56,165 nt of DNA from Clostridia bacterium (GTDB lineage: Bacteria > Bacillota > Clostridia > TANB77 > CAG-465). Position numbers and translations under genes: made by a program. Location: the NCBI GenBank assembly GCA_028684095.1, contig JAQUGQ010000011.1, positions 1 to 56,165 of the forward strand, written 5' to 3'. Positions 1 to 56,165 of the stretch are shown piece by piece (the stretch's first letter is position 1; every line of letters begins with the position of its first letter). The notes below the pieces were generated by a model. The model did no database searches, was not told where the DNA came from, and saw only the letters and a program-made list of their open reading frames with translations.

Positions 1-93
1 CCTTTTAAGGGTAGCTAGAGTATAAATTGCGATTGTCGTAATAATGTGTACTTTTAGGTACTCGCAAGTATCATGCCCTTATAGGGCGAAAAT

Positions 94-120
94 AATACCG
101 CCTGTTTTACAGGCGGATGT
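94..120 (+). promoter_or_regulatory. GC-rich hairpin in leader of the radical SAM gene
   Basis: CCGCCTG (99-105) is followed by a short TTTTA loop and the complementary CAGGCGG (111-117 region), giving a perfect 7-bp stem in very AT-rich DNA. It is followed by TTTATTATTATTTT and then the strong SD AAGGAGG (134-140). It could be the terminator of a gene ending left of the window, for example a small precursor peptide, or a leader structure of the maturase. Positions 1-93 hold no supported gene. Confidence 0.5.
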
Positions 121-147
121 TTATTATTATTTTAAGGAGGGCTTTCA

Positions 148-1392
148 ATGAGTAATGTTAAATTTAGAAAAGAGGATAATGGATATCTGGTGTATTTCAC
201 AAACGAAAGAACAAATACAATGGTTAATGAAACAGGTAAAATAGCGCTTGATATGATAGTTAACGAAGGAAAAACAGTTGATGATGTTATTGAATTTTTC
301 ACAGCGGAATATGAAGGAGCAGAGAAAGGGCAAATTGAAAAAGAAATAAAGGAGTATTTAAAAGAAATTCTAGATCGGCTTGGAAAAAATACTTTTAACG
401 AAGCTGAACAACTTCTTTTAAAAGCTCCTCTCGGTGTTGAAATTGAAATTACTACAGCATGCAACATGAGATGTAGACATTGTTTCCAAGGGGATTATCC
501 TCAAAAGTATATGGAACTTGAGAAATTTAAGGAAATAGTTGATATACTTTACGATACAAATGTTTATGAAATTAATTTAGTGGGTGGCGAAATATTCTGT
601 CATAAAGATTTAGATCAAATGATAATGTATCTCAAAAATAAGAATATGGCTATTACTATTGTTACAAACGGACTTGCTATTGATGATGAATGGGCTGATA
701 TTCTTGCAGACCTACCAAATCTTCACCTTTTACTTAGCATGGACGGTATTGGACAGGTTCACGATTATATAAGAGGCGAAGGCAAATATGTTAAACTGCA
801 AGAAACATTAAAAAAACTACAGCAAAGAAATATTAATGTTGAAGTTTTAACAACGCTTAATGCTTATAACTCTAAATATGTAGATGAAATTGTTGACTAC
901 ACAAAGGAAACGGGTATTCCGGCTAATTTCAATCTTTTCAAGCCATTTGGGGATAGACATAAAGATTTGATTTTGGATCCTAATGAATTCTTTTTAATAA
1001 TGAAAAAATTATTATTTAAAAGAACAAAAGAGGGATATAAATTAGGTATTTCTGATGCAAGTTTGGTGGCATATATGCTAGGTTTACCTGAAAGAAATGA
1101 ATGTACAGCTACTTTAGCGGGTCTTGTAATTACCGTTGATGGTAAAATGTTAACGTGTCCTTATCTTCTAGAAGTTGGATATTATAAGTTTGATGATTTG
1201 CCGGATTTTGATGAGAATTATATTGATGAATGGGCTAATGGAAAAATATTCAATGAATTTAGAAATAACGGACTTAAGAATTGTCAGGCAAGATCCCTTA
1301 TTTTTTCAGGAGATGTGAAAGGATATGATCCTTATGGTCTTGAAGCATATAAAAAAAATATACAATTTAACATTCAATCAGAGTCGATATAA
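148..1392 (+). CDS. Radical SAM/SPASM protein with PqqD-like N-terminal domain
   Basis: Predicted [4Fe-4S]/SAM radical enzyme of the peptide- or protein-maturase group. Residues about 1-80 look like a PqqD-type winged-helix peptide-recognition domain (small acidic, rich in helices). The radical SAM core follows at about 95-300, with the cluster motif CNMRCRHC, the CxxxCxxC form. The C-terminal third has a SPASM-like set of cysteines (NECTAT, LTCPYL, KNCQAR) for auxiliary clusters. The start at 148 is fixed by AAGGAGG seven bases upstream. PqqD plus SPASM fusion is typical of RiPP or quinohemoprotein-type maturases. The substrate peptide is not visible downstream and may lie left of the window. 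The C-terminus after the last Cys is longer than needed for SPASM and unassigned. Exact reaction unknown. Confidence 0.8.
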   Translation: MSNVKFRKEDNGYLVYFTNERTNTMVNETGKIALDMIVNEGKTVDDVIEFFTAEYEGAEKGQIEKEIKEYLKEILDRLGKNTFNEAEQLLLKAPLGVEIEITTACNMRCRHCFQGDYPQKYMELEKFKEIVDILYDTNVYEINLVGGEIFCHKDLDQMIMYLKNKNMAITIVTNGLAIDDEWADILADLPNLHLLLSMDGIGQVHDYIRGEGKYVKLQETLKKLQQRNINVEVLTTLNAYNSKYVDEIVDYTKETGIPANFNLFKPFGDRHKDLILDPNEFFLIMKKLLFKRTKEGYKLGISDASLVAYMLGLPERNECTATLAGLVITVDGKMLTCPYLLEVGYYKFDDLPDFDENYIDEWANGKIFNEFRNNGLKNCQARSLIFSGDVKGYDPYGLEAYKKNIQFNIQSESI

Positions 1393-1410
1393 TCAAGATC
1401 AAGTTTCTCA

Positions 1411-1485
1411 TATACAACTTGATATAAGTTGTATAATCAGTAGAGGCAGTTAGAAAACAATCACATTAAATATGTTTTCTAACTG
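1411..1485. repeat. Two consecutive perfect inverted repeats between radical SAM and ABC-F genes
   Basis: A 10-bp perfect inverted repeat (TATACAACTT 1411-1420 with AAGTTGTATA 1426-1435, 5-nt loop) is followed by a 12-bp perfect one (CAGTTAGAAAAC 1447-1458 with GTTTTCTAACTG 1474-1485). Neither has a long U tail, so they are weak terminators at best. They lie just upstream of the ABC-F promoter and could instead be operators. Confidence 0.6.
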
Positions 1486-1492
1486 ATATCTA

Positions 1493-1521
1493 TTGATTAT
1501 ATATTGTAAAGTTGGTATAAT
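1493..1521 (+). promoter_or_regulatory. Sigma-A promoter of the ABC-F gene
   Basis: TTGATT (1493-1498), 17-bp spacer, TATAAT (1516-1521). The predicted transcript has only a very short leader before SD GAGGTGAG (1531-1538), so it leaves no room for a long attenuator of the type seen before some antibiotic-resistance ABC-F genes. Confidence 0.75.
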
Positions 1522-1544
1522 AGTATAAGTGAGGTGAGAGAAAT

Positions 1545-3173
1545 ATGTTGGAAGTAAAAGATATAACTTATAGCATTAATTCTAAAATTATTCTTAATAA
1601 TATTTCTTTTAAGTTAAACCATGGAAATAAAATAGGCTTAATTGGCAGTAACGGAGTTGGTAAAAGTACATTGCTTAAAATAATAATAGGAGAATTGCAA
1701 CAAGAAGAAGGAAATGTGTTTAAAGCAAAGGAGACTCTTATAGGGTATTTTAAACAAGAGATGGAAATATTGGATACTTCAAAAACTGTATCAGAATATA
1801 TAAAAGATCATGTTGGTATTATTGATATTGAAAATGAAATGTCTAAATTAGAAGAAAATTTAAATGTTCCTGAAAACTTGGAAAAATATTCACAGTTGCA
1901 AGAAGTTTATTTAGCATTAGATGGATATAATTTTGAGTATAAGATTAGTACTATGTTAAACGGTATTGGAATATGTGAATCAAGGAAAAACGATACTATA
2001 CAAAATTTAAGCGGTGGGCAAAAAAGCAAAGTAATGCTTATAGCTGTTCTTTTAAAAGGGGCTGATTTATTACTTTTAGATGAACCTACAAATAACCTTG
2101 ATATTAATGCTTTAAAATGGCTTGAAGATTACTTAAGTAAAGTTGATGTGCCTTTAATGATGGTTTCGCATGACAGGGTTTTTCTTGATAAGATAATTAA
2201 CAAAGTTATATATATTGACTATTTTACAAGAAAGGCTATAGAATACAAAGGAAATTTTTCAAACTATTTAGAAGTTATGCAATCAAAGTACGATACTGAT
2301 TTAAAACTTTTTGAAGAACAACAAGAGGAAATTTCTAAGATTAAAAAAGATATAAAACAGAAAAAAGGTTGGGCTATAGCTGGAAGGTTTCAAAATGTTA
2401 AGGACAATGACAAATATACTAAGGGATACGAGAGAGATAGAGCTAGTTCCCTTGCAAAGGCAGCAAAGTCATCTGAGAAGAAGCTTGAACAAATGCAAAA
2501 ATATGAAAGACCAAAACAACTTTCTAAGCTTAAAATAAATATATCTGCAGATGAAAAAGAAGGAAATTGTAGTATTTTTTTAAAAGATTTATCTTGCGGC
2601 TATGATTATAGTATATTAGATAATATAAATTATGCTATAGAAATGGGTAAAAAAGTTGTGATTATAGGAGAAAATGGTTCTGGTAAAACAACATTAATTA
2701 AAACTATTATTGGAATTTTAAAACCGATTGATGGGGAGGTTATTATAGGTTCAGGAATCAAGCTAGCATACATGTCTCAAGAATCAGAAAAAAATGATAC
2801 AAGGACATTAAAAGCGTATATGTTGTCTAAAGTTAAAGAGGATCTAGGTAAAATATTTACAGTTTTAAGTAAATTTGGAATTGATTACGAGGACAGAGAT
2901 AAGCATATCACAAAATTCAGTCCGGGACAAAGATTAAGGATAGAGCTTTCTGTTTTTTCACTTCTAAATATCAATACTCTAATTTTAGATGAACCAACAA
3001 ATCATTTGGATTTAGATTGTCTAGAAGCTTTAGAAAACGTTATATCTGAGTTTGAGGGTATAATAATAGTAATTACGCATGACAGAAGATTTATATCTAA
3101 ATTAGGGAATGCTGAAATTTTAAAAATACAGGATTGTAATTTAATTAGCATTGATGATAAAGAAGTGTATTAA
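1545..3173 (+). CDS. ABC-F family ATPase (possible ribosome-protection type)
   Basis: Soluble tandem ABC ATPase of the ABC-F class, 542 aa, which acts on ribosomes rather than membranes. The first ABC domain has Walker A GSNGVGKST (about 34-42), signature LSGGQ (about 155) and Walker B LLLLDEPTNNLD. A lysine-rich linker (about 240-330) corresponds to the ABC-F tRNA-interaction arm. The second ABC domain has GENGSGKTT (about 372), a degenerate signature FSPGQ (about 458) and [11 protein letters not shown] (about 479-489). No transmembrane segments. SD GAGGTGAG supports the start. Family members either rescue stalled ribosomes or confer antibiotic resistance by target protection; which one cannot be told here. 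The 3' end (2968-3173) is duplicated at 16938-17143 as part of a gene fusion. Confidence 0.88.
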   Translation: MLEVKDITYSINSKIILNNISFKLNHGNKIGLIGSNGVGKSTLLKIIIGELQQEEGNVFKAKETLIGYFKQEMEILDTSKTVSEYIKDHVGIIDIENEMSKLEENLNVPENLEKYSQLQEVYLALDGYNFEYKISTMLNGIGICESRKNDTIQNLSGGQKSKVMLIAVLLKGADLLLLDEPTNNLDINALKWLEDYLSKVDVPLMMVSHDRVFLDKIINKVIYIDYFTRKAIEYKGNFSNYLEVMQSKYDTDLKLFEEQQEEISKIKKDIKQKKGWAIAGRFQNVKDNDKYTKGYERDRASSLAKAAKSSEKKLEQMQKYERPKQLSKLKINISADEKEGNCSIFLKDLSCGYDYSILDNINYAIEMGKKVVIIGENGSGKTTLIKTIIGILKPIDGEVIIGSGIKLAYMSQESEKNDTRTLKAYMLSKVKEDLGKIFTVLSKFGIDYEDRDKHITKFSPGQRLRIELSVFSLLNINTLILDEPTNHLDLDCLEALENVISEFEGIIIVITHDRRFISKLGNAEILKIQDCNLISIDDKEVY

Positions 3174-3213
3174 AGAAAAAAGAAGTCACTAAAATTGTGA
3201 TTTCTTTTTTCTT
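3173..3213 (+). terminator. Intrinsic terminator after ABC-F
   Basis: AAAGAAAAAAGAAGTCAC and GTGATTTCTTTTTTCTTT form a long stem with a T-rich 3' arm directly after the stop codon. The same element is found with each duplicated ABC-F tail (17143-17183 and 17960-18003), with compensated changes in the stem. Confidence 0.8.
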
Positions 3214-3273
3214 TAATAACATACTATAATAAATACGTAATAAAATTTTTAATGCAAAATTATACAAAACTAA

Positions 3274-3318
3274 AAGAAAAACACTAATTTACATTAATTT
3301 GTAATTTAGTGTTTTTCT
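3274..3318 (-). terminator. Terminator of the transglutaminase-like gene (copy 1)
   Basis: AAAAACACTAA and TTAGTGTTTTT form a stem immediately 3' of the minus-strand stop codon, with A-rich flanks giving a U tail on that strand. Copies 2 and 3 of the gene have a different terminator here. Confidence 0.65.
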
Positions 3319-3319
3319 C

Positions 3320-3868
3320 TTATTCTTTACACCATTTCTGAAACTCTATAGAGCTAATCTCAAATACTGGTTTTAAATATTGTTTGCATGTAAAATTATC
3401 CTCTGTAATTTTTATAGTATAATCTTGTTCTATCCAGTTTCTAAAACAATTAGTTAAAGTCTCTATAACTTCGGTTTTATCTTTATATTCAAAAATACCA
3501 TTTTCATTGTTAGATGAATTATCTTCAATATTATACCAAATGTCATCTTTATTATATACAATAAATGTATGAGTATTATGAATTTTCAGTTTTTCATCTA
3601 AATATTCAATATAGTATGTTTCATTATAGATATTGTTATAATTTAAATAATTTCTATAAAGTTCTACAACGTCCCAACAGTCACCACAATTATTTTGTAA
3701 TAGTAAAGCTGGATTTTGTAATACATATAATTTATCTATATCTATTTTTTCAAAATTTTTAGGAAAATATTTATTATTATTTTTATCAACAAATCCATAC
3801 GTAATATTTTCTTTTATGTATCTATATAGCTCATAAGGATTTAATTTATATAATTCATTTAATTTCAT
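3320..3868 (-). CDS. Transglutaminase-like/papain-fold hypothetical protein, copy 1
   Basis: 182-residue protein, not matched to a named family. It shows a likely Cys-His-Asp/Glu arrangement of the transglutaminase/papain-like superfamily: a Cys in CGDCWDVVEL (about 65-75) at a helix start, a His in THTFIVY (about 100-107), and an acidic residue in WYNIED (about 113-118). No signal peptide or membrane segment. The start at 3868 (MKLNELYKL) follows GGTG on the minus strand; an upstream GTG is less likely. Two further copies lie at 17285-17833 (same length, no indels) and 18103-18490 (truncated), so the gene has been amplified with the ABC-F tail. Function inferred only from the fold-like motifs; peptidase, amidase or transferase are all possible. 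Confidence 0.6.
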   Translation of the reverse strand: MKLNELYKLNPYELYRYIKENITYGFVDKNNNKYFPKNFEKIDIDKLYVLQNPALLLQNNCGDCWDVVELYRNYLNYNNIYNETYYIEYLDEKLKIHNTHTFIVYNKDDIWYNIEDNSSNNENGIFEYKDKTEVIETLTNCFRNWIEQDYTIKITEDNFTCKQYLKPVFEISSIEFQKWCKE

Positions 3869-4018
3869 AATTATCACCAGTAATAGTATATCAAAAAAAG
3901 GAATTGTTTTAAACTGAATTTAGAAAAAAGAAATAAATATAGGGAAATTTTAGTATATTCATATAAAAAAGCTGATTTTTATATATTGTTAAGAGTCTGT
4001 TAAAATATAATTATTTTA

Positions 4019-4047
4019 TTGTTATTTCATTTAATATATGATAAAAT
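4019..4047 (+). promoter_or_regulatory. Sigma-A promoter of the VOC gene
   Basis: TTGTTA (4019-4024), 17-bp spacer, TAAAAT (4042-4047), 26 nt upstream of the start codon with SD AGAGGTG between. Confidence 0.6.
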
Positions 4048-4073
4048 ATAACAATAAATAAAGAGGTGAAGCC

Positions 4074-4481
4074 ATGAAATTTAATAAATTAATACCAGAG
4101 CTAACAGTTAGTGATATAGATAAGAGTAAAGAATTTTATATAGAAGTACTTGGGTTTGAATTAGAATATGAACGTTTAGAAAATAAATTTGCCTTTATCT
4201 CTCTAAAAGAGTGCCAAATAATGTTGCAAGAAAAAACAGACTCAGATAAATGGGATAAGTCTTTATTAGAATATCCTTTTGGAAGAGGAATAAACTTTCA
4301 AATTGATGTAGAAAACATAGATGATATATACTCAAGTATAATAAATAAGCAATATAAAATAGAAGTTGACATTGAATTTAATGAGTACAGAGAAAATGAT
4401 AAAATATGGAAAGAGAAAGAATTTTTAATAAGAGATCCAGACGGATATTTATTAAGATTTGCTCAGACATTAAACTATTAA
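4074..4481 (+). CDS. VOC superfamily protein (glyoxalase/bleomycin-resistance fold)
   Basis: 135-aa single-module vicinal-oxygen-chelate protein, typical length for a half-dimer bleomycin-resistance/glyoxalase-like protein. Features: N-terminal [21 protein letters not shown] strand-helix (about 8-28), the central LEY..PFGRGINFQIDV segment, and the C-terminal IRDPDGYLLRF metal-ligand strand (about 122-132). It may bind drugs or a small electrophile. The SD AAGAGGTG is well placed. It sits next to the ABC-F gene, a combination compatible with antibiotic tolerance, which is inference. The first 205 nt are repeated at 16733-16937, where they are fused to the ABC-F tail. Confidence 0.8.
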   Translation: MKFNKLIPELTVSDIDKSKEFYIEVLGFELEYERLENKFAFISLKECQIMLQEKTDSDKWDKSLLEYPFGRGINFQIDVENIDDIYSSIINKQYKIEVDIEFNEYRENDKIWKEKEFLIRDPDGYLLRFAQTLNY

Positions 4482-4514
4482 TATATTATCTTTATAAAGG
4501 ATGTTAAAATATAT

Positions 4515-4558
4515 AAAACCAAAAGAAGTTCTAGCTTAAAAAACTAGAGCTTCTTTTT
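4515..4558. repeat. Terminator-like direct repeat flanking the island (left copy)
   Basis: A 44-nt block matches 17236-17279 and 18054-18097 at about 37 of 44 positions; the invariant parts are AAAACCAAAAGAA and TAAAAAACTAG. The left copy also forms a hairpin (AGAAG-TCTAG / CTAGA-CTTCT) followed by TTTTT, so it serves as an intrinsic terminator for the neighbouring genes. Position next to the integrase end makes it a candidate old attachment-site remnant, or simply a terminator copied in the duplications. Confidence 0.5.
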
Positions 4559-5767
4559 CCAGGTAGTCTGTAAATTTAGATATCTCAGCTGTTTCGAATT
4601 GTTCTAATACGTGAGAGTATGTATCAAGTGTTATTTGAATGTTACTATGACCTAGTAATTTAGATAGCACTTTTATATTCATACCAGACTCTAAACATCT
4701 AGTAGCAAATGTATTTCTTAGCATATGGAAGTTTGTATTCCATAAGTTTTTTGTAAAGTCACCATCACTTGATTTAATATCTTTATTTATATCTAGTTCC
4801 TTATCAACCTTCTGACATACTCTATGAAAAGAAGATATGACTGAACTATTATCAGCAAGTTTTCCATAGCAAGTAGGGAAGAGTAAACCATTATCAATAT
4901 ACAAATCCTTGTATTGTTTTTTATGCTTCTTGTTTCGTTCAATTTGAGATTTTAAGACAGTTTTAGTAGCAGGACACATAAATTTGGTATAAGCCTGGTA
5001 GAAGAGACTGTTTTAGTCGTATCTATTGTACGAGCTAGTCTATTAGTATCTGTGTCTTTGTATTGCATACAGTTTTTATTTATATTAATTGCTTTATTCT
5101 CAAAATTTATATCAGATACATTAAGAGCTAGTAGTTCACCTAATCTTGCACCAGAGTATATAGCAAGTATAAATAAGTTCTGCCAGTATTCATCTCTGCA
5201 AGCTTCAATAAATAACTTTTGTTGATCTAAGGTTAAAGAGGTTTTCTCTTTCTTTGCTATTTTAGATTTAGGTAGTATAACACCCTTAACTGGGTTCTTA
5301 TGAATCATATCATTTAATACAGCTTTCTCTAAAGAGGCATTAAGTAATTGATAAAACTTTTTAACACTTGATCTGCTATGAGTATTAGACTTTTTAGACA
5401 AGAAGAGTTGAACTTGATGATTAGATATATCTTGCAGTTTAACATGACCAAATACAGGAGTGAGGTGAACCTCAATATCATTTATATATCTTGTGTAAGT
5501 AGACATTTTTAAAGTATGCCTTTTATATGATTCTAACCAAGTACTTATCCATTCACCAAAGGTTATATTACTAGGCTCAACATATTGATTAAATTTAATA
5601 TCATTTAGAAGAGTATTCATCTTGCTTTTAACTTCAAGTCTAGTTTTACCATATATGGTTCTACGCTTAATACTTCCATTAGGGTTATATCCAATACTAA
5701 TTTGACCACACCATCTATTAATAGACGATTTAAAAAATATACTTCCTTCACCATTACCACGTGCCAT
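4536..5767 (-). pseudogene. Frameshifted tyrosine integrase
   Basis: Phage/ICE-type tyrosine recombinase split into two overlapping frames. The upstream part (5767-4952) has the AP2-like arm-binding start (GEGSIFFKSSINRWCGQIS), a SAM-like core-binding domain and the first catalytic Arg in SGARLGELLAL. The downstream part (4979-4536) has HMLRNTFATR (catalytic H-x-x-R), LLGHS and TLDTYSHV (nucleophilic Tyr). Joined, they make a complete enzyme of about 405 aa. The break is at about 4973-4980: an extra GT (TGTGT where TGT restores ...IPNLCPATKTV... in one frame). So only a 2-nt duplication inactivates it, either recent decay or a sequencing error. It lies at the left end of the island next to the 4515-4558 repeat, as expected for an integrase. 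Confidence 0.88.
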
Positions 5768-5835
5768 ACTATCACCACCTTAATATATATAAGAACCTAT
5801 GTTTGTTTAAAGATTAAAAAAATAAAAAATACATC

Positions 5836-6156
5836 TTATTTCTTTTTAGACTTTATAAACTGAATGAATCTATTAACTTCTTCAATATCATCTTCTGTTA
5901 AATCTTCCATAGCTGTTTTTAATCCATTGTATGAAGCTATAGCATAGTTATTAGATCTTTCACTCGTAGTGCCAAGAAGATAATCAACAGAAACATCAAA
6001 GCACTCAGAAAGGTTCTTAAGAACTTTTATAGTAGGAATACGTGTACCATTTTCATATGCACTTATAGAGCTATGATTAACTCCAACAGTTTTAGCAACT
6101 GTATCAAGAGTAAATTCAAATTCTTTTCTAAGCTGTCTAATTCTTGTACCTAACAT
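5836..6156 (-). CDS. Xre-family repressor (HTH_3)
   Basis: 106-aa DNA-binding protein. The lambda-repressor-like HTH covers about residues 1-62 (LGTRIRQLRKEF... TVAKTVGVNHSSISAYENGTRIPTIKVL), followed by DVSVDYLLGTT typical of phage immunity repressors, and an acidic/helical C-terminal dimerisation tail. The start at 6156 is chosen because AAAGAGGT lies just upstream on the minus strand; the longer frame to 6195 has no RBS and overlaps the promoter. It probably controls the divergent promoters at 6186-6305 and hence the element's own lysogeny-like state. Confidence 0.88.
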   Translation of the reverse strand: MLGTRIRQLRKEFEFTLDTVAKTVGVNHSSISAYENGTRIPTIKVLKNLSECFDVSVDYLLGTTSERSNNYAIASYNGLKTAMEDLTEDDIEEVNRFIQFIKSKKK

Positions 6157-6185
6157 AATATATACCTCTTTCAAATCATAAATGA

Positions 6186-6305
6186 ATTTTACCACAGAGA
6201 GTATAAAATGTCAAGTATTTTTGTTTAATATATCAATGTTTTGTTACTCTGTGTATAAAAACAGGGTAGAATACCATTGACATGAGGGTACTCAGATAGT
6301 ATAAT
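6186..6305. promoter_or_regulatory. Divergent promoters and operator between repressor and excisionase-like gene
   Basis: Minus-strand promoter: TTGACA (complement of 6209-6214), 17-bp spacer, TAAAAT (6186-6191). Plus-strand promoter: TTGACA 6277-6282, 17-bp spacer, TATAAT 6300-6305. Inverted arms CACAGAGAGTATA (about 6193-6205, inside the minus promoter) and TTACTCTGTGTATA (about 6244-6257) look like operators for the Xre protein. A genetic-switch layout as in temperate phages and ICEs. Confidence 0.75.
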
Positions 6306-6340
6306 ATGTTACAGAAAGGGATGAAAAAGGAGGAAATAGA

Positions 6341-6568
6341 ATGGTTAGTAAAAAATGTTTAATAGGTTCGTGGGATGATATGCCACAGATGTTAACACCT
6401 CAAGATATAATGAAGCTAGGATTTTCAAAACAAATAGTATATAGGTGCTTTCATAGAACAGACTTCCCAAGAATTAATATAAGTGGAGCATTTACAGTAG
6501 ACAAAAACAAGTTTATGAAATGGCTAGATAAAAACACCAACACATATGATAAAAGATATGTAGACTGA
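6341..6568 (+). CDS. Excisionase-like helix-turn-helix protein
   Basis: 75-aa small DNA-binding protein resembling the HTH_17/excisionase group: LTPQDIMKLGFSKQIVYRCFHRTDFPRINISGAFTVDKNKFMKWL, with a winged-helix recognition region (about 18-62). It is preceded by AAGGAGGAAATAGA and directly driven by the repressor-regulated rightward promoter. Role as Xis or as a second regulator of the island is inferred from position. The integrase it would partner is now frameshifted. Confidence 0.75.
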   Translation: MVSKKCLIGSWDDMPQMLTPQDIMKLGFSKQIVYRCFHRTDFPRINISGAFTVDKNKFMKWLDKNTNTYDKRYVD

Positions 6569-6894
6569 AAATATAAACAGTGGTTAAAGAGGGAAATAGA
6601 TAAAAAATTATATAAAAATATTAAACTAAATATTATATTAATTAGTTAATAACACTAGAGGTTACTGTAATTACACCCCCCGCCATAAAATCTCTACAAG
6701 TAATTAAAAGGGAACGGAAGGGTCAGTCGCGTTAAACATTTCGCAAGTTAGGGGAGGGGGTATAATAATATTGCTGAGATTCCTTCTAGTTGCTTGGTTT
6801 TTTAACTAATTTGTCAATATTTGTCAATGATTATTGTATTAAAAATTATTATGAAATTAATTGAATATATTTGCAAACTTTTTTACTGGTTTGA
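6569..6894. other. Gene-free stretch with an unusual GC-rich block
   Basis: No ORF with an RBS is visible. The stretch has a locally C/G-rich section at about 6672-6765 (ACACCCCCCGCC at the left, GGGGAGGGGGTATA at the right, with GGGAACGGAAGGGTCAGTCGCG between) in otherwise 20-25% GC DNA. The two ends are roughly complementary and could pair. Later it has two copies of TTTGTCAAT (about 6811-6828). It could be a recombination or transfer site, or a structured RNA. Confidence 0.4.
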
Positions 6895-6923
6895 TTGAAT
6901 TAAATAAAAATATATTGTATAAT
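6895..6923 (+). promoter_or_regulatory. Promoter of the restriction-modification operon
   Basis: TTGAAT (6895-6900), 17-bp spacer, TATAAT (6918-6923), 31 nt before the methyltransferase start. Confidence 0.65.
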
Positions 6924-6953
6924 AGGCTTGTAAGAAAATGAGGTGCTGTGTTT

Positions 6954-7892
6954 ATGAAAAAGAGAAGTTTACATCCATTTATAAAGTGGGTAGGTGGTAA
7001 GTCAGGACTAATAAAAGATATAGATAGTAAATTACCTATTGAATTCAAATCAGGTAATATTAAAAAATATATAGAACCATTTGTTGGTGGTGGAGCGATG
7101 TTGTTTCATGTACTTGAAAATTATGATATTAAATCAATATATATACATGATACAAACAAAGAGCTTATAAATACTTATGAAGTAGTGAAAAATAATGTTA
7201 ATGAGTTGATAAAAAAACTAAATATATTCCAAGAAGAATATATGTTAACCGATATGGAAGATAGAGTTAATTATTTTTATAATAAAAGAAAAGAATATAA
7301 CAAAGGCATAGAGAACGGATATGAAGAACGAAAAGTAGAACAGGCATCATTATTTATATTCCTAAATAAAACTTGCTTTAATGGATTATATAGAGTAAAC
7401 AGCAAAGGGTTATTTAATGTACCAACAGGTAAATACAAGAATCCTAATATATGTGACAGAGAAAACTTATTAAACGTAAGTGAAGCATTGCAAAAGGTTA
7501 TAATAGAACATAGTGATTATAAAGAATGTGCAAAGAATGTTACAAATAATAGCTTTGTATATTTTGATCCACCATATAGGCCAATATCAAAAACTTCAGC
7601 GTTTGTGTCATATTCCAAAGATGATTTTAATGATGAACACCAAAAGGAATTAGCTAGCTTCTATAATTCATTAGATATGAAGGGTGCATATTTAATGTTA
7701 AGTAATTCTAATCCTAAAGTAATAAACAAAGAAGATATATTCTTTGAAGAGATATATGAAGGATATAATTTAAATGAAGTATACGCAAAAAGATTTATTA
7801 ATTCAGATGCTACAAAAAGAGGAGCTATATCAGAATTATTAATCACAAATTATGAAGGAGAAGAAAGCTATGCAAAAATTAGAGTTGTATAA
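6954..7892 (+). CDS. Dam-type adenine-N6 DNA methyltransferase (GATC, DpnM/MboI-like)
   Basis: 312-aa D12-class (alpha) m6A methyltransferase. N-terminal HPFIKWVGGKSGLI and YIEPFVGGGAMLF form the SAM-binding motifs (about 4-50), and VYFDPPYRPI (about 200) is catalytic motif IV (DPPY). The sequence is typical of Dam/DpnM enzymes that methylate GATC, here protecting host DNA from the neighbouring endonuclease. The start at ATG 6954 is preferred over GTG 6948 because GAGGTG (6940-6945) is correctly spaced for it. The 3' end overlaps the endonuclease gene by 23 nt, indicating translational coupling. Confidence 0.9.
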   Translation: MKKRSLHPFIKWVGGKSGLIKDIDSKLPIEFKSGNIKKYIEPFVGGGAMLFHVLENYDIKSIYIHDTNKELINTYEVVKNNVNELIKKLNIFQEEYMLTDMEDRVNYFYNKRKEYNKGIENGYEERKVEQASLFIFLNKTCFNGLYRVNSKGLFNVPTGKYKNPNICDRENLLNVSEALQKVIIEHSDYKECAKNVTNNSFVYFDPPYRPISKTSAFVSYSKDDFNDEHQKELASFYNSLDMKGAYLMLSNSNPKVINKEDIFFEEIYEGYNLNEVYAKRFINSDATKRGAISELLITNYEGEESYAKIRVV

Positions 7893-8787
7893 AGGATTAA
7901 ATTTAAAAACAGAAGATGAAGTATTTGAGTACATGATAAAAAACTTAAAAAATACAATATGCTCTTTTGATTTTTTTGTTGATTTTGAAAAAGTGTTAAG
8001 GCATGTAAAAGATATAGAAATAGAATTAAATATGTTGGATTATTTAATAGGTAAACAAGATATACAAAAAGAGTTGTATACATTAATTACAAAATATCCA
8101 AATGTGGTTAGAACTATACCTATACTTATTGCTACAAGAGAAAATAGATTCAAAATAGTATTAAATGTTGATAGTAAAATAAAAGACAAAATATATAGTT
8201 TTGAAAATAAAAAAGAATATACTGAAGAAGATAAAAAAGAGATTATAGAGTTTGCAGAAAAATCAGGGGTACTAGAGTTATTTAAGAATAGCCAAATAAA
8301 AAGTGTAATTGATTATGTATTTGGTGTCGAGGTAGGACTTGATTCTAATGCTAGAAAAAATAGAACTGGTAAGTTGATGGAAAAACTTATTGAAGCATTT
8401 ATTAAAGATTTATGTTCTAAGAATGGATACAGATATTTGATTCAAGCTAATAGTAATAAAATTGAAAAAGAGTTTAATAAAAAAATAGTAGTTGATAAAT
8501 CAGACAGACAGTTTGATTTTGCTATATTAAATAAGGACAAGTTATATGTAATAGAAACTAATTTCTATACTGCAGGTGGTTCAAAATTAAAATCAGTTGC
8601 TGGAGAGTTTAGAGCAGTAGATAATTTTATGAAAAATTCAAATAAAGATGTTACTTTTATGTGGATAACTGATGGAATAGGTTGGAATACAGCAAAAAGA
8701 CCTTTAAGAGAAGCATATGAAAGTATAGATCACATATTAACAATACAAATGATAGAAGATGGAATATTAGAGCAAATTATAAAGTAG
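7870..8787 (+). CDS. DpnII/MboI-like type II restriction endonuclease
   Basis: 305-aa protein resembling the DpnII/MboI family that cuts unmethylated GATC. Recognisable parts are GVEVGLDSNARKNRTGKLMEKLIE (about 160-180) and the PD-(D/E)XK-like core DRQFDFAILNKDKLYVIETNFYTAGGSKL (about 215-245), with D, E-x-N at the active site. C-terminal FMWITDGIGWNTAKRPLREA is also family-typical. The start at ATG 7870 fits SD AAGGAGA (7854-7860); the longer frame from 7852 begins before it. Known DpnII operons are M, second M, R; here R lies second. Cognate specificity GATC is inferred from the pair of families. Confidence 0.87.
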   Translation: MQKLELYKGLNLKTEDEVFEYMIKNLKNTICSFDFFVDFEKVLRHVKDIEIELNMLDYLIGKQDIQKELYTLITKYPNVVRTIPILIATRENRFKIVLNVDSKIKDKIYSFENKKEYTEEDKKEIIEFAEKSGVLELFKNSQIKSVIDYVFGVEVGLDSNARKNRTGKLMEKLIEAFIKDLCSKNGYRYLIQANSNKIEKEFNKKIVVDKSDRQFDFAILNKDKLYVIETNFYTAGGSKLKSVAGEFRAVDNFMKNSNKDVTFMWITDGIGWNTAKRPLREAYESIDHILTIQMIEDGILEQIIK

Positions 8788-8796
8788 AGGTAATAA

Positions 8797-9546
8797 ATGA
8801 AAAAAATAAAAGCCGAACCAGAAGATTTTAAATTACAAGCTACAACAATGTGGTCTTTTCCTAAAAGAGGTATATGGGCAACACATAAAGGAGATTACAG
8901 AGGTAACTGGGCTCCTGAGATACCTAGAAATTTAATACTAAGATATTCCAAAGAGAATGATATAGTATTAGATCAATTTTTGGGTAGTGGTAGTACAATG
9001 ATAGAAACTAAATTACTAAACAGGAAAGGTATAGGGGTTGATATTAATCCTAATGCAATAGATATAGCTAAAAGTAGAATAAATTTTAACTTTGATTTTC
9101 AAAATTATCATGAGCCAATATTACATCTAGCAGATTCAAGAGATTTAATTAATATAATACCAGATGAATCAGTTGATTTAATATGTACTCATCCACCATA
9201 TGCAAATATAATAAAATACAGCGAAGATATAGAAGGGGATTTATCTCATTATAATGTTGAGCCTTTTCTAGATGAAATGTCTAAAGTAGCAAAAGAATGT
9301 AATAGAGTATTAAAGCAAGATAAATACTGCGCTATATTAATAGGGGATACTAGGAAAAACAAGCATATGATACCACTAGGCTTTAATGTAATGCAAAGAT
9401 TTTTGAATGAGGGATTTGTTTTAAAAGAAACGATTATAAAACAACAACACAATTGTCAAGCAACAGGATTTTGGTATCAGAAAAGTATAGACAGTAATTT
9501 TTTATTAATAGCACACGAATATTTATTTGTGTTTAGAAAAGTTTAA
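8797..9546 (+). CDS. Second DNA methyltransferase (N4/N6, pfam01555-like)
   Basis: 249-aa amino-methyltransferase. The SAM-binding motif LDQFLGSGSTMIETKLLNRKGIGVDINPNAI (about 62-92) comes before the catalytic THPPYANI (about 132-139), a TPPY/HPPY variant of motif IV. It is therefore not a close copy of DpnA, whose DPPY precedes its FxGSGT. SD AGAGGT is close upstream and it follows the endonuclease by 9 nt, so it belongs to the operon. DpnII-type systems commonly keep a second methylase; this one may methylate the other form of the site, or a different sequence. Confidence 0.8.
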   Translation: MKKIKAEPEDFKLQATTMWSFPKRGIWATHKGDYRGNWAPEIPRNLILRYSKENDIVLDQFLGSGSTMIETKLLNRKGIGVDINPNAIDIAKSRINFNFDFQNYHEPILHLADSRDLINIIPDESVDLICTHPPYANIIKYSEDIEGDLSHYNVEPFLDEMSKVAKECNRVLKQDKYCAILIGDTRKNKHMIPLGFNVMQRFLNEGFVLKETIIKQQHNCQATGFWYQKSIDSNFLLIAHEYLFVFRKV

Positions 9547-9636
9547 TTATGTATTAAACATAAGGAGAGCAAATAGCACATATTGAAAAAATAATTTTAA
9601 AATGTATGTTAAAATTAACTTCTTAAGTGCTTTTAT

Positions 9637-9664
9637 TTGAATATATAGATTTTTATGATATAAT
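9637..9664 (+). promoter_or_regulatory. Promoter of the DUF262 operon
   Basis: TTGAAT (9637-9642), 16-bp spacer, TATAAT (9659-9664). It separates this operon from the R-M genes; the 155-nt gap 9547-9701 otherwise holds no gene. Confidence 0.55.
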
Positions 9665-9701
9665 ATTATATAATATTAAACAAGAAATAGGAGGTAAAAT
9701 C

Positions 9702-10868
9702 ATGAATTTAGAAAAAACAGAGGAAAAAATAAGTATAAAATCCAGAAGTAATAGCTATAATAAAGAAGAAGAAAATATTATAGAAAATGAGGATGAGTTA
9801 AATGCAACATACGGTGGAGAAGGTGTATATCCTATGAACGGAATAAAAGTTGAAAAAGGTTTTTACACTGTTTTTGAATTAAAGAGGAAATATGATAGTA
9901 AAGATAAGAAAATAATATTAGACAGTGATCTTCAGAGAGATGATGTTTGGAAAAAAAATCAAAAATGCGAATTAATTGAAAGTGTTTTAATGGGATTGCC
10001 CTTACCTATATTTTATTTTAATGAAGATAAAAACGCTAGATTAATAGTTATTGATGGTAGACAAAGATTAACAGCCTTATTTGAATTTATGAGTGGAAAT
10101 TTTTCATTAGGAAAATTAAAAATCATGAGGAATTTTAATAATAAGAACTTCTCTCAGTTAGATCCAATTTTTCAATCTAAAATTGAAGATTATCAAATAG
10201 TTGCTAATGTTATACAACCTCCAACTCCTGATAGAATAAAATTCGATATTTTCGATAGAGTAAACAGATCAGGAACACAATTAAATAAACAAGAAATTAG
10301 AAATGCATTATATCAAGGAAACGCCACAGATGTCTTAAAAGCAATAAGTTCATGTGAATATTTCAATTTAGCAACTGGAGGAGTTTTTAACAAAGAGAAA
10401 AGGATGAAAGATAAATATATAATTTTAAGATTCTTAGCTTTTTATTTGCATTTGAATAATAAAATATATGATGGTGATGAACAATATCAATACAAAAATG
10501 ATATTGATGATTTATTAGGAAAAACAATGGAATATATGAACAAACGTTCAAAAACAGAATGTAGTAAATTAATAGATGAAAGTAAGTATGCATTATCAAA
10601 TTCTTATTTCTATCTTGGAAAAGATGCATTTAGGCTACTTACTGGAAAAAAAAGATCGCCAATTAATATGAATATATTTGAAACTATTATGTTTGCAATG
10701 GCTATAACACCACTCAAAGATGAAAAGCGCAAACATATTATATATAATGCTATAGAGAAAATGAAAAATAGTGATGAATTTAGAGACAGTATTAATAATC
10801 ACAGAGATAGTGAAGGAAAAATAAACAAGAGATTTGAAATGGCAAAAAAAATTAATGAAGGAGTTTAG
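9702..10868 (+). CDS. DUF262 (GmrSD N-terminal-like, ParB/Srx fold) protein
   Basis: 388-aa protein with the DUF262 signature: DSDLQRDDVWKKNQKCELIESVLMGLPLP (about 65-95), then VIDGRQRLTALFEF (about 108-121, the DGQQR motif used for nucleotide binding or hydrolysis in GmrS/SspE/BrxU), then FDRVNRSGTQLNKQEIRNAL (about 180-200). The HNH nuclease domain DUF1524 found in full GmrSD proteins is absent. The real start is ATG 9702 behind AGGAGGT, not the longer frame from 9627. It is the first gene of a tight three-gene operon with an AAA ATPase and a HigB-domain protein, 4 nt from the next start codon. DUF262 proteins are frequent in phage defence, so a defence role is inferred. Confidence 0.85.
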   Translation: MNLEKTEEKISIKSRSNSYNKEEENIIENEDELNATYGGEGVYPMNGIKVEKGFYTVFELKRKYDSKDKKIILDSDLQRDDVWKKNQKCELIESVLMGLPLPIFYFNEDKNARLIVIDGRQRLTALFEFMSGNFSLGKLKIMRNFNNKNFSQLDPIFQSKIEDYQIVANVIQPPTPDRIKFDIFDRVNRSGTQLNKQEIRNALYQGNATDVLKAISSCEYFNLATGGVFNKEKRMKDKYIILRFLAFYLHLNNKIYDGDEQYQYKNDIDDLLGKTMEYMNKRSKTECSKLIDESKYALSNSYFYLGKDAFRLLTGKKRSPINMNIFETIMFAMAITPLKDEKRKHIIYNAIEKMKNSDEFRDSINNHRDSEGKINKRFEMAKKINEGV

Positions 10869-10872
10869 TAGA

Positions 10873-11922
10873 ATGATAAAAAAAATAAATATACAAGGAT
10901 TAAAAAGCATTGCAAATATTGATATTGATTGTTCTAAATTAAACTTTATAGTAGGGGTAAACTCATCTGGCAAATCTTCAGCACTACAAGCATTATTATT
11001 ACTTGCACAAAATACCGAAAAAGAATCAGGGCTTAATGGACCGCTGATTTCTTTTGCTAGATATAGAGATGTAAGAAATTATAATATCACATTGCCTAAA
11101 ATATCTATAAGTGCTTCTAATGAGTCTGGAAAAATTAAAATAATGATTGAAGAACAAGACGAAAATATTGTGACTGAAGTTACAGGTGAAAACAAGCAAT
11201 TGTTAGAAAAATTAAGATATAAAAATAAACATGTCCATTATATATCATGTCAAAGAATAGGTAGTCAAGATACATATTTGAAGAATTTAAGTAACGATGA
11301 TTCTATTGGGGCTAATGGAGAATATGCATTATACTATCTTTCTAAACATAAAGGAGATACTTTAGATAATAGTTTAATAAAAAGCAGTGGTAAATACACT
11401 TTAGATTATCAAGTAGATTATTGGTTGAAATATATTATTAATGCTACTGTAAGTACAGAAGATATTGTAGGAACAAATGTATTAAAAGCATATTTTAGCA
11501 TTATAGATGGTAAACCTACAATACCTAAAAATGTTGGTTCTGGAATAAGTTATATTGTAAGTATCATAATCATGTGTCTTGCTTCAAAAGAAGGCGACAT
11601 ATTAATTATTGAAAATCCAGAGATTCATTTACACCCTTCAGCGCAAGCGAAGATTTGCGATTTTTTGTATTTTATTGCTAAATCAGGGAGGCAATTATTT
11701 GTTGAAACACATAGTGATCATTTATTTAATGGAATTAGAGCTGGAATAGCAACAGAATCAATGAACGGACAAGATATATCTGTTAATTTTTTCTCATTAG
11801 ATAAAAATAACTGTACTAAGAATACAAAAATTCAATTTGGAAAAAGAGGTAGAATTTTAAATCATGAAGATGGACTTTTTGATCAATTTGATGCTGATTT
11901 AGATAGAATATTAGGAATATAG
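10873..11922 (+). CDS. AAA (OLD/RecF-like, AAA_15) ATPase
   Basis: 349-aa SMC/RecF-type ATPase. Walker A is GVNSSGKSS (about 25-33), a signature-like GSGISYIVSIIIMCLAS occurs near 225, Walker B is ILIIENPEIHLHPSAQ (about 245-260) and the switch is FVETHSDHLFNGIR (about 278-291). No TOPRIM nuclease follows, so it is an ATPase only. The start at ATG 10873 is set by AAGGAG (10858-10863), located inside the end of the DUF262 gene. Such ATPases act as sensor/motor subunits next to effectors in Septu, Gabija and similar systems. This combination with DUF262 and a HigB-like domain is not one I recognise. Confidence 0.85.
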   Translation: MIKKINIQGLKSIANIDIDCSKLNFIVGVNSSGKSSALQALLLLAQNTEKESGLNGPLISFARYRDVRNYNITLPKISISASNESGKIKIMIEEQDENIVTEVTGENKQLLEKLRYKNKHVHYISCQRIGSQDTYLKNLSNDDSIGANGEYALYYLSKHKGDTLDNSLIKSSGKYTLDYQVDYWLKYIINATVSTEDIVGTNVLKAYFSIIDGKPTIPKNVGSGISYIVSIIIMCLASKEGDILIIENPEIHLHPSAQAKICDFLYFIAKSGRQLFVETHSDHLFNGIRAGIATESMNGQDISVNFFSLDKNNCTKNTKIQFGKRGRILNHEDGLFDQFDADLDRILGI

Positions 11923-11931
11923 GTGCTGATT

Positions 11932-12795
11932 ATGGATGTGATAATTAATGATTATTCATTATCTGGTCAATTTTCATCTATGGAAGACTTTATTGAAAAC
12001 TTGTGTAATGACATAATACCAATAATAAAATATTTTAAATTATATAATTGTAAAATTTATAAAAGTTATGAAACGTTTGACAGACTAATTACAGAAGATA
12101 AAAAACTTGTAGATATTTTACATATAAAAGGAATTAGTGAAATATCAAAAATAAAATCAATGTTAGCTGCAGTAATGAGCGAACCACCATATTGGAATGA
12201 AAATGGACATAATACTGAAGGAGAATATATTATTGAAAACATTCAAAAATGTCCAGAATGTATTAAAGAAGCCACCGAAAGAAAATCCATATTATTTTCT
12301 TTTGCACATGAATTTTTTCTACAACATTTTATTACAGTAATGAAAAATAGTATAAAAATAGATTTAAGAAATATATACAACATAAACACAGCATTAAATC
12401 ACTTATTTGAAGAGAAAATAATTAATGAGCACACATTATTTAGAGAGTTAAAACTTGGTATGAAAGTTATATTTTTAATGGTAGAGGATAGAAATTATAC
12501 ACAGGAAGTTTTCGACAATAATAATTTTACAAATAAAGACAGAGTTAAAGCTAAAGAAAAAATTGTAAAACTAATAGAACATATTACAAATAAAACAGAT
12601 GCAGGGGATTTATGTAAAAATCTTGGTAATAGACTATGGGAATTTAGAAATAACATTAGTGATTCGAGAATATTTAGAATATTTTATGTTCTAAACAATA
12701 ACAAGATTATTTTTTTAAACGGTTTTGTTAAGAAAACACAACAAACTCCTCAAAGCGAAATAGATAAAGCAAGAAAATTAATGAAAAATATTTAG
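11932..12795 (+). CDS. Protein with C-terminal HigB/RelE-like toxin domain
   Basis: 287 aa. The last 60 residues or so (GNRLWEFRNN... FRIFYVLNNNKIIFLNGFVKKTQQTP... EIDKARKLM) match the phage Gp49/HigB-type RelE fold: LWE-R, RIFY, and GFxKKTQxTP-EI-A are the family landmarks. RelE-fold toxins of this type are ribosome-dependent mRNases. The first 200 or so residues are unrelated to known HigB proteins and unrecognised; they contain one CPEC. No small antitoxin gene with an HTH follows, although HigB normally has one. The start at ATG 11932 follows AGGTG (11921-11925), which overlaps the preceding stop codon, so it is translationally coupled to the ATPase. Likely effector of the three-gene system by inference. 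Confidence 0.72.
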   Translation: MDVIINDYSLSGQFSSMEDFIENLCNDIIPIIKYFKLYNCKIYKSYETFDRLITEDKKLVDILHIKGISEISKIKSMLAAVMSEPPYWNENGHNTEGEYIIENIQKCPECIKEATERKSILFSFAHEFFLQHFITVMKNSIKIDLRNIYNINTALNHLFEEKIINEHTLFRELKLGMKVIFLMVEDRNYTQEVFDNNNFTNKDRVKAKEKIVKLIEHITNKTDAGDLCKNLGNRLWEFRNNISDSRIFRIFYVLNNNKIIFLNGFVKKTQQTPQSEIDKARKLMKNI

Positions 12796-12813
12796 TAGAA
12801 AACCAAATGAAAG

Positions 12814-12867
12814 ATTATTATGCCCTCTTGTAATATTAAATGAAGTATTGCAAGAGGGTATAATAAC
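12814..12867 (+). terminator. Hairpin terminator of the defence operon
   Basis: GCCCTCTTG and CAAGAGGGT arms (about 12822-12830 and 12850-12859), with extra TTAT/ATAA pairs, form a GC-containing stem 25 nt after the stop codon. The U tail is weak, so part of its job could be protection of the transcript 3' end. Confidence 0.6.
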
Positions 12868-13175
12868 CTAAAAAGTACTGAGTTTTACTGCACCACCAGA
12901 GATATTAGGTGATATTGGAAGGTACTGAGCGATATTTAAGGGTAAGGATATCCTTAGAGTGTTAACGAGAATACAGTAATATAGGTGTTTGTAGAACGTA
13001 TGTTTTCAAGCTCCAAAACCATTGGTCGCAGGTTCGACCCCTGTGTCACCCCTGCCAACACATAAACTTTACAGTCATAAAGATTGTAAGGTTTTGTTAT
13101 ATCCATGTAAAAGTGCTAATTTTAGTATATTGATGCAATTGGGAAAAAAAGTTTAATTCAAGAAAATATTAGCTA
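12868..13175. other. Gene-free interval with short repeats and the tRNA remnant
   Basis: Two copies of a GTACTGAG motif (about 12888 and 12932) and no convincing ORF. The composition is locally higher in GC than the neighbouring genes, especially around the tRNA-like fragment. I see nothing else. Confidence 0.4.
13004..13057 (+). tRNA. Degenerate 3' half of a tRNA-Trp (att-like remnant)
   Basis: The sequence has an anticodon-loop-like CTCCAAAACC, a T-arm GCAGG-TTCGACC-CCTGT and an acceptor end CACCCCTGCCA, which fits tRNA-Trp(CCA). It cannot be functional: the 5' half is missing, the anticodon stem does not pair with the DNA upstream, and two extra bases (GT) sit between the T-stem and acceptor strand. 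A 3' tRNA fragment is the typical scar of integration into a tRNA gene. The intact gene is not in the window. Confidence 0.6.
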
Positions 13176-13204
13176 TTGATTAATTGGGTAATATATGTTA
13201 AAAT
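13176..13204 (+). promoter_or_regulatory. Promoter of the nucleoside/PHP operon
   Basis: TTGATT (13176-13181), 17-bp spacer, TAAAAT (13199-13204), followed by SD GAGGAGG (13216-13222). Confidence 0.65.
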
Positions 13205-13229
13205 ATTATATAAAAGAGGAGGTAGTGAA

Positions 13230-13661
13230 ATGAAGAAAATTTATTTTGCAGCACCACTATTTAATGATATGGAATTAGAAAGAAATGAATATTTTGCAAA
13301 AATGTTTAGAGAATGGGGATTTGAAGTTTATTTGCCTCAAGAAGCAGCAGGTTTATCGGCTAGACAAATTACAGGTCAAAATAAAAGAGAAGTTCATCAA
13401 AGAATATTTAATACAGATTTAGAAGGAATAAAGAATTGTGATATTTTAGTATTATTTTTAGATGGAAGGGTTCCAGATGAAGGAGCTTGTGTTGAATTAG
13501 GTATAGCTTTTGCGTTAAATAAAAAATGTGTTGGATATAAAACAGATGATAGAAATTTAGATTTTACAGGTGACGATAATTTATTTATTGAAGGATGCAT
13601 GGGTTTTAAAGTTATGAGAACTGTAGAACAACTAAAAAATAAATTAGAAAGTTTAAAATAA
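13230..13661 (+). CDS. Nucleoside 2-deoxyribosyltransferase family protein
   Basis: 143-aa NDT-fold protein: MKKIYFAAPLFNDMELERNEYF at the N-terminus (Rossmann-like start with the substrate Tyr), CDILVLFLDGRVPDEGACVELGIAFALNKKCVGYKTD (about 70-107) with the catalytic Glu in the VELG context. Members swap or hydrolyse the N-glycosidic bond of 2-deoxynucleosides or nucleotides. ATG 13230 behind GAGGAGG is the start; the longer frame from 13176 overlaps the promoter. It leads an operon with a glycosyltransferase, a P-loop kinase and a PHP phosphoesterase, so the substrate may be a modified nucleotide rather than salvage deoxynucleosides. Confidence 0.85.
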   Translation: MKKIYFAAPLFNDMELERNEYFAKMFREWGFEVYLPQEAAGLSARQITGQNKREVHQRIFNTDLEGIKNCDILVLFLDGRVPDEGACVELGIAFALNKKCVGYKTDDRNLDFTGDDNLFIEGCMGFKVMRTVEQLKNKLESLK

Positions 13662-13715
13662 AGTATGATTTTGAAAATTTAATTACGTAAAAAATATTTT
13701 TGAAAGGGGATTTTG

Positions 13716-15110
13716 ATGAGTCTACTATCAGTTAAAGTCATATGTATTATTCTTTTGATATATTCTTTTTATTTAATAGTTAAAACAATATTATTTATTA
13801 ATAAAATAAAAAAGGATAATATTATATTAGATGATATAGAAAAGCAAATTATAGTTGCAATACCATGTCTAAGAGAACAAAATTGTATTGAAGAAACAGT
13901 AAAATATTTTAGAAAAATTACGCCTGATAATATACCGATTTTAATAATTACTACTCAAAAGGAATATAAAGAATATGATGACATCAAGATACAATTTACA
14001 AAAGATATAAAAGATAAAATTAGTAAGGATTATCTAATAAATAGTTATAAAAAAATTATTTCAAAGAAAGATATTCTAAAAGTATATGGATCTGATAATT
14101 GTTTACTCGAGATTGAAAGAATATTTAAAAACATTAAAACAACTAAAGATATAGTAGAAGAAAAAAATATTTCTAAATATGAAAATGTATTTTTAATAGA
14201 TTACCCATACGTAGAAGGATATATGGCAGATCAGCTTAATTATGCTTATAAAAATATAGATGACATATTTACTGAATTAAATCATTTAAAAACATATTTT
14301 TGTGTATATAATGCAGACAGTAGACCAAGCAAAGAAACTTTTAATGAAGTTTTGAATAAAATCCCAAATAATAAAAAGATTATACAACAGTATTCATATG
14401 CTATGAAAAATTATGATAAGCTGAATATTATATTAAAAGGTTTTTCAATATATCAATCAAACTTTGAATTAAGAACAGGACTAATTAATAGTTATTTTAA
14501 AAGTAAATTTTTATATACTCATGTTGTAGGACATGGCTTGTTTATTAGAATGGATTTACTTGAACAAATAAATGGATTTAACACAGAGTTTTGGTGTGAA
14601 GATATGTTTTTGGGATTATATCTAAAATTTAAAAATATTCAAATAACACCACTAATATCCTTAGAAAATATGGAAACACCAGAAACATTAAAAAGTTTGA
14701 TGAAACAAAATGCAGTATGGTTTGATACAACAAAAAGATTTTTTAGTATGTATAAAAATATTTATACTAAAGAAAATAAGTTTTTATTTTATGGTCTAGT
14801 TGGTTGTATTAATGAATTTAGATGTTGTATAAACTGGTTGTTATTTCCAATTATAGTGTTATATATGATGCTTATTCCAATAATACATAATAATTATATG
14901 CTATTTGTTATTTCATTAATCTCATATTTAATTTTTGTATTATCATATATTGGTACTACAATTAAAGTTATAAACAAATTAGATAATAAAAATTATAAAG
15001 TTAACTTAGAGTTAATAGTTGGGACAAGCTTAGCAATACTTATATCAAATATCGGACCAATATATTCAATTATATTTGCACCTAAGGAAAAATACAAAAC
15101 AGAAAGATAG
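13716..15110 (+). CDS. Membrane glycosyltransferase, family 2-like
   Basis: 464-aa protein with an N-terminal membrane segment (about 7-28), a cytoplasmic GT-A-like domain (VAIPCLREQNCIEETVKYF at about 46; NADSRP as the DXD region at about 203; GHGLFIR and EDMFLG at about 272-295, the acceptor-binding ED; QNAVWF as the Q..RW-like motif at about 333) and three to four C-terminal membrane segments (about 368-455). This is the layout of processive or polyprenyl-linked GT2 enzymes. ATG 13716 is used rather than TTG 13713; SD AAAGGGG. Its operon mates act on nucleosides or phosphate esters. The sugar and acceptor cannot be told. Confidence 0.78.
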   Translation: MSLLSVKVICIILLIYSFYLIVKTILFINKIKKDNIILDDIEKQIIVAIPCLREQNCIEETVKYFRKITPDNIPILIITTQKEYKEYDDIKIQFTKDIKDKISKDYLINSYKKIISKKDILKVYGSDNCLLEIERIFKNIKTTKDIVEEKNISKYENVFLIDYPYVEGYMADQLNYAYKNIDDIFTELNHLKTYFCVYNADSRPSKETFNEVLNKIPNNKKIIQQYSYAMKNYDKLNIILKGFSIYQSNFELRTGLINSYFKSKFLYTHVVGHGLFIRMDLLEQINGFNTEFWCEDMFLGLYLKFKNIQITPLISLENMETPETLKSLMKQNAVWFDTTKRFFSMYKNIYTKENKFLFYGLVGCINEFRCCINWLLFPIIVLYMMLIPIIHNNYMLFVISLISYLIFVLSYIGTTIKVINKLDNKNYKVNLELIVGTSLAILISNIGPIYSIIFAPKEKYKTER

Positions 15111-15131
15111 TTGTTTTTAGAAGGGAGTTAT

Positions 15132-15791
15132 ATGAAAGAAGGAAAAATTGTAATTATTGAGGGAACATCATGTACAGGAAAAACTACTCTATGTAAAAAA
15201 TTACAAAAAGAAGCAAACTGGGTAATAATTCCAGAGGCTATTAGATATTTAGAAAAATCAACTGGTAAGCAGGGAGATGAAGCGTCGCCTTTACCTTTTT
15301 CTGAGGATGATGAAAAATATAATCAAGAGATTTTATTTAATGTAGAGCTACAAAAAATAAGGGAAGCTAATGAATTAGCTAAAAATGGAAAGAATGTTAT
15401 AATTGATAAATGCGCAATTGCTACAATGGCTACTGCATATGCTTTCGAAAAATTAAAAAAATTTGAAGGGACTTTTGATTATTCATTGAAACTATATAAA
15501 AAACACTTAGATATATTAGAGAATGAAAACTTGAAAGAGTGTGATATGTTTATTTTATTAACCTGTGATTATGATAAAATATTATTAAGAAATAAAATGA
15601 GAAATCATGTTTTAGAAGAATCATGGGTAGACGAAAAATTAATTAATTACCAGGAAATGTTTTCAAAAAGTTTTACTAGACTCTATAAGAAAGAAAAAAT
15701 GATTATAAATACATCTAATGATAATATACCAACGATAAGTAAAATGTTAATTGATAAATATGGAGTTAATAAGGATGATATAGAAAGGTAA
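15132..15791 (+). CDS. P-loop nucleotide/nucleoside kinase-like protein
   Basis: 219 aa of the thymidylate/deoxynucleoside kinase-like P-loop group (AAA_28-like). Walker A GTSCTGKT is at about residues 11-18, then a DK-C switch (VIIDKCAIATMA, about 95-105, the DR-like motif) and a lid region RNKMRNHVLEESW (about 158). The enzyme would phosphorylate a small nucleoside or other small molecule. Start ATG 15132 follows AAGGGAG; the frame opens earlier at TTG 15111 without an RBS. It is encoded 21 nt after the glycosyltransferase stop. Confidence 0.72.
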   Translation: MKEGKIVIIEGTSCTGKTTLCKKLQKEANWVIIPEAIRYLEKSTGKQGDEASPLPFSEDDEKYNQEILFNVELQKIREANELAKNGKNVIIDKCAIATMATAYAFEKLKKFEGTFDYSLKLYKKHLDILENENLKECDMFILLTCDYDKILLRNKMRNHVLEESWVDEKLINYQEMFSKSFTRLYKKEKMIINTSNDNIPTISKMLIDKYGVNKDDIER

Positions 15792-15800
15792 GAATGAAGA

Positions 15801-16670
15801 ATGATAGATTTACATACACATACAAACTATTCTGATGGAACATGGAATTTAAAAGAGCTTTTAGAAAATGCTGAAAAAAACGGGGTTAAAATTCTAGCTA
15901 TAACAGATCACGATAATGTAAAAGTTCATAAAGAATTACAAAACATAGATTATAGTAATATGTTTTCAGGAAAGTTAATTGCTGGTGGGGAGTTTAATGC
16001 AGTATTTAACAATTCTAAAATAGAATTATTGGGATATGGATTTGATGTTGATACAATTGATAAATGGACGGATGATATATATAACGTAAATAAATCAAAA
16101 CCGGATTTAAAAGAAGAGTTTAGACTAATGATGGAAGCTTGTCATAAAAATAATATTAAAGTAGATGATATAGAATATGAACCATCAATGGGATGGCCAA
16201 TTGACTTTATATTTGAATCAATAAAAAAATATGATGAGAATAGACAACTATTTACTGTTAAAGAATGGGATGATATTGATCATTTTTTTAGATGCTGTAC
16301 TTGTAATACTGATTTTCCGCTATATATTGATTTTTCTAGTCAGGTTCCGAATGCTAAAACAGTTACAAATACAATAAGGAATGCAGGCGGTAAGGTATTT
16401 GTTGCACATTTATTTACATATCCTCTTAGAGATTACATATCGTATTTAGATAAAATGAGAGAAGAAAATATAATTGATGGAATAGAAGTTTATTATTCGA
16501 ATTTTACCGATGAGCAAATTAATATTTTAGAAGCTTACTGTAGAAAACATAATTTACTTATGTCTGCTGGAAGCGACTGTCATGGAAATAAAAAACCTGA
16601 CAGAAAGATTGGTACTGGATATGGTAATATGAATATTAGTGAAGATATAATAAAAAATTGGTGTCAATAA
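15801..16670 (+). CDS. PHP-domain metal-dependent phosphoesterase
   Basis: 289-aa PHP protein: DLHTHTNYSDGT (about 3-14; HxH), ITDHDN (about 37-42), GGEFNA (about 60), VFVAHLFTYPLRDY (about 197-210) and SAGSDCHG (about 262-269) supply the usual four metal-binding motif groups. Close relatives include RNase AM/YciV-like 3'-5' nucleases and 3',5'-nucleotide phosphatases. It starts 9 nt after the kinase stop, with weak SD AAGAATGA. Together with the NDT and kinase it suggests a nucleotide-processing pathway. No terminator is obvious before the chimera. Confidence 0.82.
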   Translation: MIDLHTHTNYSDGTWNLKELLENAEKNGVKILAITDHDNVKVHKELQNIDYSNMFSGKLIAGGEFNAVFNNSKIELLGYGFDVDTIDKWTDDIYNVNKSKPDLKEEFRLMMEACHKNNIKVDDIEYEPSMGWPIDFIFESIKKYDENRQLFTVKEWDDIDHFFRCCTCNTDFPLYIDFSSQVPNAKTVTNTIRNAGGKVFVAHLFTYPLRDYISYLDKMREENIIDGIEVYYSNFTDEQINILEAYCRKHNLLMSAGSDCHGNKKPDRKIGTGYGNMNISEDIIKNWCQ

Positions 16671-16732
16671 CATCAAGAAAAACAATTAATTGAAAAATAT
16701 AATATAAAAGACGAATAGAAAGAGGTGTGAAT

Positions 16733-17143
16733 ATGAAATTTAATAAATTAATACCAGAGCTAACAGTCAGTTATATATATAAGAGTAAAGAATTTTATAT
16801 AGAAGTTCTAGGATTTCAATTAGAATATGAACGCTTAGAAAATAAATTTGCATTTATATCTTTAAAAGGATGTCAAATAATGTTACAAGAAAAAACAGAT
16901 TCAGATAAGTGGGATAAGTCTTTATTAGAATATCCTTATATCAATACTCTAATTTTAGATGAACCAACAAATCATTTGGATTTAGATTGTCTAGAAGCTT
17001 TAGAAAACGTTATATCTGAGTTTGAGGGTATAATAATAGTAATTACGCATGACAGAAGATTTATATCTAAATTAGGGGATGCTGAAATTTTAAAAATACA
17101 GGATTGTAATTTAATTAGCATTGATGATAAAGAAGTGTATTAA
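16733..17143 (+). pseudogene. In-frame chimera: VOC N-terminus fused to ABC-F C-terminus
   Basis: The first 68 or so residues copy the VOC protein of 4074-4278 with a few substitutions. At 16937/16938 the sequence jumps to the ABC-F gene at the position equivalent to 2968 and runs to its stop codon. The result is a 136-aa open frame with half a VOC module and the last ABC-F segment (Walker [10 protein letters not shown] and ITHDRRF, no Walker A). Neither half could be enzymatically active. It is the junction of a tandem duplication of 2968-4278. It retains an RBS (AGAGGTG) and so may be translated; most likely a dead fusion. Confidence 0.85.
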
Positions 17144-17235
17144 ACAAAAAAGAAGTCACGAAAATTGTGATTTCTTTTTTGTTTAATAACATACTATAAT
17201 AAATATGTAATGAAATTTCTAATGCAAAATTATAC

Positions 17236-17279
17236 AAAACCAAAAGAATTTTCAGCCTAAAAAACTAGGACTTCTTATT
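17236..17279. repeat. Direct repeat of 4515-4558 (right copy 1)
   Basis: 44-nt block with AAAACCAAAAGAA and TAAAAAACTAG intact, about 37 of 44 positions equal to the left copy. It directly follows the ABC-F tail terminator and precedes the minus-strand gene end, where it replaces the terminator of copy 1. Confidence 0.5.
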
Positions 17280-17284
17280 GTACG

Positions 17285-17833
17285 TTATTTTTTACACCAT
17301 TTCTGAAACTCTATAGAGCTAATTTCAAATACTGGTTTTAAATATTGTTTGCATGTAAAATTATCCTCTGCAATTTTTATAGTATAATCTTGTTCTATCC
17401 AGTCTCTAAAACAACTAGTTAAAGTCTCTATAACTTCGTTTTTAGAGTTATAAATAAATATACCATTTTCGTTATTTGAAGAGTTATCTTCAATGTTATA
17501 CCAATTATCATTCTGGTTGTATATAATAAAAGTATGGGTTTTATGAATATTTAATTTTTCATCTATGTATTCTAAATAATATGTTTCATTATATATTTTA
17601 TTATTATCTAAATAGTCTCTTAGTAACTCAACAACATCCCAACACCAAGCACACTTGTTTTCTAATACACTTATCGGGGTTTGTAGTACATATAAACTAT
17701 CTATATCTATTTTTTCGAAATCTTTAGGAAAATATTTATTATTATTTTTATCAACAAATCCATACATAATATTTTCTTTTATGTATCTATAAAATTCATA
17801 AGGACTTAATTTATATAATTTATTTAATTTCAT
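17285..17833 (-). CDS. Transglutaminase-like hypothetical protein, copy 2
   Basis: 182 aa, same length as copy 1 (3320-3868) with no indels and many conservative changes. The candidate catalytic residues are kept: Cys in CAWCWDVVELLRDYL, His in THTFIIY, acidic in WYNIED. So it is probably still functional, having diverged under selection. The start at 17833 (MKLNKLYKL) follows GGTG on the minus strand; a longer frame to 17878 has no RBS. See copy 1 for what is and is not known. Confidence 0.6.
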   Translation of the reverse strand: MKLNKLYKLSPYEFYRYIKENIMYGFVDKNNNKYFPKDFEKIDIDSLYVLQTPISVLENKCAWCWDVVELLRDYLDNNKIYNETYYLEYIDEKLNIHKTHTFIIYNQNDNWYNIEDNSSNNENGIFIYNSKNEVIETLTSCFRDWIEQDYTIKIAEDNFTCKQYLKPVFEISSIEFQKWCKK

Positions 17834-17934
17834 AATTATCACCAGTAATAGTATACCAAAAAAAGGAATTGTTTTCAACTGAAATTAGAAAAAAGAAATA
17901 AATATAGAAAAATTTCAACGTATTCATATTTAAT

Positions 17935-18105
17935 TAGCATTGATGATAAAGAAGTGTATTAAAGAAAAAATAAATCACAATTTCGTGATTTATTTTTTCT
18001 TTAATAACATACTATAATAAATACGTAATGAAATTTTTAATGCAAAATTATACAAAACCAAAAGAATTTTCAGCCTAAAAAACTAGGACTTCTTATTGTA
18101 CGTTA
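17935..18105. repeat. Third partial copy of ABC-F tail plus terminator and 44-nt repeat
   Basis: Starts with the last 26 or so nt of the ABC-F coding end (equivalent to 3138-3173), then a variant of its terminator (AATCACAATTTCGTGATT, with both arms changed together), and the repeat at 18054-18097. A second duplication junction, joining sequence equivalent to about 3960 to 3138. Confidence 0.75.
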
Positions 18106-18490
18106 TTTTTTACACCATTCTTGAAACTCTACAGAGTTAATCCCAAATACTGGTTTTAAATATTGTTTGCATGTAAAATTATCCTCTGCAATTTTTATAG
18201 TATAATCTTGTTCTATCCAGTCTCTAAAACAACTAGTTAAAGTCTCTATAACTTCGTTTTTAGAGTTATAAATAAATATACCATTTTCGTTATTTGAAGA
18301 GTTATCTTCAATGTTATACCAATTATCATTCTGGTTGTATATAATAAAAGTATGGGTTTTATGAATATTTAATTTTTCATCTATGTATTCTAAATAATAT
18401 GTTTCATTATATATTTTATTATTATCTAAATAGTCTCTTAGTAACTCAACAACATCCCAACACCAAGCACACTTGTTTTCTAATATACTT
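18103..18490 (-). pseudogene. Truncated copy 3 of the transglutaminase-like gene
   Basis: Matches the last 128 or so codons of copy 2 almost exactly (ending EWCKK-stop at 18103), starting inside the CAWCWD motif region; the homology stops at about 18490. There is no start codon and no N-terminus, and the deaminase gene begins its 3' end 34 nt further on. A recent partial duplicate, since it is more similar to copy 2 than copy 2 is to copy 1. Confidence 0.8.
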
Positions 18491-18523
18491 ACTTTGTTAG
18501 TTCTTTTGGTTATAGCTATTATC

Positions 18524-19030
18524 CTAATATGTTATTTTACCTTGTTTTTTCGCCCATTCTAGAAAAGGTACTTCAGTATATTTACTATATTTTTGATTTT
18601 CTTTAATGATATTATTTTTATCCTGTAAATATTCTAATATGCTATTATCTCTAAATCCATATGTTGTAGCTGTTTCATAATTTAGTGAATAATATATTGT
18701 TTGTATTTTCGCCCAACAAGCAGCTGAAATACACATAGGGCAACTTTTTGAAGTTGTAACTAATATACAGTCACTTAAATGAATCCTATCTAAAAGTTTA
18801 CATGCTTTTTTTATAGCATTTATTTCAGCATGAGCTATTGGATCTTTTTCAAATAATACAGTACTTCTTGTAATTACTAATATCTTATATTTTCCATCTA
18901 TTATTTGTATTATTCCAGCACCAAATGGTCCACCGATATTTCCATTTACACCTTCATCTGCATATATTGAAGATAGTTTAAATGTATAATCAACACATTC
19001 ATTTAAATCATCATATATTTTATTTAACAT
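18524..19030 (-). CDS. Cytidine/guanine deaminase-family (CDA fold) zinc deaminase
   Basis: 168 aa. The zinc site is HAEINAI (about 77-83, His and catalytic Glu) plus SCPMCISAACW (about 106-116, PCxxC-like). The long C-terminal tail (EVPFLEWAKKQGKITY) resembles guanine deaminase-type (GuaD) members rather than tRNA-adenosine deaminases. It would deaminate a free purine or pyrimidine base. SD GGAGGA precedes the ATG on the minus strand. It adjoins the duplicated block and is probably the first ancestral gene right of the island. Confidence 0.8.
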   Translation of the reverse strand: MLNKIYDDLNECVDYTFKLSSIYADEGVNGNIGGPFGAGIIQIIDGKYKILVITRSTVLFEKDPIAHAEINAIKKACKLLDRIHLSDCILVTTSKSCPMCISAACWAKIQTIYYSLNYETATTYGFRDNSILEYLQDKNNIIKENQKYSKYTEVPFLEWAKKQGKITY

Positions 19031-19177
19031 TTTTTATCCTCCTCATTTGTATAGATAAATTATATAATATATTATATAATTTTGCAAGTAAATATGTCGA
19101 AAATATAAAAGGATTTTTATATTAAACAAGAAAATAAAAAAAAATGTTATTTCAACACATTTTGATAAGATTATTTA

Positions 19178-19206
19178 TTGTATTAATTTTAATGTTATGT
19201 TATAAT
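19178..19206 (+). promoter_or_regulatory. Promoter of the prenyltransferase gene
   Basis: TTGTAT (19178-19183), 17-bp spacer, TATAAT (19201-19206). Confidence 0.6.
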
Positions 19207-19231
19207 ATAAAGAATAAGTTAGGAGTAATGT

Positions 19232-20113
19232 ATGGAATTTAAAGAACAAATTTTAGAGTATACTAAAGAAATAAATAAATATTTAGATAATTCGTTAATT
19301 ATCCAAAATGTACCTGAACGTAGGCTTTTGGAGTCAATGAAATATAGTTTAATGGCTGGCGGAAAAAGACTTAGACCTATTTTAGTAATAGCAACATATA
19401 AATTGTTTAAATATGATTATTTAAATGTAATTCCATTTGCAATTGCAATGGAATTGGTTCATAATTTTTCTTTAATACATGATGATTTACCGGCAATAGA
19501 TAATGATGATTTTAGACATGGCATTCTTACTAATCATAAGAGGTTTGATGAAAGTACAGCAATACTTGCAGGAGATGGACTTTTAAATAGTGCATATCAA
19601 ATAATAAGCGAATCATTAATGGATAAAGATAATTTAGATAATAAAATTATAGCATATAATGAATTTTCTAAAGCAGTTTTTAGAATGATAGCTGGTGAAT
19701 ATGTTGATATTGATTCGGAAGGTAAAGATATCCCTTATGAAATACTTGAATATATTCATCAAAATAAAACTGGTGCACTTCTAAAAGCGTCTGTAAAAAT
19801 GGGTGCAATTTTAGCTGGAGCAAGTGAATATGATATATCTAAAGTTACAGAATATGCAGATAAAATTGGGCTTAGCTTTCAAATAAAAGATGATATACTA
19901 TCTGAAACTGGTGATGAGAAAATAATGGGTAAACCGGTTGGTAATGATAAAAAAATGAAGAAATGTTCATTTGCAACAATATATGGTATAGAGAAATCAA
20001 ATGAGATTCTTGAAACATTAACTAATGAAGCTATAGAAATATCAAAAACTTTTGGAATACAATCGGAGTTCTTTAAATGTTTTGCTTTATTCGTAAAAAA
20101 CAGAAATTATTGA
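19232..20113 (+). CDS. ispA: Polyprenyl (farnesyl/geranylgeranyl) diphosphate synthase
   Basis: 293-aa trans-isoprenyl diphosphate synthase. It has GGKRLRP (about 42-48), the first Asp-rich motif HDDLPAIDNDD (about 85-95), KTGALLKASVKMGA (about 185) and the second motif QIKDDILSETGD (about 212-223). The two residues before the first DD (LIH) and the two-residue insert LP are those of bacterial farnesyl diphosphate synthases. It condenses IPP with allylic diphosphates in the cytoplasm for quinone, undecaprenyl or carotenoid precursors. Start at 19232 with AGGAG. The C-terminus is slightly atypical (KCFALFVKNRNY), lacking the usual final R-R/K motif. Confidence 0.88.
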   Translation: MEFKEQILEYTKEINKYLDNSLIIQNVPERRLLESMKYSLMAGGKRLRPILVIATYKLFKYDYLNVIPFAIAMELVHNFSLIHDDLPAIDNDDFRHGILTNHKRFDESTAILAGDGLLNSAYQIISESLMDKDNLDNKIIAYNEFSKAVFRMIAGEYVDIDSEGKDIPYEILEYIHQNKTGALLKASVKMGAILAGASEYDISKVTEYADKIGLSFQIKDDILSETGDEKIMGKPVGNDKKMKKCSFATIYGIEKSNEILETLTNEAIEISKTFGIQSEFFKCFALFVKNRNY

Positions 20114-20144
20114 AAATATTTGCAAATTGAAGGAGTGAAAAATC

Positions 20145-20513
20145 ATGAGAAGAATAGTTTTATTCATAATTATTTTAACAATTTTAACATTATCAATTTT
20201 TATTGTATATAACAATTATATTGATAAATCTAAAATTTTTAAAATAGATATTAGGGGTACAGTTAAAAATATTTCGATATTTGGGGATACTGCAACTATA
20301 TTAGTTGAAGGTCAAAAAGAAGCTGATACATATTATGATAAAGCATCTATTAGAATAGATAAAAAAACTTTAATTACAAAAGTTCCACTTAATAGAATAA
20401 TTGATATAAGTGAAATAACTGTAGGAGATAAAGTAGAAGTAACATTTATAGGGCCAGTAGCAGAAAGCTATCCTGTACAAGCTGTAGCAGAATTAGTAAA
20501 TTTAATTGAATAG
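20145..20513 (+). CDS. DUF3221-like membrane-anchored protein
   Basis: 122 aa with an N-terminal membrane anchor (about 4-24) and an extracellular small beta-barrel domain: ATILVEGQKEADTYYDKASIRIDKKT, VGDKVEVTFIGPVAESYPVQAVAELV (about 50-120), the landmark of DUF3221/YobA-type proteins. There is no lipobox Cys. SD AAGGAGTG. It lies 31 nt after ispA and is probably cotranscribed. Function unknown. Confidence 0.68.
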   Translation: MRRIVLFIIILTILTLSIFIVYNNYIDKSKIFKIDIRGTVKNISIFGDTATILVEGQKEADTYYDKASIRIDKKTLITKVPLNRIIDISEITVGDKVEVTFIGPVAESYPVQAVAELVNLIE

Positions 20514-20639
20514 TAGAATACTGTGAAAAAAATTGTAGTAAAACAAAAGCTTATAATATTATTTGTTTGAGTTATTTAACATATATTATTTTTAGTGATT
20601 TTTAATATTTTGAATGAGCATAAAAATAAACCTAAGTAA

Positions 20640-20731
20640 AATAACATTTATAATTTTATGTAGCAATTATAATGTATAGTACATACTATATATTAGCGGT
20701 AGACGCTAGTATATAGGAGGTAAGTGATATT
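20640..20731 (+). promoter_or_regulatory. Conserved leader of Cys-rich gene 1 with hairpin at the RBS
   Basis: Almost identical to the leader at 21077-21163. TATTAGCG-loop-CGCTAGTA forms a conserved stem directly before the SD ATAGGAGG, with the loops differing (GTAGA versus ATTAT). Further upstream are GTAGCAATTA, AGTACATA and CATACTATA; the last fits a sigmaK-type -10 (CATAnnnTA), which is only suggestive. 20514-20639 otherwise has no gene. Confidence 0.6.
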
Positions 20732-20941
20732 ATGTTATATGATGAAAATAAATGTTGTTACGAAAACAAATGCTGTAGAGAAAACAAATGCTGTGAAAAG
20801 AAAATAGTTAAATCAGAGCCAGTTAAAATCGAGAAAAAAGAAAATAATTGGAAAGAAGACTATTGTAAATGTTATTGTAAATGTTTAACTAAAAGAGATT
20901 CTAGATTCGATTCTGAAGAAGAAACTGAAGACGCAGAATAA
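20732..20941 (+). CDS. Cys-rich small protein 1 (ENKCC repeats)
   Basis: 69 aa, not recognised as a known family. It has three ENKCC repeats at the N-terminus (about 5-23), a Lys-rich spacer, YCKCYCKC (about 45-52) and an acidic end (SEEETEDAE). In all 11 or so Cys in CC or CxC pairs, suiting metal binding or disulphide crosslinking. SD TAGGAGGT directly after the hairpin. Tandem with gene 2 (same leader, same terminator, different protein). A spore-coat or metallothionein-like protein is the most natural guess; neither is shown. Confidence 0.7.
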   Translation: MLYDENKCCYENKCCRENKCCEKKIVKSEPVKIEKKENNWKEDYCKCYCKCLTKRDSRFDSEEETEDAE

Positions 20942-20951
20942 TTTTGTAGTA

Positions 20952-20980
20952 AAAGAAAAGCTTAACTGCTTTTCTTACAT
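20952..20980 (+). terminator. Terminator of Cys-rich gene 1
   Basis: AGAAAAGC-TTAACT-GCTTTTCT stem followed by TACATAAAA; the same element occurs after gene 2 at 21455-21480. Confidence 0.7.
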
Positions 20981-21076
20981 AAAAGTCATATATAAATATT
21001 ATTTATTTTAAAAGAAATGGATTAAAATACATTTCTTTTAGTTAATTTCCTTAAATATATATTATGTACAAGTATA

Positions 21077-21163
21077 ATAACATTGTAAATATATGTAGCA
21101 ATTAATAGATAAAGTACATAATATATATTAGCGATTATCGCTAGTATATAGGAGGTAAAAAAT
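21077..21163 (+). promoter_or_regulatory. Conserved leader of Cys-rich gene 2 with hairpin at the RBS
   Basis: TATATTAGCG-ATTAT-CGCTAGTATA stem adjoining the SD ATAGGAGG, and the shared upstream motif set with gene 1 (GTAGCAATTA, AGTACATA, CATAATATA). The stem is identical and the loop differs between the two units. Confidence 0.6.
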
Positions 21164-21358
21164 ATGAGCTGTAACAAAGAATTTGATAGAAAAGAAAATG
21201 ATTGTGGTCAAGATGTTGGAGAAGTATGTTTTAAAGTAAAACTTACACCAAGTTGTAAAAAACCTGAACCATGCTGTCAAAAACCTGAACCATGCTGTCA
21301 AAAGCCTGAACCATGCTGTCCAAGATGTGTACCATGTTGTCCAAGATGTAGACACTAG
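21164..21358 (+). CDS. Cys-rich small protein 2 (KPEPCC repeats)
   Basis: 64 aa. A polar N-terminus is followed by three KPEPCC(Q) repeats (about 33-52) and a CPRCVPCCPRCRH end, with 14 or so Cys. The repeats are also repeated in DNA (CCTGAACCATGCTGTC, three times, 21265-21320). SD AGGAGGT. Repeats of Pro-Glu-Pro-Cys-Cys suggest an extended crosslinked or metal-binding structure, perhaps in the spore coat. Not assigned to a known family. Confidence 0.72.
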   Translation: MSCNKEFDRKENDCGQDVGEVCFKVKLTPSCKKPEPCCQKPEPCCQKPEPCCPRCVPCCPRCRH

Positions 21359-21454
21359 TAATAGAAAAAAAATCATATAATTGTAAAAATTTAATTTCAA
21401 ATTTATATACAATATTGTATAAATTATATCAAATTAAACTATTTTCAAATAAAA

Positions 21455-21480
21455 GAAAAGCTTAACAGCTTTTCCTACAT
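21455..21480 (+). terminator. Terminator of Cys-rich gene 2
   Basis: AGAAAAGC-TTAACA-GCTTTTCC stem followed by TACATAAAA, a copy of the element after gene 1. Confidence 0.65.
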
Positions 21481-21630
21481 AAAATTATATAAATATTATT
21501 TATCTCAATGGAATGTATGAAAATATATTCTTTTTTACTATAATTTTATTCAACATATAATTAACTTTAACAGTAATTAATAAATATGTGACAAAATATG
21601 ATGTTTTATAGCATTTTTACAATGTTATTA

Positions 21631-21659
21631 TTGATTTATGTTCATATTTGTAATATAAT
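21631..21659 (+). promoter_or_regulatory. Promoter of smc
   Basis: TTGATT (21631-21636), 17-bp spacer, TATAAT (21654-21659). Confidence 0.65.
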
Positions 21660-21695
21660 AAGTTTATATTCAAATAAGATATGAAGAGGTATAAT

Positions 21696-24600
21696 ATGCA
21701 ATTAAAGAAGATAGAACTACAAGGTTTTAAGTCATTTGCTGGTAAAACAGAAATTGATTTTTTAGATGGTATAACTACTATAGTAGGACCAAACGGAAGT
21801 GGTAAAAGTAATATAGCTGATGCTGTAAGATGGGTGCTTGGAGAACAAAGTGCTAAAATTTTGCGTGGAAGCAAAATGGAAGATATTATATTTTCAGGAA
21901 CAGAAAGTAGAAAAAAAGTAGGTTTTGCTGAAGTTTCGTTATACTTGGATAATTCAGATTGTTCATTACCTGTAGAATATAGTGAAGTAGTAGTAACTAG
22001 AAGAGTATTTAGAACAGGTGAAAGTAATTATTTGATTAATTCTAATGAATGTAGACTTAAAGATGTTCAAGAAATATTTATGGATACTGGTGTTGGTAAA
22101 GATGGATACAGTATAATTGGACAAGGTAAAATTGATGAAATATTATCAAATAAATCTGAAGAAAGAAGAGCTATATTTGAGGAAGCTTCTGGTATAATGA
22201 AATATAAAACTAGAAAAGAAGAAGCTAGTAAAAAATTAATAAGTGCAGATAATAATTTATCTAGAGTTAATGATATACTAAATGAGATAGAAAATACAAT
22301 TTTACCCCTAGAAGAAAAAAGTATAAAAGCTAAAAAATATTTAAAATTGAGAGATAACTTAAAAGAATTAGATGTTAATATATTTTTAACTAGTATAAAA
22401 GAAAATGCATCAAACCTTGCTGAACTAGATAGTAAAATTGAAATATTACTAAATGATATTAATTTAGAAGAAAAAGATGCTATTGAACTTGAGAAAGCAA
22501 AACTTAATATTAAAGATAGATTAGAGGAAATAAACTTTAAAATAGAGGAGGCCCAAGCTAAATATTTTGAAATTGAAAATAACTCGGAAAAATTAAATTC
22601 AAAAGTTGATTTGGATAAGTTAAGTATTCAAAATGGCTCAGAAAATATATCTAGACTTGAAATTGAAATATCTGAGGAACTTAATAAAATAAGTATATTA
22701 AATGATGAGATTAAAATAAAGATTGAAAAAAAAGAATCTCTGAATTTAAACAAGGTAAGATTTGAAAACGAGTTAAAAGAAAAAGAAAATTCATTATTTG
22801 ATATACTAAAAACATTAGATGAAAAAGGCGAACATATTGAAAAGATAAAGTTAAAATCACAAGAATTAGAAGAAGAATTAAATAATTGTAATTTAGAAAT
22901 ATCTTCAAGTAGTGCTACAATAGATTCGAATAAAAAACAAATTTTAAATGTGGAAAAATCATCAACAAATCATATATTTGAAAAAGATAGATTAGTTATG
23001 GATCAAGATGATATTACTTCCATTTTGAATAAAAATGTATCTAAATTTAATAAAAATGATGAAGAAATGAATTTAAATAATATTAATTTAGAAAACGAGA
23101 ACAAGTTATTAAATGAAATAACTGTGAAAAAAAATAAATTGAATGAAGAACTTATGAGTGTTAAATCAAAATATTCATATTTAACAAATTTAAAAAATGA
23201 AAATGAAGGATATTTTAAAAGTGTTAAAAGTGTACTGGATTATGTTAAAGAAAACAGTATTAAAAATGTTTATTGTACTGTAGCTACTGCTATTAGCACA
23301 GATGAAAAATTTGAAAAGGCTATAGAAGTTGCTTTAGGTAATTATCTTCAAAATATAATTGTAGATTCACCTGAAGATGCTAAAGGTTTAATAGAATATT
23401 TAAAAACTAATTCATATGGTAGAGCAACTTTTTTACCACTTACAAGTATGAGAAAAGTTGACAATGAAGATGTAAGTAAATATAAGCAATATAATGGATT
23501 TATTGGTAGTGCAACTTCACTTTTAAAGTTTGATAAGAAATTTGAAAATGTTATAAATCATGCTTTAGACAAGTGTATTATAGTAAGTGATTTAGATAGT
23601 GCTAATTATATCTATTCTAAAGCTAAAGGTCAAATAAGGATAGTAACACTAGATGGTGAGCTTATATCTTCATCTGGAAGTATAACAGGTGGACAAACTT
23701 CAAATAGAACATCAGGGCTTATAGGTAGAGATGAAAAAATAAAATCATTAGAAAAACTAACAAATGAAAAAGAGTTAGAGAAAGAAAAATTAGATAGTGA
23801 AAGTTTAGAAATAATTTCTAAATTAAAAATTGTAGAAGAAACATTAAATAATTTAAAATTTTCTAGAGATTTACTAAGTATTGAAGTTGCTACTTATACA
23901 GAAAAATTAGAAAATATCAAAAAAGAAATATCCAAATCAGAGGAAAATAATTTTAAATCTGAAGAAGTAAAACATACACTTTTAAATGAAAATGAGAGTT
24001 TAGTAAAACATATCTATCAAATAAATAAAAATATAAGTGATATAAATAATGAAATAACAAATTTAAATTCTGAAATAGAAGAATACACAAGGTTTAATAA
24101 AGCAAAAGAACAAACAATAAATTTTTTAAATGAAGATATTGTGAATTTGAAAATATCCCTTTCATCATTTGATGAAAGTTCTATATCAATTGATGAAATG
24201 AAAGCTAAGTTAGAAATGGATATAAAAAACTTTGAAGAGGGTATTAATAAGAGGAATAAACAAAAAGAAGAATATCTATTAGATATAATAAATTTTCAAA
24301 ATGATATAGATAATACAAGTAAAGAGGTTGAAGCTTTAATAAAATTTAAACAAGATTATTTAGATATATCAGAAAAATTAAGAATAGATAGAAAAGATTG
24401 TATAAATAAGCAAGATATTTTAGAACTTAAAATGCTTCAAAGTATCAACAAAATAGTGAAAATCAAAGAAGAAAAATCAAAAGTTGAAAACAGAAAAATT
24501 AAATTTGATATAGAAATAGATAATTTAAAAAATAAAATGTGGGATGATTATGAGTTTACTATATCATCCGCTAAGGAATATTATAATAGTATACCTATTA

Positions 24601-25253
24601 TAGAGGATACATCCAACTTATATAAAGATGCTGAAAAAATAAGAAATGAAATAAAAAATCTAGGAGATGTTGACGTATCATCAATTGATGAATATAATAC
24701 TACAAGAGCTCGTTTTGATTTCATAACTGTACAAAAAAATGATTTGGATGAAACTAAACAAAAATTAGAAAATTTAATATCTAATATGACAACTCTTATG
24801 AGAAGTCAATTTTCTAAACAATTTAAAATAATAAATGAAAATTTTTCAAAAACTTTTTCTGAACTATTTGGTGGTGGAAAAGCTTCACTATCACTTACAG
24901 ATGAAAGTAATATACTAGAATCTGGAATTGAAATAGAAGTTCAGCCTCCAGGTAAGAAGTTGCAAAGTATGATGCTTTTATCTGGTGGTGAAAGAGCACT
25001 TACAGCAACTGCACTTCTATTTGCAATAATTAAAATAAAAGCACCACCATTTTGTATATTAGATGAAATAGAAGCAGCTTTAGATGATATCAATGTTCAT
25101 AGATTTGCTGAATATATTAAGAAGTATTCAAAAGATACTCAGTTTATTGTAATCACTCATAGAAAGGGTACTATGGAAGTAGCAAAAACTATATATGGTA
25201 TTACAATGGAAGAATATGGAATATCAAAAGTTATTTCGATGGAAATGAAATAG
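21696..25253 (+). CDS. smc: Chromosome partition protein SMC
   Basis: 1185 aa, full family length. The N-terminal head has GFKSF and Walker A GPNGSGKSN (about 32-40), and EASGIMKYKTRKEEA (about 160). Two long coiled coils (about 170-500 and 680-1010) flank a hinge (about 520-670) with GSITGGQ (about 655-661). The C-terminal head has signature LSGGERALTA and Walker B CILDEIEAALDD, then VITHRKGTMEVA. ATP-driven loop extrusion and chromosome segregation with ScpAB. Start ATG 21696 follows AAGAGG; the frame opens at 21681 without an RBS. The usual rnc/ftsY neighbours are absent. Confidence 0.97.
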   Translation: MQLKKIELQGFKSFAGKTEIDFLDGITTIVGPNGSGKSNIADAVRWVLGEQSAKILRGSKMEDIIFSGTESRKKVGFAEVSLYLDNSDCSLPVEYSEVVVTRRVFRTGESNYLINSNECRLKDVQEIFMDTGVGKDGYSIIGQGKIDEILSNKSEERRAIFEEASGIMKYKTRKEEASKKLISADNNLSRVNDILNEIENTILPLEEKSIKAKKYLKLRDNLKELDVNIFLTSIKENASNLAELDSKIEILLNDINLEEKDAIELEKAKLNIKDRLEEINFKIEEAQAKYFEIENNSEKLNSKVDLDKLSIQNGSENISRLEIEISEELNKISILNDEIKIKIEKKESLNLNKVRFENELKEKENSLFDILKTLDEKGEHIEKIKLKSQELEEELNNCNLEISSSSATIDSNKKQILNVEKSSTNHIFEKDRLVMDQDDITSILNKNVSKFNKNDEEMNLNNINLENENKLLNEITVKKNKLNEELMSVKSKYSYLTNLKNENEGYFKSVKSVLDYVKENSIKNVYCTVATAISTDEKFEKAIEVALGNYLQNIIVDSPEDAKGLIEYLKTNSYGRATFLPLTSMRKVDNEDVSKYKQYNGFIGSATSLLKFDKKFENVINHALDKCIIVSDLDSANYIYSKAKGQIRIVTLDGELISSSGSITGGQTSNRTSGLIGRDEKIKSLEKLTNEKELEKEKLDSESLEIISKLKIVEETLNNLKFSRDLLSIEVATYTEKLENIKKEISKSEENNFKSEEVKHTLLNENESLVKHIYQINKNISDINNEITNLNSEIEEYTRFNKAKEQTINFLNEDIVNLKISLSSFDESSISIDEMKAKLEMDIKNFEEGINKRNKQKEEYLLDIINFQNDIDNTSKEVEALIKFKQDYLDISEKLRIDRKDCINKQDILELKMLQSINKIVKIKEEKSKVENRKIKFDIEIDNLKNKMWDDYEFTISSAKEYYNSIPIIEDTSNLYKDAEKIRNEIKNLGDVDVSSIDEYNTTRARFDFITVQKNDLDETKQKLENLISNMTTLMRSQFSKQFKIINENFSKTFSELFGGGKASLSLTDESNILESGIEIEVQPPGKKLQSMMLLSGGERALTATALLFAIIKIKAPPFCILDEIEAALDDINVHRFAEYIKKYSKDTQFIVITHRKGTMEVAKTIYGITMEEYGISKVISMEMK

Positions 25254-25264
25254 AGGTAATAAAA

Positions 25265-26038
25265 ATGAAAGACTTTTTTACAGATGTAGGGGGAACCCCA
25301 TTTATATTATTTGGACCACTGCATATGTTTATATCAATTGTTACAATTATTATTGCAATACTTATATTTATATATAGGGATAAATTAAAAACTTTTAAAT
25401 TTAAAGAAAACATTAGATACATATTAGCAGCAGTTTTATTTACTAATATGTCAGTATTTTATGCATCATTAATATTACTTAAAGAATACGATTGGAGAGT
25501 AGATTTACCATTACACTTTTGTTTTATAACAGGATATTTATTCATGTATATATTAATAACAGGAAACAAGAAATTATATAGTGTAATATATTTTTTCACA
25601 TTTGTGGGTCCTATACCAGCTATGATATGGCCAGATTTAGCATTTAATTATGATAGAATTATATTTTGGCAGTTTGTTATTAGTCATCACTTTATGTTAC
25701 TAAGTAGCTTATATGTGTTGACAGTTTTAGAATATAAAATATGCAAAAAAGATATAGTAAAAGCATATATGATTGGAAATGTAATTGTAGTTATTATGGC
25801 AATATTTAATAATTTATTTAAAACTAATTATATTATGATGGGAGAATTACCAGCACAGATATATAAAATATATCCTTTTGCTAAATACATGCCACCAATA
25901 TTTTGGCTTGAATTAGTCGCACTTTGTGCAATAGCAATTGCATATGTACCTGCTTATTTAATTAATAAGTCTGGAAATATAGAAGAAAAAGTAAATGAAA
26001 TTTTATTAGATGATAATGATTTAAAATATATTAGATAA
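25265..26038 (+). CDS. YwaF-like (TIGR02206) integral membrane protein
   Basis: 257 aa with about seven membrane segments (starts near 17, 47, 80, 108, 130, 167 and 217). It has the YwaF/TMEM164-type features: a FGPLHM start, WRVDLPLHFCFITGYLFM (about 78-95), PIPAMIWPDL and FWQFVISHH (about 115-142). Starts 11 nt after smc with SD AGAGGTAA and is likely cotranscribed. Family function is not established in bacteria. Confidence 0.78.
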   Translation: MKDFFTDVGGTPFILFGPLHMFISIVTIIIAILIFIYRDKLKTFKFKENIRYILAAVLFTNMSVFYASLILLKEYDWRVDLPLHFCFITGYLFMYILITGNKKLYSVIYFFTFVGPIPAMIWPDLAFNYDRIIFWQFVISHHFMLLSSLYVLTVLEYKICKKDIVKAYMIGNVIVVIMAIFNNLFKTNYIMMGELPAQIYKIYPFAKYMPPIFWLELVALCAIAIAYVPAYLINKSGNIEEKVNEILLDDNDLKYIR

Positions 26039-26045
26039 GATAGAA

Positions 26046-26091
26046 ATAGAAAGAATACAAGTTTTTTTGAAACTTGTATTCTTTCTATTTG
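26046..26091. terminator. Strong terminator after the ywaF-like gene
   Basis: Perfect 18-bp stem ATAGAAAGAATACAAGTT / AACTTGTATTCTTTCTAT with 7-nt loop and short T tail. The remaining gap to 26377 contains the fecR promoter and no gene. Confidence 0.8.
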
Positions 26092-26235
26092 ATGTTAAAC
26101 TGATATTTATTTTTTTGTTACTCTAATTAATAATTGGATATGGATTTAAAATATCAAAATATGCTTGTACTTTAAATGGTATTTAGGTAATATTAAAAGT
26201 TATTTCGTTTTTAATGAAAAAAAATAGTCAAATTA

Positions 26236-26264
26236 TTGCAAAAAAAAATGTTGTATGATAAAAT
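26236..26264 (+). promoter_or_regulatory. Promoter of the FecR/HD-GYP pair
   Basis: TTGCAA (26236-26241), 17-bp spacer, TAAAAT (26259-26264). The long leader (about 110 nt) up to the SD GGGGGG at 26365 has no obvious fold. Confidence 0.5.
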
Positions 26265-26377
26265 GTAAATAACTTGAGAATTAAAGTTTTGTTTTAAATT
26301 ATGAAAATAGTGAATTTGAAAATAAAAAATCAAATTTATACTGTTAGAGTAAAAGGTCCAATTGGGGGGATTAAATT

Positions 26378-27730
26378 ATGAATATATTTGGTAAAAAGAA
26401 TTCGAGTGAAGAAGTGGAAGAAAAGACAAAAAAAGGAAAGAGTAGATATAGTATTTTTAATATAATTATAATAGTGCTATTATTAATAGCTGTAATATTT
26501 ATAATTATATTTAATAAACAACAAAATCAAATATCAAGTAATAGTTATAATACTAAAATTAATGAAGCCGAAAATATTGTAGGAAGGAAAGCTATTATAA
26601 CAGAATTTCAGGGAGATGTTGTAATAAATAGAAATAAAATAGATGTAAATGTTTTTAATGATTTTAGATTAGAAGTAGGAGATATTATAAAAACTGGTTT
26701 AGATTCATTTGTAAAAATAGATATTGATGGTAACAAAATATTAAAAATGGATGCTAATTCAATAATTGAAATTTCAGCAATGTCTGGTAATGAAGTTGAT
26801 AATATAACTACAATTACATTATCAACTGGTAGATTAATGAATGATATTAAGGAAAAATTAAATGTTAATTCAAGATATGAAATTAAGACTTTAAATACTA
26901 TTATAGGTGTAAAAGGTACGATTTTTGCTGTAACATGTGAATCAAATAACGATAATAATTATTTTACTAAAGTAGAAAATTTTAGTGGTTCTGTTGAAGT
27001 TTCAAAAATTAATATACAAAATTCAAATGAAGTTTTGAATAAAATTATTTTAGATACAAATAAATATACGGTAGTAGAAGAAAAAACAAATAAACAAGAA
27101 GAATTACAAATAAATGAAATAGATAAAAACAAATTAGATGAGTTTATAAAAATAGATTTAGATAAAATGTTGATAGAAAAAAACAATAAAGAAAATGTTG
27201 AAACAAATACTATAAAAACACCTAGTACTGTAGATACCATAGAAACACCTAGTACTTCAAATGCCATAAAAACACCTAGTATTTCAAATAATACAGATGT
27301 TTCAAATTCAACAACTGATAATAGTTCATCAAAAGTAAATAATGAAATTCCAATTATCAAAGATTTAGAAAAACCAACATTAATTATAAGTGGACCAACT
27401 GTATATTCAGTTAAAGTTGGAGAAAAAATAAAATTTGTGGCACAATATTTTGATAATGTTGGTATAAGAGAAGTAGTACTTACACCAGGACATATAGTTT
27501 TGCATGAATTTCAAGCAGATATAAATATAACAGGTACAGGTAATTCAAGAATAATATTATTATCAAATATACAAGGTAATATAGGTGAAAATAAATATAT
27601 TGAAATATTATCAGGAACATCAATTGATACAAATGGAAATGTTTCAAGTAATGCAAAATCAGCAATTTTTAGGTTAGAAAAACAAAATTTTATAACATCA
27701 GAACCAAAACCAACAAGTATTATTAAATAA
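26378..27730 (+). CDS. Membrane-anchored FecR-domain protein
   Basis: 450 aa. A single membrane segment at about 28-47, then a FecR-type beta-structured domain (about 68-190; GDVVINRNKI... LEVGDIIKTGLDSFVKIDI... LSTGRLM... NTIIGVKGTIFAV). A low-complexity linker carries repeats of TPST (about 275-300), and an Ig-like C-terminal domain starts DLEKPTLIISGPTVYSVKVGEKIKF (about 325). It is exported with the bulk outside. It is followed closely by a CHASE2/HD-GYP protein; FecR-CHASE2 neighbours are common among cyclic-nucleotide signalling systems, so it may be the extracytoplasmic sensor partner. Confidence 0.82.
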   Translation: MNIFGKKNSSEEVEEKTKKGKSRYSIFNIIIIVLLLIAVIFIIIFNKQQNQISSNSYNTKINEAENIVGRKAIITEFQGDVVINRNKIDVNVFNDFRLEVGDIIKTGLDSFVKIDIDGNKILKMDANSIIEISAMSGNEVDNITTITLSTGRLMNDIKEKLNVNSRYEIKTLNTIIGVKGTIFAVTCESNNDNNYFTKVENFSGSVEVSKINIQNSNEVLNKIILDTNKYTVVEEKTNKQEELQINEIDKNKLDEFIKIDLDKMLIEKNNKENVETNTIKTPSTVDTIETPSTSNAIKTPSISNNTDVSNSTTDNSSSKVNNEIPIIKDLEKPTLIISGPTVYSVKVGEKIKFVAQYFDNVGIREVVLTPGHIVLHEFQADINITGTGNSRIILLSNIQGNIGENKYIEILSGTSIDTNGNVSSNAKSAIFRLEKQNFITSEPKPTSIIK

Positions 27731-27820
27731 AGTAATTTACTACATATTATATTTAAAGAAGGAGAAAATGCAAAAAATCTATTATCTTAAAAACATATAG
27801 GTACTTTTGCTGAAAGAATA

Positions 27821-29653
27821 ATGAATAAAATAAAAAAACATATAATAATATTACTAATTTTAATAATAACTACAATTGTATTAATAAAGTATGATTTTTT
27901 AGATACTATTGATTTTAAATTACAAGATTATTTATACCAATCACCTAAATTAATTCATAAAGATATTTATGTAATTGGTATAGATGAATATAGTATAAAT
28001 AATCTTGGTGAATGGAATCAATGGTCTAGGTCTGGAATCACAAAACTTGTAGAAAAACTAAATGAGGATAAGGAAAATTGTCCAGCAGTAATTGGATTAG
28101 ATGTAATGTATTTTGATGAAAATAATAATGAAGTAGATACAAAGCTAGTAGATGCATTAAACAAAGTAGATAATGTAGTTATTGGTTCTCAAATAGTGTT
28201 TGAAAAAGAGTTAATATTAGATAATAAAAATTCAAGTTATAAGAATTTTAATATAAAAGATTATAAAGAACCTTTTGATAAATTAAAAGAAAAAATAGAT
28301 TATGGTTTCTTAAATATTATAGAAGATAATGATGGTGTTATAAGGAAAAGTTTACATGAAATAAATATTAACGACAATAAACAACATAGTTTTGCATATG
28401 AAATATATAAAAAATATGTATCAAGAAATAATTTAAACATAAATAATAATATTATACTAAATAAGTATAATCAATGGTCCATAGATTTTGTAGCAAATCC
28501 AGGAGAATATTATAATGGTTATTCTGTAGCAAAAGTATTAAATGGAGAAATACCAACTAATATTTTTAAAGATAAAATTGTTTTAGTAGGAGCATACACA
28601 AAAGAATTAAATGATCAGCATTATACAAGTAGTAGTAAAGTAGAAAAAATGTATGGAGTTGAAATTAATGGTAACATAATTCAAAATCTAATCGAATCAC
28701 AGACTAAACATGAAGTTTCAATGGTATATCAGTTGATAATAATAATAATAACAATTACTATGCTATATATGTTATCTTTAAAGTTAAAACTAAAATATAT
28801 AAATATAATATATGCAATATATTTTATAGTATATATTTTCATTGCATATTATTTGTATAAATTAGGATATAAATTATCATTAGTATATAATCTATTAATG
28901 CCAATTGTAGTATATATTATAACATTAGTAGAAGAATATATTGTTAATTTACTAACAATAAATAAATTAAAGAAAGATATTAAGCAGCATAATAAAGAAA
29001 TAGAGCATGCATATCAATTTCTTTATGATAGTTTAGTGAATATAACTGCATTTAAAAGTCATGAAACGGGAGAGCATTTAATTAGAACAAAACAATATAT
29101 GTTATTGCTTACAAAAGAATATGGTGAAAAATATAATATTCCTGAATTTAAAGACGAAAAAATATTAAAAGAAATAACAACAGCTACTACTTTACACGAT
29201 ATAGGTAAAGTTGGTATTCCAGATGCTATATTACATAAACCTGGAAAATTAACAGAAGAAGAATTTGAAATTATAAAAACACATACAACGATGGGTGTAC
29301 AAATGTTAAAAGATTCTAATGCTAAAGGTTTAACAGATGAAACTTTAAAATATGCTAAAGATATAATCAATTATCATCATGAAAAGTGGAATGGTAAAGG
29401 GTACCCAGAAGGGTTATCTAAAGAGAATATTCCATTAGTGGCTAGGATTATGGCAGTATGTGATGTTTATGATGCATTGATAAATAAAAGAGCATATAAA
29501 GATAAAATGAGTTTTGAGGAAACAGAGAAGATAATACTTAGTGAGTCTGGCAATTCATTTGATCCTAAGATTATATCTTTATTTGATGATAATAAAAATG
29601 TGATGAGAAAAATAGCTATAAGTTTTAGTGAAAATGAAAATCAAAATATATAG
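27821..29653 (+). CDS. CHASE2 sensor with HD-GYP domain (putative c-di-GMP phosphodiesterase)
   Basis: 610 aa. An N-terminal membrane segment (about 8-24), an extracellular CHASE2 domain (about 30-300; DIYVIGIDEYSINNLGEWNQWSR, VIGLDVMYFDEN, GYSVAKVLNGEIP, FKDKIVLVGAY), three membrane segments (about 305-375), a coiled-coil linker, and an HD-GYP domain (about 400-595) with HDIGKVGIP, KPGKLTEEEFEIIKTH, YHHEKWNGKGYPEGL and RIMAVCDVYDAL. All metal and GYP residues are present, so it should hydrolyse c-di-GMP. It starts 91 nt after the FecR gene. The RBS is weak, so coupled expression with FecR is plausible. Confidence 0.88.
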   Translation: MNKIKKHIIILLILIITTIVLIKYDFLDTIDFKLQDYLYQSPKLIHKDIYVIGIDEYSINNLGEWNQWSRSGITKLVEKLNEDKENCPAVIGLDVMYFDENNNEVDTKLVDALNKVDNVVIGSQIVFEKELILDNKNSSYKNFNIKDYKEPFDKLKEKIDYGFLNIIEDNDGVIRKSLHEININDNKQHSFAYEIYKKYVSRNNLNINNNIILNKYNQWSIDFVANPGEYYNGYSVAKVLNGEIPTNIFKDKIVLVGAYTKELNDQHYTSSSKVEKMYGVEINGNIIQNLIESQTKHEVSMVYQLIIIIITITMLYMLSLKLKLKYINIIYAIYFIVYIFIAYYLYKLGYKLSLVYNLLMPIVVYIITLVEEYIVNLLTINKLKKDIKQHNKEIEHAYQFLYDSLVNITAFKSHETGEHLIRTKQYMLLLTKEYGEKYNIPEFKDEKILKEITTATTLHDIGKVGIPDAILHKPGKLTEEEFEIIKTHTTMGVQMLKDSNAKGLTDETLKYAKDIINYHHEKWNGKGYPEGLSKENIPLVARIMAVCDVYDALINKRAYKDKMSFEETEKIILSESGNSFDPKIISLFDDNKNVMRKIAISFSENENQNI

Positions 29654-29678
29654 AAAAATTAAGTAAACTGGAATTGTA

Positions 29679-29724
29679 AAAATCCTTACTATGATAAAAT
29701 ATGAAATCATAGTGAGGATTTTTT
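29679..29724. terminator. Bidirectional terminator between HD-GYP gene and por operon
   Basis: AAAATCCTTACTATGA / TCATAGTGAGGATTTT, one G-T pair in 16, with A's on the left and T's on the right, so it works for both convergent transcripts. Confidence 0.85.
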
Positions 29725-29773
29725 ATAAAACTATATTTTTTGACATTAAACCTTATCTGTGTTTTGTTCTTTG

Positions 29774-30736
29774 TTATTTATCTAAACTGTTAGTAAATTC
29801 TTCTTGTTTAAGTAAGTAATTCCATTTTTGATCTACTTCTTTTTGAAGTTGATCAATCATCCATCTATTTTCTTCTTTAAATAGATGTCTAAATCTTTTT
29901 TGTACTTTTAAGAATTCTTCAATTGGTAATTTTTTAGCAGGTTTATATGTAACTTTATATATACCATTTTCAACTTCATATAGAGGCCAAAAACAAGTAT
30001 CAACAGCAAGTTTAGTTACAGGTAATAAATCATCAGTAGGGTAACCCCATCCTCTAGGACAAGGAGAAAGTACTGACATATAAGTTGCTCCTTCTGTATA
30101 TATTGCTTTTTCTGCTTTTTCATATAAATCTTTTTGATTTCCTATAGCTGCAGTTTGTGCAACATAAGGAATATTATGTTTTACCATTATTTCTGTTAAA
30201 TCTTTTCTCATTTGTGATTTACCTGGTATTTTTGAACCAGCTGGAGTTGTTGTTGTATCTGCAAAATGTGGAGTAGAAGAAGAACGTTGAGTTCCTGTAT
30301 TCATATATGCACCATTATCATAACATATATATGTTATATCATGGCCTCTTTCCATTGCACCAGATAAAGATTGAAAACCTATATCTAAAGTACCACCATC
30401 ACCACCAAAAGCAATAAATTTAGTGTTTTTAGTGGTTTTACCTCTTCTTTTTAAAGCATTATATGCTGTTTGAACACCAGAAATTGTTGCTCCAGCATTT
30501 TCAAAAGCACTGTGTATAAATGAACAATTCTTCCAAGATGTATATGGGTATATACAACTAGATACTTCTAAACAACCAGTTGCAGAAGCAATTACAGCAT
30601 TATCATCTTCTTTTAATGTTCTAAGTACAGTTCTTACAATTGGTGGAGCTCCGCATCCTGCACACATTCTATGTCCACTTACAAATCTAGCTTCTTTATT
30701 TACCATGTCTTTTATACTATATGCCATATTATTCAC
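29774..30736 (-). CDS. porB: Pyruvate:ferredoxin oxidoreductase beta subunit
   Basis: 320-aa TPP-binding subunit of the 2-oxoacid:ferredoxin oxidoreductase. CAGCGAPPIVRTVL (about 21-35) and CLEVSSC hold cluster-ligand cysteines, and the TPP motif is GGDGGTLDIGFQSLSGAMERGHDI...YDNGAYMNTGTQRS (about 108-150). Last gene of a porG-porD-porA-porB operon as in Thermotoga, overlapping porA by 8 nt. Converts pyruvate + CoA to acetyl-CoA, CO2 and reduced ferredoxin, in strict anaerobes. A branched-chain (VOR) specificity cannot be excluded from sequence. Confidence 0.92.
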   Translation of the reverse strand: MNNMAYSIKDMVNKEARFVSGHRMCAGCGAPPIVRTVLRTLKEDDNAVIASATGCLEVSSCIYPYTSWKNCSFIHSAFENAGATISGVQTAYNALKRRGKTTKNTKFIAFGGDGGTLDIGFQSLSGAMERGHDITYICYDNGAYMNTGTQRSSSTPHFADTTTTPAGSKIPGKSQMRKDLTEIMVKHNIPYVAQTAAIGNQKDLYEKAEKAIYTEGATYMSVLSPCPRGWGYPTDDLLPVTKLAVDTCFWPLYEVENGIYKVTYKPAKKLPIEEFLKVQKRFRHLFKEENRWMIDQLQKEVDQKWNYLLKQEEFTNSLDK

Positions 30737-31907
30737 CTCTCAATCCTAAGTAATTAGTCATTTTATTTACTTTGCCAGTTTTAGCTATAGCTTCTAAATC
30801 ACTAAATACTTCATATATATTATCTATTTTAACGTCTCTACCACCTAAACCATATATATAGTTTACAGTAGGAACATTTATATTACTTGTATACATTGCA
30901 GATGTAATTTCTGAGAATAGTGGACCAGAGTATCCATTAATACTATCTGTTTTATCCATAATTGCTAAAGCTTTCAAATGTTTAATTTCTTCAGGTATTT
31001 CTTCAAAAGGTAGTGGTCTAAAACATCTTGGTTTAAGCATACCAGCTTTTATACCTTTAGATCTTAATACATCGATAGCTTCTTTTGCAGTTCCAGCTGT
31101 AGAGTTTAATATAATTACACCTATTTCTGCATCATCTAATTTATATTTTTCATATAACTCATATTTTCTACCAGTTATTTTATAGAACTCTCTAGATACT
31201 TCGTTAATTATTTCTTTAGAATCTATCATAGCATCAGCTATTTCTTTTCTTTGTTCAAAATAATATCCTTGAAGAGATAAAGGTCCTATAGAAATATTTC
31301 TTTTATCATCTAATAAGAATTCTTCTGGATTATATTCACCAACAAAATTTTTAACCTCTTCATTTTCCATAAGTATAATATTTTCTATTGAATGTGATGT
31401 TATAAATCCATCATAACAAACCATAACAGGTAATCTAGCTTTTTCAGCTATTTTAACAGCCATTACTGTATTATCATATGCTTCTTGATTATTTTCACAG
31501 TATAATTGAATAAATCCACAGTCTCTAGCACCCATTGAATCTGAATGATCATTATGAATGTTAAGAGGAGCAGATAATGATCTATTTACATTTACTAGTA
31601 CTATGGGTAATCTAAGTCCTGAAGCTATGTATAACATTTCAAACATAAGGGCTAAACCTTGTGATGAAGTAGCGGTCATAACTCTAGCTCCAGCAGCTGA
31701 TGCACCAATACATGCAGACATTGCACTATGTTCACTTTCAACTGGAATAAACTCAGTTGTAACTGATCCATTTGATACAAAGTTTGCAAAATATTGTGGT
31801 ATTTCAGTAGCAGGAGTAATAGGGTAAGCCGCCATTGTATCTGGGTTTATTTGTTTCATAGCAGTAGCAACTGCTTCATTTCCGCTTAATCTTTCTCTAA
31901 TTGCCAT
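30729..31907 (-). CDS. porA: Pyruvate:ferredoxin oxidoreductase alpha subunit
   Basis: 392 aa. N-terminal pyrimidine-binding domain (GNEAVATAMKQINPDTMAAYPITPATEIP, about 9-37), then TEFIPVESEHSAMSACIGASAAGARVMTATSSQG (about 55-88), and NIHNDHSDSMGARDCGFIQLYCENNQEAYD (about 117-145), which is the specific signature of POR alpha. SD AGGAG on the minus strand. Follows porD after 18 nt. Confidence 0.93.
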   Translation of the reverse strand: MAIRERLSGNEAVATAMKQINPDTMAAYPITPATEIPQYFANFVSNGSVTTEFIPVESEHSAMSACIGASAAGARVMTATSSQGLALMFEMLYIASGLRLPIVLVNVNRSLSAPLNIHNDHSDSMGARDCGFIQLYCENNQEAYDNTVMAVKIAEKARLPVMVCYDGFITSHSIENIILMENEEVKNFVGEYNPEEFLLDDKRNISIGPLSLQGYYFEQRKEIADAMIDSKEIINEVSREFYKITGRKYELYEKYKLDDAEIGVIILNSTAGTAKEAIDVLRSKGIKAGMLKPRCFRPLPFEEIPEEIKHLKALAIMDKTDSINGYSGPLFSEITSAMYTSNINVPTVNYIYGLGGRDVKIDNIYEVFSDLEAIAKTGKVNKMTNYLGLRGE

Positions 31908-31925
31908 AATATATAGCTCCTTTCT

Positions 31926-32192
31926 TTAATCCTCTGATTTCATTTCTATTGCTTTGAATGGGCATACTTTTGCACAAACTCCACAACCTTTACAATAATT
32001 TAAGTCAAAATCTTGTATTATATTATCTTTTTGTATAATGCAATTATCTGGACAATATGGTACACATAGCATACAGTTTGTGCATTTATCTTTAATATGA
32101 ATAGGTTTTCTACTTTTCCAATCACCAGTTAATACTTCTACAGAATTGCCATCTTTTAAAATATTACTTCCAATTTTTAATAATTTATTCAT
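31926..32192 (-). CDS. porD: Pyruvate:ferredoxin oxidoreductase delta subunit (2x[4Fe-4S])
   Basis: 88-aa ferredoxin-like subunit with two CxxCxxCxxxCP clusters: CTNCMLCVPYCP (about 36-47) and CKGCGVCAKVCP (about 67-78). It carries electrons from the TPP site to ferredoxin. 3 nt after porG. Confidence 0.94.
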   Translation of the reverse strand: MNKLLKIGSNILKDGNSVEVLTGDWKSRKPIHIKDKCTNCMLCVPYCPDNCIIQKDNIIQDFDLNYCKGCGVCAKVCPFKAIEMKSED

Positions 32193-32195
32193 TTG

Positions 32196-32768
32196 CTATT
32201 TACCTCCAATCAATTCATCAAAGCCTCTAATTAAACACTCCATGTTAGGAGGTATAACCTCAGGTTTTCTAGCAAATTTATGTTTAAATGAAATTTCCAT
32301 ATCTTTCAATAGAGTTTCTTTATCCATTATTTTTGTTATTTTTATAATAGCTGCAAGTAATGCAGTATTAGGAAAGTTAGCTTTTAAACATTCTAAACTT
32401 ATCTTAGTTGCATCTAAAACATAGATTTCTCCATTATATCCTTTTAATTTTTCTTTAATCTTTTGTAGAGATTCTTTTGTATTTACAAGTATTGCACCTT
32501 CCTCTTTAAGGCCTTTCGTAACATCAACTGAACCTATTAAACTGTCATCAACAACAACAACAAAATCAGGTTCATATACATTAGAGTGAACTCTAATTTC
32601 AGTGTCATTTACACGATTGTATGCAGTCATTGGAGCACCCATTCTTTCAGGACCATATTCTGGAAATCCTTGAATAAATCTCCCTGTATTGAATGCGGCA
32701 TCTGCAAATAAAAGTGATGCTGTTTTGGCACCTTGACCACCACGGCCATGCCATCTTATTTCAATCAT
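32196..32768 (-). CDS. porG: Pyruvate:ferredoxin oxidoreductase gamma subunit
   Basis: 190 aa. The start MIEIRWHGRGGQGAKTASLLFADAAF and FPEYGPERMGAPMTAYNRV (about 35-55) are diagnostic of the CoA-associated gamma subunit. First gene of the operon, with SD AGGAGG 8 nt upstream of the ATG. Confidence 0.93.
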   Translation of the reverse strand: MIEIRWHGRGGQGAKTASLLFADAAFNTGRFIQGFPEYGPERMGAPMTAYNRVNDTEIRVHSNVYEPDFVVVVDDSLIGSVDVTKGLKEEGAILVNTKESLQKIKEKLKGYNGEIYVLDATKISLECLKANFPNTALLAAIIKITKIMDKETLLKDMEISFKHKFARKPEVIPPNMECLIRGFDELIGGK

Positions 32769-32792
32769 AAAACTTCCTCCTTTTATGGTTAT

Positions 32793-32821
32793 ATTATATA
32801 TCTAATTGAAGTTCATGTCAA
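32793..32821 (-). promoter_or_regulatory. Promoter of the por operon
   Basis: On the minus strand, TTGACA (complement of 32816-32821), 17-bp spacer, TATAAT (complement of 32793-32798). A consensus-strength promoter, fitting a central enzyme. Confidence 0.8.
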
Positions 32822-32862
32822 GTTAATATAATAAAAGTAATGAAAATTATTAATCATAATAG

Positions 32863-32891
32863 TTGACATATATGATATAATATATTATAAA
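32863..32891 (+). promoter_or_regulatory. Promoter of the small coiled-coil gene
   Basis: TTGACA (32863-32868), 17-bp spacer, TATAAA (32886-32891), divergent from the por promoter. Confidence 0.65.
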
Positions 32892-32970
32892 TATTATTTA
32901 TTTAAGTACATTTTATTAAATGAGCTTATCATGTTATATTACAAAATAACTTGAAAAGGAGAGAAAAATT

Positions 32971-33261
32971 ATGGAAAACGAAAGAATCATGGAGATTGAT
33001 TTTGAACTCATGCAGCTTAAAAGTAATTATGTAGAGGTGTACAGTTGGATTATTCTAAAAGAGAAGCAAAAAAATTTAAAAGTAGAACTAAGTAGTAACA
33101 ATTCAATTAAAAATTGTGGTAAAAACAGAAAAGAACTTCAAGAAGTGGAGGATGAAATGAAACATATGAAAAAAAAGTATTCATCGATTATGCTTTATGA
33201 TTCATTGATATCCATAAAACAGAAAATGTTAGCAATAATTAAGGACAATTGTGACAAATGA
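32971..33261 (+). CDS. Small coiled-coil hypothetical protein
   Basis: 96 aa, soluble, charged. The segment NRKELQEVEDEMKHMKKKYSSI (about 52-73) is a likely coiled coil, and the N-terminal half is also helical. No domain recognised. Good RBS (AAAGGAGAG) and its own strong promoter and terminator argue that it is a real monocistronic gene. Confidence 0.65.
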   Translation: MENERIMEIDFELMQLKSNYVEVYSWIILKEKQKNLKVELSSNNSIKNCGKNRKELQEVEDEMKHMKKKYSSIMLYDSLISIKQKMLAIIKDNCDK

Positions 33262-33290
33262 GGAAAATAACTAGAGAATACCCGTACAAT

Positions 33291-33334
33291 AAATAAACCA
33301 GTTTTGATTAATTTTGAAACTGGTTTATTTTATA
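33291..33334 (+). terminator. Terminator of the coiled-coil gene
   Basis: AAATAAACCAGTTT / AAACTGGTTTATTT, 14-bp perfect stem with a T-rich 3' side. Confidence 0.85.
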
Positions 33335-33378
33335 TATTTTTTTTATTATATTCAGTATTAAAGTATAATAATTTACAG

Positions 33379-33407
33379 TTGACAATAATATATAATTGTT
33401 ATATAAT
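33379..33407 (+). promoter_or_regulatory. Promoter of rubrerythrin
   Basis: TTGACA (33379-33384), 17-bp spacer, TATAAT (33402-33407), 26 nt before the start codon. No PerR-like inverted repeat is evident. Confidence 0.8.
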
Positions 33408-33433
33408 ACTAGTTATTAAAGGAGGAAATATAA

Positions 33434-33973
33434 ATGGATATTAAAGGAACAAAAACAGAGGCAAACTTAATGACTGCATTTGCAGGTGAGTCTCAAGCTA
33501 GAAATAAATATACATATTATGCTTCAAAAGCGAAAAAAGATGGATATGAGCAAATAGCTAATATATTTGAAGAAACAGCTGGTAATGAAAAAGAACATGC
33601 TAAATTATGGTTTAAAGCATTGCATGGTGATAACATACCATCTACAATAAATAATTTAAAAGATGCTGCAAATGGTGAAAAATATGAGTGGACAGAAATG
33701 TATGCTAGATTTGCTAAAGAGGCAAGTGAAGAAGGATTTAATGAAATTGCTAGTTTGTTTGAACAAGTGGCTTCAATAGAAAAAGAACATGAAAAAAGAT
33801 ATTTAGATTTACTTAAAAACATAGAAGAAGGTACGGTATTCAAAAAAGATGGTATTAGTATATGGAAATGCTTAAACTGTGGATATATACATACATCAAA
33901 TGTAGCTCCAATTATGTGTCCAGTATGTAAACATCCACAAAGCTATTTTGAATTACAATCAGAAAATTATTAA
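33434..33973 (+). CDS. rbr: Rubrerythrin
   Basis: 179-aa NADH-linked peroxidase of anaerobes. The ferritin-like diiron domain has two E-xx-H pairs (NEKEH at about 50-54, IEKEH at about 114-118) plus Glu in [11 protein letters not shown] and [10 protein letters not shown]-terminal rubredoxin-like Fe(SCys)4 domain has CLNCGYIH and [11 protein letters not shown] (about 143-172). Reduces H2O2 using electrons from rubredoxin. Monocistronic with its own promoter and terminator. Confidence 0.95.
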
Positions 33974-34020
33974 AATGGAGAGAATTAATATAACTTAATA
34001 AAATAATAAATAAAAAATAG

Positions 34021-34060
34021 GATACAAGTCAATATTTTCAGCTTGTATCTTATTTTTTTG
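34021..34060 (+). terminator. Terminator of rubrerythrin
   Basis: GATACAAG (34021-34028) / CTTGTATC (34042-34049) with a long loop and TTATTTTTTT tail. Confidence 0.75.
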
Positions 34061-34150
34061 TTTATATAAAATTATTTGGTAAATTTTCTTTATTTTCTTT
34101 ATTTTTAATATTTTTATGATATAATATATTTGTATAAAAGTGAGGTAAAT

Positions 34151-36163
34151 ATGGAACAAATAGATATGTTTGAAAACAAAGAAAAAGCTCTAGATTTAAA
34201 AAGAATAAATAAATTAAGAAAAGAAATAAAAAATAATAATATAGCATACCATATTCATGATAAGCCATTAATTTCTGATTTTGAATATGATAAGTTAACT
34301 CAAGAACTAAGAAAATTAGAAATGAAATATCCAGAAAGTATAACCTTAGATTCTCCAACTCAAAATATTGGTGGTGAGAAAAAAGATATATTTTCTGATG
34401 TAAAACATGAAGTTCCTATGCAAAGCTTGCAGGATGTTTTTAATTTTGAGGATGTTCTATCTTTTACAAATAAAATAAGAAAAGAGTATGGTAAAGAAAT
34501 AGAATTTGTTGTTGAAACTAAAATAGATGGACTTTCTGTATCTTTAGAATATGAAGAGGGTAAGTTAGTTAGAGGATCAACTAGAGGTGATGGATTAGTT
34601 GGAGAAGATGTTACAGCTAATATATTATGTATAAAAAGTATACCTGATTTATTGCCGGTTAATGATACAATTGAAGTAAGAGGAGAAGTATATCTTCCTA
34701 GAAGTGAATTTAATAGATTGAATAAAGAGTTAGAATTAGCGGGTAAAAAATTACTTGCAAATCCTAGAAATGCAGCAGCTGGAACACTTAGACAATTAAA
34801 CACAGAATTAGTTAAACACAGAGATTTAAATATATTTGTTTTTAATGTACAAAAATGTACATCTAAAAAATTTACTAAACATAGTGAGAGTTTAGACTAT
34901 TGTAAAAATCTTGGGATACATACATTAGAGTATTCAAAGATATGTAAAACAGATGATGATGTTATATCTTCAATTGAAGATATAGGAAAGCTTAGAGATA
35001 ACTTAGAATATGATATTGATGGTGCAGTAGTTAAAATTAATGATTTGAAACTTAGAAATACCTTAGGTACAACCGTTAAAGTTCCTAAGTGGGCAGTAGC
35101 ATACAAATATCCACCAGAACAAAGAGAAACTAGTATTACTGATATAATAATACAAGTTGGTAGAACAGGTAAATTAACTCCTATGGCAGTTTTAAATCCA
35201 GTTAAAGTAGCTGGTTCTATCATATCTAGTGCAACTCTTCATAATTTTGATTATATTAAAGAAAAAGATATACGTATAGGAGATATTTGTGTAGTTCAAA
35301 AAGCTGGTGATGTTATACCAGAAATAGATCATATAATAAAAGAAAACAGAAATGGAACAGAAATTGAAATTGAAGTTCCTACAGTATGTCCAGTATGTGG
35401 TGAAAATCTTGAAAAAGATGAAGAAATAGTTGATATAAGATGTATAAATTTAGAATGTCCATCTCTTATATATAGAAGCATACTTCATTTTGCTTCAAGA
35501 GATTGTATGGATATTAGTGGTCTTGGAGATAGTATAACTGAAAAATTAATAGATAATAATATGGTACAAGATGTGGCAGATATATATTATTTAAAATATG
35601 AAGACTTTCTAGAACTTGATAATTTTAAAGATAAATCAGCAAATAATTTAATAAATTCAATAAACAGTACTAAAAACAATAGTTTGGATAAACTAATATT
35701 TGGATTAGGAATAAGAAATATTGGTAAGAAAGCTGCCAAAGTTCTTTCTGAAAACTATGAAGATATATATGAAATAATGGATAAAAGGGTAGAAGAGTTA
35801 ACAAATCTATCTGATTTTGGACTTGTTATGGCTGAATCTGTTGTAAATTTCTTTAGAAAAGATAAAACAAAAGAAATTATAAATAAATTACAAAAAGCAG
35901 GAGTTAATTTAAAAGGTAGAAAAAAAGATTTGTTATCAAATAAATTAGAAGCATTAACTTTTTGTATAACTGGTTCTTTTGATAATTATTCTAGAGATGA
36001 TATAGCAAATTTAATTGAACAAAATGGTGGGAAATATGCTTCTACCGTATCTAAAAAAACTTCATATCTAGTAGCTGGAGAAGATGGTGGAAGTAAGCTA
36101 CAAAAAGCAGAGTTATTAGGAGTTAAGATTATAACAATTAATGAGTTAAATGAAATAATATAA
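34151..36163 (+). CDS. ligA: NAD-dependent DNA ligase LigA
   Basis: 670 aa, full length. Ia/adenylation domain with KIDG active-site Lys (ETKIDGLSVSLEYEEG, about 114-128), RGDGLVGEDVT, then the OB fold (VGRTGKLTPMAVL), Zn finger (CPVCGENL... CINLEC, about 407-430), helix-hairpin-helix repeats and a C-terminal BRCT domain (about 592-670). Seals nicks in replication and repair. Start ATG 34151 with GTGAGGT upstream; an in-frame opening at 34130 is not supported by an RBS. Confidence 0.96.
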   Translation: MEQIDMFENKEKALDLKRINKLRKEIKNNNIAYHIHDKPLISDFEYDKLTQELRKLEMKYPESITLDSPTQNIGGEKKDIFSDVKHEVPMQSLQDVFNFEDVLSFTNKIRKEYGKEIEFVVETKIDGLSVSLEYEEGKLVRGSTRGDGLVGEDVTANILCIKSIPDLLPVNDTIEVRGEVYLPRSEFNRLNKELELAGKKLLANPRNAAAGTLRQLNTELVKHRDLNIFVFNVQKCTSKKFTKHSESLDYCKNLGIHTLEYSKICKTDDDVISSIEDIGKLRDNLEYDIDGAVVKINDLKLRNTLGTTVKVPKWAVAYKYPPEQRETSITDIIIQVGRTGKLTPMAVLNPVKVAGSIISSATLHNFDYIKEKDIRIGDICVVQKAGDVIPEIDHIIKENRNGTEIEIEVPTVCPVCGENLEKDEEIVDIRCINLECPSLIYRSILHFASRDCMDISGLGDSITEKLIDNNMVQDVADIYYLKYEDFLELDNFKDKSANNLINSINSTKNNSLDKLIFGLGIRNIGKKAAKVLSENYEDIYEIMDKRVEELTNLSDFGLVMAESVVNFFRKDKTKEIINKLQKAGVNLKGRKKDLLSNKLEALTFCITGSFDNYSRDDIANLIEQNGGKYASTVSKKTSYLVAGEDGGSKLQKAELLGVKIITINELNEII

Positions 36164-36179
36164 TAATATATAAAAAATA

Positions 36180-36208
36180 TTGACAAAAAAATATATATAT
36201 TATATAAT
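36180..36208 (+). promoter_or_regulatory. Promoter of array gene A
   Basis: TTGACA (36180-36185), 17-bp spacer, TATAAT (36203-36208). Nearly the same 29-bp block drives array genes E, F, G and H. Confidence 0.85.
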
Positions 36209-36262
36209 TGTATTATTTTGAAAATATAATGATTATTCAAAAGAAAAATGGAGGTATTTTAA

Positions 36263-37468
36263 GTGAGTAGAAAAAAAGGTATATCATTAATAGTATTAGT
36301 AATAACAATAATAGTTATAATAATACTAGCAGGAGCAGTAATATTAAGCTTAGCAAATAACAATCCAATAGAATCAGCAAATGAAGCAATGTTTAAATCA
36401 AATATATCAGAATATAATTCAGAGCTTGCACTGGCTGTATCAGATGAGTATTTGAAAAACAGTTCCTTTGAACCAAGTACATTTAATGTAGGGGTTTGGG
36501 ATGGAACTGGTGATGGAACTGGAACAATAAAAGAATATATAACAAGTATAACACCAGAAGACGGAGCAAAATTTGTGATACAAAATAGTAAGTTAGTATA
36601 TGTAGGAGAAGATAATACTGAAAGATTTTGGGTTACAGGAATGGAAGTAGTAGCAGTAAATGTAATAGCAACAGAAAATTCAACAGTAAATGGACAAGCG
36701 GCAACATATCAAAATCCAATTATACCAACAGGATTTAAAGCAATAAATGATGGAACAGTATGGCCAACAGATTGGAATACAGGACTAGTAATAGAAGATG
36801 CAAGTGGTAATCAGTTTGTATGGGTACCAGTAGACGGAGAAAATGTGTCATATGCAAAAAACTTTACTTATCCAACAAACTACGGTGCGACATCTTTAAA
36901 TACAACAGATGATGAATTACCAGATGAAGTAACAAGTGAAACAAATCAAATAACAAAATATGGTGGATTCTATATAGCAAGATATGAAGCAGGAAATTCA
37001 TCTAATATTTTAGTAAGTAAAAAAAATGCAACAGTATGGAGTAATATTAGTTATGATAATGCAAAATTAAATTCAGAATTAATGTATACTACATCAGAAG
37101 TAAAAAGTGGGATTATAACAGGAACTCAGTGGGATACAACAATGGAATGGATAAATGATTCTGGAAAAAGTGTAATAGATAGTAGAACATGGGGAAATCA
37201 TTCTAATTCATTAAATCCTGCAGATGTAGTAGGATATGGAAGTAGACAAGTAGCAGGATATAGTGAATATTGGAAATCAAATAATATATATGATCTAGCA
37301 GGAAATGTATGGGAATGGACAAATGAGATTTATAGCTCTTACCGTATTTGTCGAGGAGATGACTTTGCATTTGGTGGTAATGAAGTTCCAGCTTCTTTTC
37401 GTGACAATCATCTTCCAAATGACGTAGATAGTGACATATCTACCCGTATAGTACTTTATATATTGTAG
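36263..37468 (+). CDS. Array gene A: prepilin-like N-terminus + FGE/C-type-lectin variable protein
   Basis: 401 aa. The N-terminus (KKGISLIVLVITIIVIIILAG, about 3-24) resembles a type IV prepilin/pseudopilin signal and helix but lacks the Glu at +5, so it may act as a membrane anchor. The C-terminal half is an SUMF1/FGE-sulfatase-type C-type-lectin fold: GNQFVWVPVDGE, YGGFYIARYEAG, QWDTTMEWI, IYDLAGNVWEWTNE (about 354-367). The last 43 codons (from 37340) form a putative DGR variable region ending TRIVLYIL. GTG start behind GGAGGT. First gene of the A-B-C cluster. Presumed surface ligand binder, by inference. Confidence 0.8.
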   Translation: MSRKKGISLIVLVITIIVIIILAGAVILSLANNNPIESANEAMFKSNISEYNSELALAVSDEYLKNSSFEPSTFNVGVWDGTGDGTGTIKEYITSITPEDGAKFVIQNSKLVYVGEDNTERFWVTGMEVVAVNVIATENSTVNGQAATYQNPIIPTGFKAINDGTVWPTDWNTGLVIEDASGNQFVWVPVDGENVSYAKNFTYPTNYGATSLNTTDDELPDEVTSETNQITKYGGFYIARYEAGNSSNILVSKKNATVWSNISYDNAKLNSELMYTTSEVKSGIITGTQWDTTMEWINDSGKSVIDSRTWGNHSNSLNPADVVGYGSRQVAGYSEYWKSNNIYDLAGNVWEWTNEIYSSYRICRGDDFAFGGNEVPASFRDNHLPNDVDSDISTRIVLYIL

Positions 37469-37564
37469 CTATTATTTGTTAAGAAAGTGTTTTTTTAAAA
37501 ATTATATGATTTAACAACTAGTTTTAGATTAATATATTTATTCAAAAAAATGGAGGTATTTTGA

Positions 37565-38860
37565 GTGAAAATAAAAAAAGGTATATCATTAATAGTATTA
37601 GTAATAACAATAATAGTTATAATAATATTAGCAGGAGCAGTAATATTAAGCTTAGCAAATAACAATCCAATAGAATCAGCAAATGAAGCAACGTTTAAAT
37701 CAAATATATCAGAATATAATTCAGAGCTTGCACTGGCTGTATCAGATGAGTATTTGAAAAACAGGTCCTTTAATACAAGTACATTTAATGCAAGTGTTTG
37801 GGATGGAACTGGTGATGGAAATGGAACAATAAAAGAATATATAACAAGTATAACACCAGAAGATGGGGCAAAATTTGAAATACAAAATAGTAAATTAGTA
37901 TATGTAGGAACAAATCAAATAGAAAAGGATTATCTTACAGAAATTGGAATAGCAAATGGATCTCAAATTGTAATTGGATTAGGAGTAAATGTAATAGCAA
38001 CAGAAAACACAACAGTAAATGGAGAAGCGGCAACATGTCAAAATCCAATTGTGCCAAAAGGATTTAAAGCAATAAATGATGGAACAGTATGGCCAACAGA
38101 TTGGAATGAAGGACTAGTAATAGAAGATTCAAGTGGTAATCAGTTTGTATGGGTACCAGTAGATGGAGAAAATGTACCATATACAAAATGGTGTACAACA
38201 GGATTTACATATGCAGATACAACAGATGACACATTACCATCAGGAATAATTGAAATAGATCAAATAAATTCTTACGGTGGATTTTATATAGCAAGATATG
38301 AAGCAATGTTTGATTATAATGGAGGAAGCATAAGAGTAGCAAGTAAAAAGAGTACAAATCTTACAACAATAGATTGGGTAGCAACAAGAGATAATGCACA
38401 TACAGGATATGTCTGGAATTTTGTAAACTATACAGAGTCAAAATCATATGCAGAAAATATGGCACAAAGTTATGGATATGATTCAGCAAGTGTAACAACA
38501 AACTTAATAACAGGAACTCAGTGGGATACAGCGATGGAATGGATAAATGATTCTGGAAAAAGTGTAACAGATAGTACAACATGGGGAAATTATATCAATT
38601 CAGTATCACCAGCAAATTTACCAGAAATGGGATTTTTACAAATATCAGGATTTAGTGAATATTGGAAAGCAAATAATATATACGATTTAGCAGGAAACAC
38701 AAGGGAATGGATACATGAAATATATATGACTCAATTTGTGAATCGTGGTGGTGGTTGTGGTAATGATGGTGTTATTAATCCAGCTGCTTACCGTAGTAGT
38801 AGAGTTGAATCTACTTCTAATAACTATTTGACATTTCGTATAGCACTATATATAAAATAA
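37565..38860 (+). CDS. Array gene B: prepilin-like + FGE/C-type-lectin variable protein
   Basis: 431 aa, paralogue of gene A with a nearly identical first 60 codons. It is longer between the lectin landmarks: it has the MFDYNGGSIRVASKKS insertion (about 250) that is also present in gene F. The lectin core is NQFVWVPVDGE, GGFYIARYEA, QWDTAMEWI, IYDLAGNTREWIHE. The putative variable end (about 38730-38860) reads ...NRGGGCGNDGV-- PAAYR-- LTFRIALYIK, with its end codon changed (AAA-TAA rather than TTG-TAG). GTG start with GGAGGT; 96 nt from A with no strong promoter, so probably cotranscribed. Confidence 0.8.
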   Translation: MKIKKGISLIVLVITIIVIIILAGAVILSLANNNPIESANEATFKSNISEYNSELALAVSDEYLKNRSFNTSTFNASVWDGTGDGNGTIKEYITSITPEDGAKFEIQNSKLVYVGTNQIEKDYLTEIGIANGSQIVIGLGVNVIATENTTVNGEAATCQNPIVPKGFKAINDGTVWPTDWNEGLVIEDSSGNQFVWVPVDGENVPYTKWCTTGFTYADTTDDTLPSGIIEIDQINSYGGFYIARYEAMFDYNGGSIRVASKKSTNLTTIDWVATRDNAHTGYVWNFVNYTESKSYAENMAQSYGYDSASVTTNLITGTQWDTAMEWINDSGKSVTDSTTWGNYINSVSPANLPEMGFLQISGFSEYWKANNIYDLAGNTREWIHEIYMTQFVNRGGGCGNDGVINPAAYRSSRVESTSNNYLTFRIALYIK

Positions 38861-38873
38861 GGAGGTATTTTAA

Positions 38874-40097
38874 ATGAAAGAAAATAAAGGTATATCACTT
38901 ATAGTATTAGTTATAACAATAATAGTTATAATAATACTAGCAGGAGCAGTAATATTAAGCTTAGCAAATAACAATCCAATAGAATCAGCAAATGAAGCAA
39001 CGTTTAAAACCAATGTAGCGGAATACAATTCGGAACTTGCAATGGCTATAGCAAATGAATATATACAAGATAATTCTTTTGATTCAGCAACATTTAACGC
39101 AGGAGTATGGGATGGAACTGGTGATGGAACTGGAACAATAAAGGAATATATAACAAGTATGTCTGAAGTAGATGCAGTAAAATATGAAATACAAAGTAGT
39201 AAATTAGTATATGTAGGAACAAATCAAATAGAAAAGGATTATCTTACAGAAATTGGAATAGAAATTATATTAGGAGTAAATGTAATAGCAACAGGAAACG
39301 CAACAGTAAATGGAGAAGTAGCAACATATCAAAATCCAATTGTGCCAACAGGATTTAAAGCAATAAATGATGGAACAGTATGGCCAACAGATTGGAATAC
39401 AGGACTAGTAATAGAAGATTCAAGTGGTAATCAGTTTGTATGGGTACCAGTAAATGGAACAGATGTATCGTATGCTAAAAACTTTACTTATCCATCATAT
39501 TACAGTGCAACATCTGGTAATACATCAGATGATACATTACCAGATGAAGTAACAAGTGAATTATCACAAATAACAACTTATGGAGGATTTTATATATCAA
39601 GATATGAAGCGGGAAAAGAAGGTGTTAGTACATTAGTAAGTAAAAATCATGCAATAGTATGGAATCATATTAATTATAATGATGCAAAAGCAAAAGCAGA
39701 GTCAATGTTCGATACAGCAGAAATTAAAAGTGGATTAATGACTGGAGCACAATGGGATACAACATTAGAATGGTTAAATGATTCAGGTAAGATTGTAACA
39801 AATAGTATTACTTGGGGAAATCATTATAATTCAGTATTTCCTGCAAATGTAGCAGGATACGGAAGTGTACAAGTAGCAGGATTTAGTGAATATTGGAAAG
39901 CAAATAACATATATGATATAGCAGGAAACACATGTGAATGGACAACTGAGGTATATAACTCTGAACGTGTTTTTCGTGGCGGTGACTATAGTTATAATGG
40001 TAGTGACAGCGGCTATCCAGCAGCTTTTCGTTATAATGGTGTTACTGGTATTCAATACGATTCATTAGCTTTCCGTGAGGTACTTTATATATTGTAG
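38874..40097 (+). CDS. Array gene C: prepilin-like + FGE/C-type-lectin variable protein
   Basis: 407 aa, paralogue of A and B; 13 nt after B with SD AAGGAGGT, so clearly in the same transcript. N-terminal KGISLIVLVITIIVIIILAG helix; lectin core NQFVWVPVNGTDV, GGFYISRYEAG, QWDTTLEWL, NIYDIAGNTCEWTTEV. The putative variable region (about 39962-40097) is rich in NNT/NNC codons and reads RGGDYSYNGSDSG-PAAFRYNG-VTGIQYDSLAFREVLYIL. Presumed surface-displayed ligand-binding protein. Confidence 0.8.
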   Translation: MKENKGISLIVLVITIIVIIILAGAVILSLANNNPIESANEATFKTNVAEYNSELAMAIANEYIQDNSFDSATFNAGVWDGTGDGTGTIKEYITSMSEVDAVKYEIQSSKLVYVGTNQIEKDYLTEIGIEIILGVNVIATGNATVNGEVATYQNPIVPTGFKAINDGTVWPTDWNTGLVIEDSSGNQFVWVPVNGTDVSYAKNFTYPSYYSATSGNTSDDTLPDEVTSELSQITTYGGFYISRYEAGKEGVSTLVSKNHAIVWNHINYNDAKAKAESMFDTAEIKSGLMTGAQWDTTLEWLNDSGKIVTNSITWGNHYNSVFPANVAGYGSVQVAGFSEYWKANNIYDIAGNTCEWTTEVYNSERVFRGGDYSYNGSDSGYPAAFRYNGVTGIQYDSLAFREVLYIL

Positions 40098-40103
40098 AAC
40101 TAA

Positions 40104-40152
40104 TAAAATAATAGAGTTTAAGTTGTAAAAGAGACTTACACTCTATTATTTT
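40104..40152 (+). terminator. Terminator of the A-B-C cluster
   Basis: AAAATAATAGAGT / ACTCTATTATTTTTT arms around a 24-nt loop, directly after gene C. Confidence 0.75.
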
Positions 40153-40163
40153 TTATTCATCTC

Positions 40164-40192
40164 TTGATTTAATTACCTTTTTATTGTATAAT
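40164..40192 (+). promoter_or_regulatory. Promoter of topB
   Basis: TTGATT (40164-40169), 17-bp spacer, TATAAT (40187-40192); the transcript would have a very short leader before GTG 40208. Confidence 0.55.
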
Positions 40193-40207
40193 GTAGAGGT
40201 TAAGTAG

Positions 40208-42194
40208 GTGAACAATATAAAGAAGTTAATAATATCAGAGAAACCTAGTGTAGCTAAAGAATTTGCTAGAGTACTAAAAGTAAATGCTAGATCACAAAAC
40301 GGTTATTTAGAATCAGATGATTATGTTATAACTTGGTGCATACGGGCATTTAGTTACAATGAGTTATCCAGATAAATATGATGAAAAGTTAAAGTTTTGG
40401 AATTTATATAGTCTTCCTTTTGTACCTAAAGAATATAAATATGAAGTTATAGATAGTGTATCGGGACAATATAATATTGTAAGTAAATTACTCAATAGAG
40501 AAGATATAGAAACTATTTATGTATGCACCGATTCAGGTAGAGAAGGTGAATATATATATAGACTTGTTGATAGTATGGCTAATGTTAAGTGTACAGATAA
40601 AAGAAGAGTTTGGATAGATTCACAAACAGAGGAAGCTATATTAGACGGAATAAAGAATGCTAAAGCACTTAGTGAATACGATGCTTTAGCTAATAGTGCT
40701 TATTTAAGAGCAAAAGAGGATTATTTAATAGGCATAAACTTTTCCAGGGTTTTATCTGTTGTTTACGGAAAAAGTTTAGCTAAGAAAATAGAAGAAGATA
40801 AAGCAAGTATATCAATAGGAAGAGTTATGACTTGTGTGCTTGGTATGATAGTAAATAGAGAAAGAGAAATACGAGATTTTGTTAAACTTAAATTTTATAA
40901 ATTAGAAGGAAGTTTTGGATTAGAGAGTGTTTTTTTAGCAGATTGGAAAGTAGCAGAAAATTCTAAATATTTTAATTCACCTATGTTATATAGTGAAACA
41001 GGTTTTTTAAAAGAAAGTAGTGCAATAGAAGCAAAAGAATATATACTAAAAAACAAGGATAATGTAGTTATATCTGAAATAAGTAAAAAAACTATAAAAG
41101 AAAATGCTCCACTATTGTTTAACTTAGCAGAACTTCAAAATGAGTGTACAAGAAGATTTAAAATTAGTCCAGATGATACGTTAAAAGCAGCACAAATTTT
41201 GTATGAAAAAAAAATGCTCACATATCCTAGAACAGATGCTAGAGTATTATCTACATCAGCTGCAAAGGAAATAAGTAAAAACTTAAATGGAATAGTTAAA
41301 GGAAATAATCAAGAATATATAAAAAGTATACTAGATAAAATGATAGCAGAAAAATATTCTATAAATATACTTAAAACAAAATATGTTAATGATGCAAAAG
41401 TAACAGACCATTATGCATTAGTTCCAACTGGGCAAGGTTTTGAAAATTACAACAGTTTATCTGATTTAGAAAAGAATATATTTAACATGGTTATAATAAG
41501 ATTTTTGTGTATATTTTATCCTGCTGCAGAATTTAGTAAAATAAATTTGATAATAAATGTAAATTGTAGTGATGCAAAAGAAAGTTTTTTTACATCTGGT
41601 AAGGTATGTATAAAAGAAGGATATTTGGAAGTTATAAACAAAGAAAAAGAAGAAAATTTAAAAAAGATAATTAATCAAGATGAAGTAACTTCTGAAAATA
41701 AAGAGTTAGATGAAGTTGAAAATAATATAGATATTTTAAAGAGTTTTAAAAAAGGTCAGAAGATAGTACTGAATGATATTGAGATAAAAACTGGTGAGAC
41801 AAGTTCTTCTACTAGATATAATTCTGGTTCTATGATTCTTGCTATGGAAAATGCAGGTAAACTTATTGAAGATGATAAGCTAAGAGAACAAATTAAATCT
41901 GCTGGTATCGGAACAAGTGCAACAAGAGCTGAAATTATGAAAAAATTAGAGAGAATAGGTTATATAGCTTTAAATAAAAAAACTCAAATACTTACACCAA
42001 CTAAAAAAGGTGAAGCAATATATGATATAGTAAAAGCATCCATGAATGATTTACTTAATCCTGAGCTTACTGCAAGTTGGGAAAAAGGTTTAAATATGGT
42101 TGCAACTAAAGAAATCCAGCCACAGGAATTTGTTAATAAATTAGAAAAATATATAAATACAAAGGTGAATAAATTTAAAAATTATGGTTGTTAA
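40208..42194 (+). pseudogene. topB: DNA topoisomerase III with a one-base frameshift near the N-terminus
   Basis: Type IA topoisomerase. Reading from GTG 40208 gives NNIKKLIISEKPSVAKEFARVLKV (toprim start, residues 1-25) and ends TWCI. At 40343 a single extra C shifts the frame: without it the reading is ...TWCIGHLVTMSYPDKYD, continuing in the long frame from 40359. The rest is intact: TDSGREGEYIYR (toprim DxD-like), ISIGRVMTCVLGMIV with the active-site region LTYPRTDARVLS (catalytic Tyr, about residue 330), and GIGTSATRAEIMKKL. Either a recent loss-of-function mutation or a sequence error. Internal start at 40359 would lack the toprim N-terminus. Confidence 0.85.
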
Positions 42195-42208
42195 AGGAGA
42201 GTTTTAAT

Positions 42209-42649
42209 ATGAAAAAATACGTAGTTATATTGTTATTTAATGAGGATATGTCAAAAATATTATTAATGAAAAGAAAGAAGAATCCCTATATAGGTCTATA
42301 TAATGGAATAGGCGGAAAGATTGAAGAAAATGAAAGTGTTTTTGAATGTTGTTTGCGAGAAACAATAGAAGAAATAAATGTACATTTAATGAATCCTAGA
42401 CTTTTAGTTACATGTACATATCCAGAAAGTAATAAATTACATAAAAATTCTAATATTGAATTAAATGTTATGTATGATATTACAGAGGAATCTGAATTTG
42501 AAGAAAATGAAGAAGGAACATTTGAATGGTTATCAACAGACTTTGTACTCAATACAAATAATAAATTAATAGCAGGATACGGTAATGTAGGATTATTTAC
42601 AAGAGAAATATTAGAGTTAGAAAATAAAAATGATTTTTATAAAGTTTAA
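42209..42649 (+). CDS. Nudix hydrolase
   Basis: 146-aa pyrophosphohydrolase. Nudix box GGKIEENESVFECCLRETIEEI (about 37-58) fits GX5EX7REUXEEXGU except the last Gly region. Likely MutT/8-oxo-dGTP- or nucleotide-sugar-type substrate; not resolvable. Start ATG 42209 with AAAGGAG; the preceding frame begins inside topB. Confidence 0.88.
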   Translation: MKKYVVILLFNEDMSKILLMKRKKNPYIGLYNGIGGKIEENESVFECCLRETIEEINVHLMNPRLLVTCTYPESNKLHKNSNIELNVMYDITEESEFEENEEGTFEWLSTDFVLNTNNKLIAGYGNVGLFTREILELENKNDFYKV

Positions 42650-42697
42650 TTCATTACTGAGAATATAAGCAAATCTTGTTAATTAAAGGAGGCATTC

Positions 42698-45600
42698 ATG
42701 AACCAGCTAATTGTTAATTTACCCAAACATAGTAAATATTTAGATTTATTAAATGATATTAAATCTGCTAATATAGATTTAAGTGTTTTTGGTCTTACAG
42801 ATGCTCAAAAAGCTCATATGATATATAGTTTAAATGTTTATAGTAATAAACCATCCTGTATAGTATGTACTAACAATATTCAAGCAAAAAAAATGATACA
42901 AGATCTCAAATTTTTTACTGAAATTGAAATAGTATATTTTCCTGCAAGGGAAATTATATACTATGATATTGAGGCTGAGAGTAAAGAAATCGATAATGCT
43001 AGAATGTATGCTATCCAAAAGATAATATCAGGCGATAATATAATTATTGTAACTACAATTGATAGTATACTTCAAAAAATGTTACCAATAGAAGTGTATA
43101 CAAACTTGGATTTAGAGTTTAATATAGATAGCAAGGTAGATATAAATAAACTATTTAGTAAACTAATAAACCTTGGATATGAAAGATGTACAAATGTTGA
43201 AGGTAAAGGTCAATTTGCTATTCGTGGTGGTATTATAGACATATTTGGAATAAATAATGATACACCTCATAGGATAGAGCTTTTTGATGATATGATTGAT
43301 AGAATATCCTTATTTGATGTTTTGACTCAAAGAAGTATAAGTAGTGTAAATACTTTTAGTTTATCGTTTGCAAGTGAATTTAATATAACAGAAAATCAAG
43401 TGAATAAAGTTATTATTAAATTAAAAGAATTAATATCTAGTAAAATCACAAAAGAATTTAAGTCGGTTATTTTAAAAGATATTAAAACTCTAGAAAATCG
43501 AGAAGAAAAAAATTTATTAGATAAATATTTTGAGATTTTTTTTGATGAAACTGTATCATTTATAGATTACTTAGCTAATTTTACTGTATATGTAGATGAA
43601 CCAGTAAAATGTATAGAAAAATCGAAATACATTATTTATGAAAACACTGAAACATTAAAATTATTAGCTTCAAAAAATCATTTATATATTCCATATACGC
43701 ATCAAATGTACATGTATGAAGATATAGAAATAAAGTTAAAAAATCTTGTTAATGTATATTTAGAAAGAATGAATACAGATAGAGTTCTCCATGCAAAAAG
43801 AAAAGAGGTAATTTTCAGTTGTAGAGAAGTTAATTTTTTTCGTAGTTCAATGGATATACTTATACAGGACATCAAAGCCAGGGAAGAAAATATAATTCTT
43901 CTTGTATATCCATTAGCTATTAGAGTTGAGCAGATAAAAAATATATTAATTGATAATAAAATAAAAGTAATATATTTGGATAATATATTTAATACTACAC
44001 TTAAAGCTGGAAATGTATATATAACTCAAGGGATATTATCTGGTGGTTTTGATTACGATGATTTTAAATTAACTGTTATATCAGAGAATGTCTCAGGAAC
44101 ATTAAATAGAGTTAAAAAAAATAAAAAATCTAATACACTTGGTCAGAGTATAAACTCATTTGAAGATTTAGTAATTGGAGATTATGTTGTCCATGAAAGT
44201 CATGGTATTGGTATATATAGAGGGATAGAAACAGTAGAAGTTTTAGGAGTTACATCAGATTACATCAAGATTGAGTATTTAAATGGTTCTAATATATTTG
44301 TTCCTATATCAGGTTTAGATAATGTTAAAAAATATATGTGTGACGATGATAAACTTCCTAAACTTAATAATCTTGGCAATAGAGAATGGAATAAAACAAA
44401 GAAAAAAGCAAAAGAACATGTAGAAGAAATTGCAAAAGAGTTAGTTTTGTTGTATGCAAAAAGAGATAAATCTGTAGGTTTTTCATATTCATCAGATACA
44501 CCTTGGCAAAAAGAATTTGAAGATAGTTTTGAATATGAACTTACAGAAGATCAAGCTATATCTATAAATGAAGTGAAATCAGATATGGAAGATATAAAAC
44601 CTATGGATAGATTATTATGTGGAGATGTTGGTTATGGTAAAACAGAAGTTGCAATAAGAGCAGCATTTAAAGCTGTTATGGATAATAAACAAGTAGCATA
44701 TTTAGTTCCAACTACAATATTATCACTTCAACAATATAATACATTTAAAAAAAGAATGGAAAAATTTAGTATCAACGTAGAAATGTTATCTAGATTTAAA
44801 ACAGCAAAAGAGCAGAAAAAAATACTTAAAGATTTAATAGATGGCAAAATAGATGTTTTAATAGGAACACATAGAATATTATCTAAAGATGTATTGTTTA
44901 AAGATTTAGGTTTACTTATAGTAGATGAGGAACATAGATTTGGTGTTAAAGATAAAGAATCTATAAAATTATTTAAAGAAACAATAGATATTTTATGTAT
45001 GACAGCAACTCCAATACCTAGAACTCTTCATATGTCTATGGTAGGAATTAGAGGCATGAGTAGTTTAACAACTCCACCACTAGAAAGAATGCCAGTACAT
45101 ACGTATGTATTAGAATATGATAATTATATAGTTAAAAATGCAATTGAAAGAGAACTATCTAGAGATGGCCAAGTGTTTTATATAAGTAACAGAGTAGATA
45201 ACATAGAAGAAATAACTAATAAAGTAAGAGAGTTGGTTCCATATGCTAGAGTAGAATATGCACATGGACAAATGAGTCCACGTGCAATTGAAGATATAAT
45301 GATTAGATACATAAAACATGAAATCGATGTAATTGTATGTACAACAATATTAGAATCTGGAATTGATATTCAAAATGCTAATACAATTATAATTGAGAAT
45401 GCAGATAGATTAGGACTTGCTGCATTATATCAGATAAGAGGAAGAGTTGGTCGTTCTAATAGGCTAGCATATGCATATATAACATATAAAAAGAATAGAA
45501 ACTTGAGCGAAGTAGCTGAGAAAAGACTAAAAGCAATTAAAGATTTTACTGAATTCGGGAGTGGCTTTAAAATAGCTATGAGAGATTTGGAAATACGTGG

Positions 45601-46102
45601 AGCAGGTAATATACTTGGAAAAGCTCAACATGGACATATGGCATCAGTCGGTTATGAACTATATTTAAGTATGCTTGAAAAAGCTATAAGTCGCGAGAAA
45701 GATGGAAAAATAGAGAATAATATAAGTTTAAAAGAAGTTAAAATTGATTTACCAATATCTGCATATATATCAGATACTTATATATCTAATATAATGCATA
45801 AGATTACAATGTATCATAAAATATCTGAAGCATGCGATGAACAAGAAATTGCAAATGTTGTGGATGAATTAATAGATAGATTTGGAGATTTACCAAAAGA
45901 AGTTAACAACTTAATAAAAATAGTTGAAGTGCGTAATCAATGTAGAAAAATTGGAATAACAAAAGTATATATTAAAAATAACTATGTTATATTAGAATCA
46001 GATAAGTATACTAAAAAATTAAAATATTATATAAATTCAAATAATTTATTGTTATTTATACAAATCAATTTAAAAGAACTTTTAACTAAAATATCTGATT
46101 GA
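42698..46102 (+). CDS. mfd: Transcription-repair coupling factor Mfd
   Basis: 1134 aa. N-terminal UvrB-homology module (about 1-330), RNA-polymerase interacting CarD/RID-like region (about 485-560; VIGDYVVHESHGIGIYRGIETVEV), then a RecG-like superfamily 2 translocase (about 590-950) with Walker A CGDVGYGKTEVA, DEEHRFG, TATPIPRTLHMS and motif VI QIRGRVGRSNR, and a C-terminal TRCF domain. Removes stalled polymerase and recruits UvrA. SD AAAGGAGG. Same strand as and closely following the Nudix gene. Confidence 0.96.
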   Translation: MNQLIVNLPKHSKYLDLLNDIKSANIDLSVFGLTDAQKAHMIYSLNVYSNKPSCIVCTNNIQAKKMIQDLKFFTEIEIVYFPAREIIYYDIEAESKEIDNARMYAIQKIISGDNIIIVTTIDSILQKMLPIEVYTNLDLEFNIDSKVDINKLFSKLINLGYERCTNVEGKGQFAIRGGIIDIFGINNDTPHRIELFDDMIDRISLFDVLTQRSISSVNTFSLSFASEFNITENQVNKVIIKLKELISSKITKEFKSVILKDIKTLENREEKNLLDKYFEIFFDETVSFIDYLANFTVYVDEPVKCIEKSKYIIYENTETLKLLASKNHLYIPYTHQMYMYEDIEIKLKNLVNVYLERMNTDRVLHAKRKEVIFSCREVNFFRSSMDILIQDIKAREENIILLVYPLAIRVEQIKNILIDNKIKVIYLDNIFNTTLKAGNVYITQGILSGGFDYDDFKLTVISENVSGTLNRVKKNKKSNTLGQSINSFEDLVIGDYVVHESHGIGIYRGIETVEVLGVTSDYIKIEYLNGSNIFVPISGLDNVKKYMCDDDKLPKLNNLGNREWNKTKKKAKEHVEEIAKELVLLYAKRDKSVGFSYSSDTPWQKEFEDSFEYELTEDQAISINEVKSDMEDIKPMDRLLCGDVGYGKTEVAIRAAFKAVMDNKQVAYLVPTTILSLQQYNTFKKRMEKFSINVEMLSRFKTAKEQKKILKDLIDGKIDVLIGTHRILSKDVLFKDLGLLIVDEEHRFGVKDKESIKLFKETIDILCMTATPIPRTLHMSMVGIRGMSSLTTPPLERMPVHTYVLEYDNYIVKNAIERELSRDGQVFYISNRVDNIEEITNKVRELVPYARVEYAHGQMSPRAIEDIMIRYIKHEIDVIVCTTILESGIDIQNANTIIIENADRLGLAALYQIRGRVGRSNRLAYAYITYKKNRNLSEVAEKRLKAIKDFTEFGSGFKIAMRDLEIRGAGNILGKAQHGHMASVGYELYLSMLEKAISREKDGKIENNISLKEVKIDLPISAYISDTYISNIMHKITMYHKISEACDEQEIANVVDELIDRFGDLPKEVNNLIKIVEVRNQCRKIGITKVYIKNNYVILESDKYTKKLKYYINSNNLLLFIQINLKELLTKISD

Positions 46103-46213
46103 TAAAAATAAAAATTATGACTATAAATGTCAACATATTACTAATTATAATGAAATATATATTAAAATCATAGTGAAAATTAAGTGAAAATATATATTTA
46201 TTCTATAGTATTG

Positions 46214-46242
46214 TTGACAAAATATATTTAAAATGATATACT
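46214..46242 (+). promoter_or_regulatory. Promoter of the PrsA-like gene
   Basis: TTGACA (46214-46219), 17-bp spacer, TATACT (46237-46242). Confidence 0.75.
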
Positions 46243-46304
46243 TAGTTATAATTTGTATGTATTAACATATATTTAAATATTTTATAAGAAAAGGGGATTA
46301 AAAA

Positions 46305-47432
46305 ATGGACAAAAAAGAAGAATCTTTAAAAGAGGTAAAAGGTACAAAAAAATTTAAAATTGCTATATCGAATGATAAAAAAATAATAATTTCAATCGTA
46401 GCTATTGTAATGATTGTAGCATTTGGAATATTTGGATGGTTTTATTACAATAATAATTTAAAACCAGTAGTCAAATTTGATGGTGGAAGTTTAACAACTT
46501 CAGAATTTACAATATACTATAAAACATTTGCACCAATGTTAGAATATTATGGATATGAAGCTAGTACAATACCAACTCAAATTGCTAATAAAGCAGCAGC
46601 AGATAAAATTATACTTTTAAAAGCTAAAGAGGCAGGAGTTACACTTAGTGATGAAGATAAAGCAAAGGTTGACGAAATATTTAATGATGAAACACAAATT
46701 AAAAAATTTACAGATGATGGTATAGATCCAATTAAAATGAAACAATTATATTATAATGATTACATAATAACAGCATATATAAGCAAATTGAAAGGTGAAC
46801 TTACAAATGAAGAAGTTACTACATATTTAAAAACAACTTATGGTGAAGATTTAGATATGACTGAATTTGTAACACGTCATATTCTATTTTCAACAATTGA
46901 TTCATCTACTGGTTCAGCTATGACAGATGAGAAAAAAGCAGAAGTAAAAGTTAAAGCAGAAGCAGCACTTGTTAGAGTATTAGCTGGTGAAGACTTTGAA
47001 GCACTTGTTAAAGAACTTAGTGAAGATACAGGAACAAAAGAAAAAGGTGGATTATACAAAATGTATTTAGATGAAAATACAATGGAACAATATAGAAATG
47101 CCGTTAAATCATTATCAATAGGTTCAACAACAACTGCACTAGTTGAAACTAGCGCTGGTTATCACATAATTAAATTAGATAGTAAAAATGAAAATGGTAG
47201 AGTTAATTCTGATTCTGATAGAGAAGCTATTGCTTCTACTAAAATAGATGAAATAACAAAAACTATGAATATTGTAATTGTTGATAAAGTAATTACAAAA
47301 GTTGTTGAAAATATAACTGGAGTTAAAGCAACAGCTCCAACAACAGAAACAACAACTCCAACAACAGACACAACAACTCCAACAACAGACACAACAACTC
47401 CAACAACAGATACAACAACTCCTGTACAGTAA
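46305..47432 (+). CDS. PrsA-like membrane-anchored peptidyl-prolyl isomerase/foldase
   Basis: 375 aa. Cytoplasmic Lys-rich head, a membrane segment (about 28-47), then an exported SurA-N-like helical region and a parvulin PpiC domain (about 180-290; TRHILFSTIDSS, VLAGEDFEALVKELSEDTGTKEKGGLYKMY, VETSAGYHIIKL). The C-terminus is a run of TTPTTD repeats (about 345-375), also repeated in DNA. There is no lipobox Cys, unlike Bacillus PrsA. It helps fold exported proteins and lies among the array of exported lectin-fold proteins, which could be its clients (inference). Confidence 0.85.
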   Translation: MDKKEESLKEVKGTKKFKIAISNDKKIIISIVAIVMIVAFGIFGWFYYNNNLKPVVKFDGGSLTTSEFTIYYKTFAPMLEYYGYEASTIPTQIANKAAADKIILLKAKEAGVTLSDEDKAKVDEIFNDETQIKKFTDDGIDPIKMKQLYYNDYIITAYISKLKGELTNEEVTTYLKTTYGEDLDMTEFVTRHILFSTIDSSTGSAMTDEKKAEVKVKAEAALVRVLAGEDFEALVKELSEDTGTKEKGGLYKMYLDENTMEQYRNAVKSLSIGSTTTALVETSAGYHIIKLDSKNENGRVNSDSDREAIASTKIDEITKTMNIVIVDKVITKVVENITGVKATAPTTETTTPTTDTTTPTTDTTTPTTDTTTPVQ

Positions 47433-47444
47433 AAGGAAATGAGT

Positions 47445-48257
47445 ATGGAAAATATAACTAGTAAATCAAATCAAAAAATTAAATATATTAAAAGTTTAAA
47501 TGAAAGAAAATTTAGACAAAAATATAGCCAGTACTACTTAGAAGGTATCAAAGTAGTAAATGAATTATTAGATATGTACAACCAAAGAGCGATAGATATT
47601 TTATCTATCGCTTGCTCTTATGATATACTAAATAGAATAAATGGTGGTGCTAGTATCATAAATAGATTGGAAAAAATAGATAATTTTGAAATATTAAACA
47701 TGGATTCAGATATTTTTAAAACAATAACTGATACAGTTTCTCCACAAGGAATTTTAGCTGTACTTAATATTCCAAAAAATAATATTGATAATATAAATAT
47801 TGATACAAATATACTTATACTAGATAAGTTGCAAGATGCTGGTAATGTTGGTACGATAATAAGAACAGCTGATAGTTTTAATGTAAAAACTATCATTTGT
47901 TTAGAAGGAACAACTGATATATTTTCACCTAAAGTATTACGATCGACTATGGCATCAATTTTAAGAGTTAATGTTATATTTATTAATAATAATGAATTAA
48001 CTGAAAGTATAAATAAGATAAAAAATATGGGATATAATATTATAGGTACATCGTTGCAAACGGATAAATATATATCAAAAAATATATTTAAAAAAAAATG
48101 TGCTTTTGTAGTTGGTAATGAAGCAAATGGAATATCTGAAGAAGTTATAAAAAAATGTGACAATTTAGTTAAAATACCAATGAGTAGTAGTGTAGAATCG
48201 TTAAATGTAGCATGTGCAACAAGTATAATATTATATGAGCAATTCAAAAATAATTAG
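47445..48257 (+). CDS. SpoU/TrmH-family 23S rRNA or tRNA 2'-O-methyltransferase
   Basis: 270 aa. N-terminal RNA-binding domain (ITSKSNQKIKYIKSLNERKFRQKY, YYLEGIKVV), then the SPOUT domain: LDKLQDAGNVGTIIRTADSF (about 120-140), VVGNEANGISEE (motif 2) and IPMSSSVESLNVACATSIILYE (motif 3) at the C-terminus. ATG 47445 is preferred to 47439 because AAGGA (47433-47437) is too close to the latter. Immediately after the foldase gene, likely cotranscribed. Confidence 0.87.
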   Translation: MENITSKSNQKIKYIKSLNERKFRQKYSQYYLEGIKVVNELLDMYNQRAIDILSIACSYDILNRINGGASIINRLEKIDNFEILNMDSDIFKTITDTVSPQGILAVLNIPKNNIDNINIDTNILILDKLQDAGNVGTIIRTADSFNVKTIICLEGTTDIFSPKVLRSTMASILRVNVIFINNNELTESINKIKNMGYNIIGTSLQTDKYISKNIFKKKCAFVVGNEANGISEEVIKKCDNLVKIPMSSSVESLNVACATSIILYEQFKNN

Positions 48258-48368
48258 TTAGAAATTCAAAAAATCAGAAAAATATTAAAAAAATAAAAAT
48301 AAGGTATATTTAAAATTTAAATACATAAAATACTAATAGAAAGTTATATTTCTAAATAGGAGGTTTTT

Positions 48369-48551
48369 ATGAAAGTTTTAAATAGTATTGTCTTAGCAAT
48401 TTTAATTATAGGAGCTATTAACTGGGGTTGTATTGGATTATTTAATGTTGACTTAGTTGCAACAATTTTTGGTGGAGCTAATTCAATGTTAAGTAAAATT
48501 ATATATACATTAGTTGGTATATCTGGTTTATGGGCATTTAGTTTTTTTTAA
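48369..48551 (+). CDS. DUF378 small membrane protein
   Basis: 60 aa, two membrane helices (about 4-24 and 40-58) linked by GCIGLFNVDLVATIFGG: the INWGCIGLF and GISGLW landmarks match DUF378. Strong RBS (TAGGAGG). Function of the family is not known. Confidence 0.85.
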   Translation: MKVLNSIVLAILIIGAINWGCIGLFNVDLVATIFGGANSMLSKIIYTLVGISGLWAFSFF

Positions 48552-48596
48552 AAAATAGATGAAGACTAATTTATAATGTAAAAGTAGATTTTAATA

Positions 48597-48641
48597 AAAA
48601 TAGTGGTATCAATTTTCAAAATTAATACCACTATTTTTTGT
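48597..48641 (+). terminator. Terminator after the DUF378 gene
   Basis: AATAGTGGTAT / ATACCACTATT stem with TTTTTTG tail. The remaining sequence to 48836 has no visible gene. Confidence 0.8.
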
Positions 48642-48836
48642 TTATTATAAAACTTTTTAAATACATAGAAAATCCCTATTATGATTTAATTAGTAAATAA
48701 TGTTATATAAGTTTTTTTGTTTCATAGAATCAGATGTTGGAATTGTGCTGAATATTACTTATATATTACACATAAAGTTTATGTACCTTATTATCCCCAA
48801 AAATTTCCAAAGATATTATAAAAAGTTGAAATATCA

Positions 48837-48865
48837 TTGACAAAAAAATATATGTATTATATAAT
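48837..48865 (+). promoter_or_regulatory. Promoter of array gene E
   Basis: TTGACA (48837-48842), 17-bp spacer with the same A-run start as that of gene A, TATAAT (48860-48865). Confidence 0.85.
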
Positions 48866-48906
48866 AAAATAATCAGATAAGTAAAAAACGGGGGTATAAA
48901 AATCTT

Positions 48907-50445
48907 ATGAAAACTAATATAAAGAGTGGTATATCTTTAATTATACTTGTTATAGCAATTATAATAATAATTATACTGGCAAGTGCTATAATTATATCAG
49001 TAGTAAATAATAATCCGATATCACAAGCAAAAAAAATGACATTTATTAATGATTTGAGGAATTTTGAAGATGAACTTAATTCATATCATTCTGATCAAAG
49101 TATATATGTACAAAAAGGTTATAATTCTTCAAGTTTGCAAGCAGATGAAAATAATATAACATATAATGGGATAGTGGATAGTAATAAAACAATTAATGAT
49201 ATAATACTATTATTAGGAAGTAATTCTAAGTATGATGGACTATTTGAAGTGTTAGATGGTAAATTAGTATATAAGGGTACTGATGAAAATGAAAAAGAAT
49301 GGGCAGAAGAAATAGGAATAGTAACAATAATTGCTGCTAGTGAAATGTTTGTTGTAAATCAACCAGTGTTATCGGCAGGAATGACAGCAAAAAAATGGAA
49401 TGGCAGTTCATGGGATACAGTATCAGATCCAGATAATGATACATCGTGGTATGATTATGAAAATAAAGAATGGGCAAATGCACAAACAGAAGATGAAAGT
49501 ATGTGGGTATGGATACCACGATATGAATATCAAATACCAACACCACATAGTTTAACAGCACAAACAATAGCAGTAAACTTTTTAATTAATACTGAGACAA
49601 CAGCATCAACTGGGTATACAGTGCATCCAGCATTTACATTTGGAAGTACAGAGCTTACAGGAATATGGGTAGCAAAATTTGAAGCAAGTGGAACTGCAAG
49701 TGCAGTAGATGTAAAACCTGGAATAGCATCACTTCGAAGTATAACAATAGATACAATGTTTACAGCATGTAGAAATATGGAAACAATAAATGGGGCAAGA
49801 TATGGCTGGGGGACAAGTGGAACAGGAATAGATACTCACTTAATGAAAAATACAGAATGGGGAGCAGTGGCATATCTTTCAAGTAGTGCATATGGAAAAA
49901 CAGATGAGGTATGGATAAATCCAAATAGCGATTATTTAACAGGTCAAGCAGGAACAAGTGTTAGTGCTGATCCAACAACATCAACATATTCATATGATGA
50001 TTTAATATATGGTATAAATGCAAGTACAACAGGAAATATATATGGGGTATATGATATGAACGGTGGATCATGGGAATATACAGCATCATATGTTGCTAAT
50101 GGACATGCAAATTTGACAACATACGGCTTAAGTTTAGTAAGTGCAATAGGACAATATAAAGATGTATATTTACAAGGCTCGAGTGATACAAGACTATTAA
50201 ATTACTCAGCAAATTCAGATAAAAAAGGTGACGCAGTATATGAGACATCAACTACTGATATCGGTGCAACATCATGGTACGGTGACTACTCGGTCATGCC
50301 TTCTTCTAGCGTTCCATTTTTATATCGTGGCGGTCGTGCTTCCAATTCGACTGGTGCTGGGGTGTTCAGTTTTAACGACAACAGTGGTACTTTACAAAGT
50401 TTTATAGGGTTCCGCCCCGTACTCGTGCTTTCGGGCGCACTTTAA
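48907..50445 (+). CDS. Array gene E: divergent prepilin-like + FGE/C-type-lectin variable protein
   Basis: 512 aa, second subfamily. N-terminal SGISLIILVIAIIIIIILAS helix, a middle spacer, then a larger lectin-fold domain: SMWVWIPRYEYQIP (about 198-211), IWVAKFEAS, NTEWGAVAYLSSSAYG (about 317-332), NIYGVYDMNGGSWEY (about 375-389). The C-terminus GGRASNSTGAGVF... IGFRPVLVLSGAL (about 473-512) has the closing IGFRPV motif typical of DGR target proteins. The last 110 nt or so are GC-richer and Y-ending, and share a 30-nt block with the orphan copy downstream. SD GGGGGT. Likely exported and surface-displayed. Confidence 0.8.
   Translation: MKTNIKSGISLIILVIAIIIIIILASAIIISVVNNNPISQAKKMTFINDLRNFEDELNSYHSDQSIYVQKGYNSSSLQADENNITYNGIVDSNKTINDIILLLGSNSKYDGLFEVLDGKLVYKGTDENEKEWAEEIGIVTIIAASEMFVVNQPVLSAGMTAKKWNGSSWDTVSDPDNDTSWYDYENKEWANAQTEDESMWVWIPRYEYQIPTPHSLTAQTIAVNFLINTETTASTGYTVHPAFTFGSTELTGIWVAKFEASGTASAVDVKPGIASLRSITIDTMFTACRNMETINGARYGWGTSGTGIDTHLMKNTEWGAVAYLSSSAYGKTDEVWINPNSDYLTGQAGTSVSADPTTSTYSYDDLIYGINASTTGNIYGVYDMNGGSWEYTASYVANGHANLTTYGLSLVSAIGQYKDVYLQGSSDTRLLNYSANSDKKGDAVYETSTTDIGATSWYGDYSVMPSSSVPFLYRGGRASNSTGAGVFSFNDNSGTLQSFIGFRPVLVLSGAL
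50324..50436 (+). repeat. Putative DGR variable region of gene E with IMH-like block
   Basis: From RGG to the FRPVLVLSG end. The final 30 nt (50407-50436, GGGTTCCGCCCC...TCGGGC) are about 70% GC and match 50679-50708 with one mismatch, while the upstream 80 nt differ at many positions. This constant 3' block after a variable part is how an initiation-of-mutagenic-homing site looks. Confidence 0.65.
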
Positions 50446-50577
50446 TAGTGGCTCTGTACTTTGACTCTCTATAATGGGACAAAAATAGAGCAGGCACACA
50501 ATAATTAGAATGAAGTAAAATAAAATTGATATTTCAAACATTTGTGGATACAGAGATTAAACTGAATTTGCCTTATT

Positions 50578-50750
50578 TGAGCAATCCGTTCTTCATATAT
50601 GGTGGTAACTATAGCAATACGATTAATGCTGGGGTGTTTAATTTTAATAGCAACAATTGGAATGCAAACAGCAATATCGGGTTCCGCCCCGTGCTCGTGC
50701 TTTCGGGCACTTCGACACAAAAGAAAATTTATATATTTTCGACTTTGTAG
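50578..50750 (+). pseudogene. Orphan Asn-rich lectin C-terminus (variable-region or template-like copy)
   Basis: An open frame reading ...SNPFFIYGGNYSN... with 10 Asn codons (AAC/AAT) in about 30, ending in IGFRPVLVLSG and then running on to a stop at 50748-50750. Homologous to the C-terminus of gene E (SSVPFLYRGG...IGFRPVLVLSG) but without the rest of the gene and without an RBS. AAY richness is typical of DGR template repeats; see the findings for why it is not a clean template for gene E. Best described as a detached 3' cassette. Confidence 0.6.
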
Positions 50751-50814
50751 GGTATTTCTTTACGGAGAATACTGAATAGATTGTGTCAAAAAAGCTAAAA
50801 TTTGATAGAAACAA

Positions 50815-50856
50815 CTAAAATTGTACTGATTTTTCAATTAGTACAATTTTTTATTT
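50815..50856 (+). terminator. Terminator downstream of the orphan cassette
   Basis: AAAATTGTACT / AGTACAATTTTTTATT stem with T tail. Between here and 51088 there are two more weak hairpins (AATATATGTT/AACATATATT and AACTAATT/AATTAGTT) and no gene. Confidence 0.75.
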
Positions 50857-51087
50857 ATAATCTTGGAAAAATCCAATAAAAAATCATAACAAAATAACCC
50901 AATCATATTTGGTTAAAAAATTATTAAAATCCTGTTAAAGTTGAATTCCTAATAATTTTATAGTACAATATTTTTACGTTAAAAACAAAAAAAATATATG
51001 TTAAAGTGTTTCACACCCCAACATATATTATAAACTAATTAAAAAATTAGTTCGATTTTTTTATCTGAGTAAATTATTATCTTATTT

Positions 51088-51705
51088 CTAAAATATATTT
51101 TTAATTATTTCTAAAAACTTAAAAGAATAAGTATTATTTACATTTTTTTCTTTTAATAAATTTTTATCAGTGTATATATTAGCTATACCTGGTAATATGT
51201 TTTCAAGTCCTTCTAGAGTTCTTATATTTTCCTTGTTTGGAAATATGAGATTCCAATAGTTTTTTCCTTTAGCATCTCCTAAAAGTATTTGTATGCTATC
51301 ATAAGATCCTTCATCCATTGTAGTATATATATTTTTCTTTTCAGTGTAATTTATTTTACCAAGTTTAGCTGTAGAAACATAATTTATGTTATTTTCCTTT
51401 AGTTCACTATTTGAAATTAATAATATTTCATCCATATTATTATATATAGTATTATAAGTTTCTTGTTTTGTAAAGTTTTGTTTAAATATTACATTATTAA
51501 TATAATTTTCTATCTTGTCAGCTATTTTTAATTTTATAATTTGGTCATCTATACTATCACTATTTGCTACAACATGTAACCTGAAATAATTTTCATTTGT
51601 TTTAGTTTTTTTATACAATCCAATAGAAGTATAAAGTGAAAGTAATATTATAGAAAAAATACATATAGTTAATGGAATATTTATATTTTTAAATTTGTTT
51701 TTCAT
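51088..51705 (-). CDS. spoIIR: Stage II sporulation protein R
   Basis: 205 aa. N-terminal membrane/signal segment (about 11-28), then the SpoIIR landmarks FRLHVVANSDSIDDQIIKLKIADKIENYI (about 41-69), TMDEGSYDSIQILLGDAKGKNYWNLIFPN (about 128-156). In Bacillus it is secreted by the forespore under sigmaF and triggers SpoIIGA processing of pro-sigmaE in the mother cell. Shows the organism has the endospore pathway. The C-terminus after about 160 is shorter than in Bacillus. SD AGGTGG. Confidence 0.88.
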   Translation of the reverse strand: MKNKFKNINIPLTICIFSIILLSLYTSIGLYKKTKTNENYFRLHVVANSDSIDDQIIKLKIADKIENYINNVIFKQNFTKQETYNTIYNNMDEILLISNSELKENNINYVSTAKLGKINYTEKKNIYTTMDEGSYDSIQILLGDAKGKNYWNLIFPNKENIRTLEGLENILPGIANIYTDKNLLKEKNVNNTYSFKFLEIIKNIF

Positions 51706-51866
51706 TTTAAACCACCTACATATATTATGAGATATTTTATAAAAAACAAACTATATAAAATTGGCAAAAAAGATCTTAAAAAATCATAAATTAGTGTCAT
51801 ATTTTAATTCAAAGTATAATACTCTTTTTTTAGTCAAAAGAGTATAAAATTAGGCAAAATATTTTG

Positions 51867-51895
51867 TTGACATCTAATTTTAGGTATGTTAAAAT
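51867..51895 (+). promoter_or_regulatory. Promoter of the gene at 51922
   Basis: TTGACA (51867-51872), 17-bp spacer, TAAAAT (51890-51895). It overlaps the frame's first ATG (51886), which therefore cannot be the start. Confidence 0.7.
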
Positions 51896-51921
51896 TATCA
51901 CATAAGGGGATGATACAAAAG

Positions 51922-52356
51922 ATGAATAAAATTAAGTTATGTTGTTTTACAGTTAACTACACACATTCGTGTATAATAGCTAACAACTTTATTTCAAATG
52001 AGTTAAGTAATGTAAAGGTGGTATATATTAATGAAAAAAGTGAAAAGAAAAAATTAAAAAATATAATTTCCAGATTTTATAAAAAGATGCAAGATCACTC
52101 GTTTTTTACCGAGTGGTTAAATGAAGGAATTATTAATGATTATGAAAAAGAGACTTTTGTTTTTGTGGTAAATGGCAAAGAATCATTTATAAACAAAGTA
52201 AATAAATATTTGGATTTAAATGAATTCAATGGATATATTATTAATTGTTATGAGATATTTGATATATCTGTTAAAGTGGAGAAAATAATAGAAGAACACA
52301 ACTATTATATAAACACAACTGGATTAGTAAAAAAAGAGACTTTCAAAATAGGTTAA
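51922..52356 (+). CDS. Hypothetical cytoplasmic protein next to spoIIR
   Basis: 144 aa, not recognised. Alpha/beta composition without membrane segments: IKLCCFTVNYTHSCIIANNFI, VKVVYINEKS, FVFVVNGKESFINKVNKYL, YIINCYEIFDISVKVEKII. ATG 51922 or 51910 are possible starts behind AAGGGGA; 51886 is excluded by the promoter. Divergent from spoIIR across 180 nt. Role unknown; linkage to sporulation would be only positional. Confidence 0.55.
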   Translation: MNKIKLCCFTVNYTHSCIIANNFISNELSNVKVVYINEKSEKKKLKNIISRFYKKMQDHSFFTEWLNEGIINDYEKETFVFVVNGKESFINKVNKYLDLNEFNGYIINCYEIFDISVKVEKIIEEHNYYINTTGLVKKETFKIG

Positions 52357-52392
52357 AATAGAATACACCTTTTTATAAATATTATATATATG

Positions 52393-52435
52393 TGAACTGT
52401 ATACAATCCTTATACGGTTCATTTTATATTTTTAA
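52393..52435 (+). terminator. Terminator of the hypothetical gene
   Basis: TGAACTGTATA / TATACGGTTCA stem with one mismatch, then ATTTTATATTTTT. 52436-52551 contains only the start of the gene F leader. Confidence 0.7.

Positions 52436-56165: not shown

Follow-up and report, generated by a model that had tools for sequence, protein, structure and literature searches.

An orphan template repeat followed by a covarying RNA scaffold in a probably degenerate DGR of a Clostridia bacterium

The window, that is, the whole stretch of 56,165 nucleotides analysed here, comes from the genome of a gut bacterium of the Clostridia and contains an open reading frame, gene E (48907..50445, + strand), that codes for a variable protein (VP). 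The product has a pseudopilin-like hydrophobic N-terminus, from which we would expect it to be surface-exposed, and an FGE-type C-type-lectin-like C-terminal domain, of which the AlphaFold model is of low confidence (pLDDT 34). The matches to known families are weak, at 0.041 for GspG and 0.0028, under the cut-off, for Pfam FGE-sulfatase. The top PDB match of a profile of the gene E family is 5vf4, the FGE-type C-type-lectin DGR variable protein TaqVP; this match is also weak (E = 0.0011) and leaves the VR outside the matched stretch, and gene E differs from TaqVP in its pseudopilin-like N-terminus. Downstream, on the minus strand and outside the element, lies spoIIR (51088..51705; Pfam Spore_II_R, 8.9e-27).

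Near the 3′ end of gene E is a GC-rich block of 30 nt (50407..50436) that recurs at 50679–50708, with both copies on the + strand and 29 of 30 positions identical, the single difference being A/G. The first-pass annotation had reported this match and the GC-rich character of the block amid AT-rich surroundings, and both observations hold (the window background is 20–33% GC). Allowing up to 3 mismatches, the block occurs twice in the window, where 100 shuffles give an expectation of 0.00, and no third copy is found within that limit across the 1.46-Mb genome. The sequences 5′ of the two copies, previously described as hypervariable, are indeed diverged but are not unrelated: a gap-free homology extends upstream for ~117 nt, in one copy into the C-terminal domain of gene E and in the other into an open stretch that stands free. 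A phage origin was considered and rejected; gene E has no match in phage records and the exact block is absent from viral contigs.

This homology places a VR at 50290..50436 (+ strand, 5′ limit approximate), at the 3′ end of the FGE-type-domain gene and ending 9 nt ahead of the gene E stop codon. The block at its 3′ end is IMH/(GC)14-like, a role that would follow by analogy with the element of BPP-1. The tract after it, GCACTTTAATAGTGGCTCTG (50437..50460, + strand), is common to one related genome, G010, and to the C4 paralogue. It forms a weak, short hairpin (−3 kcal/mol), which the copy of a second relative, G047, does not share, where BPP-1 has a GC-rich hairpin of 7–10 bp after the VR.

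The second copy of the block closes a cassette (about 50565..50708, + strand) that stands free, outside any full-length gene, and is open, coding for the end of the gene E domain. Directly 5′ of it lies a leader, GATTAAACTG (50555..50564, + strand), which is found with at most 2 mismatches immediately before the template repeat (TR) in 16 of 16 loci inspected. We defined 22 template-A columns by the presence of A in at least 70% of a set of nine clean TRs, all taken from other genomes. The cassette has A at 21 of these and the gene E VR at 9 (p = 9.8e-5), whilst in the remaining columns the two have a similar A content (14/107 and 13/107, respectively). Five other VRs of the gene E type (type 1) in this genome carry A at 6–12 of the 14–22 template-A columns scored, and the cassette peptide aligns N-for-N with the clean TRs. 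With the cassette as template, mismatches over 147 nt fall at 22/37 A positions and at 27/110 non-A positions (p = 1.4e-4); with the roles swapped there is no A bias (p = 0.52). In the central 77 nt only, the excess at A is weak (14/28 vs 15/49, p = 0.075). The downstream cassette is thus itself the predicted template, with gene E carrying the VR.

The differences at non-A positions indicate that gene E was not recently written by exactly this template. At such sites the consensus is kept in the VR rather than the TR in 7 cases and in the TR rather than the VR in 10, so either both have drifted or an earlier template wrote gene E. They also raise the question of whether both copies are VRs whose true template is a third copy elsewhere; the earlier proposal had been that such a copy, beside an RT gene, would be the true template. 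The genome search gave no such copy, the RNA scaffold described below occurs once in the genome, and the A content of the cassette is that of a template, so that we disfavour a distant template and regard it as improbable. A truncated copy of the 5′ part of the TR, ~90% identical over 59 nt, was observed downstream of another type-1 VP (L029, G000:C4:8374–8326, minus strand); it lacks the remaining TR and the scaffold.

The block codes for GFRPVLVLSG, a conserved end of FGE-type domains that is seen in paralogues, and the first-pass annotation had pointed out that it might be just a conserved coding motif. In that case the cassette, being open and encoding the end of the same domain, would be nothing more than the 3′ part of a gene E paralogue left by duplication. 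This explanation fails because the second copy lies outside any full-length gene, shares the A positions of the clean TRs and precedes a scaffold that adjoins RTs in relatives; moreover, the DNA identity of the block covers silent sites too, whereas the remainder of the repeat has diverged. We therefore disfavour the paralogue-fragment explanation, which we judge highly unlikely.

Searching 56 related genomes with the DNA of the cassette led to loci in G010 and G047. The order in G010 is a VP with its VR, the TR and then, on the opposite strand, RT, Avd and a MutS domain I protein (RVT_1, 1.7e-18; bAvd, 5.1e-20; MutS_I, 3.4e-11), and the Avd scores 82 bits against DivGenRetAVD, for which the cut-off is 80. 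The TR and VR of G010 differ at 13/28 A positions and at 0/103 non-A positions, an A-only pattern that is the mark of a working DGR. The layout of VP, TR and convergent RT is shared by G010, G047 and 12 loci of gut Clostridia genomes, the latter obtained by RT profile search, and the TR of the relatives lies ~0.1–0.5 kb past the RT stop on the opposite strand. DGR cassettes in which the RT runs against TR and VR follow a known pattern (G5, PMC6642488). The window locus resembles inverted-RT DGRs of the G010 kind in having VP, VR and TR on one strand, where the relatives add a convergent RT operon with Avd, and in its A-biased TR–VR changes, common leader and common TR scaffold. It differs in being without RT, Avd and MutS_I and in the drift of its TR and VR at non-A sites. 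The interpretation of the repeats as an IMH-like DGR VR/TR pair is supported by the intact relatives, the A-column tests and the TR-RNA scaffold, with the roles of the two copies corrected.

Two further observations were made in the relatives. The small MutS domain I protein lies within the RT-Avd operon of G010 (C5, L053/L120, minus strand), and a MutS domain I-like protein also adjoins the G047 RT. In G047 there is also a second VP-TR pair, with differences of the A type (L121, C16). It does not share a contig with the RT locus, and its TR is nearly identical to the one adjoining the G047 RT.

Immediately 3′ of the TR, we have found an RNA scaffold of 87 nt (50708..50794, + strand; covariance model E = 1.3e-11) with a closing helix at 50714–50719/50782–50787 and a hairpin at about 50750–50773. 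An alignment of 14 loci, the window among them, has 13 pairs in two helices; 99.5% of the cells are paired, and in 10 of the 13 pairs both sides have changed. In none of 500 shuffles did the paired cells, the both-side changes or the covariation score reach the level of the scaffold. Since the alignment used for these counts had also served to pick the helices, the slid control is in part favoured by the design, and the both-side changes are the stronger sign. In the window copy a compensatory C-G replaces U-A in the closing helix, and the fold has a z of −2.73. The covariance model has one match in this genome, the window copy, and matches in 8 of the 56 genomes; in Rfam the scaffold matches no family, giving a chance match only. 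Further downstream is an AU-rich hairpin with a T-run (50817..50850, + strand; −13.4 kcal/mol, z −5.57), not called by the consensus scan, which might terminate the TR RNA. The RT-Avd of BPP-1 is recruited by a folded spacer that lies 3′ of the TR (PMC12875486), and by analogy we infer a similar recruiting role for the scaffold in the window. Degenerate DGR loci have already been described, and the covarying TR scaffold is the newest part of these findings.

The scaffold also bears on whether the cassette could be, instead of an RNA template, a silent donor for gene conversion as in pilS or vls. A donor of this kind would fit with an incomplete homologous copy lying 3′ of a surface gene that is expressed, and with the frameshifts in some VRs of the genome. 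Gene conversion, however, has no role for an A-specific pattern or a covarying RNA scaffold, and in relatives the corresponding homologous loci are complete DGRs whose changes are confined to A; we consider it very improbable. The 3′ end of gene E and the cassette form a VR/TR pair, with the scaffold placed as it is after the TR in intact relatives and with no RT adjoining, and our confidence in the identification as DGR VR and TR is high.

The enzymes are missing from the locus. The position of the relatives' convergent RT operon is occupied by spoIIR, and a search of 50445–52647 for traces of RT, Avd and MutS_I gave nothing significant. No RT was found in the assembly with RVT_1. A profile of the relatives' DGR RTs located two stop-containing remnants, at C15:35178–35596 and C21:72044–72232, both ending short of the YxDD catalytic part; that on C15 is downstream of a VR of the second type discussed below and has a weak Avd-like stretch (E = 0.04) ahead of it. 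With no intact DGR-type RT in the assembly, the element is a degenerate and not a complete DGR. The assembly is a draft of 38 contigs with 96.7% completeness, and since the type-2 TR is likewise missing from it, an RT could lie in a gap. A search of two other genomes of the genus gave no DGR RT. The RTs of one same-genus genome, G001, were examined as candidates and rejected: two have a QG-type rather than an SQ-type motif together with YADD, like group II intron RTs, the third is of another type, and none has the DGR motif. Across the order, the RT profile matches 155 of 287 genomes and, among the copies listed, many are partial or contain stops. RT decay thus looks common in the order, and the frequency of stop-bearing and partial copies suggests repeated gain and loss.

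A gap in the assembly would leave room for an element still active in trans, with an intact DGR RT on an unassembled or unbinned contig and the TR as one of several serving RT-less VP-TR modules. The modules would then be split trans-acting units, a scaffolded TR travelling with each variable gene and one RT acting from elsewhere, and the window template would be usable. The intact helices of the window scaffold, including the compensatory C-G pair, are consistent with this, as are the second VP-TR pair of G047 away from its RT contig, the lack of a type-2 TR in the draft and a precedent in Thiohalocapsa (PMC10907252). Against them stand the completeness of an assembly in which the only DGR-type RTs are fossils, the absence of a DGR RT from the two other genomes of the genus and a TR and VR that differ at 25% of their non-A sites. 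We regard continued activity in trans as a doubtful possibility, and the more general picture of split trans-acting units as tentative to a similar degree.

The window very probably holds, instead, the VP-TR half of a degenerate DGR that has lost its RT and is probably silent, leaving a frozen repertoire of VR genes. Silence is suggested by the missing RT operon and the decayed RTs elsewhere, together with the non-A divergence, within the limits of a draft assembly; our confidence that the loss of the RT is permanent is moderate. In the mechanism that we propose, an RNA starting in or just after gene E would once have carried the TR and scaffold, possibly ending at the hairpin at 50817–50850. 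With an RT-Avd complex bound to the scaffold, the TR would have been copied into cDNA, errors arising opposite A, and this cDNA would have replaced the VR of gene E, anchored at the common GC-rich block. The RT-Avd-MutS_I operon would since have been lost at the window locus and the DGR RTs would have decayed at the two other loci, so that gene E and the other VR-bearing genes may now be a fixed set of surface proteins.

The locus shares with the BPP-1 DGR a GC-rich element at the 3′ end of the VR, a structured spacer 3′ of the TR and changes at template adenines. In BPP-1, avd, TR and RT all run in one direction, whereas the RT of the window's relatives is convergent. Degenerate loci with VR genes, sometimes with TR homology, and an absent or broken RT have been described in Thiohalocapsa PB-PSB1, Treponema denticola and cyanobacteria (PMC10907252, PMC4891356, PMC7517822). 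Unlike these, the orphan TR in the window retains its RNA scaffold, and many targets persist in a 1.46-Mb genome with no intact RT in the assembly. The locus is therefore a degenerate DGR with an unusually clear orphan template. The covarying scaffold, which has no Rfam counterpart, provides a search model for templates that needs no RT and can thus find orphan templates missed by RT-first surveys.

The repertoire of VR genes extends well beyond gene E. Genes of its type occupy 11 places in the genome, counting gene E and the cassette, and a second type, ending in SFRVVLYIL, is found at about 30 places, some of them fragmentary. Gene E has 55 matches in the genome overall, many of them just to the pseudopilin-like start, and there are dozens more pseudopilin/FGE-type genes, many with DGR-style VRs. 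With hhalign, the alignment of the two VP families was limited to the last 36 columns (probability 23%). In the type-2 VRs the mean entropy is 1.37 bits at the A columns of four relatives' TRs, compared with 0.41 (p = 1.6e-11), which indicates that the type-2 genes were DGR targets too. The assembly yielded no type-2 TR: the 14 matches to a type-2 query are at VP genes or a contig end. That query was built with A at the variable sites and is circular for VRs, so the evidence is taken from the entropy test on the relatives' TRs instead. In a lineage with dozens of DGR-type surface genes and the rewriting enzyme absent or broken, the question becomes when and why hypermutation was switched off and its products kept. 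Within the window, second-type pseudopilin/FGE-type genes with SFRVVLYIL-like ends lie at 36269–40094 and 52648–55458, both clusters, and at 55845–56120, and their VRs are variable at the relatives' template-A columns. At L008, L067/L090 and L087/L093 the VRs lose their reading frame close to the 3′ end, as though through unrepaired indels, and a similar VR frame shift is seen in the relative G036.
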